A stretch of 38,034 bases of DNA from a virus. The stretch spans positions 1 through 38,034 of the IMG/VR virus record IMGVR_UViG_3300012203_000006; one strand, 5' to 3'. The translations under genes were made by a program, and so were the position numbers. Of the stretch, positions 1 to 38,034 are shown piece by piece; the stretch's first letter is position 1, and every line of letters starts with the position of its first letter. The notes under the pieces are model-generated. The model saw nothing but the letters and a program-made list of their open reading frames with translations, made no database searches and had not been told where the DNA came from.

Positions 1-3000
1 CACTGCTGTAACCGAATCCAGAGCACCGAGTTTAGGTTATAAATTTGTTCCGCTTAAAACCCCAGTTTCCACTGGGAAAGCTTCGGATTTTCTCGGCGAG
101 CAGGGCATGGATATTCCGGCCGAACCAGCAGCGCTTATTCCACGTGGAACATTTTATGGCAGTGAGGAAGGCATGGACGTTACTCAGAGGGGACCCAAGA
201 GCACGGTTTACGAAGGGCCTCCCGAAGAAGGCGGCCAGCGTTACGTTATAGACAAGGCGACCGGGGCAAAAATTCCGTACGCAGAATTGGCGTCCGAGCA
301 AGATAAGCTCGAGCAACCGCCTGGCGGCATCCAGTTGCGCCCAGTCACTGTAACTGGAGAGCCCGAAGTGCGTCGGGCCGAGCTGGTCGATCCGGACCCG
401 GATCGGCAATACTTGGCAGCGGTAGCGCCGCGAGCTGAAGGGGTTCCTGCTCCGGATACGCTTTCCCAAGTCGAGCGTGGCGAACTGGTTAAGCTGCCGG
501 CTGAAGCTCCGGCTCAACTCTCTCAGGTTGAACGCGGCGAACTGGTCAAGGTTCCACCAGGTACGGCGCCTAGAGCTGTGGGGATTCCTTCGCCGCCTAA
601 AGTGCTGCCGGCCCAGCCGGCTTTAGGCTACAAGTTTGTGCCGGTAGCGCCAGCGGTTCAGGCCGCCCAACCGGGAACGCAACCCGCTTCCGCGCAAGCT
701 CCGCAAGTTGCTGGGATCGCGCCGCTGACTGCCCAGCAGGCCCAAGAGCCTGGGATCGATATTCAGTCAAATGGTTACTCCTCAGGGAGGGGCGACCAAT
801 CGGTCAAGAATGTTATCTTGCATTCGACTGACGGCACTGAGAAGGGCGATATCAATACGCTTACTCAGAGCGGCCAGGTCGGGGTTCACTATTACGTCAC
901 CAAGGACGGGCGGGTCATGCATTTTGTCTCTGATGCTGATTCGGCCTGGCAAGCAGGCAAAGACAAGTACGGAGGCAACGCCAACCCGTACACGATCGGG
1001 ATTGAGCAGGAGCACATTGACGGCAAGGAAGGCTGGCCGGATGCCCAAGTGCGTGGAACAGCCAGCACAGTTGCGGCGATTCTCATGCGCAATCCATCGC
1101 TCACTATTAGCGATGTGATGGGGCATTCGGATATCGCTGGGGAGCGCAAACAGGATCCGGTCAATTATCCGTGGGACAAGTTCAGGGGTTACGTTGCGGC
1201 TTACATGGGGCAAGGGCCGGCAGCGGTTCAAGCGCCGGGTGCAGCGCCGCAAGCCCAGCCAGTTACCAAGCAGGCCAACGGCCTCTATCAGAATGAAAAG
1301 CCGCAAGATTTTCTCACCGGGAAAGCGACAACCTTTGCGACGCCCGAAGATCTCGCCAGCGGGCAGGATAACGGGGTGGGCGCGTCGCGGCTGGGTAAAC
1401 TCGACACGACCCAGGTAGCGGGGGTAGCGATTCCCGAAGAAGCTTTGCGCGCCAAGTACGGCAACAATTACGCGGCTTGGCGCACGGCGCGGGTTGATGT
1501 GGTTGATCCGCAGACCGGCAATCGGCTGCGTGTGCCGATAGTCGATCTAGGTCCGAGAGGCGACCTCTCAGCCGTCACCGACATGACGCCGACGCTTAGC
1601 AATTATTTCGGTGGCGACAAAAACCTGATGGTCCGCCTAGTCGATAAAGCCGGCCCGGATGTGACGAAAAACCCGCAACTCTTTGCCGACGAGCAGGCCG
1701 CGATCAAGCAAGGAATTGATTCCAGCACACTCTCGCCCGCAGTCCAGACGATTGCGCCAAAGCTGGGGTATACGTTCAAGCCGCAAAGCCCGGAAGGCGC
1801 TGCGCAAGCACAGAAAGATCTGCAAACAGCAGTCCAGCAGCAACAGGATACCATCTCGAAGCTGCCCGAGGCCGGCAGCGGCAATGTCATAGGGCTGTAT
1901 AAGCGGTTGGATTCCCCAGTTGAAGGCGTCTCTTCCCAGAGTGCGCAAGCAATTCAAGCGAATCTAAAACCCCAGATCATCGCTCTGATGCGGCAGAAGT
2001 TCCCGGAGCTCATAAACGACGATCAAGCTTGGACTAAAGCGCAGAGCGACGTGAATGCGCTGGATGTCGGCCGGGAGTGGGCAACCAAAGTGCTCGGGTA
2101 CGCTCAGCAATTTACTAATGTGGTGCAAAAAGGGACGGCCGGTACTGACCAGTTCGCGGTTGATCGGTTTCTTGCCGCTGCGCTGCCTAATGCCAGTGAT
2201 GCGGAAAAACACGATTATCTGACCAAGTTATATTCGATGCCAATTGATCAGCGGTCAGCCGAGATTGAGGCGCGGCTTGGACCCGGATTGGTCGAACCTG
2301 GGAATCCAAATAAGGATCCGCAATTTCTGGCCAGAGCTCTTGACCGGGTAGCTGATCCCAATTTACAGAAGCGCAAAGCTGATGATTTGGCCAAGGCCAA
2401 GGCTGAGATGCAGCGCAATGTCTCGGATGATCCGCGGCTAGCTGGAACCGGGATGGAAAAGATTGTCGATGCGACAGCACAGATGCCAGCGTATATCGCC
2501 GCGTTTTCTAATCCGGTTCTGATGCCGATAGCTTTGGCGCAGGTAGCTGATCAGGTTAGAGAAAGCTTTCGAGCCGAACACCCGGAATGGGACCAGAAGA
2601 CTTTAGAGCAGAACACTACACGCGCCACGCTGGTGCAGTTTTACGGACAGGAAGCAGCCAATTTGATTATTGTTCGGGGTGCTGGCGCATTGACTAGCGG
2701 AATTGAATCGCCGGCTAAACGGGCCATTGCAACCGCGATTCTCGGTATTGGGAGCCAGCCTGCTGTTACTGCCGGGACCCAGGCGGCCGCAAACATCGCT
2801 ACGGGCGAACCGATTGGCAAAGGAGTTGGCGAAGCTGCAATTACGGGCCTAATCCAGGGGGTCGTTCCTGGGGTAGTCCATGGGGCAAGAGAGCTTATGC
2901 GTCCAGGGGGCGAGCCGGTGCGCCCGGTTACCGAACGCCCACCGGTTACCGAACAACCACCGCCTGTTCGCGGAGAAGAGCCGCCTGTGCGGCCAGCCGG

Positions 3001-3880
3001 GGAGCCTATGCGCCCTGTAGAGCCGGTTTCGAGAGGTGAGGAAGGCATTGTGCCCCCACCGGCCGTACCGGTCACCCAGGAGGACGTAGCGCGCCGGGCT
3101 TATGAACTGTATGACGAACGCACCAAAAACGGACAGCTCGGAACCGCGTATGATGATTATACACAAGCCCAGAAAGAACTTAGCAATGGCGATAAACCAA
3201 CCCCGGTAACTCAGGGAGAATCCGAACCGTGGGTATCGGCAATCGCCAACCGATTTAGCGCTGAACGCATGGCCAGCGGTGAACTTGGGGATGTAATCCC
3301 AGGGGAAGGATATTCCAAGGAAGAGTTGTTAGCTCGAGGGTTACAGATGGGCCCGGAACAAATCAACCAGCATGTGAGCGACTTGATGAATAACGTGGGT
3401 GGCGATCCGAAGTTGCAAGCGGCCGCAGTAAGGGCCGAAGAAGCGCGGCTTAGCCAGCGATCTAATGCCGCCTCACGCGCTTTGGAAGCGAACCCAGCCG
3501 ATAAGAAATTGCGGATTGCGGCGAATGAAGCTCTTGATGATCTGACCGATTTTCATAATGGCCCGGTGGCGAAGTTAAAAAACAATTGGCACGCCCAAGG
3601 GATAACGCTTCAGGGCGAAGTCCCGATCGATCTTTCAACGTTTAATGGATTGCGTGAGGCTTTCTTCCGGAGAAACGGCAAGCTTCCCTCGACAGAAATG
3701 GAGCCTGTTTTTGAGAAGGCGGCCAAAAGCGTCGTTGATGCAGCTACGGCTGATAAAGCAGCGATGAACAAGCTGGGTCAAGAAATTGAGCGGCAAAGCG
3801 CGCGGCGGCGATTGCCAAGCGAAGAACAAGTAATAAACAATATCATGGAACGCATGCGGGTAGATCCTTGTCGGACTTAA
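1..3880 (+). CDS. Giant virion/ejection protein with N-acetylmuramoyl-L-alanine amidase (PGRP-type) domain, 5' end outside left edge
   Basis: The frame is open from the first base, so the ATG at 107 is internal. Joined to 37964-38034 it gives about 1,316 residues. An Amidase_2/PGRP domain lies at nt 760-1210. It has the Zn-binding pattern LHSTDG (His at 821), GHSD (His at 1124) and a following RKQDP, matching the T7-lysozyme arrangement of His, His and Cys/Asp. Nt 1300-1660 resembles a double-psi beta-barrel (TTFATPED, VDLGPR), which is less certain. The N-terminal linker has the tandem repeat SQVERGELVK (about nt 463-550). A motif LGYxFxP occurs three times (nt 32, 623, 1763). An Ala/Gly-rich hydrophobic stretch (about 2680-2890) precedes a Pro-rich linker. 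The family role is local peptidoglycan cutting at entry; the ejection role is inferred from position and size. Confidence 0.85.
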   Translation, partial: TAVTESRAPSLGYKFVPLKTPVSTGKASDFLGEQGMDIPAEPAALIPRGTFYGSEEGMDVTQRGPKSTVYEGPPEEGGQRYVIDKATGAKIPYAELASEQDKLEQPPGGIQLRPVTVTGEPEVRRAELVDPDPDRQYLAAVAPRAEGVPAPDTLSQVERGELVKLPAEAPAQLSQVERGELVKVPPGTAPRAVGIPSPPKVLPAQPALGYKFVPVAPAVQAAQPGTQPASAQAPQVAGIAPLTAQQAQEPGIDIQSNGYSSGRGDQSVKNVILHSTDGTEKGDINTLTQSGQVGVHYYVTKDGRVMHFVSDADSAWQAGKDKYGGNANPYTIGIEQEHIDGKEGWPDAQVRGTASTVAAILMRNPSLTISDVMGHSDIAGERKQDPVNYPWDKFRGYVAAYMGQGPAAVQAPGAAPQAQPVTKQANGLYQNEKPQDFLTGKATTFATPEDLASGQDNGVGASRLGKLDTTQVAGVAIPEEALRAKYGNNYAAWRTARVDVVDPQTGNRLRVPIVDLGPRGDLSAVTDMTPTLSNYFGGDKNLMVRLVDKAGPDVTKNPQLFADEQAAIKQGIDSSTLSPAVQTIAPKLGYTFKPQSPEGAAQAQKDLQTAVQQQQDTISKLPEAGSGNVIGLYKRLDSPVEGVSSQSAQAIQANLKPQIIALMRQKFPELINDDQAWTKAQSDVNALDVGREWATKVLGYAQQFTNVVQKGTAGTDQFAVDRFLAAALPNASDAEKHDYLTKLYSMPIDQRSAEIEARLGPGLVEPGNPNKDPQFLARALDRVADPNLQKRKADDLAKAKAEMQRNVSDDPRLAGTGMEKIVDATAQMPAYIAAFSNPVLMPIALAQVADQVRESFRAEHPEWDQKTLEQNTTRATLVQFYGQEAANLIIVRGAGALTSGIESPAKRAIATAILGIGSQPAVTAGTQAAANIATGEPIGKGVGEAAITGLIQGVVPGVVHGARELMRPGGEPVRPVTERPPVTEQPPPVRGEEPPVRPAGEPMRPVEPVSRGEEGIVPPPAVPVTQEDVARRAYELYDERTKNGQLGTAYDDYTQAQKELSNGDKPTPVTQGESEPWVSAIANRFSAERMASGELGDVIPGEGYSKEELLARGLQMGPEQINQHVSDLMNNVGGDPKLQAAAVRAEEARLSQRSNAASRALEANPADKKLRIAANEALDDLTDFHNGPVAKLKNNWHAQGITLQGEVPIDLSTFNGLREAFFRRNGKLPSTEMEPVFEKAAKSVVDAATADKAAMNKLGQEIERQSARRRLPSEEQVINNIMERMRVDPCRT

Positions 3881-3885
3881 AGATT

Positions 3886-5487
3886 ATGCCTCCGTGTTAT
3901 AATGGTCCGATACCGGTAACCGACGAGGAGCGCGCCGCGATCTGGCGTTGGGCGAAAGCCAACGGGATCGATCACGGCTTGCCGTTTGATAAAGTCGGTG
4001 ATGCTATTAATCAAAAATTTTTCGCGGGTCACGCAAAAGGCGAATGGATCACCGACATCCTGTCTGGTCGCAAAACGCCGTATCGCGAACTGGCCAATGA
4101 TGCTTGGAAAAAGCAATACAACCGCAGGCAGATTACCGCCCAAGCCGAAGCTCTAACCAGAGATAAATCTGTTGGCCTGGTTGGGAAAGCTTTCGGCGCT
4201 CCACGGTGGTTGGCGACGTATGGGCACGGGATTGTTTTTCCGGTTACTCATGGTGGCGATTTAGTTTTGCGTCCACAGAGCTGGGGAATTTTTTTCAGAG
4301 GACTCTTTAATACTTATACCAAGGCTACGGTAAATAAGGCGGCTACTGAAAGGTTGCTTGATACCATGCGACGCTCGCCGCTTTTTGATACGGCGCTCCG
4401 GAGCGGTCTAGACGTAAATGCGCGAAGTCATGCTGGCAATTTCATTAATCGCCCACCTAAAGGCAGCGTGTCCACGCGAGCCTGGGACGTTTTGACCACT
4501 ATGCGGTATGAGCTTTGGGATCGTGCAATGCAGAAATTCACCAATCCCAGAATGAGCCAGGCGGAAACGCTCGAGGTTGGCAAACAGCTTGCGGAATGGG
4601 CCAATCACGCTACCGGCTCTGCCAAGGGGCCGATTGCCGCTATGGGTGGCAAGGTATTCTTTGGGCCGGCTCTGACCCAAAGCAAACTTAATCGGCTTTT
4701 TGTGGATCCGGTTAAGACCGTTACTACACTTGGCAAGATGGCCTTTGGCAAGGAAACCACACCGGGAGAAAGAGCTGTTGCCTGGACTCGGTTTAGCGGC
4801 AGCACCCAATACGCAACTGCCTTGCTTGGATTCCTGGCAGCCAATCAAGGGTTGAACTGGGCCCTCGGGAAGAAAGATCCAAAAGACCAGATCAATTTTA
4901 CCGACCCTAACAAGAGCGATTGGTTGGCTTTTAAAGCAGGCGGGGTGGAATTCTCAATGCCCGGGATGCATTCTGAAATCAGGACCATCGGAGAAATTTT
5001 AAAGACAGCATATATCGCGGCAACGATGTCTGAGAACCAGGCTAAGAAAGCGTTGTTCGGGCAAAGCCCACAAGCCCACTTGGCGGAAATAGCTGGTACT
5101 TACGGTCTAGGAAAATTGCATCCGACCCTGCAGCTAGGCAAAGAGCTACTGCTGCAAAGAGCGTTCCCGGATAGACCGCTTCCCTGGAGCTCCGATCCAG
5201 GCACCTTGAAAAGCCCTCGCTTAGATTGGTGGCAATATGCTATTTCTCACGCCCCAATCCCGTTGACAGGTTCGCTCGGTTATTTTTACAATCAAATGAA
5301 AGCAGCGGGAGCGGATCCATCGCGGACGATTGATGTGATGAGGGGTTTAATTCTTAGCGCGATCGATGTGACAGGAGTTCATGCGAAAGACGTAAATCCT
5401 CCGAAACCGTCTGAGGCAGCGCTTAAAGCGGAGAAAGAGGCAAATCGAAGGCGAGCAGCGGTAGCACGGGCGCTGAAAAACCGCTAA
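3886..5487 (+). CDS. Putative internal virion / ejection protein, polyvalent-protein C-terminus-like
   Basis: About 533 residues following the amidase protein. An in-frame TTG at 3868 would overlap the upstream stop (3878-3880); ATG 3886 is the simpler start, and neither has a clear Shine-Dalgarno sequence. The sequence is mostly helical with hydrophobic stretches (for example around nt 4800-4870). The segment at nt 4200-4320 (GDLVLRPQSWGIFFRGLF) resembles the region of phage large polyvalent proteins that usually reads FDLSAPLRQG. The C-terminus is a Lys/Arg/Ala-rich helix. I see no enzyme motif. It may be the separated C-terminal half of what other phages encode as one giant ejection protein. 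Its stop abuts the stop of the convergent leftward operon with no spacer. Confidence 0.7.
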   Translation: MPPCYNGPIPVTDEERAAIWRWAKANGIDHGLPFDKVGDAINQKFFAGHAKGEWITDILSGRKTPYRELANDAWKKQYNRRQITAQAEALTRDKSVGLVGKAFGAPRWLATYGHGIVFPVTHGGDLVLRPQSWGIFFRGLFNTYTKATVNKAATERLLDTMRRSPLFDTALRSGLDVNARSHAGNFINRPPKGSVSTRAWDVLTTMRYELWDRAMQKFTNPRMSQAETLEVGKQLAEWANHATGSAKGPIAAMGGKVFFGPALTQSKLNRLFVDPVKTVTTLGKMAFGKETTPGERAVAWTRFSGSTQYATALLGFLAANQGLNWALGKKDPKDQINFTDPNKSDWLAFKAGGVEFSMPGMHSEIRTIGEILKTAYIAATMSENQAKKALFGQSPQAHLAEIAGTYGLGKLHPTLQLGKELLLQRAFPDRPLPWSSDPGTLKSPRLDWWQYAISHAPIPLTGSLGYFYNQMKAAGADPSRTIDVMRGLILSAIDVTGVHAKDVNPPKPSEAALKAEKEANRRRAAVARALKNR

Positions 5488-5754
5488 TCAATGTGCCTCC
5501 TGTGCATCGACAAATCGCTGCAGCGCTCGATTCATGATTTTAGCCGGTGTTCCCGATTCCACAGCTATCCGGTCCACGTGTCCATCGGGCCACACCAGAT
5601 CAACCTCGCGGTAGCTGCCATTGACGACCAAATAGGTGGCTATTACATGGGCTCCATAATAAGTGGTAACTGAGCCCACTTCGACATGATCGCCGGCCAA
5701 TGACGCTGAAGCTGTGACAAGGACAAAAAGGCAGGTAGCGATAAATCGTTTCAT
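5488..5754 (-). CDS. Small secreted protein with signal peptide
   Basis: 88 residues. The N-terminus MKRFIATCLFVLVTASASLAG is a classic Sec signal peptide with an Ala-x-Ala-like cleavage site and no lipobox cysteine. The mature part of about 67 residues is mixed charge (YYGAHVIATYLVVNG, VDLVWPDGHVDRI) and looks like a small beta-rich domain. Its ATG overlaps the stop of the upstream 60-residue gene (ATGA) and is preceded by GGAGGG, a good ribosome binding site. It is the last gene of the leftward operon. A role in the envelope is implied by the signal peptide; lysis accessory or superinfection exclusion are possibilities only. I do not recognise the family. Confidence 0.7.
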   Translation of the reverse strand: MKRFIATCLFVLVTASASLAGDHVEVGSVTTYYGAHVIATYLVVNGSYREVDLVWPDGHVDRIAVESGTPAKIMNRALQRFVDAQEAH

Positions 5755-5933
5755 GGTTTCCCTCCGCCAAACCCGTCCGCGATAATCTCCCCATCAATTG
5801 AACAAGGCGCTTCAGGGTGCTCCACCAGGTATTCTATAGCCTGTCTCAGTTCTTTTTTGTATTTCCGCCGGCGGCTGGGGAACAGGCGGATAAGAAGCTT
5901 TTCCCAAAGACTCATTTCCTTAAACGAGATCAT
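5751..5933 (-). CDS. Small basic hypothetical protein
   Basis: 60 residues from ATG 5933, or 54 from ATG 5915; AAGGA lies just before the second. The N-terminal half is basic and amphipathic (WEKLLIRLFPSRRRKYKKEL), followed by an acidic half with one Cys and a Gly-rich end (GFGGGKP). There is no clear transmembrane segment, but the basic helix could sit on a membrane surface. It is coupled by ATGA overlap to the secreted protein downstream in the leftward operon. Family unknown. Confidence 0.55.
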   Translation of the reverse strand: MISFKEMSLWEKLLIRLFPSRRRKYKKELRQAIEYLVEHPEAPCSIDGEIIADGFGGGKP

Positions 5934-5987
5934 TCGATTAGCGAGCTGAGAACATTTTCATTTGGGGATCGTAGGAAGTTATGATGC

Positions 5988-6164
5988 TCATTTGAAGTGC
6001 AGGAAGTAAACTGCGGCGAGCGTGATTGAGAAGTAAGCGATCTGGATTCCGACACTCCAACGCAGGCTTTTGAGTTCGCGTTCCAGGATGAAAGCTTTCA
6101 AGTCGCGCTCAAGATCCGCTAGTGCTTGATGAAACTCTGTTTTGGTTATCGATTCGTCGCTCAT
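5988..6164 (-). CDS. Mini membrane protein: N-terminal coiled coil, C-terminal TM (paralogue of 6657-6836)
   Basis: 58 residues, starting MSDESITKTEFHQALADLER. An amphipathic helix (residues 8-34) leads into a single hydrophobic segment (WSVGIQIAYFSITLAAVYFL) that ends three residues before the C-terminus. Its ATG overlaps the stop of the upstream gene (TAATG, nt 6162-6166), so translation is coupled. It aligns with the product of 6657-6836 at the TK, H-A and G-QI-YF-TLA positions and at the YK/FK end, which suggests duplication. Size and topology would suit a holin/antiholin accessory, a pinholin-like protein or an exclusion protein; none is proven. Confidence 0.65.
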   Translation of the reverse strand: MSDESITKTEFHQALADLERDLKAFILERELKSLRWSVGIQIAYFSITLAAVYFLHFK

Positions 6165-6343
6165 TACTTATGGGTTATCAAGGACACCATGATCTGAATC
6201 AAACCGGTTGCGACTGGCAGCCAAATGAGCAGTTTAATGCGCTGTAATTGTTCACGGATATCAACGCGCATCTCCCGCAGTTCAAGGCGCAGTTCGCGCA
6301 TCGCGGTTTGCAGTTCTTCGTGTACTTGTTCAGGCGTCATCAT
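6164..6343 (-). CDS. Mini membrane protein: N-terminal coiled coil, C-terminal TM
   Basis: 59 residues beginning MMTPEQVHEELQTAMREL. A strongly heptad-like Leu/Arg/Glu helix (residues 5-38) is followed by one TM segment (LLIWLPVATGLIQIMVSLI) and the tail THK. The start overlaps the stop of the secreted 83-residue protein (TAATG) and the stop overlaps the next start (TAATG), so it sits in a chain of coupled genes. The topology is the same as in the two paralogues at 5988-6164 and 6657-6836, with little sequence identity. Function unknown; the coiled coil suggests oligomerisation. Confidence 0.65.
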   Translation of the reverse strand: MMTPEQVHEELQTAMRELRLELREMRVDIREQLQRIKLLIWLPVATGLIQIMVSLITHK

Positions 6344-6594
6344 TAATAATCGTTCAGAAGTTCTTCGAGATACTGTTGTCTGGCGGCAATCGCATCGAAC
6401 TGTTGTTGAACCTGCGCCTCGTATTGCGCCTCTTGGATCGCTTCTTGTCGAGCTTCATATGCCTCTTGCGTAGCTTCAGCCATGTCTGCCCAGCGTTGTT
6501 CGGAATAGGCTTGGTCGTCTTGATAATGAAGACCGGCAAAAGCCGAAGAGCCGATTGAAAGAATAGCGATTGAGATTGCGATCAGTTTTTTCAT
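6343..6594 (-). CDS. Secreted coiled-coil protein with signal peptide
   Basis: 83 residues. The signal peptide is MKKLIAISIAILSIGSSAFAG, cleaved after AFA. The mature chain is one long charged helix rich in Gln, Glu and Ala (from about residue 32 to the C-terminus), so a periplasmic coiled coil is likely. There is no lipobox. The 18-bp dyad AATAGCATTCAATACTAT ends at its start codon (minus strand, 6610-6593), so it may be the first gene of an inner transcript. It is followed by the membrane mini-protein with a TAATG overlap. A spanin-like role is conceivable, but the pairing is not the standard one. Confidence 0.7.
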   Translation of the reverse strand: MKKLIAISIAILSIGSSAFAGLHYQDDQAYSEQRWADMAEATQEAYEARQEAIQEAQYEAQVQQQFDAIAARQQYLEELLNDY

Positions 6595-6610
6595 AGTATT
6601 GAATGCTATT
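6593..6610 (-). promoter_or_regulatory. 18-bp dyad operator-like repeat, copy 1
   Basis: On the minus strand it reads AATAGCATTCAATACTAT. It is near-palindromic (ATAG-N-ATT-N-AAT-N-CTAT) and its last two bases are the AT of the start codon at 6594. An identical copy lies at 8165-8182 in the plus orientation, upstream of the early operon. A repressor bound here would block translation initiation or transcription of the inner part of the leftward operon. Confidence 0.6.
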
Positions 6611-6656
6611 CGTTCATAACGTCGCGGCGCACCGAAACTTGAATTTTATTGTCTCT

Positions 6657-6836
6657 TTAAGGTTTGTAATGCGCCAACATGAACCAGAGACTGGCTAACG
6701 TGCCGAAGAAATAAGTGATCTGCACCCCGAGAAAGGCGAAAGCAATCCACATTTCTCGCTTTAAGATCCAGATCTTGGCTTCGTTTATTGCCTCATGTAG
6801 ATCGCGTTTGGTTGCTGGCTGATCTTGAGAGTTCAA
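6657..6836 (-). CDS. Mini membrane protein with C-terminal TM (paralogue of 5988-6164)
   Basis: 59 residues from a TTG start (minus strand 6836-6834) that overlaps the TGA stop of the RHH gene (TTGA). The N-terminus is SQDQPATKRDLHEAINEAK, then a short basic helix, then one long hydrophobic segment (MWIAFAFLGVQITYFFGTLA...WFMLAHYK). It shares spaced identities and the same layout with the 58-residue protein at 5988-6164. The TTG start is inferred from the overlap because no ATG lies in frame before the helix. Function unknown, membrane located. Confidence 0.6.
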   Translation of the reverse strand: MNSQDQPATKRDLHEAINEAKIWILKREMWIAFAFLGVQITYFFGTLASLWFMLAHYKP

Positions 6837-7063
6837 TTCTTGTTCTTTTCGTGCTCGATAAATTGGTCAAGCGCATCCCGGCATAGATCGGCTCTGGTGC
6901 GGTTGTTGTGATACTTGTGCACGATCAGCCAATCGAGATCATCGAGCTGATCGTCGAAAACCCGGACGCCGAAGAAAGATTTTTTGCGGCCGTTCCAATC
7001 CGGCTCGTGATCGTCAATATCCATTTGCTTCGCATTTAAGTACACCAAAGGACGCTTCGACAC
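6833..7063 (-). CDS. RHH-like DNA-binding regulator, first gene of leftward operon
   Basis: 76 residues. After a 30-residue lead, residues 32-70 (FGVRVFDDQLDDLDWLIVH...RTRADLCRDALDQFIEHEK) match a ribbon-helix-helix layout: a short strand, helix A, a turn with RTRADL and helix B ending in an acidic/basic tail. Family knowledge: RHH dimers bind short dyads in the major groove. It heads the leftward operon next to the 300-bp control region, so autoregulation is likely. It could also be an Arc-type anti-repressor. Confidence 0.6.
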   Translation of the reverse strand: MSKRPLVYLNAKQMDIDDHEPDWNGRKKSFFGVRVFDDQLDDLDWLIVHKYHNNRTRADLCRDALDQFIEHEKNKN

Positions 7064-7363
7064 AAATAGTAGCGAACTTTAGCGCTCTGGGACGATTTTT
7101 TAGCTTGACGGCATCGTTAAACATCGTTTATCGTCCGTTTTACAGGCTGATTTCAGAGTTTGGTGCAAGAGCGGCAAATATTGAAGATGCCGGCAATTAG
7201 ATAATCATAACAACATCCTATTTTACATGACATTTATTGTATTTACATTATGAAAACACAACAGAAATCTGTTGTAATACACTGGTTATCGGATCGTTAT
7301 CGGTCGTTGTAAAATCGCCTTAGCCGCCAGCAAATTTGATTAAAAGTTAGAAAACTTTTCCCT
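7064..7363. promoter_or_regulatory. Divergent control region between leftward and rightward operons
   Basis: 300 bp without a gene, A+T-rich. It contains TTATCG-type repeats (TTATCGTCCGTT at 7128-7139; TTATCGGATCG then TTATCGGTCGTT at 7286-7308). It also has the inverted repeat AAAAGTT-AGAA-AACTTTT at 7342-7359, just before the ATG at 7364. TTGACG at 7105-7110 could be a -35 box but has no good -10 at 17 bp. The long A+T tract at 7200-7260 (tacatgacatttattgta and around) could hold promoters. No ORF with coding character is visible here. Confidence 0.55.
7342..7359. promoter_or_regulatory. Inverted repeat operator upstream of RHH gene
   Basis: AAAAGTT-AGAA-AACTTTT: perfect 7-bp arms with a 4-bp centre, ending 4 bp before the start codon at 7364. 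The position and symmetry suit binding by the encoded RHH dimer. Confidence 0.5.
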
Positions 7364-7537
7364 ATGCCTAACATCAAAAGAGGATGGTCTGAATACACTT
7401 ACGACCTTTCAAGGGAACAGATGAAAGGTCTCGTAAAGATCGCTGTGGATCGAGATCGCCCTATCCAATCACTGGTTCTGGAGGCGATCGATCAGTACAT
7501 CAAGCGCGAGATCGAATCATGTCAACGACCCAGCTAG
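7364..7537 (+). CDS. Small ribbon-helix-helix protein
   Basis: 57 residues: MPNIKRGWSEYTYDLSREQ, then MKGLVKIAVDRDRPIQSLVLEAIDQYIKREIE. The strand (YTYDLS), helix A (REQMKGLVKIAVDRD), turn (RPIQS) and helix B (LVLEAIDQYIKREI) make an RHH/CopG-type fold. It overlaps the next gene by 19 bp in another frame. With the dyad directly before its start it is likely autoregulated. It is probably an early-switch regulator or plasmid-type copy/partition regulator. Confidence 0.65.
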   Translation: MPNIKRGWSEYTYDLSREQMKGLVKIAVDRDRPIQSLVLEAIDQYIKREIESCQRPS

Positions 7538-7728
7538 ATTCGCCGGAGTGGGGTGACGCCGAGGAAGTCGAACGGCTCTTCAGCATCACGCGCAGCACGC
7601 TTTATAAACTGGCTAATGCCGGCCGAATCGACTCAGCGCTAATCAAGACCAAAGAAGGCGCGACGAAGGGGGTCCGGCTCTTTAATATCGAATCAATCCG
7701 CCGGCTGCTTGCGGCGAGTACCCTTTAG
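7519..7728 (+). CDS. MerR/excisionase-like HTH DNA-binding protein
   Basis: 69 residues. Residues 11-62 (WGDAEEVERLFSITRSTLYK...GVRLFNIESIRRLL) fit the HTH_17/Xis winged helix: an E-x2-RLF-I-RSTLYKL recognition helix, then a short wing and the RLFNIESIRRLL helix. Its ATG lies inside the end of the RHH gene, so the two are co-translated. Such proteins act as excisionases or as small activators. No integrase is found in the genome, so a regulatory role is more likely. Confidence 0.65.
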   Translation: MSTTQLDSPEWGDAEEVERLFSITRSTLYKLANAGRIDSALIKTKEGATKGVRLFNIESIRRLLAASTL

Positions 7729-7747
7729 CGGCTTATGAGCTTTTTCA

Positions 7748-7963
7748 TCATTTTGTGGCTGCGCGCCCACGCCGGATTCGGGGCGGCACTTTGGCAAGTG
7801 GAGGCGTATGAAAATGGATATCCTGTTGGACGAGCCAGCAAATGTATTGGGAACGGTTCATTCCCTTAGCGGCCGCCGCCTGGTTCATTGGTGTCTCTAA
7901 CTCGCGCGGTGCGCTGAATGACAGAGATACGTAAAGATTATCCGGTTTAGGTTTTCTGCCCAT
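7748..7963 (-). CDS. RHH (Arc/CopG-like) protein, leftward
   Basis: 71 residues: MGRKPKPDNLYVSLSFSAPRELETPMNQAAAAKGMNRSQYICWLVQQDI then a basic tail (RIRRGRAATK). It shows strand LYVSLSFSAP, helix A, the turn GMNRSQ and helix B. It is divergent from the RHH gene at 7991 with only 27 bp between, and that gap holds a perfect dyad (7964-7978). It converges on the HTH gene ending at 7728. Confidence 0.65.
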   Translation of the reverse strand: MGRKPKPDNLYVSLSFSAPRELETPMNQAAAAKGMNRSQYICWLVQQDIHFHTPPLAKVPPRIRRGRAATK

Positions 7964-7978
7964 TACTATCCAATAGTA
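7964..7978. promoter_or_regulatory. Dyad operator between two divergent RHH genes
   Basis: TACTAT-CCA-ATAGTA, with perfect 6-bp arms. It touches the start of the leftward RHH gene (7963) and lies 12 bp from the start of the rightward one (7991), as expected for a shared autoregulatory operator. Confidence 0.55.
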
Positions 7979-7990
7979 TTCTTTAATATC

Positions 7991-8146
7991 ATGAGCGCAA
8001 GACCCGAAAAGAATAAGACCAGGAGTTTCTCGATCACTGTGCCGCGCGATCTGGCTCCGGAAATCGACCGCCGGGCTTTTGAGACCGGGCGGAGCCGGTC
8101 GAACTACCTTACGCAGCTTTTGCTGAAAGCGTTAAAGAAAAGGTAA
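7991..8146 (+). CDS. Small RHH DNA-binding protein
   Basis: 51 residues. Residues 10-49 (TRSFSITVPRDLAPEIDRRAFETGRSRSNYLTQLLLKALKK) are a textbook RHH: the strand RSFSITVP, helix A from residue 19, the turn TGRSRSN and helix B YLTQLLLKAL. It is divergent from another RHH gene and lies just before the 18-bp operator of the early operon, so it is a good candidate for the early repressor. Confidence 0.7.
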   Translation: MSARPEKNKTRSFSITVPRDLAPEIDRRAFETGRSRSNYLTQLLLKALKKR

Positions 8147-8164
8147 AGTTTGCCGATTGAAGTA

Positions 8165-8182
8165 AATAGCATTCAATACTAT
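8165..8182 (+). promoter_or_regulatory. 18-bp dyad operator-like repeat, copy 2
   Basis: AATAGCATTCAATACTAT, identical to the minus-strand copy at 6610-6593. It lies 8 bp before the first gene of the early rightward operon (ATG 8191) and 18 bp after the RHH gene stop. Confidence 0.6.
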
Positions 8183-8190
8183 CGTATCTC

Positions 8191-8337
8191 ATGAAACCAC
8201 ACCCTTTCCTTGCAAAAATCGATAATCGCTGGCGGGCGCGCAAAGTACTTAAAGGCCTAATGCTCGCTAATCCAGAGCATTCGGAAAACTGGTTTTATTA
8301 CCGAAGTCTTTACGACGAAAGCTTCCTGATCCCATGA
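8191..8337 (+). CDS. Small hypothetical protein, first gene of early operon
   Basis: 48 residues, MKPHPFLAKIDNRWRARKVLKG then LMLANPEHSENWFYYRSLYDESFLIP. It is rich in aromatic and basic residues, with no signal peptide and no known motif. Its stop overlaps the start of the Sak4-like gene (ATGA), so it is co-translated with the recombination set. Family not recognised. Confidence 0.6.
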   Translation: MKPHPFLAKIDNRWRARKVLKGLMLANPEHSENWFYYRSLYDESFLIP

Positions 8338-9179
8338 ATAACGACAACCAAACAACTGTCATTGATGCGCCGGCCGAAGTGAATCCGTTTGCCGAGCGCG
8401 CGACCGCGCAGGAAGAACTTAAGCCAAAGAAGGCGAGCATTCTTTCGACCATTACCAGCCGGAAACGGCGTCGGCCGGTATTTGCCGTTCTTTACGGACC
8501 GGCCGGAATAGGAAAATCAACACTTTTAACCGGAGCTCCCAAGCCACTGTTTATGCAGATTGAGCGCGGATTGGATCAGATCACGGTTGCCAAATTACCG
8601 GTCCCAAAAACCTTCGAGGAGTTTTATGTCCAGCTTAATGCGCTGGATAAGGAAGAGCATGAGTATGAATCAATCGTAATCGATACAGGCGACGCCTTGG
8701 AGCTTTTAATCTGGGCCAGGGTATGTGCCGAGGGTAAGGTTAAATCGATTGAGGAATTCGGCGGCGGCTACGGCAAGGGCTATGTCCGGGTGCGAGAGAT
8801 CTGGACCGGCGTATTACGCAAACTCACAGAGATGAGCGAGCGCTTTAATATCATTCTAATTTGCCATGCGCATATCAGATCGATTAACGATCCGTCGCTC
8901 TCTACGGCCTTTGACTCTTGGGAGATAAAGCTTCATCAGAAGAGTGCGGAAATTGTGCGCCAGATGGTTGACCTGATCATCTTTGCTCAGATGGAGGTCA
9001 CTGTCGAGAAGGATACACCAAAGGCACGTAAAGGCCGCGGGATCGTCAGCGATGACCGGGTGCTCTGGACGGCGCCAGGAACCGGTTACGAGGCTAAAAA
9101 CCGCTTTAATCTACCTAATCCGCTACCCTTTGACTGGGAAGCGGTGCAAAACGCAATCAATTCTTTTTACGACCGATGA
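8334..9179 (+). CDS. Sak4-like AAA_24 recombination ATPase
   Basis: 281 residues. A RecA-fold P-loop domain starts at about residue 46: Walker A GPAGIGKS (55-62), Walker B SIVIDTGD (113-120) and a later beta-strand FNIILICHAH (about 173-182) with the polar sensor position. The form matches the AAA_24/Sak4 family of phage single-strand annealing ATPases, which lack the RecA N- and C-terminal domains and work with an SSB. The next gene encodes an SSB-like protein and its start overlaps this stop, which supports the assignment. It probably promotes annealing during recombination-dependent replication or repair. Confidence 0.8.
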   Translation: MNNDNQTTVIDAPAEVNPFAERATAQEELKPKKASILSTITSRKRRRPVFAVLYGPAGIGKSTLLTGAPKPLFMQIERGLDQITVAKLPVPKTFEEFYVQLNALDKEEHEYESIVIDTGDALELLIWARVCAEGKVKSIEEFGGGYGKGYVRVREIWTGVLRKLTEMSERFNIILICHAHIRSINDPSLSTAFDSWEIKLHQKSAEIVRQMVDLIIFAQMEVTVEKDTPKARKGRGIVSDDRVLWTAPGTGYEAKNRFNLPNPLPFDWEAVQNAINSFYDR

Positions 9180-9712
9180 GCACCTACCGGTTTCAAAAGC
9201 CATCTGAACGTCCCGCATTCGGTGCACTCCAGGAAGGCGACTATACTTTCGTTGTGTCCCAATGTGGTGAACCATACACAAACCCAAAATCAGGGAATTT
9301 AGTTTTAGCTGTCAAGCTGGCGATTCAACCTGGCGGCACACCTGTCTTTGCGAATCCATGGGCGGGTACCGATCGGACCGGCGAAGAACGCGACGATATT
9401 GCGGTTTTTCTTTTGGCAGTTAATCGCGCACCGAAACCCGGCGAAGAACCTGACTGGGATAGAGTTGTCGGCGCGAAAGGCAAATGCCGATTGAAAGTTG
9501 AGATTGCGCAGATGGGCGCTTTAGCCGGCAAGGAAGTCAATAAAGTACATTATTTTTACGCGCCAAAACAAGTAGGACCAACGGCGAATAAGCAGCCACG
9601 CCAAAACTATAGCCCAGCGGAAGTTGCCAAAGCGGCAGCTGAACAGCAACACAGATCGGCTGGATTAGCTGGGCCGGATCTTGGAACCGAGCCGGACGAT
9701 ATTCCCTTTTAA
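9176..9712 (+). CDS. ssb: Single-stranded DNA-binding protein with SSB-type acidic tip
   Basis: 178 residues. The first 130 look like an OB-fold (EGDYTFVVSQCGEPYTN, NLVLAVKLAI, KCRLKVEIAQMG, VNKVHYFYAP), similar to the DUF669-type phage SSBs. A flexible Gln/Ala linker follows, and the last residues, EPDDIPF, reproduce the conserved SSB C-terminal tip (D-D-I-P-F) that binds partner proteins. It overlaps the Sak4 gene by 4 bp. It coats ssDNA and likely recruits the ATPase and nuclease. Confidence 0.8.
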   Translation: MSTYRFQKPSERPAFGALQEGDYTFVVSQCGEPYTNPKSGNLVLAVKLAIQPGGTPVFANPWAGTDRTGEERDDIAVFLLAVNRAPKPGEEPDWDRVVGAKGKCRLKVEIAQMGALAGKEVNKVHYFYAPKQVGPTANKQPRQNYSPAEVAKAAAEQQHRSAGLAGPDLGTEPDDIPF

Positions 9713-9858
9713 TGATTTCCTACCTGTTAGCCAACGGTAAAAGCGGTCAAATCACTGATCCGGCAATTTTACGTGAATTTTATGAACGAATCAGTAAACA
9801 ACGAGCGCAAAGGGTTGCCGAGCGCCTCAGCGTGGCGAAGTCCTTCCAAACGATATAA
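9712..9858 (+). CDS. Small hypothetical protein
   Basis: 48 residues, MISYLLANGKSGQITDPAIL then a basic amphipathic helix (REFYERISKQRAQRVAERL). The start overlaps the SSB stop (TAATG). It is likely a small DNA- or protein-binding partner, but no family is recognised. About 78 bp of A+T-rich, T-run sequence follows before the nuclease gene; I see no stable hairpin there. Confidence 0.55.
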   Translation: MISYLLANGKSGQITDPAILREFYERISKQRAQRVAERLSVAKSFQTI

Positions 9859-9936
9859 GGATTTATCTGGTCAACGATTTTTTCGACTTCTTGTGATTGG
9901 ATTCTCACATATCGATGCAACTTATCGTTTTTGAAT

Positions 9937-11067
9937 ATGAAAGACGATAGATTGAATTTACCTAGCGCATCTTCCTGGAGACGTTACGAATTATGTCCAG
10001 GAAGCTTTCAGCTTCAAATGGAAGCGGAAAAATTAACCCAAGAGGCGTACGGAGAGAGCGCAGCGGCCAAACGCGGCACACTGGTTCACGCCTGGCTGGC
10101 TGGCGAGGTTGATCTAGACGGCAAGCCGATTGAGCTGGACGATTCGGAGCAGGAGACGGCGGGTTTTCTCCAGGAGCGCGCGACCGACCAGGTGCATCGG
10201 ATCTTTGGCGAGGAGGCAACTTTAGAACTGGTCGAGAAAAGGTTATGGTTGACCATCAACGGCCAGAAGTTAGCCAGCGGTCAATTTGACCGGTGCGTTT
10301 ATACGCCGAGCGTTGCTCTGGTAATTGATTTTAAAACCGGCTGGGCCGAGCCGGATCCGGCCGAGCAGAACAGCCAGATGAAGCTGCTCGCGGTCCTGGT
10401 TGCGTTGCACATGCCCAGCATGTTGCGCGAGGTGATCGTGCAGGTCATTTCCGGGCCATTCGGTGTCACGGAGGCAAGATATGATTTGCCGGCGCTTGCA
10501 CGCGCTTACAGCGATATCCTGCGCACGCTAAAGGCCATCCAGGACCCGATAGCGCCGCTCAATCCATCTGCGGAAGCCTGCCTGTATTGTCCGGCAATCA
10601 ATATTTGCCAAGCCGTCAAAAATTTGATCGCCCCCGTCGCCAAGACCCAAGTTTCCGCGCTTCCTGATGGTATTCGAGGCGCAAAACTCCTCGATGAAGT
10701 CACTCTTTTGGAAAAGCATCTCAAAGAGATCAAGAAATATTACGAGAAACGCTACAATGCCGACCCAATCTATCGGCTTCCGGGATATGAACTAGCGCCC
10801 GGAAACGAGGTCCGTGAAGTGACGGACTGGGATAAAGCCAAGCTGCGTTTAGGCGAGTACCTCGATGATGATCAAATGAAGGAGGCGCAATCTTACACGA
10901 TTGGCAAGTTAGAAGCTACGCTAGCCAAAAGTCTTGGGATTACCGCGGACCAAGCCAAAGAGAAGCTCAACCATATTCTCAACGGGTTAATTGTTAAGAA
11001 TCAAAACAAAAGCTCTTTAAAAAGAATCAAGGGCGTCCCGAAACTGGTCACCCTCGAGCTGCCGTAG
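9937..11067 (+). CDS. RecB/Cas4-like PD-(D/E)XK nuclease with four-cysteine Fe-S signature (DUF2800-like)
   Basis: 376 residues from ATG 9937 (an in-frame TTG lies at 9931). The order of motifs fits DUF2800/PDDEXK_1: RYELCPGS at the start, GTLVHAW (motif I His), SGQFD then VIDFKTGW (D...DxK active site) and a downstream Q motif. A Cys near residue 20 plus CLYCPAINIC (C-x2-C-x5-C) make the four-cysteine iron-sulfur signature of AddB/Cas4 exonucleases. With the Sak4 ATPase and SSB upstream it forms a recombination module that would resect DNA ends. The C-terminal 130 residues are a helical accessory domain. Confidence 0.8.
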   Translation: MKDDRLNLPSASSWRRYELCPGSFQLQMEAEKLTQEAYGESAAAKRGTLVHAWLAGEVDLDGKPIELDDSEQETAGFLQERATDQVHRIFGEEATLELVEKRLWLTINGQKLASGQFDRCVYTPSVALVIDFKTGWAEPDPAEQNSQMKLLAVLVALHMPSMLREVIVQVISGPFGVTEARYDLPALARAYSDILRTLKAIQDPIAPLNPSAEACLYCPAINICQAVKNLIAPVAKTQVSALPDGIRGAKLLDEVTLLEKHLKEIKKYYEKRYNADPIYRLPGYELAPGNEVREVTDWDKAKLRLGEYLDDDQMKEAQSYTIGKLEATLAKSLGITADQAKEKLNHILNGLIVKNQNKSSLKRIKGVPKLVTLELP

Positions 11068-11082
11068 AGTGGATGGCATTGA

Positions 11083-12117
11083 ATGGTAATGAAAAAGATT
11101 TCAGAGAAAGATAATAGCTTAGCGACTCTTATTGACACTGCCAGTGTTCGCAAATGGTTAGGTGAATACCAGAGCGTTCTAATGCTGGTCCAAAAACCGG
11201 ACGAAGCAAAGCGGGCGCTGACACGAATTGATTTAGCGACTGAATATGTTCGACAGCTCAAGCTCGGCGTCACCGTTGAAATGGAGGTCGTTGAGACCGC
11301 GGTTTTTACTGAGTTCGTTCTCGGGCAAACGCTAACGAACGCAAAGAAAGCCGGCGAGTTGCGTCAAGGGCCACGAAAATCAAAAGTCGTCATTAACGAC
11401 TTTTTCTCTTTAAAAGACGCTGGGATAACAAAGGACGAATCAGCTCACGCGCAGCGCTACGTTGAGTATGTTGAGAAGTTCGATCTCGATTCACTACGCG
11501 AATTGGTTCACGAGCGGAAGGTTGAGCAAACACTGAGCCGTTCATCGATCTACAAAACGATCGATCAAGCGTTACGGCGCATTGAGCACCAGGAGAACTC
11601 TGAGCCGACTTTCTCACCCTCAAAGGGACCGTTCGATATTATCTTGGCGGATCCACCGTGGCAGTATGACGCGGCGTCAACCGAAAGCCGGGCGATTGAG
11701 AACCAGTATCCAACAGCAACCCTTGAGCAAATCAAAGAGCATATACCGGACGCGGCCGATGAAAGTGTTCTTTTCCTATGGGCGACCGCACCTAAGCTCT
11801 GCGAAGCGCTTGAGGTCCTTGCCGCGTGGGGATTCACTTACCGCACTCACGCCATCTGGGATAAGCAGATCATTGGAATGGGTTTCTGGTTCCGCGGGCA
11901 GCATGAGCTATTGTTAGTTGGTGTCCGTGGCGGGTTCCCGCCGCCGGCAGATTTTTTGCGGGTAAGCTCAATTTTCAGCGAAAAGCGTTCGAGTCACAGC
12001 ACAAAGCCGGAGTGCGTTTACCAATGGATTGAGAAGGCGTGGCCACAAACGCAGAAGCAGGAAATGTACGGGCGAAAAGCGCGGGCTGGGTGGTCCATGT
12101 GGGGAAATCAGGCATGA
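11083..12117 (+). CDS. MT-A70 family adenine N6-methyltransferase
   Basis: 344 residues from ATG 11083, with an alternative ATG at 11089. The catalytic motif DPPW is at residues 190-193 within FDIILADPPWQYD. It is followed by VLFLWATAP, the MT-A70 pattern, and by motifs near the C-terminus (HELLLVGVRG, KPECVYQWIEK). The N-terminal 170 residues are helical and contain FFSLKDAGITKDESAHAQR, a ParB/HTH-like segment that may bind DNA. The family methylates the adenine N6 position. In phages it usually guards DNA against host restriction or marks replication sites. GATGGCATTGAATGG directly precedes the start. Confidence 0.85.
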   Translation: MVMKKISEKDNSLATLIDTASVRKWLGEYQSVLMLVQKPDEAKRALTRIDLATEYVRQLKLGVTVEMEVVETAVFTEFVLGQTLTNAKKAGELRQGPRKSKVVINDFFSLKDAGITKDESAHAQRYVEYVEKFDLDSLRELVHERKVEQTLSRSSIYKTIDQALRRIEHQENSEPTFSPSKGPFDIILADPPWQYDAASTESRAIENQYPTATLEQIKEHIPDAADESVLFLWATAPKLCEALEVLAAWGFTYRTHAIWDKQIIGMGFWFRGQHELLLVGVRGGFPPPADFLRVSSIFSEKRSSHSTKPECVYQWIEKAWPQTQKQEMYGRKARAGWSMWGNQA

Positions 12118-12245
12118 GGTACCAAGATAAAGATGATTTTGGGTTATTAGGTGAACATCTTTGTGTTGATGTGATTCGGTGGCAGCAGGGGTTGGAAGTT
12201 AAGTTAAATACTGGGCCCGGATTTACGGAGGGTTATGGAATTTGA
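12114..12245 (+). CDS. N-terminal fragment of PD-(D/E)XK nuclease, ended by in-frame TGA
   Basis: 43 residues: MRYQDKDDFGLLGEHLCVDV and onward to GFTEGYGI. The ATG overlaps the MTase stop (ATGA). GLLGEHL has the motif-I Glu spacing of PD-(D/E)XK enzymes. The same frame continues without another stop through FHSGEHSEVV into the PD and EVK motifs of the next ORF, so the two are very likely one broken or recoded gene. Confidence 0.55.
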   Translation: MRYQDKDDFGLLGEHLCVDVIRWQQGLEVKLNTGPGFTEGYGI

Positions 12246-12272
12246 TTTCATAGTGGTGAGCATAGTGAAGTA

Positions 12273-12782
12273 GTGCCCGATCTTGACATTGTGAGATTTT
12301 TAGCGGGGCCTCGCAGAAGAGAATACGCCGAGGTAAAAACCAAAGCAGCGTTTTGTATGTGGAATTACGACAAACCAAGCGCTCTAGTCTCAAGAGAAAC
12401 GATCGAATTGCGCACCGGAATCGATTTAAAATATTGGCATAGTTATCAATGGTACAGCCAAAAATATTACGATGAACGTTTATGGATTCTATTTGTTCAG
12501 GTGTTGCCATATGTTCAGCTCAGGAAGCGCGAATATATGGATGTTAATCAACCCTGCGGAATTTATCGCCAGGAAATTACGGTTCTTGATTCGCTGCTAA
12601 AGCACGGTTCGGGAAACCAGTCCAATCAAATGGTTTATTGGCCGGTTAATGATTTGGTGTTATTCAGAAGTGAGAAGAGCCTTTTGTCACATCCTTCCAC
12701 GGCTCAACTCTGGCAACAATTACAAAACCTGGCTCTCCAAAGCATGGTTCGTCGATTACTGAGAAAAGTGAGTTTAACTTAA
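12273..12782 (+). CDS. C-terminal part of PD-(D/E)XK nuclease (after in-frame TGA)
   Basis: 169 residues if read from GTG 12273; the frame is open back to the TGA at 12243-12245. PDLDI and, 13 residues on, YAEVKTK give the D...ExK active site. KYWHSYQWYSQ and WILFVQVL fit the core helix and strand that follow. Without the upstream 43 residues the enzyme would lack motif I. It may be a Holliday-junction-type or restriction-like endonuclease. Whether it is translated alone, by readthrough or not at all cannot be told from sequence. Confidence 0.6.
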   Translation: MPDLDIVRFLAGPRRREYAEVKTKAAFCMWNYDKPSALVSRETIELRTGIDLKYWHSYQWYSQKYYDERLWILFVQVLPYVQLRKREYMDVNQPCGIYRQEITVLDSLLKHGSGNQSNQMVYWPVNDLVLFRSEKSLLSHPSTAQLWQQLQNLALQSMVRRLLRKVSLT

Positions 12783-12902
12783 ATGAACATCTACACCGGT
12801 TGTCTGCTTGCTTTAACGGTTTGGCTGATTTTAGTGGCGATCATACTCGTATTTTTTAAGGGCGCCTTCGGCGGCGATAACGGTGACGATCCGCTCTTAT
12901 GA
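12783..12902 (+). CDS. Single-TM mini protein
   Basis: 39 residues: MNIYTGCLLALTVWLILVAI, then ILVFF, then a Gly/Asp-rich tail (GGDNGDDPLL). It has one TM segment and an acidic tail. It starts one base after the nuclease stop (TAAATG), and its stop overlaps the next start. Function unknown. Confidence 0.5.
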   Translation: MNIYTGCLLALTVWLILVAIILVFFKGAFGGDNGDDPLL

Positions 12903-13084
12903 CTACTTTTACTATTGAGGAACTTATCCTGTGCGCCAGGCGCGAACTCGGCTATCGCAAACGGGTTTACCCGCGCCTGATCCGGGATAACAAGATGAGC
13001 AAGGAGATAGCGGACAGCGAGATCGCTCTGATGCGCGCAATCAGGGAAAACCTGGAAAACCAGCAACAGCTAAAACTTTTGTAG
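12899..13084 (+). CDS. Small helical hypothetical protein
   Basis: 61 residues: MTTFTIEELILCARRELGYR then KRVYPRLIRDNKMSKEIADS and a Gln/Leu end. The pattern ELxxCARRELxYRxRVYPRLI...M....A..EI..M..I resembles a widespread small phage protein in replication modules whose function is not known to me. It overlaps the TM mini-gene by 4 bp and is followed after 3 bp by the VRR-NUC-like gene. Confidence 0.65.
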   Translation: MTTFTIEELILCARRELGYRKRVYPRLIRDNKMSKEIADSEIALMRAIRENLENQQQLKLL

Positions 13085-13087
13085 CCT

Positions 13088-13516
13088 ATGATTATTCCCG
13101 ACTGTGTTTTACGTGCGATGGATCCGCGTGACCGGCCAAAAGGCAACGCCGGCTTAACCGCCGCTTCTGCGATGCAAAAGAGTACCGGACGCCTGGAACG
13201 CGACGAGCAGCGCATTTTTTACAACTGGCTGCTTTCTCATGAAAGGAATGGCGAACTAATTTTTGATTGGTCGAGAACCGATAAAAAGACCACGCGCCGG
13301 CTTGGGGCGCTTGATTTCGTGATTCACTCCAAGATGGGGCGGACCCTCTTTTTAGAATTTAAGTTGAAAGGCGCATACCTGCGTCCGGAACAAGAACGCC
13401 AGATCGAGTTGCTTACCGCGCTCGGATTTATTACGGCAATCCCACAGAGCGCTGCACAAGCGATTTTAATTACTAGAAACTGGCTGGCCAAACTAGCGAG
13501 CACCGATGGACATTAA
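13088..13516 (+). CDS. VRR-NUC-like PD-(D/E)XK endonuclease
   Basis: 142 residues. ERDEQRIFYNWL (motif-I Glu), RRLGALDFVIH (Asp 76) and LFLEFKLKG (E90-x-K92) followed by RPEQERQIELLTALGF match the VRR-NUC domain, a stand-alone phage form of about 100-120 residues. Family members cut branched DNA such as Holliday junctions. It lies in the recombination and replication operon, so resolving replication intermediates before packaging is a reasonable job. Confidence 0.8.
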   Translation: MIIPDCVLRAMDPRDRPKGNAGLTAASAMQKSTGRLERDEQRIFYNWLLSHERNGELIFDWSRTDKKTTRRLGALDFVIHSKMGRTLFLEFKLKGAYLRPEQERQIELLTALGFITAIPQSAAQAILITRNWLAKLASTDGH

Positions 13517-13556
13517 GCGGCTATGGAAGCTTATCGACGAACTGCTCAATAAATGA
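13506..13556 (+). CDS. Possible 16-residue leader peptide
   Basis: MDIKRLWKLIDELLNK, an amphipathic helix. Its ATG lies in the end of the VRR-NUC gene and its stop overlaps the ATG at 13553. It could couple translation across the 36-bp gap. Too short to be sure. Confidence 0.25.
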   Translation: MDIKRLWKLIDELLNK

Positions 13557-13786
13557 TGGAGCCTCTTGATCACCGCGAGCGGCGGCTGATGCAGTTGGGA
13601 GAAGCCCTTGAGAAGCATCTCGATGAGGATTGGATCTATTTCCTGGTCATCGGCCGGCCAGGGGATCCCGACCCGACAAACATCATTTCCAACGTTCCGC
13701 CTGGTGGAAGCATTAGCGAGATAACCAAGTTGCTGAACGAGATCGCCAGGCGCTACCAGGCTGGTGAAAGGCCAAAGGAACTATGA
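13553..13786 (+). CDS. Hypothetical phage protein
   Basis: 77 residues (a second ATG lies at 13556): an acidic helix, then WIYFLVIGRPGDPDPTNIIS and a helix SEITKLLNEIARRYQAG. The mix of strand and helix suggests a small compact domain. No family recognised. It overlaps the HAD gene by 4 bp (ATGA), so the two are coupled. Confidence 0.6.
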   Translation: MMEPLDHRERRLMQLGEALEKHLDEDWIYFLVIGRPGDPDPTNIISNVPPGGSISEITKLLNEIARRYQAGERPKEL

Positions 13787-14139
13787 AGACCATCGCGATT
13801 GACTTTGACGGCGTGCTAGCACAGTACGAGGGCTGGAAAGGTGAAGAGCATCTCGGGACGCCCCTGCCTGGCGCGCTTGATTTTATTAAGGCGCTGTGCG
13901 ATGCCGGCTACGAGGTAGTCATCTTTACGACCAGGGCGGGCACGAGTCAGGGCATTGATCGGCTGGAAGGATGGCTCATGTTTCACGGACTCGGGGACGA
14001 GTTGATCGAGCAGCTCGTAATCACCTGCATTAAACTCCCCGCCTGGCTCTATATCGATGACCGCTGCTTCCTCTTTAAAGGGGCCTATCCATCGATAAAA
14101 GAGATCGAAGATTTTAAACCCTGGTGGGAAAAAGAGTGA
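13783..14139 (+). CDS. HAD-superfamily phosphatase
   Basis: 118 residues. HAD motif I AIDFDGVL (D7, D9), motif II VIFTTRAG (T49, T50) and motif IV YIDDR (D92, D93) are all present; Lys 84 may serve motif III. The size is that of a minimal capless HAD as in phage nucleotidase or polynucleotide 3'-phosphatase-like proteins. The substrate is unknown. It is co-translated with the 77-residue gene and lies near nucleases and the helicase, so clearing nucleotide or DNA-end phosphates is possible. Confidence 0.8.
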   Translation: MKTIAIDFDGVLAQYEGWKGEEHLGTPLPGALDFIKALCDAGYEVVIFTTRAGTSQGIDRLEGWLMFHGLGDELIEQLVITCIKLPAWLYIDDRCFLFKGAYPSIKEIEDFKPWWEKE

Positions 14140-14160
14140 ACGCGCGAAGGAGGCGGCCGA

Positions 14161-14352
14161 ATGAACCGAGAACAATTAGAGAGACACGCTAGGCTTCGAA
14201 TCCAAGTCATCCAGGAAGAAACAGGTTGGTTTGTCGTGCATACGAGTCTTGTAAAATCTGCAGGCCCTTTCAAAACTAAAAACGAAGCTCTAAAATTCAA
14301 ACGAAAAGCCATCAACGCTGAACTTTCAAAACTGCGGGAGGCGGCGAATTGA
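14161..14352 (+). CDS. Small hypothetical protein, strong RBS
   Basis: 63 residues: basic, helix (REQLERHARLRIQVI), a beta segment TGWFVVHTSLVKSAGPF, then a Lys/Arg helix (KNEALKFKRKAINAEL). GAAGGAGG about 9 bp upstream is one of the few strong Shine-Dalgarno sites in the genome, so high expression is likely. The small alpha/beta layout with KT-KNEAL is reminiscent of DUF2188-like mini-domains, but that is weak. Confidence 0.6.
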   Translation: MNREQLERHARLRIQVIQEETGWFVVHTSLVKSAGPFKTKNEALKFKRKAINAELSKLREAAN

Positions 14353-14359
14353 AAGTGTT

Positions 14360-14530
14360 GTGAGTGGGCACAATAGCAAGGCGCGCAGGTTGACCAGCAC
14401 CCAGGTCCGCCGTTTGCGCGAGATGCGCGCCCAAGGCTTTACCCGCGCGTTTCTGGCCAAGTCTTTTGGGGTCAGCGCAAACGCGGTCCACCAAATTTTA
14501 TGTCATTCGACCTATAAGGACGTCAGGTAG
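14360..14530 (+). CDS. Small helix-turn-helix protein
   Basis: 56 residues from GTG 14360. TSTQVRRLREMRAQGFTRA then FLAKSFGVSANAVHQILCH is a homeodomain-like HTH of the resolvase/Hin C-terminal type (second helix FLAKSFG, recognition helix ANAVHQIL), ended by TYKDVR. There is no catalytic domain. It lies between early genes and the structured intergenic element. It is probably a regulator or origin-binding factor. Confidence 0.55.
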   Translation: MSGHNSKARRLTSTQVRRLREMRAQGFTRAFLAKSFGVSANAVHQILCHSTYKDVR

Positions 14531-14593
14531 GGCGAGAGCGGCGAATGGCATTGACTCCCACTCAGTGACGGCGCTAAACTTCCCCCGTTGTGG

Positions 14594-14704
14594 CCTCCCC
14601 ACTTTCAAAAGTGCGCGTACTTTTTTCCAGAGAGCAAAGGATCGCTCGGTCTTTTGCGCCCACAACAACTTTGGCTCGGGTACGCGCACCTTTGAGAGGG
14701 GGGG
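14594..14704. repeat. Long imperfect inverted repeat with internal hairpin
   Basis: Arms at 14594-14620 and 14680-14704 pair over about 23 positions. The inner 10 bp are perfect (GTGCGCGTAC / GTACGCGCAC) and the outer part is CCTCCCC against GGGGGGG. The 59-nt loop has a second stem, GCAAAGGA (14634-14641) with TCTTTTGC (14650-14657), loop TCGCTCGG. It ends four bases before the GTG of the DnaB-N-like gene. It could be a structured leader RNA, a single-strand origin, or a relic mobile repeat. Confidence 0.6.
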
Positions 14705-14707
14705 CTC

Positions 14708-15235
14708 GTGCCTGAGTCCTTCATTTTCGCCCCGGAAATCGAGGTTGCCACGGTCTCCTTGATCTGGAAACAACCCGAGCGCTGCGCCCGATTCCTGCGC
14801 GATCTCGACCCGGCCCTTCACCTGAGCCAACCCCATCTGCGCTACATCGTGGAAGCCGTCGCCTTGGCTTACTCGGAGCTAGGTTGCGCCGACTGGGCCA
14901 CCGTAGTCGGCGTCTTGCGGGAACTAAAACACTTCGAGGATTGCGGCGAACTCCTGGGCCTAAACGAAGTCTACTCAGCAGTCGAGATCACCCCCGTTAG
15001 TGACCAGATCTTTGATCATTACGTTTCGATGCTTCAATCCTACGCCTTGGGTCGAGAAAAAAATCAATCCGTTTATCGATTCAATCGTGGCGATATCAAT
15101 TTGGTCAAAAACAAAGTCAAACGCATTGAGTCCGCCCCGGATTTTATCGGCGAAGGCAAGGTCGCCGGCCGCCTCTACCGGGCCGCGGCATGGACCAACA
15201 CCGATGGACTTTCAATCTCCCTAATCCCAAAATGA
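14708..15235 (+). CDS. Stand-alone DnaB N-terminal-domain-like protein
   Basis: 175 residues from GTG 14708. Residues 10-120 (ATVSLIWKQPERCARFLRDL ... DWATVVGVLRELKHFEDCG) follow the all-helical DnaB-N pattern: a first helix with the LL-x-P loop, HxxI/VxxA, TVxxxL and a helix ending with Y/L..A..RE. There is no P-loop. The next gene has the P-loop ATPase, so the replicative helicase is split over two genes, or this protein captures the host helicase. The GTG start is chosen because GAGGGGGGG precedes it. Confidence 0.65.
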   Translation: MPESFIFAPEIEVATVSLIWKQPERCARFLRDLDPALHLSQPHLRYIVEAVALAYSELGCADWATVVGVLRELKHFEDCGELLGLNEVYSAVEITPVSDQIFDHYVSMLQSYALGREKNQSVYRFNRGDINLVKNKVKRIESAPDFIGEGKVAGRLYRAAAWTNTDGLSISLIPK

Positions 15236-15248
15236 ACTCGATCACGTC

Positions 15249-16274
15249 ATGGCCGACCATTTCGATCCATTCAGGCAGGAAGCCGCCAGCTCTAAAGCTC
15301 CAATCTATCCTCAAGCCATCGAGTATAATCAATTCGAAAAAGCTCCGGTCGAAATACCTAAATCCATCATTGACAACTTGTTAGATGATTCAAGCCGGAT
15401 GATTTTCGGTGGCGGAAGTAAAACCTACAAAACCTGGGCGATGAGCGAACAAGCCATCTGTATCTCGTGCGGCGCCCCATGGTGGGGCTTTAATACCCAT
15501 CAAGTCAAAGTCCTCTACGTCAATTTCGAACTCAAAGAGTTCTATGCTCAACGCCGGTTTAAAGCCATCCGCGAATTCAAACGCCTCAGAATTGCGCCTA
15601 ACATGTTCTTAGTCTGGAACTTGCGCGGTTTCGATATCCCGATGTCGACCTTTGAGCCGGAGTTAATCAAAATGATCAGAGTCCATGCCATCGTGGTCGT
15701 CTTTATCGATCCGTTCTATCGCCTCCTAGGCGAGTCAGACGAAAGAATCAGCTCAGAGTTAATGCCGCTCCTTCTGATGTTTGAACGAATCAATAAAGTA
15801 ACCGGCGCAAGCGTTGTTTGCTCCGCCCATTTTACCAAAGGCAATCAAGCCGCCAAAGATCCGATCGACCGGATTAGCGGCGGCGCCAGTATCCATCGCC
15901 ACCCAGACAGCCTCATCACCCTAACCAAACACGAAACCGATCACGCTTTTACCGTTGACCTTACCTGCCGCGATTTCCCCCCAGTAAATCCTTTTGTCGT
16001 CAAATGGGATCACCCCTTGCTCGTTCGTACCGATCTGGACCCCCAAAAAATCAAGACTCCAGCCCTCGGCCGCCAAAAACATTACAGCACTGAGCAGATT
16101 CTCGAGGTTTTAGCCGATTGCGATGACCAGCTCTCAACCAGCGCTCTTCAAGAAAAAGTGAAAACCGAATGCGGGATGAGTTCAGGCAAATTCTATGAAC
16201 TCTTCAGCCAACTCAAAACCGATCAAAAAATCTTCAAATCCAAACTTACTCAGTTTTGGAATATCAAAGCTTGA
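15249..16274 (+). CDS. RepA-like (AAA_25) hexameric replicative helicase
   Basis: 341 residues. Walker A is GGGSKTYKTW (54-63), Walker B VVVFIDPFYR (149-158) and the sensor CSAHFTKG (191-198), followed by RISGGASIHRHPDS, the AAA_25 arginine/glycine segment. Residues 270-341 form a winged helix (STEQILEVLADCDDQ, STSALQEKV, SSGKFYELFSQL). This is the plasmid RSF1010 RepA and phage RepA-like family, a 5'-3' DNA helicase. It starts 13 bp after the DnaB-N-like gene. It probably unwinds DNA at the repeat cluster that follows. Confidence 0.8.
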   Translation: MADHFDPFRQEAASSKAPIYPQAIEYNQFEKAPVEIPKSIIDNLLDDSSRMIFGGGSKTYKTWAMSEQAICISCGAPWWGFNTHQVKVLYVNFELKEFYAQRRFKAIREFKRLRIAPNMFLVWNLRGFDIPMSTFEPELIKMIRVHAIVVVFIDPFYRLLGESDERISSELMPLLLMFERINKVTGASVVCSAHFTKGNQAAKDPIDRISGGASIHRHPDSLITLTKHETDHAFTVDLTCRDFPPVNPFVVKWDHPLLVRTDLDPQKIKTPALGRQKHYSTEQILEVLADCDDQLSTSALQEKVKTECGMSSGKFYELFSQLKTDQKIFKSKLTQFWNIKA

Positions 16275-16280
16275 AACATC

Positions 16281-16461
16281 ACTCCAGAAATTATTTGCTT
16301 GACATGTTATCTCCAAATTTCGTTTCCCTATATATTACTCCAGTAATTTGGGCTTCGCCCACCCGAAGGGGTCAATTACTGGAGTAAATATTGGAGTAGA
16401 GAGGACTACTCCAGAAACTCTAGCTGCTCCACTCCAGCTATTAATGGAATTACTGGAGTAA
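16281..16461. repeat. Seven ACTCCAG repeats with cruciform core (origin/pac/operator candidate)
   Basis: Copies lie at 16281-16292, 16335-16348, 16374-16387, 16390-16398, 16405-16417, 16431-16440 and 16448-16461. The fullest form is TTACTCCAGTAATT, which is nearly palindromic. Copies 3, 4 and 7 are inverted. Copies 2 and 3 pair as a 14-bp stem that encloses two short hairpins (GGGC-TTC-GCCC at 16350-16360 and CCC-GAA-GGG at 16362-16370), giving a three-way junction. A+T-rich runs flank the cluster (tatatatt at 16329-16336, aaatatatataa at 16461-16472). It lies between the helicase and TerS genes. Confidence 0.7.
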
Positions 16462-16476
16462 AATATATATAATGCA

Positions 16477-16944
16477 ATGCCAAAGCCAATCGGCCGACCC
16501 AAAACCATTACTAAAAGCCTCGAAAAGATAATCGCCGAGCTCTTCTGGCTCGCTTTTACCGACGAACAAGTCGCCCTTTTTACAGGCATTAATCGCAGCA
16601 CAATCCAGCGCGCCAGAGCCGGTACGTTTTGCATCGCGATAAAAAGAGCCGAGATCAAACGCGAGATGATTTACCGGCGTAAAATCTGGTCAGGCAAAGA
16701 GGGCTGGCAAGGTGCAGCTTGGTCCATGGAACGCAAGTATCCAGGGCAATTCTCCAAGCCCGAGGTCCAACTTCAGATCAACACGACTAACCAGACCGTC
16801 AACAACACCCTGATTGTAAGCGCGGAGGTCGCCGGCCAGATGAGTCACAGGGTTAAGGAGGCTAACACTAAAGTCGCCGAACTCTTTAAACGCAAAAACC
16901 CCGAACTAAAAGATGGCAACGGCAACGGCAACAAAACTTCTTAG
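16477..16944 (+). CDS. terS: Terminase small subunit
   Basis: 155 residues. The N-terminal HTH (SLEKIIAELFWLAFTDEQVALFTGINRSTIQRARAG) has the TerS pattern of a helix, FTDEQVA turn and STIQRARA recognition helix. A helical oligomerisation core (IKRAEIKREMIYRRKIWSG, AWSMERKYPGQF) and a polar tail with an Asn/Thr-rich segment (NTTNQTVNNT) follow. TerS rings bind the packaging site and hand the DNA to TerL. The repeat cluster ends 15 bp before its start, so it may bind its own upstream region. Family length is usually 140-180. Confidence 0.75.
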   Translation: MPKPIGRPKTITKSLEKIIAELFWLAFTDEQVALFTGINRSTIQRARAGTFCIAIKRAEIKREMIYRRKIWSGKEGWQGAAWSMERKYPGQFSKPEVQLQINTTNQTVNNTLIVSAEVAGQMSHRVKEANTKVAELFKRKNPELKDGNGNGNKTS

Positions 16945-17164
16945 CTCTGGTAAGCTTCCTCTTGGATATAAGATTTACCCTGAAATTGACGGGGCTCGCT
17001 TTGAAACCCCTACAACTTTTGGCTGGTGTAAAAGCCGTGCGATAGCCTTGGAAGAAATCAAAAGAGAGATTCGCACCGGAGAACCAGCGTGGCGGATTCC
17101 ATTCGGTAAATCAAAACGATTAAATTCGTGTGACACACGAGTTTATACCAGAGGCAACGCTTAA
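16913..17164 (+). CDS. Hypothetical protein overlapping TerS
   Basis: 83 residues, with the first 32 bp inside the TerS gene in another frame. After MATATATKLLSSGKLPLGYKI the sequence is a plausible small domain (EIDGARFETPTTFGWCKS, IALEEIKREI), ending basic. No signal or TM. It lies between TerS and TerL; some phages place an HNH or small accessory gene here, but no HNH motif is seen. Confidence 0.5.
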   Translation: MATATATKLLSSGKLPLGYKIYPEIDGARFETPTTFGWCKSRAIALEEIKREIRTGEPAWRIPFGKSKRLNSCDTRVYTRGNA

Positions 17165-17167
17165 AAC

Positions 17168-17308
17168 ATGAACTATCGATTAACTCCGCGGCAATGGCTT
17201 CGCGTTCAGCGTGGATGCGCTGGGCTTCAGAACAGGCTTCGGGCGGCAAAGCTTGGGTCCTGGCTGAAAATTTACAAAGGCTATCTGATTCCAATTTTAC
17301 GTCGATGA
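17168..17308 (+). CDS. Possible 46-residue basic ORF before TerL
   Basis: MNYRLTPRQWLRVQRGCAGL and on to YLIPILRR. The ATG is 3 bp after the previous stop and the TGA overlaps an in-frame TerL ATG at 17305 (ATGA), the coupling seen throughout this genome. It overlaps the first 38 codons of the longer TerL reading, so only one of the two may be real. Confidence 0.3.
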   Translation: MNYRLTPRQWLRVQRGCAGLQNRLRAAKLGSWLKIYKGYLIPILRR

Positions 17309-18765
17309 CGGCTGCCGCAACCGCCGCCAAACGCACCAGAGTTCTTGATGACGTCCTGTCGTTCTCCCAGGTCGGTTTAGGCTTGGAACTTTATGATTGG
17401 CAATTAGAAGCCGACCTGGCGATCGATAAGGGCAGCACTTACCAGCGGATTAAGGTTGCCTTGGTCGCGCCCAATGGAAGCGGCAAAACTGAGCGCGTCG
17501 TTGCCGTCAGTGCACTGCGCTGGCTGAATCGTTACCCAAAAGGCCGCGTCATTATCACCAGCGCCGATGCCAAGCAACTGGACGCTCAGCTCATGCCGGC
17601 TATCGAGGGGCATAAACATAAGTTTCCCGGCTGGGAATTTTTGAGCCGCATGGTCAGAACGCCGCTGGGCGGCTTTCTATTGGCTTTTACCACCGATGAA
17701 AGCGCCCGGGCCGAAGGTCATCACGCCACCCGCGATTCCCCGCTCCTGATCATTATCGATGAAGCCAAGTCGGTTGAGCCCGAAATTTTCACGGCATTCG
17801 ACCGGTGCAGTTACAACGTGCTCCTTTACATCTCGAGCCCTGGCTTAAAGCAAGGCCGGTTTTATGACGCGTTTACCCAGCATCGTGAACAATTTCTGCT
17901 CACAATGCAGGTTGGTTTGACCGATTGTCCTCATATATCCAAGGAACGCATCGATGACGTGATTGCGACCTACGGCGCTGAAAAGCCTTTTACGCGTTCG
18001 ACTCTCTACGGCGAATTTATGGACCAGGAGGAAGGCGAGCTCATGGTGTTCCCTTTTGAATCCGTCATGGCGGCCATCAATAATCCGCCGCACGCCAGGA
18101 TCTCTAAGCACGAGCATGCCGCCTTCTGCGATTTTGCGGCTGGCCGGGACGAGAACGTGCTGGCTATCCGCAGCGGCAACAAGCTGCTCGAGTTGGTTGG
18201 GTGGCGTGAACGCGATACCAACGCGGCTGTCGGCCGGTTCATTATCGAGTTTCGTAAATACGGGTTGCGCCCCCAGCAGATCTGGGGTGACAACGGCGGG
18301 GTAGGGCACGTGATGTGCGATATGCTGGACTTCGCCGGGTGGCCGATTAACCGGTTTGATTTCGGCGTCAAGGCGCACAATGACGCCCTCTACGTCTCGC
18401 GCGGAGCCGAGATCTGGGACATGTTAGGGATGCGGGTCAAGAAAGCCGAGATCGTTTTAATCAACGATCCCACGCTGATTAGCCAGTTGACCACGCGCAA
18501 ATTTCTCTATGACCCCAGAGGCCGGATCAAGCTTGAGCCCAAGGAAGACATGGTGGCGCGCGGGCTTAAATCGCCTGACCGGGCGGACGCGGTAGTTGGC
18601 GCATTCGCGCACGGACTCTCAAGCTTTGCCAGTTACGTCAAGCGGACCGGCGGCCCGTGGGAACAGCTTGATGAGTATTACGACGGACTGGAACGGGACA
18701 CTTTACGGGGCGAACGCGGGCTTCAGCATCAGCTCGAGGAACTGGGCGCTTGGCCGGGGGATTAA
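17194..18765 (+). CDS. terL: Terminase large subunit (packaging ATPase/nuclease)
   Basis: 523 residues from ATG 17194, or 486 from ATG 17305, which would use an ATGA overlap. Walker A is APNGSGKT (92-99) and Walker B LLIIIDEA (184-191, D189/E190), followed by the coupling motif ISSP. The RNase H-like nuclease has CDFAAG (D313), WGDNGG (D366) and the C-terminal SPDRADAVV (D462/D465). It pumps DNA into the prohead and cuts concatemers. Both active sites look intact. The length is typical for podovirus/P22-like enzymes. Confidence 0.9.
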   Translation: MASRSAWMRWASEQASGGKAWVLAENLQRLSDSNFTSMTAAATAAKRTRVLDDVLSFSQVGLGLELYDWQLEADLAIDKGSTYQRIKVALVAPNGSGKTERVVAVSALRWLNRYPKGRVIITSADAKQLDAQLMPAIEGHKHKFPGWEFLSRMVRTPLGGFLLAFTTDESARAEGHHATRDSPLLIIIDEAKSVEPEIFTAFDRCSYNVLLYISSPGLKQGRFYDAFTQHREQFLLTMQVGLTDCPHISKERIDDVIATYGAEKPFTRSTLYGEFMDQEEGELMVFPFESVMAAINNPPHARISKHEHAAFCDFAAGRDENVLAIRSGNKLLELVGWRERDTNAAVGRFIIEFRKYGLRPQQIWGDNGGVGHVMCDMLDFAGWPINRFDFGVKAHNDALYVSRGAEIWDMLGMRVKKAEIVLINDPTLISQLTTRKFLYDPRGRIKLEPKEDMVARGLKSPDRADAVVGAFAHGLSSFASYVKRTGGPWEQLDEYYDGLERDTLRGERGLQHQLEELGAWPGD

Positions 18766-18801
18766 GGGGGATTAGACCAGTAAAGCTTGTAAACGCGCCA
18801 G

Positions 18802-18832
18802 GAATGGCATTAAATGCGTTTAAATGCCATTC
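18802..18832. promoter_or_regulatory. Palindrome before head gene
   Basis: GAATGGCATT (18802-18811) and its inverse AATGCCATTC (18823-18832) with an 11-nt centre. It lies between TerL and the next gene (ATG 18844). Half-sites with the same GATGGCATT/AATGGCATT core recur at 11072 and 14543. It could be an operator or a transcript-processing hairpin; there is no T-run for a terminator. Confidence 0.5.
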
Positions 18833-18843
18833 TAGCCACAGCC

Positions 18844-19167
18844 ATGAGCGACGAACAGCCTCCCCCGCAAGATTTTTCATTCGCCCAGCCGGTCGAACAA
18901 CCTGTACCTTCCGCCCAACAGGCTACGCCTCCTCCGCAGGAATTGACTTGGGATAGCACGCTCAGAGATTTACTGGAGACTACTTACACTTTTAGCCCGG
19001 AACTGGTCGACCCGGAAAAGCCGCCGCGCTTTTTAAGGCTGTACGCCGATCGGTGGCAAGTAAACTGGCAGCTTAGCGGATTAGAGGATCCGGAGGGCCA
19101 AACGATTGTCGACATCACACTCTCGGCGCGCCCGGTAGCGCCGGCAACCATCACACATAAAGTTTGA
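18844..19167 (+). CDS. Hypothetical structural-region protein
   Basis: 107 residues from ATG 18844 (an in-frame ATG at 18814 lies inside the palindrome and adds MRLNAILATA). A Pro/Gln-rich N-terminus (about 35 residues) is followed by a beta-rich domain (TYTFSPELV, LRLYADRWQVNWQLSGL, TIVDITLSARP). It may be a head completion or decoration protein. It is the first of three small genes between TerL and the methylase and is followed by a 1-bp gap. Confidence 0.6.
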   Translation: MSDEQPPPQDFSFAQPVEQPVPSAQQATPPPQELTWDSTLRDLLETTYTFSPELVDPEKPPRFLRLYADRWQVNWQLSGLEDPEGQTIVDITLSARPVAPATITHKV

Positions 19168-19168
19168 T

Positions 19169-19429
19169 ATGAGCAACGGACAACCTCCAGCAGTTGAAGT
19201 TCAAGCCGCGCCGACACCCGGTACGGTGATCGCTGCCACGGTAACGATCGATGCCCTTTTTACGACCGTGTTCGGAGTGCGCAGCGCCGATTTAGCGGCC
19301 ACGCCGATCTACAGTTGGGCTAAAGAGAACATGATTATTGCGCAGTGGCCCGCGGTAACCACCGGTTACCCTGCGATCTTCTGCCGGTTCGAGGCGCGCT
19401 CCAATGCGCCTAGCACGATAACCCAGTAG
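19169..19429 (+). CDS. Hypothetical structural-region protein
   Basis: 86 residues: a Pro/Ala lead (QPPAVEVQAAPTPGTV), then a beta-rich segment ATVTIDALFTTVFGVRSADL, SWAKENMIIAQWPAV, AIFCRFEARS. The spacing suggests a small beta-barrel, as in head fibre or decoration proteins. Not recognised. It is followed 5 bp later by another small gene of similar type. Confidence 0.6.
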   Translation: MSNGQPPAVEVQAAPTPGTVIAATVTIDALFTTVFGVRSADLAATPIYSWAKENMIIAQWPAVTTGYPAIFCRFEARSNAPSTITQ

Positions 19430-19434
19430 CATTT

Positions 19435-19674
19435 ATGGCCATCGCGACGACGGTAGCGCGCAATTCGTTTAACACCGGGCTTTACGGCTCGATCAATCTC
19501 TGGCTGGCGAGCACGGTCGGGATTCTGCCGACAACGCCGTTGACCGTAGCTGGCGACTTGGTGTTAACGCCATATGACCCGCGGCCCAATAACGTTTGGA
19601 AGTGCAAAGTGACCACAATGCCGCGGGGCAAGAACCGCATGATTGTTCGGATTGGGGATGCGGTGACCGGGTGA
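19435..19674 (+). CDS. Hypothetical structural-region protein
   Basis: 79 residues with beta-strand character (LYGSINLWLAS, LTVAGDLVLTPY, VWKCKVTTMPRGKNRMIVRIG). Similar in size and texture to its two upstream neighbours. The stop overlaps the GTG start of the methyltransferase (GTGA at 19671-19674), so the methylase is probably translated by coupling. Confidence 0.6.
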   Translation: MAIATTVARNSFNTGLYGSINLWLASTVGILPTTPLTVAGDLVLTPYDPRPNNVWKCKVTTMPRGKNRMIVRIGDAVTG

Positions 19675-20786
19675 TCCAGTTTTTACAAGGCGATTGCCGC
19701 GACATCCTGCCGACGTTACCGGCTGAGAGCGTGCAGTGTTGCGTGACGTCGCCGCCCTACTGGGGTTTGCGCGACTACGGCACGGCGAGCTGGGAAGGCG
19801 GGAATGCGGGGTGCGATCACATAATAGATCATTCGGTCGTGAAACCCATGTTGGATGGACGAGGGAAGATTGGAACGTCGTGTACTTCTTGGACAACTCG
19901 CGCGGATCGTGGAGGAAAGAGAGTCTGCAATTGCGGAGCCCGCCGCATCGATTCACAGATTGGCTTGGAATCGACGCCCGAAGAGTACATCGCCAGCATG
20001 GTTGCCGTGTTTCGCGAGGTCTGGCGCGTGCTGCGCCACGACGGGACGCTTTGGGTTAATTGTGGTGACTCGTACTCTTCTGGAAATAGCGGGCAGCGTG
20101 TACGAGATAGTAACGGAGGTTTCCAGCCAGGGTTGAACACCATGACCCAGGCAAACACAAAGGCTAATCCAGGAAGACCACCAGTTACCGGCATGAAGCC
20201 CAAAGATCTACTGATGATGCCCGCCCGCCTCGCAATGGCGCTGCAGGCCGATGGCTGGTACCTGCGCAGCGAGATTGTGTGGGCGAAGCCAAATCCCATG
20301 CCCGAAAGCGTGACCGATCGGCCGACAAAAAGCCACGAGATGATTTACTTGCTCGCGAAACAGGAACGCTATTTTTACGATACGGACGCGATTAAGGAAG
20401 ATAGCTCAAAAATGGATGGCGCTATCAGTGTTCGTACATGGCAATATGAAGATGGCAGCTCTAATCCTCACGGCGGTGGGTTTCGAGGAGAAGGAGGTTT
20501 AGCTAATCGAATTAGTAACGGTTTGCGCAACAAGCGCTCGGTCTGGACGGTCGCCACGCAACCTTACAGCGAAGCCCATTTTGCCACGTTCCCCGAAGAC
20601 CTAATTAAACCGTGCATTCTCGCTGGCAGCCGCGCCGGCGATACCGTTCTTGACCCATTCGCCGGGAGCGGTACGACTGGCCAGGTGGCAATCGAGCTCG
20701 GCCGAAAAGCTATACTTATCGAACTGAACCCGGCTTACATGGAGCTTGCCCAGGACCGGACAAACGTAACTGCAGGATTTTTCTAG
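19671..20786 (+). CDS. DNA methyltransferase, TSPPYW type (N4-cytosine / N6-adenine)
   Basis: 371 residues from GTG 19671, which overlaps the previous stop. A longer open frame back to 19596 runs inside that gene and is not needed. The catalytic motif TSPPYWGLRDYG is at residues 26-37 and the AdoMet motif DPFAGSGTTG near residue 328, so the order is catalytic first, AdoMet last (beta class). The central part (about 90-290) is the target-recognition region. Family members methylate DNA at N4-cytosine or N6-adenine. Lying among head genes, it probably protects packaged DNA or is a cargo gene. Confidence 0.8.
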   Translation: MIQFLQGDCRDILPTLPAESVQCCVTSPPYWGLRDYGTASWEGGNAGCDHIIDHSVVKPMLDGRGKIGTSCTSWTTRADRGGKRVCNCGARRIDSQIGLESTPEEYIASMVAVFREVWRVLRHDGTLWVNCGDSYSSGNSGQRVRDSNGGFQPGLNTMTQANTKANPGRPPVTGMKPKDLLMMPARLAMALQADGWYLRSEIVWAKPNPMPESVTDRPTKSHEMIYLLAKQERYFYDTDAIKEDSSKMDGAISVRTWQYEDGSSNPHGGGFRGEGGLANRISNGLRNKRSVWTVATQPYSEAHFATFPEDLIKPCILAGSRAGDTVLDPFAGSGTTGQVAIELGRKAILIELNPAYMELAQDRTNVTAGFF

Positions 20787-20790
20787 GATG
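20752..20790 (+). repeat. 39-bp direct repeat, copy 1
   Basis: Spans the end of the methylase and the ATG of the 70-residue gene. It matches 20983-21021 with two differences (C/T at the fifth base, A/C at position 23). Offset 231 bp. Confidence 0.8.
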
Positions 20791-21000
20791 CCCGATAAAT
20801 ACAATTACCGCAGCGTGCTTCTCCAGGATGATCTTGGAACTATTGTTTTATCTTTAGAACGAGAGGAACGCATGATAGTCGAAGTTCTCAATTCTGGAAG
20901 AATCTTTAAAGATGACCAAGATAAAGCATTTAGGAACCGTTGCTACGTGCTGCAAGAATTACTAGAGCGGCTCACCGGGGATAGGATCGGACAAACGTAA
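20788..21000 (+). CDS. Small hypothetical protein between two 39-bp repeats
   Basis: 70 residues: MPDKYNYRSVLLQDDLGTIV, LSLEREERMIVEVLNSGRIF, then a helical, charged C-terminus (AFRNRCYVLQELLERLTGD). Two helices with a charged surface suggest a small soluble protein. Its last six codons lie in the second repeat, and the repeat is read in a different frame from that at the methylase end. The gene looks like a unit added by duplication. Function unknown. Confidence 0.55.
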   Translation: MPDKYNYRSVLLQDDLGTIVLSLEREERMIVEVLNSGRIFKDDQDKAFRNRCYVLQELLERLTGDRIGQT

Positions 21001-21021
21001 CTGCCGGATTTTTCTAGGATG
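20983..21021 (+). repeat. 39-bp direct repeat, copy 2
   Basis: Spans the end of the 70-residue gene and the ATG of the portal gene. Pair of 20752-20790. The shared TTTTTCTAGGATG puts the same start context before both genes. Confidence 0.8.
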
Positions 21022-23022
21022 GAAGACAATTCTGAACTTTACGGCGAGATCCAGGACGATCTGCAGGATCGCCAGAAATGGGAGAAGCGTCAGATTCTCT
21101 GGGCTAAAATGCGCGGGCAAGGAGTGGGCAGAGCTAATCGCCCGTGGCCGGGAGCGGCTAACGTGCACGTGCCGGTGGCTGATACGATCGTGGGTAAACT
21201 AAAACCCTACTACGTGGTATGGATTTTCGGGCCGGAGCTCCTTGCTGCCTTCTACAGCCTCCAGGACCAAGGTGACAGCTACACTGATTCGGTTGCGCAA
21301 TGGTTCGATTACAAGGTCCGGGAGATCAGCAATTTTAGCGAGCAAGCGATCTGCGGGATCGATAGCTGTTTGCAGAACGGGATGGGGATCATCAAGACCT
21401 ATTGGGATGTGGCGGCGAACAAACTGGCCTTTGCGTCGATTCATCCCTATTTCATTATCATGCCGCCCTGGGCCACTTTTGATTTTCAGAAGGCTGACCG
21501 GGTGGTGCATGTGATGCAGTACTCGCGCGAGGAATACATGCGCGATGCCGAGAGCAAAGGTTTTAACACGGACGAGACTTACGTTGACTCGATTACGGGC
21601 GAGGGCAAACCGGACAAGCGCTACGAGCGCAGCCGGTACACGGCCGAGGGCCTGAGTTATTCACGGCTCAAAGATCTGATTGTTTTGTGGGAGGTTTATT
21701 TGCGTGGGAGCGATGGCCAGATCCAAGTTAAGACCTTTAGTCCGTTGCAGCCCGATGAACCGGCCCGCGGCGATTTCGGGCTGCCTTACGAGCATAAAGA
21801 GGTGCCCCTTACTTTGATTCCATACGAGTTAACTGATGGCGGCTATTACTCGAGCCGTGGGGTGTGCGAACTGGTGCAGATGTATGAGGCGAGCGCGTGC
21901 AAGACCTGGAACGAGAAGTTGGATTTCATGTCGATTGCCAATCGTCCGGTCCTTTCGAGTCAGGGCGGTTCGATTAATGCGCAGAATATCCGGTGGGAGC
22001 CCGGAGCGGTTTATGACTCGGTGCTCCAGCTTGTGCAGCAACCGACTCCGCCGGTCTCCTTCGATGAGGAGATTAGTTCCAATAAATCGATGGCCGAGCA
22101 GCGGGTAGGGATTCCGGACTTTGGGGTGGGCGGCTCCGATCAGCCGCAGGGCAATAAGACGGCGACCGAGACCAATGTCATTACTAACGTGATGCAACAG
22201 AGTAACGATCTGCGGGCCCGAATCCTGAAAGGGGCGATGACGCGGATTTTTGAGCAAAGCTGGAGCCTGCTCAAGCAGTATGACACCGCGAGCTTAGACT
22301 ATTTCTGGCGTAACCAGCGCTTGAGCCTCTCTGACGCGGCTTTTGACAACAAGTACGTGCTCAAGCCCAATGGCTCGGTCGACGGGTATTCCAGAGAGCG
22401 CGAGATTCAGAAACTGATGCAACTGCGGCAACTGAGCCAGGGCTCACCCTGGATCATCACTCCGGAGGTCGATAAGAAGATCATCGAACTCATGGATGCG
22501 CAATGGATCAAAGAGCTTTACCAGGAACCGCAGGATGTGCAGGCGGACCAGCAAGAGAGCCAAGCGATTGAGAACTCCATTATGCTTGACGGGTTTTTGC
22601 CGCAGGTTAAGCCGCCGGACGACCATTTGATTCATTTGCAGATTGAGGACGGTTTTATTGGGTGGAGCGGACAGAATGGCAAGCCGATTCCGCCGCTCTT
22701 GATGCAGACCTTTATGCAACACATGCAAATGCATATCCAGGCGGCCAAGAGCGATCCGCAATACTGGAAACAGCACGCGACCCAGATTCAGCCTTTTATT
22801 TTGAAAGTGCAGCAGACCCTTAAAGGGATGCAGCAACAAGCCGCCGCCCAGCAACAGGCGCAGGGCGCGATGGCTAATTTACGCGGCGGACATCCTCCTG
22901 GGATGCCGAGCGGCGGTGCAGTGCCCGCAGCCGCTGCGCCGCCGTCTCCGCCGCAGCCTGGAATGCCGGCTGGAGCCGGGCCGCCGATGCCGACCGGGAA
23001 CGGGAACCTACCAATGGGATGA
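21019..23022 (+). CDS. Portal protein
   Basis: 667 residues. It follows the terminase region and precedes the scaffold and capsid genes. ANRPWPGAANVHVPVADTIV is the typical N-terminal portal segment of N4-gp56-type podoviruses. The middle is mixed alpha/beta (DSCLQNGMGIIKTYWDV, NPYFIIMPPW). A clip/stem-like helical region with QSNDLRARILKGAMTRIFEQ follows, and the C-terminal 130 residues are Gln/Met/Pro-rich (HMQMHIQAAKSDP, GMPSGGAVPAAAAPPSPP), perhaps a barrel or disordered tail. The portal forms the dodecameric vertex for packaging and ejection. Its stop overlaps the next start (ATGA). Confidence 0.85.
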   Translation: MEDNSELYGEIQDDLQDRQKWEKRQILWAKMRGQGVGRANRPWPGAANVHVPVADTIVGKLKPYYVVWIFGPELLAAFYSLQDQGDSYTDSVAQWFDYKVREISNFSEQAICGIDSCLQNGMGIIKTYWDVAANKLAFASIHPYFIIMPPWATFDFQKADRVVHVMQYSREEYMRDAESKGFNTDETYVDSITGEGKPDKRYERSRYTAEGLSYSRLKDLIVLWEVYLRGSDGQIQVKTFSPLQPDEPARGDFGLPYEHKEVPLTLIPYELTDGGYYSSRGVCELVQMYEASACKTWNEKLDFMSIANRPVLSSQGGSINAQNIRWEPGAVYDSVLQLVQQPTPPVSFDEEISSNKSMAEQRVGIPDFGVGGSDQPQGNKTATETNVITNVMQQSNDLRARILKGAMTRIFEQSWSLLKQYDTASLDYFWRNQRLSLSDAAFDNKYVLKPNGSVDGYSREREIQKLMQLRQLSQGSPWIITPEVDKKIIELMDAQWIKELYQEPQDVQADQQESQAIENSIMLDGFLPQVKPPDDHLIHLQIEDGFIGWSGQNGKPIPPLLMQTFMQHMQMHIQAAKSDPQYWKQHATQIQPFILKVQQTLKGMQQQAAAQQQAQGAMANLRGGHPPGMPSGGAVPAAAAPPSPPQPGMPAGAGPPMPTGNGNLPMG

Positions 23023-23174
23023 AAGTCACCGATTGGGTTAGAGCAGCTTTACCGATTGAACGCAGGCGGCGGAAATGTCTGCGGGAATGCAAGACAGTTA
23101 ACGGGCCGCGGCACAAAGAGAACCCGCTTTATAGTTACTGCTCAGTGCATGATGTCTGGGTGATTGCCTTATGA
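23019..23174 (+). CDS. Small Cys/His hypothetical protein
   Basis: 51 residues: MKVTDWVRAALPIERRRRKC then LRECKTVNGPRHKENPLYSYCSVHDVWVIAL. C20-x3-C24 and C41-x2-H44 could bind zinc. Both ends are coupled by ATGA overlaps (with the portal and with the 125-residue gene). Function unknown; perhaps a small head-assembly factor. Confidence 0.6.
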   Translation: MKVTDWVRAALPIERRRRKCLRECKTVNGPRHKENPLYSYCSVHDVWVIAL

Positions 23175-23548
23175 ACCCGATTCTCAAATGGTATCTACGC
23201 GTGGTTTTAAGCCGGCCGATTGTGCGCGCCGTCGCTTGGACGAGCGAGGAACGGAACTCATTTGACTTGTTTTGTCGGAGTTCTTGTGGAATAAAACTTT
23301 TCGAGTTCCTGCGGCAAATCGTTGCCAATACGACGTTTCAGGCTGTTTACAAAAATAATGTGAGCGCCAACGCCCAGGCCCGAGGCCAGCAGGATATATT
23401 AGCGCTACTGCACAGATTGCGTGTTTTCCCCCTGGAGGAGAGCAGTTTTAGCGAGCTGGAAGAGAGCGAGCAACCCGCGGCCCGAGGGGCGACTGCCAGG
23501 AAATCCGATGACTGGCGGTGGTTAGGTGGGCGCGGAGCGATCGGATAA
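23171..23548 (+). CDS. Hypothetical protein between portal and scaffold
   Basis: 125 residues. A helical N-terminal 75 residues (MNPILKWYLRVVLSRPIV, FCRSSCGIKLFEFLRQIVANT) precedes an acidic, Pro/Arg-rich tail (SFSELEESEQPAARGATAR). In this position many related phages carry a small gene of unknown function. It ends 11 bp before the scaffold gene. Confidence 0.55.
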   Translation: MNPILKWYLRVVLSRPIVRAVAWTSEERNSFDLFCRSSCGIKLFEFLRQIVANTTFQAVYKNNVSANAQARGQQDILALLHRLRVFPLEESSFSELEESEQPAARGATARKSDDWRWLGGRGAIG

Positions 23549-23559
23549 AACGGTGAAAT

Positions 23560-24399
23560 ATGCCAGAGGAAACCGGTCAAACAGCAGAAGCCCAGAGCAC
23601 TCAAGAACCGAGCCCAAGTCTTGGTGAGAGTCAAACGAGCGAACACGCTGAACCGCCTATTACCTCTGCAGGTAACGGTCTAGCGCCGGCTCAACCTAAT
23701 GGCGAGAAGCCTCGCGACAACCTGAGCCGGTACGAACGGACCAAACGTCAACGGGCTGAATTAGCCAAACGCGAGGCGGCTTTAACGCAGCGGGAAAGTC
23801 AGTTTGCTCAAAGAGAGCGAGCGGCGGCCGAGGCGGCAAAACCGAAACGCGATTACACCTTAGGGGATCTTCGTAAATACCGCGCTCAATGGGAGCAGGA
23901 AGGCAACTTCGAGCTTGTCGAGAAAGCGGATAAGGAGATCGCGGCAATGGAAGCCGAGGCTCAGGCCGAAAGGCAGAGCCGGACGGTTGAAATGCCGCCC
24001 TTGGGTAGCCAGGAGCATAAGGCTCAGTGGGAGACTGCCGAGCGCGAGCTCAGCCAGGCTGACCCTGAGTTTATGCGCGATGGCACCAGGCTGGATAAGA
24101 GGCTGCGTGAGATTATGGGAAGCGAAGATGGCAACATTTATCGCCAGCATCCGCGAGGGATCATTGCCGCATATCACCGGGCGAAAATGGAGTTACTGGA
24201 AGGAGATTTTAAAGGACTCCAGACGGAAAACTCCAAACTAAAAACTGAACTGCAGCGCTACACCGGGTTAACCTCGATTAGTGGTGGTGCACCGGCCAGG
24301 ATCGGGAGCGGGGAACGAGAGTTCTCTAAACTGTCATTGGCCGATATGCGCAAACATCTGCGAAGTGGAGCGAAGCGCGATGGAGTGCCGTGGTTCTAG
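23560..24399 (+). CDS. Scaffolding protein
   Basis: 279 residues, very polar. An unstructured N-terminus (60 residues; EETGQTAEAQSTQEPSPSLG) is followed by long coiled coils (RYERTKRQRAELAKREAALT, REAALTQRESQFAQRERAA). A second coiled coil lies at about residues 205-235 and the C-terminus is basic (LADMRKHLRSGAKRDGVPWF). The position directly before the capsid gene and the coiled-coil character are typical of internal scaffolds; the basic tail would bind capsid protein. Confidence 0.75.
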   Translation: MPEETGQTAEAQSTQEPSPSLGESQTSEHAEPPITSAGNGLAPAQPNGEKPRDNLSRYERTKRQRAELAKREAALTQRESQFAQRERAAAEAAKPKRDYTLGDLRKYRAQWEQEGNFELVEKADKEIAAMEAEAQAERQSRTVEMPPLGSQEHKAQWETAERELSQADPEFMRDGTRLDKRLREIMGSEDGNIYRQHPRGIIAAYHRAKMELLEGDFKGLQTENSKLKTELQRYTGLTSISGGAPARIGSGEREFSKLSLADMRKHLRSGAKRDGVPWF

Positions 24400-24421
24400 C
24401 TAACGAGCTCACTAATCTTTT

Positions 24422-25432
24422 ATGCCTCCTCCAGTTTACGGGGCGGTTACGACGACCGATAAAGCGTCTGAGTACCGCATTTATTTTGCTAAGCAATTAC
24501 TGACTCATCAGATCAATCAGTTGCAGCTTTACGATCCGGCCTACAAGGCGAGTATTCCGCAAGGCCAAGGGTCTAAGACGATTCGGATGTTCCGGCCACC
24601 GGTTGCCAACGTCGCTAACGTCATCACGTTAACCGAAGGCTCGCCGCCTTCTAATGCGCCATATAAACTCATTTTCGAGTTTATCACGCGCACGTTGCAG
24701 CAGTATGGCGGCTACGCCCAGGTATCGGATATCGTGGATGAGACCGAGTTTTTGGATACCGGCGATGCCTTAATGACCAAGTTCGGCGAGGAAGCCGCGC
24801 TCTGGTGCGACGGTCTGATCAGGGACGCTTGCATCAATGGAACGACTGAGGAACCGACCAAGTTCACCAGACGTTACGCTAGCACGGCAACCGATTTCGC
24901 GAGTCTGACCGCGTTAACCGCGGCAGCGGGCCGGTTTTCGACTGATGACTTGATCGATGTCTGTACCGAGATGCGGATCAACAAGGCCAAGGAATTTGAT
25001 GACGGTTATTTCTGTGCGGTGGTTAGTCCCGAGCAGGAACGCGATATTGTCGAGGAACAGGGGAGTGCGTGGACGTACGCGAGCGCGTTTCAGAAGCCTG
25101 GCCAGATCTGGAAAGGCGAAGTGGGAACGTTGTTCGGGATTAAGGTTTTACGGACCACGAATTCCTGTTATCAGGCCGGTACTGAAGGCACCAACACGCC
25201 TGGCGGCTCGATCATCGCGGCCTTAGTATTCGGCAAGGACGCATTTGCGGTTCCGGACCTGGAAGGCGAGAACCCGCCAAGCCCGAAAGTGAACACGATT
25301 ACGGAAGCGGATTCGGCGAACCCCTTCAATCAATTCATAACATACGCTTGGAAAACGTTTTACAACGCAGTGACACTCAGCTCATGGAATGGCGTTGTAT
25401 TGCAGAGTAAGACGGCCTATACGCCTACTTAA
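24422..25432 (+). CDS. Major capsid protein, N4-gp56 family
   Basis: 336 residues. DKASEYRIYFAKQLLTHQIN near the N-terminus, GSKTIRMFRPPV, EGSPPSNAPY, QQYGGYAQVSDIV and the ending TYAWKTFYNAVTLSSWNGVV follow the N4-gp56 HK97-fold pattern. These capsids form the shell of short-tailed phages. Its last 8 bp overlap the end of the leftward endonuclease gene. Typical family length is 300-400. Confidence 0.85.
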   Translation: MPPPVYGAVTTTDKASEYRIYFAKQLLTHQINQLQLYDPAYKASIPQGQGSKTIRMFRPPVANVANVITLTEGSPPSNAPYKLIFEFITRTLQQYGGYAQVSDIVDETEFLDTGDALMTKFGEEAALWCDGLIRDACINGTTEEPTKFTRRYASTATDFASLTALTAAAGRFSTDDLIDVCTEMRINKAKEFDDGYFCAVVSPEQERDIVEEQGSAWTYASAFQKPGQIWKGEVGTLFGIKVLRTTNSCYQAGTEGTNTPGGSIIAALVFGKDAFAVPDLEGENPPSPKVNTITEADSANPFNQFITYAWKTFYNAVTLSSWNGVVLQSKTAYTPT

Positions 25433-26123
25433 GCTGATTATCAAGCACTTGCATGAGTTTTATGAATACTTCCGGGTACTTAGCTTTAAGCTTGTAAGTA
25501 TGCCAAGCTAGGTCGTATGGGATATTATGAGCCTCAGAGAATGCACTGATTGTAAGGGTTGGAGTAAGCCAGATGGTACGCCGAGTATTATCGGTTTGCT
25601 GCTTTCTTGTTTTGAAGGAGCAATTCGAGGGCTCGTAATTGCCGTTAACGTTGTTGCGCTCCAGGGTGAGCGATTCCGTGTATCCGTTGGTCAAAGCCCA
25701 ATCGCGGAAAGGCTCAAAATCTTTCCACGCTGGGTAGTAAGAGATTCCACGTCCGCCGTAATGGATAAACCCGGTAGTCTTGGGGTTATCGCATCGGTCC
25801 TTCATGTGCGACCAAATTGTATACAGACGGCGAAGCGGGTTTTTGTTTCCGCTGTAACCGTGCTTGCGATTGGCGATGCCAGCAGCTTTATGGGCCTTGT
25901 GGATCTTTGCGACTGTGCGCACTATGCGCTGGCAGCCGCAGGAATCGGACTGGCCTTGAATCAGTGCATCGGCTTGTCTCCAAACTTCCTTGCCGCAAGT
26001 ACAATGGCAAAACCATTCGCTTTTGAAGCGTCCGGCTTTGCCGTAGGTCACGCTTCGCCGTGGACCAATTACGGTCAGATGTCCGAAGGTTTGGTTAGTA
26101 AGATCATTTCGAGTTGTTCTCAT
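25425..26123 (-). CDS. HNH/AP2-type homing endonuclease-like protein, leftward
   Basis: 232 residues from ATG 26123 (preceded by GGAAAGAGG); an upstream ATG at 26144 adds MAEGKRL. The start MRTTRNDLTNQTFGHLTVIG, a Cys cluster (CHCTCGK...CGC) and WSHMKDRCDNPKT, YGGRGISYYPAWKDFEPFRDW, LERNNVNGNYEPSNCSFKTR form the pattern of phage HNH/AP2 endonuclease-like proteins. It sits opposite to all its neighbours and is inserted directly after the capsid gene, as a free-standing mobile gene would be. The C-terminal LTISAFSEAHNIPYDLAWHT is a DNA-binding helix pair. Confidence 0.75.
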   Translation of the reverse strand: MRTTRNDLTNQTFGHLTVIGPRRSVTYGKAGRFKSEWFCHCTCGKEVWRQADALIQGQSDSCGCQRIVRTVAKIHKAHKAAGIANRKHGYSGNKNPLRRLYTIWSHMKDRCDNPKTTGFIHYGGRGISYYPAWKDFEPFRDWALTNGYTESLTLERNNVNGNYEPSNCSFKTRKQQTDNTRRTIWLTPTLTISAFSEAHNIPYDLAWHTYKLKAKYPEVFIKLMQVLDNQLK

Positions 26124-26196
26124 TAACCTCTTTCCTTCGGCCATCCATTAGTAAACTAAAGCAAAATAGTAAATTGATAAAAAGGATTAAATTACA

Positions 26197-26661
26197 GTGG
26201 CGACTATAGCAATAGGAATTAACAAGACGCCTGGTGGCGGGTACACCTCTGATGTTCCCGTTGCCGCGCTTGCGGAAGGCGGTGTACCGCCCGAGGAGGG
26301 CGACAGCGTTAGCTTCAGCGTCGAAGGAAAGGTGCAGAGTGTAACCGGCCAGACGGCGACCGTATCGATTGACTCGATTAACGGTGAACCGGTGGCTGAG
26401 GAGGGGTCCGAAAGCCCAGAGGAGGAAGGCGCTGAGCCTGAGACTGGGGCTGGGGGGTCGCCAACGCATGGAGGAGGAGCGCCGCCGCCGACGACAAGCG
26501 GGGCGAGTCCGGCGACTGGGCTGGACCGGATACCGGGGACACCCGCTGGATTGCCGCTGAGGCCTGGGGTAACGCCGGCGCGGGCTCGTAACATGGCGGG
26601 GCTTAAAGCTATGGGCGCAAAGCTGCGCCAGGGGGCTAAAGGGCGGCCAATGCCGTTCTAG
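26197..26661 (+). CDS. Capsid-associated hypothetical protein
   Basis: 154 residues from GTG 26197. An N-terminal beta domain (GGYTSDVPVAAL, EGDSVSFSVEGKV, QTATVSIDSIN) is followed by a disordered acidic/Gly/Pro linker (EEGSESPEEEGAEPETGAGG) and a basic C-terminus (RNMAGLKAMGAKLRQGAKGR). The layout suits a capsid decoration or cement protein with a flexible arm. It starts 53 bp from the endonuclease gene ATG at 26144, so the endonuclease promoter and this start share one short gap. Confidence 0.6.
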   Translation: MATIAIGINKTPGGGYTSDVPVAALAEGGVPPEEGDSVSFSVEGKVQSVTGQTATVSIDSINGEPVAEEGSESPEEEGAEPETGAGGSPTHGGGAPPPTTSGASPATGLDRIPGTPAGLPLRPGVTPARARNMAGLKAMGAKLRQGAKGRPMPF

Positions 26662-26663
26662 CA

Positions 26664-26828
26664 ATGCAAATCATCGTGCCAAAGAAGGGGACCGAGCCTG
26701 AGCGCAGGAAGGCTGAGGCTCATGTCCAGATTAAGCAGCACTATTACGGTCGCGAGATCCGGGACGGGTCACGGTTTCGGACCAACGGCGGATTCAGCAA
26801 GGCGCAGATAAGGAAGGTATACGGATGA
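26664..26828 (+). CDS. Small basic hypothetical protein
   Basis: 54 residues, basic: MQIIVPKKGTEPERRKAEAH then VQIKQHYYGREIRDGSRFRT and a Lys/Arg end. Its stop overlaps the next ATG (GGATGA). Probably a small head or connector protein, but no family is recognised. Confidence 0.55.
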   Translation: MQIIVPKKGTEPERRKAEAHVQIKQHYYGREIRDGSRFRTNGGFSKAQIRKVYG

Positions 26829-27298
26829 GGTTTGCGCAAATGGCGCCGGTGACTGAGCGGGTGGGCGAGATGCAGGCGGCCTACGGCGCGTTCGATATTT
26901 CGCTTGATGGCGTGCCGACTCCGGTTTGGCTAGCGCGCAATCTGCAAAAATGGCGTTCGCCGGAAATGTTTCAGCTGGCCTTTTTCCCCGATGTTTACGT
27001 AAAAAAGGTATTAGTCAATCGGCGGATCTTCGGACCATTAGACTTAACGTACGAGGAGATTACGGCCCGTTGGACGACTGAAGCGCGGGCGGCTTATGGG
27101 CTCAACCAGTTCGTTAAATGCTACTCGTTTGGCGATGGGGAGGCCCCGAGTTTGTTCTGGTACGGCGCGGCCTGGCGGTTAAGTCCGCAGGTTGGCGGCG
27201 AAGTTTTGAGCGAGGTCTGCAAAATCTTTACCCGGCACGGGTTTACGCATTGCGGGGTGACTGACAAACGGCGGGTCAGAGATTTTGAAATGTGGTAA
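26825..27298 (+). CDS. Hypothetical protein upstream of lysis cassette
   Basis: 157 residues with no TM: FDISLDGVPTPVWLARNLQK, PEMFQLAFFPDVYVKKVLVN, TEARAAYGLNQFVKCYSFG. The C-terminal Cys/His residues (VCKIFTRHGFTHCGVTDKRR) might bind metal. It overlaps the holin-like gene by 7 bp. Family not recognised. Confidence 0.55.
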   Translation: MRFAQMAPVTERVGEMQAAYGAFDISLDGVPTPVWLARNLQKWRSPEMFQLAFFPDVYVKKVLVNRRIFGPLDLTYEEITARWTTEARAAYGLNQFVKCYSFGDGEAPSLFWYGAAWRLSPQVGGEVLSEVCKIFTRHGFTHCGVTDKRRVRDFEMW

Positions 27299-27540
27299 CG
27301 AGAGAACCTTGGTGGCGACTGGTTCTATACTGGGGGTTAGTGGTGACTTACCTAACTGCTCCATTGGTCTTTTTTGTCGTTCACCTGAATGCCAGCAAAG
27401 AACTTGATGAGAGGTTGATGCATTCCGGGTTTTTGCGCGATTTTTACTTATCGATTACCGGGATGCTGATTTCTCTGGCGGGGCTTAACACTTTTCAAGT
27501 GGTGAGCAACGGCCGGAAACCGGAGGCAAAAGAGAAATGA
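27292..27540 (+). CDS. Putative holin, two TM segments
   Basis: 82 residues from GTG 27292. There are two hydrophobic segments (LVLYWGLVVTYLTAPLVFFV, and FYLSITGMLISLAGLNTFQV) separated by a charged loop, and a basic C-terminus (SNGRKPEAKEK). Class II holins have this two-TM form. It is followed with ATGA coupling by a coiled-coil gene and then the GH25 lysozyme, which is a normal lysis order. It would form membrane lesions that let out the lysozyme. Confidence 0.65.
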   Translation: MVTREPWWRLVLYWGLVVTYLTAPLVFFVVHLNASKELDERLMHSGFLRDFYLSITGMLISLAGLNTFQVVSNGRKPEAKEK

Positions 27541-27695
27541 GCGACGAAGAAACAGCATCGTTGTTGCGAGCGATCAAGGAGCAACTCAACCGGATCGAGG
27601 CGCGTCAGGTCGAGATGTACGAGCGCCAGGTATCGATCAAGGAACAGATTACTGAGCAGCCTGTGCAAGGGAGTTTTGCCAGTACGGAAGGTTAA
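27537..27695 (+). CDS. Short coiled-coil protein in lysis cassette
   Basis: 52 residues: MSDEETASLLRAIKEQLNRI then EARQVEMYERQVSIKEQITE, a Gln/Glu/Ile heptad helix, and a short tail. It overlaps both neighbours (ATGA with the holin, TAATG with the lysozyme). A regulator of holin timing is possible, but no family is recognised. Confidence 0.55.
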   Translation: MSDEETASLLRAIKEQLNRIEARQVEMYERQVSIKEQITEQPVQGSFASTEG

Positions 27696-28411
27696 TGAAA
27701 ATCAATCCACTGGTAGTCGATCTTTCGCATTTCGATTCACCGGCTAACTTTGCCCAAGCGAAGGCTGCGGGTCTTGTTGGTGTCATCTACAAAGCGACTC
27801 AAGGAACTGGCTACCAAGATTCGACCTATGTCTCGCAGCGAACGCTAGCTCTCAAAGCCGGCCTGAAATGGGGCGCATATCACTTCGGCGATTCGAGCGA
27901 CGTAAAGCTCCAGGTCGCGAACTTCCTGGGTTTCGCCCAGATCGATCCCGACACGTTATTTTGTTTGGATTTCGAGCCTTACGATCCAAGTACGATGAGT
28001 CTCTCCAAGGCGCAGGACTTCATCACCCAGGTCGAGGACGGACTTGGCCGGCCGGGTGAATGCGTCCTCTATTCGGGGAATCTGATCAAGGAAGATCTCG
28101 GCTCAAAAGTTGATCTTTTTTTCGGTTCCCGGCGCCTCTGGCTTGCACAATACGCAACTGATTCCGTTGTTCAGGCGAGTTGGAAAACGTATTGGATCTG
28201 GCAATATACCGGTGACGGTCAAGGTCCGGAACCACACACGCTTAGCGGCTTACCAAACAACGTTGATCTTTCGTCCTATGATGGATCTCCGGAAGAACTG
28301 GCCGCGGAATGGGCCAGCGGTGCGGTGGCGCCGTCTCCAGAGCCGCCTGATCTCGTCGTGACAATCACCATCGAGGCGCCGCCTGGGGTGAGTGTAAAAG
28401 TCAACCAATGA
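27695..28411 (+). CDS. GH25 family lysozyme (endolysin)
   Basis: 238 residues. VVDLSHFD (D9), FCLDFEPYD (D92, E94), YWIWQYTGDG and NVDLSSYDG are the GH25 (Chalaropsis-type) signatures, with the catalytic Asp/Glu pair intact. The family cleaves the MurNAc-GlcNAc bond of peptidoglycan. No signal peptide, so it needs the holin. The C-terminal 30 residues are Pro/Val-rich and may bind a ligand. It comes with the holin-like gene and is followed by fibre genes through an ATGA overlap. Confidence 0.85.
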   Translation: MKINPLVVDLSHFDSPANFAQAKAAGLVGVIYKATQGTGYQDSTYVSQRTLALKAGLKWGAYHFGDSSDVKLQVANFLGFAQIDPDTLFCLDFEPYDPSTMSLSKAQDFITQVEDGLGRPGECVLYSGNLIKEDLGSKVDLFFGSRRLWLAQYATDSVVQASWKTYWIWQYTGDGQGPEPHTLSGLPNNVDLSSYDGSPEELAAEWASGAVAPSPEPPDLVVTITIEAPPGVSVKVNQ

Positions 28412-29292
28412 GCGAGTTGGTTACAGACATCGTGTTTAGCAATGCGGAGAATGGGGCAACTCCGAACAAACTGAATCTGGCGTGGGGCAGGGCAAAAATC
28501 AGTCCGGAACTAATCTCGAATAAGCCTAGCGAACCGGGACCGGTTGCCGGCGGTTATGTCTTAGAGCTCAACGCGAGCGGCGCCCTAGTCAAAGTGCCGG
28601 CCACGAGCTTTGGCGGCGGCGCGCAAGGACCGCCGGGACCGACGGGGCCGGCAGGGCCGACTGGACCGGCGGGACCAACCGGGGCGACTGGGGCTGCGAG
28701 TACGGTGCCTGGACCGACTGGACCACAGGGAGTACAAGGTGTTGCTGGACCGCAGGGAACACAAGGTATTGCCGGACCACAGGGACTAACCGGGCCAACC
28801 GGAGCAGCTTCTACCGTTCCGGGCCCGACTGGTCCTGCTGGAGCGACTGGGCCGCAGGGAATTCAAGGCGCCACTGGTGCGACCGGGCCGCAGGGTCCTC
28901 AAGGTATTCCCGGTACTAGCGTCGACCCTGGTATCTGGACAAGTCTTTCTTTGGGCACTGGTTGGACGGCGCCAGTCCAAGCTCAGTACAGGGTTGAGGT
29001 TAACGGCGCAGTTTCCACCGTCTATTTCCGAGGCATGATCCAGGCGGCCTACAGCGCTCTTGGGACAACGGCGTTTACGGCGCCAGCCGGGGCACAGCCG
29101 AGTATGACGCGATCCTGTGTGCTGGGCGGTGCGCAGAATACGGGGACTCCAAGCGATATTGCAAGCTACCTGGCCAGTGTCAGCAGCGCCGGGGTTTGCA
29201 CGATCTATTTTTTGTGCGGCGCGGCCTTTGTCTGGGCTGACCCGAGCAAAACGCAGCAGATTTATTTAGATGGGCTTTTTTACTCACTTTAA
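28408..29292 (+). CDS. Tail fibre with collagen-like repeats
   Basis: 294 residues. Residues 1-70 are an anchor that resembles the N-terminus of the next protein. Residues about 72-170 are Gly-x-y collagen repeats ([20 protein letters not shown] and similar), followed by a beta-rich tip (about 175-294: [39 protein letters not shown]). Collagen triple-helix shafts occur in phage fibres and force trimerisation. The tip is probably the receptor binder. Confidence 0.8.
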
Positions 29293-29295
29293 TTT

Positions 29296-30627
29296 ATGCC
29301 GGACATCGTAACTACGCGCACCTTTAGCGACGGGGAAAAGGGCATCACTGCGACGAAATTGAACGACATCATTGGCGGCGCCGCGATTCAGACCAGTTTT
29401 GTGAGCTCTAAGCCGGTCGCCAGCTCGACGGCTGCTGGTGATAATCTGTTGCTCCTTAAAAGTGGCGGCACCTACGCGCAGATTGATTCGAGCGCCTTCG
29501 CTTCCGCGATGGTGCCGTTATTGCCGGACCCGAACCCGAACATCTGGAGCGTTCGCCTGCGCAGCTTCAACGCCGTCGGCAATCCGACGTTTGAGGTCGC
29601 CCAGAGGAATTGTGGGAGTTTATTAACTAATCCGGGATTTGTTTCCGTTGAAGATCGCTGGTGGGCAGCTAAGTCTGGTGCGACTAATGTAGATTATCAA
29701 CGTCTCAGTACGTCAACGGCAGCTGGAAGCGCTATTGTTCTTCCCGGGACGAATTTTGCGCTTACGACCTCTTTAATCCGTTTAACTAATAAAGCAGTTA
29801 CATCGAGTTTAGCAGCATCGGATCAAGCTGGACTCCTACAACAAATAGAGGGAATCCGATTTCGAGAATTGAGTTCGGATGTACATTCAATGTCTCTGCT
29901 GGTTCGTTCTAGTGTCGCTAACTTGAAATTTGGTATCGGCGTTCGTGATCTTAGCGGTAGTCGAAGTTTGTGCAAACTTTGTCAACTAGGTGCTGCTAAT
30001 ACTTTTACATTAATTTCGTTGCCGAATCTTCCCCTGTTTCCTCCAGCTGGATCTTTTTCCATGGCTGCAGGCGCTATTGGGTATAGCATAAATATTACCG
30101 CTGCAGCAGGATCGACTCTTACTTCACCAGCGAACGACACATGGCAGAATAGTAGCTTTACTGCTGCGATCGGCCAAGACAATTTTTGCGCACAACCTGT
30201 TGGTAGCACCTTTGACATCGCCTTCGTTCAGCACGAGCCGGGAGCGCTTTGCTCGACCCTGATGGACCTCCCATTCACGCAGAACTACGACAATTGTTTG
30301 CGGTATTTCTGCAAGAGTTACGATTATGAGGTTGCGCCTGGATCGGTGTCTACGCTTGGCATGTTATCCCTTATGCAACAGAGCACAACGGCTGTCAATG
30401 GACCGCTGCGTTTTCCGAAAGCGCTGGCTAGATTGCCGACGTTCACAGCTTATAATCATGTCACGGGTGCGGCTAATAGTCTGCGGATTGCCGGCAACAG
30501 TTATGCAGTAAGCAGTACTGATGGTTTAGGTAAAGGGGGTCTGGATGGACTGAACACGGCGACTTTACCGGCAGTCGTTTTAGGAAGCACGGCCTATTGT
30601 CATTATACCGCCGACACCGGCTGGTGA
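29296..30627 (+). CDS. Second tail fibre / receptor-binding protein
   Basis: 443 residues. The first 65 (MPDIVTTRTFSDGEKGITAT, KLNDIIGGAA, AAGDNLLLLKSGG) share the anchor layout of the previous fibre. The body is beta-rich with repeated Cys residues (NYDNCLRYFCKSYDYEVAPG near the C-terminus), a form seen in phage receptor-binding tips. Synonymous codon use in the middle (about 29600-30200) is more A+T-rich than in its neighbours, which fits exchange. It ends 3 bp before the tail-to-tail endonuclease gene. Confidence 0.7.
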   Translation: MPDIVTTRTFSDGEKGITATKLNDIIGGAAIQTSFVSSKPVASSTAAGDNLLLLKSGGTYAQIDSSAFASAMVPLLPDPNPNIWSVRLRSFNAVGNPTFEVAQRNCGSLLTNPGFVSVEDRWWAAKSGATNVDYQRLSTSTAAGSAIVLPGTNFALTTSLIRLTNKAVTSSLAASDQAGLLQQIEGIRFRELSSDVHSMSLLVRSSVANLKFGIGVRDLSGSRSLCKLCQLGAANTFTLISLPNLPLFPPAGSFSMAAGAIGYSINITAAAGSTLTSPANDTWQNSSFTAAIGQDNFCAQPVGSTFDIAFVQHEPGALCSTLMDLPFTQNYDNCLRYFCKSYDYEVAPGSVSTLGMLSLMQQSTTAVNGPLRFPKALARLPTFTAYNHVTGAANSLRIAGNSYAVSSTDGLGKGGLDGLNTATLPAVVLGSTAYCHYTADTGW

Positions 30628-30630
30628 CCA

Positions 30631-31182
30631 TTATTTATTTTTGTTATATGTATAATAACGATGTCGGCAGATTCGGCAGACTCTTTGACCAGATGGCTCA
30701 ATTCGAAGATTGTCGCCTGACATTGGATGACCATATTTGCAATGAGTGTTTAGAGGGCGGCCCATAGGACGACCAGAACGATGTTTATCATGATAGCGTT
30801 GGAATCCTGCCCTGAGGCAAATACGACACTGGCGATGCCCGCCGGGATGAGAAGCGTTGATACTAATTACCAAGTTATCACCGCTAAAAGGGTGTCCGTT
30901 TTTGCAGTGAGTCGGCGGTGTTTTAGGGTGAAGCGCCTTGTGGGCTTTTCGCGTGATTGGTTCCAGGTGATCAGGATTGCAACATGCTCGATTTTCACAG
31001 ACGTGATGAAGTTCCGTTCCTTCTGGAATAGGGCCAATGAAAATCTTGTAGACTGTGGCGTGGACTCTTTCGCTTTTCCCATTTATTCCGACCCATCCGT
31101 ATCCTTGCATTTTCGCTCCAGTCCAGAGCCAGCAACCGGAAGGATCAAAGACAATGCGCTTCTGTAAATTTGATGGCAACAT
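30631..31182 (-). CDS. HNH endonuclease with tandem zinc knuckles, leftward
   Basis: 183 residues. The HNH core is at ELHHVCENRACCNPDHLEPI (H59, H60, N69, H72 and Cys 62, 67, 68). Two repeats CKNGHPFSGDN...CRIC and CKYGHPMSGDN...CRIC follow (Cys 93, 119, 122 and 148, 169, 172). The CWLWTG start and C-x-H repeats are common in free-standing homing endonucleases of phages. Opposite to its neighbours; it lies between a fibre gene and a tail gene. Zinc-binding repeats probably recognise DNA. Confidence 0.85.
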   Translation of the reverse strand: MLPSNLQKRIVFDPSGCWLWTGAKMQGYGWVGINGKSERVHATVYKIFIGPIPEGTELHHVCENRACCNPDHLEPITRKAHKALHPKTPPTHCKNGHPFSGDNLVISINASHPGGHRQCRICLRAGFQRYHDKHRSGRPMGRPLNTHCKYGHPMSGDNLRIEPSGQRVCRICRHRYYTYNKNK

Positions 31183-31209
31183 TTGTAGCTATATCATGAA
31201 AGTGAGGGT

Positions 31210-32229
31210 ATAACCACGACAGTTCAGGATATAGCCGAGTTCACTTGCCAGACAGTAGGGGATACCTCGAGTGATATGCAGGATTTCGCCAAGCGCGCGA
31301 TCCGGCTTAAATACTCGACCCTCTACGATGCGCACGCCTGGCGCGAGAGCATGCGGACCCTGGAAGCGTTGCCGGTTGATCCGGCGCTTAAAGGCGCAAT
31401 CTTTTTGCCCTACGACGCTGAGGAAGTGATTTTTCTGTCGCTCTCCAATGACGGGGTTTCTTACGCGCGCCTGATCTACAGGGAACGCGATTGGATCGAG
31501 CGCCTTACCGGATCGCTCTTTATTTTGCCGGGAAATCTGCCGTGGTTTTACAGGGCGGAAAACCTGGCTTGGCCTTACTTGAATCCCGGCAAATTCACGT
31601 TTACGACCAGCGACACCTCGCCGTTTAACGTCTATATCGAGGGTAAAGATTTGAGCGGGTATCCGGTTAGTGAATCCTTTATTTTGAATGCGGTTCCTGA
31701 CCCGAGCCATCCGCCTAATGTGATTCCGGGCAGTGTCGCGACATCCAACAGTTATTCGATCGTGACGTCATTATCGAAAAGCGCCGGCACGTTATCGGTT
31801 CAGGCGGATGCGCCTGCGAGCCCGGTTGTTATGCGGCCTTCCAGTCAAGGCTTCGTATTTTCGCAGTTTGTCCTTTATCCGGAGCCGCTCTTTACCGATC
31901 AGAACAACAACCCGATTCCGTATTTTGTCCGTATCCAGGTCAAGCTTAAAGCCGATACGCTGGACAACGATATGAGTGTGCCGCGGATTAGCCACATCTG
32001 GGATGCGCTGATCGAGTTTACCCTTTCATCGCTCTACAAAAAGGCGCGTCAGATCTCCAAGGCGCAAGCATCCGAGCAAAGCGCGATGCAGCACGTGCAG
32101 GCGGCGGTAAACGTGGAGAAGAACCAATCCGAGATGCACCAACAGGTGACCCCGACGGTGTACGAGCAGGGCGATTATCTGAGTCAGGGCGTTGACGCGA
32201 CCAGTTCTAATCCATTTGGGGGATGGTGA
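31210..32229 (+). CDS. Tail/connector protein with non-canonical or lost start
   Basis: The frame is open from 31189, and its N-terminus looks coding before the first ATG at 31276: TTVQDIAEFTCQTVGDTSSD then MQDFAKRAIRLKYSTLYDAH. A short head-tail adaptor usually begins with TVQDIA-like residues. The best in-frame start is ATA 31210, with GAGG before it, or the shorter protein from ATG 31276 (317 residues). The middle is beta-rich (KFTFTTSDTSPFNVYIEGKD) and the end is Gln-rich (MQHVQAAVNVEKNQSEMHQQ). Probably part of the tail hub or connector. Confidence 0.6.
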   Translation: MTTTVQDIAEFTCQTVGDTSSDMQDFAKRAIRLKYSTLYDAHAWRESMRTLEALPVDPALKGAIFLPYDAEEVIFLSLSNDGVSYARLIYRERDWIERLTGSLFILPGNLPWFYRAENLAWPYLNPGKFTFTTSDTSPFNVYIEGKDLSGYPVSESFILNAVPDPSHPPNVIPGSVATSNSYSIVTSLSKSAGTLSVQADAPASPVVMRPSSQGFVFSQFVLYPEPLFTDQNNNPIPYFVRIQVKLKADTLDNDMSVPRISHIWDALIEFTLSSLYKKARQISKAQASEQSAMQHVQAAVNVEKNQSEMHQQVTPTVYEQGDYLSQGVDATSSNPFGGW

Positions 32230-32230
32230 A

Positions 32231-33814
32231 ATGCCTGTATGGAATAGCCAGCTGGATGATGAGGTTTTAATCGATGGGACCGTACCGATTGCCGGGGTTG
32301 ATAATTCGCAGCCGCCAAACGCTATTGGACCGACATTAGCGGCCAACGGCGAGAATAGGCTTACCCAGCAAGATGGGTTAAACCGGCCGCGACCCGGTAT
32401 CATACGGCTCGTGCAGACTGCAGCGCCGACTAAAAGCCTGGACTCAATGCATCACCTTGGGGTTGGCGTCTTTCTCATTAACGACGGTCCGAAATGGTAT
32501 AGTTACGATTCGCGCTCGAATGTTTTAACGACGCTTTCCGGAGGCCCCGCGTATGCGGCGAAGGCTCAGGTATATTCGGCGCTCGCCGATAAAACCCTTT
32601 ACTTTTCGATCGGGACCGCGCTTTCGAAATATCTGCCGGGAACAGGCTTTGGTACGGTAACATTGCTTGCGCAATATCCCACGGCGCTTTACCCGATCTG
32701 GGTGGTGGAACGGTTGGTGTACGTTTTCGGGAACACACTGGTGGTTAGCGATATTCTTAGCCCGGAAGTTTGGGATCTAGCGACGCAAACCTTAACAATC
32801 GACCCGATTGCGAGCGATATAATTACCGGTCAATGCATCTGGCAGACTCAACGGATTGCAGTGTTCCGCAGTGGCTCAACATGGGTGGTTGAGACCGGGC
32901 CGAATCTGCCGGTGCTCGACTGGGAATTAAACCGGGTAAGTGGAACGATCGGTTGTTGTTGTCACGGCACGATTGTTCAGTGCGGTGCCGATGTCTATTT
33001 TTTGAGCGAGACCGGTCGCGGCGTTTACGCGCTTTCCCAGGCTCCGGCCAGCACGCAGCAAGGGGTCTGGCAACCGTTGAGTTTGCCGATAAAGCATTAT
33101 ATCGACCGGATTAACTGGAGTGCGATCGCCAATGCCAGGGCGACCTATTGGAACGATCTCTACCTGCTCTCGGTGCCCCTGGATGGAGTGACCTATAACA
33201 ACTTTATCCTGATTTACTCCGTGACGCTTGGCACTTGGCAAGGGCTCTGGTGCCTGGATATCAACGGGGTTGATACGGCGGTGCGAGATTTTGCGCGTGA
33301 CCGGACAAATCCCGATGCAACGCTGCTTTTGATTGGCACGGTAGACGGGATCGTTTCCAGGGTTACTTACCCGATCGAGCGCCGGTATTTTGATCAGAAT
33401 ATCGACGGGAGCAAGGTGGGGATAAATTCAGATCTGTTAAGCCGATCGTTCACGTTCAGCGGATCAAATGTCAGTCAGCAATACACGGTTGGCGGAATTA
33501 TAAACCAGATTCAACCGCATTCAGCCCGGTTCCAATTTCTGGAGAGCGACGATCCGGTGGATATCACGATCTGGGCTGATCGGACGATTGAGCTGCTCAA
33601 AAAGTCGACACCGACAAATAATTACCGGCTGAGTCTGACGATCCCTGGATTCCCTTTCGATCTGGATAAGGAAGGCTATTACAATTTGCCGATCTCTTTA
33701 ATGAACGTCGGGATCTGTACCGAGATGCAGGTTGAACTCGCCGGACCAGGCAACTGGACTTTGTACCAGATTAAATGCTCGGCGTTCGAGGCGATGCCGT
33801 TGGAGAGCTTATGA
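32231..33814 (+). CDS. Beta-propeller-like tail protein
   Basis: 527 residues from ATG 32231, one base after the previous stop (an in-frame ATG at 32192 lies inside the previous gene). Beta-strand repeats of about 40-60 residues with W/Y and small turns (KWYSYDSRSNVLTTLSGG, LVYVFGNTLVVSDILS, RIAVFRSGSTWVVETGPN) suggest a beta-propeller, as in tail-tube or P22 gp10/T7 gp12-type proteins. Not assigned to a named family. Its stop overlaps the next ATG (ATGA). Confidence 0.65.
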   Translation: MPVWNSQLDDEVLIDGTVPIAGVDNSQPPNAIGPTLAANGENRLTQQDGLNRPRPGIIRLVQTAAPTKSLDSMHHLGVGVFLINDGPKWYSYDSRSNVLTTLSGGPAYAAKAQVYSALADKTLYFSIGTALSKYLPGTGFGTVTLLAQYPTALYPIWVVERLVYVFGNTLVVSDILSPEVWDLATQTLTIDPIASDIITGQCIWQTQRIAVFRSGSTWVVETGPNLPVLDWELNRVSGTIGCCCHGTIVQCGADVYFLSETGRGVYALSQAPASTQQGVWQPLSLPIKHYIDRINWSAIANARATYWNDLYLLSVPLDGVTYNNFILIYSVTLGTWQGLWCLDINGVDTAVRDFARDRTNPDATLLLIGTVDGIVSRVTYPIERRYFDQNIDGSKVGINSDLLSRSFTFSGSNVSQQYTVGGIINQIQPHSARFQFLESDDPVDITIWADRTIELLKKSTPTNNYRLSLTIPGFPFDLDKEGYYNLPISLMNVGICTEMQVELAGPGNWTLYQIKCSAFEAMPLESL

Positions 33815-34269
33815 GTTGTTCAATGTTAGAGTTCATGGGCTTTATCTGGCTGGCTGATCGCCTGGTCCCATTTATACGCGAAAATCATCCCAAATGGCGA
33901 GACGGTTCGAGCGATGGGCTCTATGAATACCTAGCCTGGTTTTGGGCCCGGAATTTATTGGCTGTCAGTATGTCCAATGAGCAAATTCATGGGGTTTGCG
34001 CGATCCGGTTTTTTAATCGTCTGGAGGATTTTCTTCGACCGCGAGCATTCGAAGCGGGAGGCAAATTTTGCATGGTCGACTTGTTGGTTGCGACCAGTCC
34101 ATTGGCGATTGCCGATTGTTTTGAGAGTCTTTTTGGGCGCTGGGGACCGCAAGAGATCATGTTGTGGGAACGCGGGGAGCGAACGGAAAACACTTCTCGC
34201 CCACCGCGGATGTACACTTGGGACCAATATTTGAAACTTAAAAGGAGACTGGCTTATGAATGGCTCTAA
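33811..34269 (+). CDS. GNAT-like hypothetical protein
   Basis: 152 residues from ATG 33811 (ATGA overlap). The alpha/beta layout LEFMGFIWLADRLVPFI, NLLAVSMSNEQIHGVCAIRF, KFCMVDLLVATSPLAIADCF, FGRWGPQEIMLWERG fits a small acetyltransferase fold, similar in position to the T7 gp13-like protein of podoviruses. No clear AcCoA-binding R/Q-x2-G-x-A is visible. It overlaps the next ORF by a few bases if that is read from 34260. Confidence 0.5.
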   Translation: MSCSMLEFMGFIWLADRLVPFIRENHPKWRDGSSDGLYEYLAWFWARNLLAVSMSNEQIHGVCAIRFFNRLEDFLRPRAFEAGGKFCMVDLLVATSPLAIADCFESLFGRWGPQEIMLWERGERTENTSRPPRMYTWDQYLKLKRRLAYEWL

Positions 34270-34295
34270 TTATTGTCGGAAGGAGGGTTGCTAAG

Positions 34296-34823
34296 ATGGG
34301 TGGCTCAAGCGCACCAACTCCCGAAATCATCCACCCCGGGGAAGCCGCCCAGGCTGCGGTTGGCACGGCCGCGGCGGGCGAGATGATGGGGATCGCCAAT
34401 CAGCCGATTGAACAGTATGCGAACCTTTACACGACCCAGCAGCTTGGTCCGGCTCAGATGCAGACCCAGCAAGCGCTTGCCAACCAGGCGGCTTACCAGG
34501 GCGCGGTAGCGCAGCAGGATATCCAGTCGCGCGTTGATCCATTAGCATACGCTCAACGCCAAATGCGTTTAAAAGCCGCGACGACAAGGCTTGGGCAACT
34601 TTACGGCCAAGATCCGAGCGCCTTCAGTTTTCGCGGGCCGAGTGCGTATGCGGTGCCTGGGACTGCGGATGTGCCGAGCCTGCCAACGTTGCGCGGAGCG
34701 GCCAGTGATATTGCGGCCAACCTGGCGACTGGGAGCGTGGATAAGAGCGGAACCAATCCGAAGCTCAAAGTTCCCACTGGAGTCGACCTCCGTTATCCAA
34801 CAACGGCTCAGAGTTATTTTTAA
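34296..34823 (+). CDS. Small internal virion protein-like
   Basis: 175 residues from ATG 34296, chosen because GGAAGGAGGG precedes it by about 8 bp. An ATG at 34260 in the same frame lies in the end of the previous gene. MGGSSAPTPEIIHPGEAAQA begins a mostly helical, Ala/Gln-rich protein (YTTQQLGPAQMQTQQALANQ) with a Pro-rich end. It is the first of the block of Ala/Gln/Gly-rich proteins that probably form the internal core or ejection channel. Confidence 0.65.
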   Translation: MGGSSAPTPEIIHPGEAAQAAVGTAAAGEMMGIANQPIEQYANLYTTQQLGPAQMQTQQALANQAAYQGAVAQQDIQSRVDPLAYAQRQMRLKAATTRLGQLYGQDPSAFSFRGPSAYAVPGTADVPSLPTLRGAASDIAANLATGSVDKSGTNPKLKVPTGVDLRYPTTAQSYF

Positions 34824-34826
34824 ACC

Positions 34827-36305
34827 ATGGCCTGGATCAATTTAGATTCAGAAAGGCGATATGACCCGGAGACGGGTGATGTCCAATATAACAGGAATGG
34901 TAATTGGCAGGATATCGGCAATGTCAACAAGCGCAATCCAATGTCGAATTGGAACTATGCGATGCCGACCGAGGAGCAGGTTCAGCAAATCAAAATCATG
35001 CAGCAGGTCGGCGGCAATCAAGGTGCTGCTGGGACTGCTGCTGCGCCGAGCTCGCCGCAGGCGGCCATGCAAAGAAGTTATTATGGACAAAACCCGACAA
35101 TTTCGAGCGGCACGGGTGGCGGCTTTACCGGGGCCGGCACAACCAATACGGCTGGAGGTAGCACAATGACCTGGAACCAGGTAGCGCAGCAGATGGGCCT
35201 TTCTCAAGGTGACATCACTGCAATTCAGAACGAAGGGGTGACACCCGATCAATTATACGCTGGGCGTCAACAGGGACTAGGTATAGCCGATGTCATAGCC
35301 AGGTCTAAGGCAGCATCGGCGGCAGCCGCTCCAGCTCCAGCTCCTGCACCTGACCCGACGCAGCCCGAGACGCGCGGGCTCCAGCAGTTAGCGCAGATCG
35401 ATCCGGCCAGCGAAGCCTTAAGAACTGCGCTTAGCCAAAGTTATTTGACACCGCTCCAGCAGGCAGGGCAAACCGGGCCGCCTCCAGCAGCCGATGTGCA
35501 AAGTTACCTGGATCTCTATAAGCAGATCGATCCTCAAGGGTACGGGCAACGGGTAGCTCTTGCCGGTGGGATGGACCAGTTTGTCCAACATGCGCAACAG
35601 CAAGCCGCTTTGGGTACTTCACTTGATCCGCAAACAATTCGCGAGCTCGAGCAATCAACCCGCGCCGGGCAGGTCGCCAGAGGTAACGTTTACGGTACAC
35701 CGCAATTAGTCGCTGAAGCAATGACACGCGGTCAGGCCGGGATGCAGATTGCTCAGCAGCGCCAGGCTGCTCTCTCAAGCGCTTTGGGCCAGCAGCAAGG
35801 TTATCTGGGAAGCGGCCAGGGGATCGGTGATGTTGCCAATACGCTCTATCAACAGGGATTTCAGCGCAACCTTGCGGCCCGCCAGGCCGCCCAGGGCGGC
35901 GCGCTCAGTTACCTCGGGAGCGGCCAGACGCCATATCAAGCCGGCGCAGGCTATATGAATGCGGCTGAACAACGCGCAGCAATGGCGGCGCAGGGCGGCC
36001 CGCAATATAATCCCTCGAGCCTTGGTCAACAGTATCAGGCGCAGCAGTTACCGCAGTACGGGCTCGATATGAGCCAACTCGCAGGGAATTGGTATAATAA
36101 CATCAACCAAGCCAACCTGCAGGGGTACGGGCTCGGGCAAGCTTACGGGCAAGGTGGCAGTAATAAAGCGATGTCAGCTGGAGCTGGCGCGTTAAGTGGC
36201 GCGGCAAGTGGGGCACTTGCTGGGTCGGCCGCTGGACCGTATGGAACATTGATTGGAGCCGGGGTCGGAGCCGTAGCTGGTGGCTTAGGCGGCTATTCTA
36301 GATGA
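34827..36305 (+). CDS. Internal virion/ejection protein with C-terminal glycine-zipper
   Basis: 492 residues. A short N-terminal globular part (MAWINLDSERRYDPETGDVQ) precedes a long Gln/Ala/Gly-rich helical body with repeated blocks (QQGYLGSGQGIGDVANTLYQ and YLGSGQTPYQAGAGYMNAAE). The last 50 residues (AMSAGAGALSGAASGALAGS then AGPYGTLIGAGVGAVAGGLG) are a glycine zipper, a motif for insertion into membranes. This suits a protein ejected into the host envelope to make a DNA channel. No enzyme motif is seen. Confidence 0.7.
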   Translation: MAWINLDSERRYDPETGDVQYNRNGNWQDIGNVNKRNPMSNWNYAMPTEEQVQQIKIMQQVGGNQGAAGTAAAPSSPQAAMQRSYYGQNPTISSGTGGGFTGAGTTNTAGGSTMTWNQVAQQMGLSQGDITAIQNEGVTPDQLYAGRQQGLGIADVIARSKAASAAAAPAPAPAPDPTQPETRGLQQLAQIDPASEALRTALSQSYLTPLQQAGQTGPPPAADVQSYLDLYKQIDPQGYGQRVALAGGMDQFVQHAQQQAALGTSLDPQTIRELEQSTRAGQVARGNVYGTPQLVAEAMTRGQAGMQIAQQRQAALSSALGQQQGYLGSGQGIGDVANTLYQQGFQRNLAARQAAQGGALSYLGSGQTPYQAGAGYMNAAEQRAAMAAQGGPQYNPSSLGQQYQAQQLPQYGLDMSQLAGNWYNNINQANLQGYGLGQAYGQGGSNKAMSAGAGALSGAASGALAGSAAGPYGTLIGAGVGAVAGGLGGYSR

Positions 36306-36363
36306 GCCTCTGTTGGAGCATCTAGTGGAGCGGTTAGTGGAGCGGTAAACTGGAACAAATGAT

Positions 36364-36528
36364 ATGCCATTAATCAAAAGTCCGAGTAAAAAAGCTATCG
36401 GGCAGAACATCAAAACTGAAGTTGCTGCTGGAAAACCAAGGAAGCAGGCAATTGCGATAGCTCTTGATACGGCGCGTCGGAGTGGGGCGAAGATCCCCAA
36501 GAAGAAAAAAGGAGGTTCGTACTACTAG
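36364..36528 (+). CDS. Small lysine-rich phage protein
   Basis: 54 residues: MPLIKSPSKKAIGQNIKTEV then AAGKPRKQAIAIALDTARRS and a poly-Lys end. The pattern K.AI..NI..E..AGKP.KQA.AIA.. is shared by small phage proteins found in ejection or connector regions. Basic, likely DNA- or RNA-binding. The Lys/Gly end GAKIPKKKKGGSYY holds the RBS (GGAGG) of the next gene. Confidence 0.7.
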   Translation: MPLIKSPSKKAIGQNIKTEVAAGKPRKQAIAIALDTARRSGAKIPKKKKGGSYY

Positions 36529-36530
36529 TC

Positions 36531-37829
36531 ATGCCAGCCAGAATTCAAGCTACTCATCCTTGGTATCCGCGGCTTCGATTGCCGTATCAGCGCCAGGCAG
36601 CGCAGCCTGGCGGTGGGGGTGCTGCCCGCGGCGGCGGCCGTGGCGCGGTTGTCCCAGGTGGTATTGATACAGGGTCTACCGGGAACGTTGGCGGCGATCT
36701 AGTTAAAGCGATTTCTAATACGATCCAGCAGAATCGGCAGAACGCGGCCGCCAACCAGATCCTTAACACCCAGACACCGCCTCGGGCCGGGGCGGTAGGG
36801 CCTGTTGTAGATCCTACGACCGGACAAGTTACTGGCGGTATTACGCCCACGACCGGTACACCGCAGCAGACGGGCGGGATGGGTGAGCTCCAGCTGCGCC
36901 AGCAGCAAAACCAGCAGGATTTAGCTGATGAGTTGCAACGGGCCAAGATCGCCTCAGAGCTGGCCTTAGCTCAGCAGCGCACGGGTCGAGATGGCGGCGG
37001 TGGCGGGGGTGGCGGGGGTGGTACTAGCGGAGGTGGTGGCGGTGGCAACGCGAGCCGGTGGAAAGATTATCTGAGCGGCGGTCAAGGGGCTCAGAATGTT
37101 CCAGGTGGAACAAAAGGGAAACAGGCAGCGTATGAGCCTGGATCGATTGATCCCTTGACCGATCCGAACGCGGACAAGTTTCCGGTTGTTCAAGCGGATT
37201 TTGATTCGCAGTACGGCAAGGGTATGTACGGCAAGGTCATGTCGCAGCTACCTAATATCCAGCCGGATAATAAAGGCAACTACGCCATTCCGGATGCAAA
37301 AGGCGATACACTCATGACTATGCCTGGCCAGGATGCCAGTTATTGGCTTGCCAGGGCTAACGCGGCTCGGGTTCGCGGTGGTCAACAGCCGGTTATGAGC
37401 AGCACGTTTCCGAGTGTTAATCCTAATAGCGGGCAACCTGGCGGCACGGAAGTTAATCCTTACAAGCCTGCTAACCAGCTTGAGGCCAGATCGCTGCCGT
37501 ATAAGTCGTTTTTCGTCGATCCCGCTACCGGGCAGGTTGGACAAAAGCTGCCTGAAGAGAAGCAGACAGCGCCTACGGGTCAGAAAACTAGTCAGACGAG
37601 TGATCAAGGGCAGGGCTTGGCTGATGTTACAGCACCGACTGACATTCCGCAGCAACCGGCAATTCAGGCGCAACCGCCGCCACAATTGGCCGCCTTAACG
37701 CCGGGCAATGCACCCGCCGCTTTCGATTTAGGGCAGCAGCAGTCGCCGGCTGGCGGGTTGCCGGATACGGATTTGGCAAATGCGATTGCTCAGGCACGGA
37801 CAGCCAATCAACTTAGGGTAACAGCTTAA
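36531..37829 (+). CDS. Gly/Gln-rich internal virion protein
   Basis: 432 residues, preceded by AAAGGAGGTT in the previous gene. A Gly/Arg-rich N-terminus, a coiled-coil segment (QLRQQQNQQDLADELQRAKI) and a long poly-Gly tract (10 consecutive Gly then TS then 6 Gly) separate it from a C-terminal domain (FDSQYGKGMYGKVMSQLPNI, DASYWLARANAARVRGGQQP). The end is Pro/Gln-rich. It is the last gene before the amidase protein. It probably fills a structural role in the internal core. Confidence 0.65.
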   Translation: MPARIQATHPWYPRLRLPYQRQAAQPGGGGAARGGGRGAVVPGGIDTGSTGNVGGDLVKAISNTIQQNRQNAAANQILNTQTPPRAGAVGPVVDPTTGQVTGGITPTTGTPQQTGGMGELQLRQQQNQQDLADELQRAKIASELALAQQRTGRDGGGGGGGGGGTSGGGGGGNASRWKDYLSGGQGAQNVPGGTKGKQAAYEPGSIDPLTDPNADKFPVVQADFDSQYGKGMYGKVMSQLPNIQPDNKGNYAIPDAKGDTLMTMPGQDASYWLARANAARVRGGQQPVMSSTFPSVNPNSGQPGGTEVNPYKPANQLEARSLPYKSFFVDPATGQVGQKLPEEKQTAPTGQKTSQTSDQGQGLADVTAPTDIPQQPAIQAQPPPQLAALTPGNAPAAFDLGQQQSPAGGLPDTDLANAIAQARTANQLRVTA

Positions 37830-37835
37830 GATTTT

Positions 37836-37934
37836 ATGGTCACCGCGCAGATCTGGTTGAAGAGAACTACGCGGTGCCTTCTTTGCTTAGCTGGGCTGGG
37901 CTACGCTTTGCTCAGCTGGGCTATGCTGGGCTGA
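37836..37934 (+). CDS. Possible 32-residue membrane peptide over a GCTGGGCT repeat
   Basis: MVTAQIWLKRTTRCLLCLAG then LGYALLSWAMLG; the C-terminal half is hydrophobic and would span a membrane. The hydrophobicity comes from the GCTGGGCT-type repeats, so this may be a chance ORF in a structured spacer. Confidence 0.3.
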   Translation: MVTAQIWLKRTTRCLLCLAGLGYALLSWAMLG

Positions 37935-37940
37935 GCTGAG
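37842..37940. repeat. GCTGGGCT short repeats and hairpins
   Basis: GCTGGGCT occurs three times and once as GCTGGGCTGGGCT (37890-37932). CACCGCG...CGCGGTG and GCTCAGC-N13-GCTGAGC can form hairpins. It lies between the Gly-rich protein and the start of the amidase protein. No T-run follows, so it is not a clear terminator. Confidence 0.5.
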
Positions 37941-37963
37941 AATTCTTATTAACGACCATTTAT

Positions 37964-38034
37964 ATGGCAACTGTAGCGGAAGAAATTGCACGAAAACGTG
38001 CGGCAGCGGCGTTAAACGAGCAAGCCGATTCGCC
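37964..38034 (+). CDS. 5' end of the amidase-containing virion protein (continues at position 1)
   Basis: ATG 37964 begins MATVAEEIARKRAAAALNEQ and runs off the window in phase 2. The two left-over bases (cc) plus base 1 (c) make a Pro codon, after which position 2 is in frame with the giant ORF. The reading frame is therefore continuous across the junction if the genome is circular. There is no strong Shine-Dalgarno before the ATG. Role as for the main entry at 1-3880. Confidence 0.7.
   Translation, partial: MATVAEEIARKRAAAALNEQADS

Follow-up and report, generated by a model that had tools for sequence, protein, structure and literature searches.

What is a dense cluster of ACTCCAG repeats doing between a RepA-like helicase gene and TerS? 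For the window (the whole stretch of 38,034 nucleotides that was analysed), the initial annotation left three options: a replication origin with iterons, a TerS-binding pac/cos region, or a late-gene operator. Our data strongly favor the origin, because the cluster tracks the helicase stop and its motif co-varies with the winged helix of that helicase; the distance to TerS in relatives, or the lack of a TerS hit nearby, disfavors the other two. It is highly probable that 16275-16476 is a phage replication origin with iterons read by the helicase's own C-terminal winged helix, which would place the hexamer there. The elements of the region are as follows.

16275 to 16476, no strand: whole proposed origin, from helicase stop to TerS start
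16281 to 16287, plus strand: iteron 1, ACTCCAG (motif position search)
16329 to 16348, no strand: outer inverted repeat, left arm with TATATA, candidate easily melted DNA (inverted-repeat search, A+T profile)
16335 to 16387, no strand: iteron-capped three-way junction with 14-bp stem (DNA fold z −5.9)
16337 to 16343, plus strand: iteron 2, ACTCCAG, left arm of the central stem (motif and inverted-repeat search)
16349 to 16361: hairpin TGGGC-TTC-GCCCA in the three-way junction
16362 to 16371: hairpin CCC-GAAG-GGG in the three-way junction
16379 to 16385, minus strand: iteron 3, ACTCCAG, right arm of the central stem (motif and inverted-repeat search)
16391 to 16397, minus strand: iteron 4, ACTCCAA, one mismatch (TTGGAGT on the plus strand)
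16408 to 16414, plus strand: iteron 5, ACTCCAG
16431 to 16437, plus strand: iteron 6, ACTCCAG
16448 to 16467, no strand: outer inverted repeat, right arm running into AAAATATATATAAT, candidate easily melted DNA (inverted-repeat search)
16453 to 16459, minus strand: iteron 7, ACTCCAG

The positions confirm the four direct and three inverted copies claimed within 181 bp, with the refinement that one inverted copy is mismatched: 16281-16461 holds six exact ACTCCAG and one ACTCCAA, distributed over both strands, with a 14-bp stem and the two hairpins it encloses in their midst. The cluster far exceeds chance. ACTCCA occurs 7 times in 16281-16461 and at most 3 times in any other 181-bp stretch checked; a search of the window for TTACTCCAGTAATT, allowing up to 3 mismatches, gave 12 matches where 2.0 were expected, and none of the shuffles had that many; and the 250 bp at the helicase stop have a repeat z of 14.3, which was matched in 0 of 200 shuffles and equalled by 1 of 746 other windows. 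As in iteron origins, many short repeats (seven in 181 bp) lie in a non-coding stretch adjoining the proposed initiator gene, and A+T-rich, candidate easily melted DNA adjoins them. The A+T-rich flanks noted earlier are borne out (61% A+T in 16281-16461 versus 47% for the whole window), with 74% in 50 bp near 16288 and 72% at 16424-16491, although such levels are not unique within the window. The GC skew of the window has only a local dip at 14-18 kb, which is not a clear origin signature.

The 14-bp stem around two GC hairpins was likewise confirmed, by complementarity (16335-16348 and 16374-16387 pair at 14 of 14 positions) and by the predicted DNA fold: as single-stranded DNA, 16329-16400 folds into the three-way junction described, at −17.5 kcal/mol (z = −5.9; 0 of 200 shuffles). 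A longer outer inverted repeat connects 16329-16348 with 16448-16467 (20 nt, 95%).

The neighbors of the cluster are those first annotated, since a RepA-like AAA_25 gene ends at 16274 and TerS starts at 16477. The replication genes on the helicase side are listed here.

14708 to 15235, plus strand: stand-alone DnaB N-terminal-domain-like protein (PF00772, E = 0.046, below the cut-off)
15249 to 16274, plus strand: RepA-like AAA_25 helicase with C-terminal winged helix, proposed initiator (PF13481, E = 2.5e-22; phrog_2597 DNA primase, E = 1.3e-39)
16074 to 16271, plus strand: winged-helix domain, residues 276-341, proposed iteron reader (two structure models, Foldseek)
About residues 311-324 of the helicase (MSSGKFYELFSQLK): recognition helix within the winged helix

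AAA_25 (PF13481, above the cut-off) is the sole Pfam match of the helicase. In its AlphaFold model (pLDDT 86), a RecA-fold ATPase resembling RSF1010 RepA and DnaB is followed by a low-confidence linker and then by a domain with three helices and a hairpin. RSF1010 RepA is also the nearest solved structure to the ATPase by sequence (PDB 1g8y, E = 0.003), and Foldseek matches 1olo with a TM of 0.69 by target length; with its RecA-fold RepA-type ATPase, the protein fits the RSF1010-type RepA / AAA_25 class. The tail is predicted to be a C-terminal winged-helix DNA-binding domain. Three helices plus the hairpin are present in two models, and the tail modelled alone has mostly winged-helix DNA-binding domains as Foldseek neighbors (LmrR, SloR, SSV1 F-93, FtsK gamma; prob mostly 0.75-0.99), with a best E of 0.087, which is non-significant for so small a fold.

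The DnaB-N-like protein encoded by 14708-15235 is probably a primase-interacting partner of the helicase, to judge from homologues that pass the PF00772 cut-off (8.6e-7 in locus L011, 51% identical; 9.9e-9 in L018, 57% identical). L004 and L031 encode a CHC2/TOPRIM DnaG-like protein just upstream of the helicase, where the L021 protein matches TOPRIM weakly. A stand-alone DnaB-N-like protein precedes the helicase also in L011, L012, and L018, as in a split or swapped replication module. Elsewhere, at 11083-12117 and 19596-20786, the window carries two methyltransferase genes, one MT-A70 and the other an ORF that is DNA methyltransferase-like by inspection.

Is the element found in other phages? 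Single-sequence searches with TerS and with the helicase found no relatives; the relatives used here came from a TerL search and from alignment-based helicase searches. The TerL of the window is closest to that of Akkermansia phages, and therefore, judged by this similarity, the host is likely a member of the Verrucomicrobiota. Helicase relatives are also encoded in two Verrucomicrobiota MAG contigs (Limisphaerales L024; L025) and in one Acidobacteriia contig (L026).

The nucleotide pattern of the inverted repeat pair had no match in viral contigs, because each TerL relative has a repeat cluster of its own. Indeed, in the TerL relatives the same place between the helicase gene and TerS is occupied by a private cluster in each, and in repeat content the 250 bp at the helicase stop rank within the top four windows of the locus, mostly first, in 41 of 61 helicase loci, which are partly redundant and include some near-duplicates (0 of 200 shuffles as high). 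Thus, the search for the site in relatives that had been proposed fails for the exact sequence and succeeds for the repeat element at the helicase stop. About one third of the helicase homologues have no repeat excess after the gene, and several of these have other C-termini. The first repeat is no more than about 35 bp away from the helicase stop in nearly all of the 26 loci analysed; the repeats of L011 become dense only further downstream. The extracted motifs of the relatives, nearly all of which occur in both orientations, include the following.

L002: repeat AAGTGCAC
L003: repeat ACCGCCAA
L004: repeat GTGCAC
L005: repeat ACTCCGAT
L018 and L020: repeat AGTCCGAT
L021: repeat AGTCCAAT
L031: repeat TGGTGCA
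L039: repeat AGTCTCA
L040: repeat ACTATCA
L043 and L054: repeat GTCTCA
L047: repeat GTTCGCA

The repeats can also begin inside the gene end: the C-terminus ...SDHSDHSD of L005 is encoded by CACTCCGAT repeats, and GET/PET protein repeats in L026 are encoded by GAGAC repeats. Cultured phages, too, have repeats in the gap that immediately follows the homologous primase/helicase gene, clearly in EFC-1, BCJA1c, Javan199, and Javan273 and less clearly in Diane.

EFC-1 (Enterococcus): repeat AATAGCT
BCJA1c (Bacillus): repeat GAAATGA
Javan199: repeat TGCGAAAA
Javan273: repeat AGGGACA
Paenibacillus phage Diane: repeat GCCGCAA, weaker

The sequence is private to each lineage, and the architecture is conserved. 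The remark of the initial annotation that no element with this exact sequence has been described is correct, but it is not diagnostic, and its proposal to count a lack of conservation in relatives against its reading would mislead: the letters differ, the element is kept. The repeats of relatives start at the helicase stop irrespective of the gene that comes next, and we therefore assign the element to the AAA_25/RepA-like helicase gene and not to TerS.

The hairpin is part of this architecture. Of 26 loci, 25 have a hairpin capped by two inverted iterons; some of these hairpins are weak, and z versus shuffles is mostly below −4, a stability that is partly built in, as inverted iterons were selected. 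The three-way junction is the window's version of this conserved iteron-capped hairpin. Hairpins with a CTAAAG/CTTTAG core are enriched downstream of the helicase (11 of 54 regions versus 8 of 1267 control windows; L014, L017, L020, L021, L031, L040, L043, L051, L057, L059, and L066), and this core is possibly a priming or opening signal. As a universal, defining hairpin loop it was rejected, the window having C-GAA-G loops instead.

Some further loci may be mentioned here. A large group of ~680-aa primase-helicase homologues (L102, L068, L055, and relatives) has a different C-terminus, and its members share repeats of the GGTTTGAACC type downstream of the gene. In L119, L120, L131, L066, and L104, the C-terminal helix is of another kind (VPRKTL, IARTTL, IPRTSL, IPRSTL), and the repeats are of the CCGCCAA, CCGTCTA, or CGTCA type, apparently a second specificity class. 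The ends of IMGVR_UViG_3300021478_000071 (39.8 kb; L005 1-220, L008 2288-2437) overlap by ~150 bp, with at least 1 mismatch, inside the helicase gene, and we therefore regard this genome as circular or circularly permuted, its assembly having broken just before the origin. The contigs of L002 and L003 also end within about 550 bp of their proposed origins.

If the winged helix reads the repeats, the two should change together, and this was observed: repeat similarity follows the winged helix and not the ATPase. Across 26 loci, motif similarity correlated with winged-helix similarity (r = 0.39), and the partial Mantel correlation given the ATPase was 0.37 (reached in 0 of 4000 permutations) in a test that holds ATPase similarity constant and does not fully control for shared ancestry, whereas that of motif with ATPase similarity, given the winged helix, was 0.04 (p = 0.30). 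With eleven more loci, nine of them newly fetched, the partial correlation was 0.27 (n = 37; 0 of 3000 permutations). Among ATPase-similar pairs, mean motif similarity was 0.69 with alike winged helices and 0.36 with unlike ones. Automatic motif picks were poor in L012, L017, and L097; without the four weakest, the correlation was not weakened. The change can be seen base by base in the sister loci L033 and L036, in which aligned iterons switch between TGCAA and TGCCA at several sites, with the hairpin arms between them unchanged, and L018 and L020 have AGTCCGA where L021 has AGTCCAA.

In the training loci, Arg or Lys as second residue of the recognition helix goes with A-G-T repeats, and Ser, Ala, or Glu with A-C-T repeats, a pattern that was noticed after the fact and has exceptions such as L003 and L036. 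Fixed in advance of new loci, the rule held in two of three testable cases (L118, L159) and failed at the second repeat base in L123, for which the rule for the third helix position held. Resting on too few loci to be claimed, such a residue-to-base code is a lead only.

Could another protein read the repeats of this origin and only recruit the helicase? Such a reader might be host DnaA, the DnaB-N-like protein, or a small HTH protein of the phage; stand-alone helicase-recruiting initiators are common (e.g., lambda O), and several small proteins of HTH and ribbon-helix-like type are encoded in the window. However, no DnaA-type box is present, as TTWTNCACA has no match in 14632-17024 even with one mismatch allowed; the upstream gene is DnaB-N-like in some loci and a primase in others, with repeats in both kinds; and the co-variation with the helicase's winged helix at constant ATPase similarity argues against a separate reader, which we consider improbable.

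A pac site or a late operator is unlikely. Binding of TerS to the repeats as a pac or cos site would suit packaging sites, which can be near or inside terS, and in the window, L002, L004, L005, and L021, TerS does start no more than about 320 bp after the helicase stop. Yet the repeats abut the helicase stop and not TerS, another gene lies between in L003, L011, L018, and L020, and TerS is found at +211 to +995 bp (the latter in L020) or, in many repeat-bearing loci, no homologue is detected nearby; the linkage is thus to the helicase. Furthermore, TerS is conserved among L002, L004, and L005 with completely different repeats, and Akkermansia phage Chambord has TerS without repeats upstream and a different (DnaB-like) helicase. 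All this leaves a packaging site with a very small probability. The same holds for an operator or promoter of the late (TerS) operon: the place between an early-looking gene and packaging genes would suit a switch, but the gene that follows varies from locus to locus and need not be a packaging gene, there is no good sense-direction sigma-70 site (one promoter-like match in the region, on the minus strand, versus 0.9 expected), and the apparent reader of the repeats is a replicative helicase. An RNA element or transcription terminator, suggested by GC-rich hairpins between two gene blocks, is the least probable of all, as the window has no Rfam match, terminator-like sites are near chance level (2 in the region versus 0.8 expected), the sole one of the stretch being on the minus strand, and it is short DNA repeats, direct and inverted, that carry the information, with loop sequences that differ among relatives.

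With an origin read by the helicase itself as the preferred explanation, the following model can be proposed, in which we infer iteron binding, melting, ring loading, and origin activity; for binding of the repeats by the initiator, the argument is an indirect one, the co-variation. The upstream gene product would be a RepA-type ring helicase of RecA fold, joined by a linker to a C-terminal winged helix that recognizes the ACTCCAG repeats in both orientations. Helicase subunits may thereby gather on the DNA right behind their own gene, the A+T-rich flanking arms and the iteron-capped stem would then open or extrude, and helicase rings could assemble on both strands. Priming would be brought in by the upstream DnaB-N-like partner, or by a DnaG-like primase in several relatives.

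RSF1010 RepA/oriV resembles this system in the ATPase (1g8y, 1olo), but RSF1010 RepA is not known to have an iteron-binding domain, and the iterons are read by a separate protein, RepC. SaPI Rep and SCCmec Cch2 each use their C-terminal domain to bind iterons that lie immediately behind their own genes (PMC7581432). The likeness is that of a helicase with a predicted C-terminal dsDNA-binding domain and a candidate origin directly downstream of its gene; the motors differ, being DUF927 or D5-type Primase_Cterm helicases there and RecA-fold AAA_25/RepA-type here, and the system described here belongs to tailed phages and is often accompanied by a DnaB N domain split off as a separate protein or by a DnaG-like primase. 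Because the motor is neither DUF927 nor D5/Primase_Cterm, the helicase would work like SaPI Rep and Cch2 without being a member of that group. In pRN1-type plasmids (ORF904), a winged-helix replication protein is combined with a stem-loop origin just downstream of its gene, conserved in structure and not in sequence (PMC4234260); these are archaeal plasmids with an AEP primase and SF3 helicase and one long stem-loop instead of multiple iterons. In Vibrio cholerae PLE, the DNA-binding domain of the initiator RepA co-varies with the ori iterons, and cognate pairs are required (PMC8263062), a co-variation resembling that seen here; the initiator is of another type, RepA_N, and not a predicted helicase (PMC7145576). 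GP46 of lactococcal phage F13 is a RecA-like phage helicase of the RepA cluster, close to AAA_25; it is not known to have a described iteron site or origin, and the 2022 paper on it, according to which AAA_25 proteins had no known function, does not contain the term helix-turn-helix (PMC8965321). In the open-access literature searched, we found no description of this arrangement for AAA_25 helicases. Hence, the downstream iteron layout is already known for SaPI Rep and Cch2, and the version with a RecA-fold helicase, widespread in phages, is the new part.

We see about an even chance that these helicases form a widespread phage class, a RecA-fold (RepA/DnaB-like) ring helicase with its own origin-reading winged helix, in which dozens of independent specificities are predictable from the recognition helix (e.g., Arg/Lys at the second position with A-G-T and small or acidic residues with A-C-T). 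The origins of most environmental phages are unknown, and the rule "behind the AAA_25 helicase gene with a winged-helix tail" gives candidate origins in dozens of genomes, including those of cultured Enterococcus, Bacillus, and Streptococcus phages. RecA-fold ring helicases often need separate proteins as initiators and loaders, and our model proposes how one could find its origin without help; it also supplies many natural pairs of helicase and origin in which to study how specificity changes.
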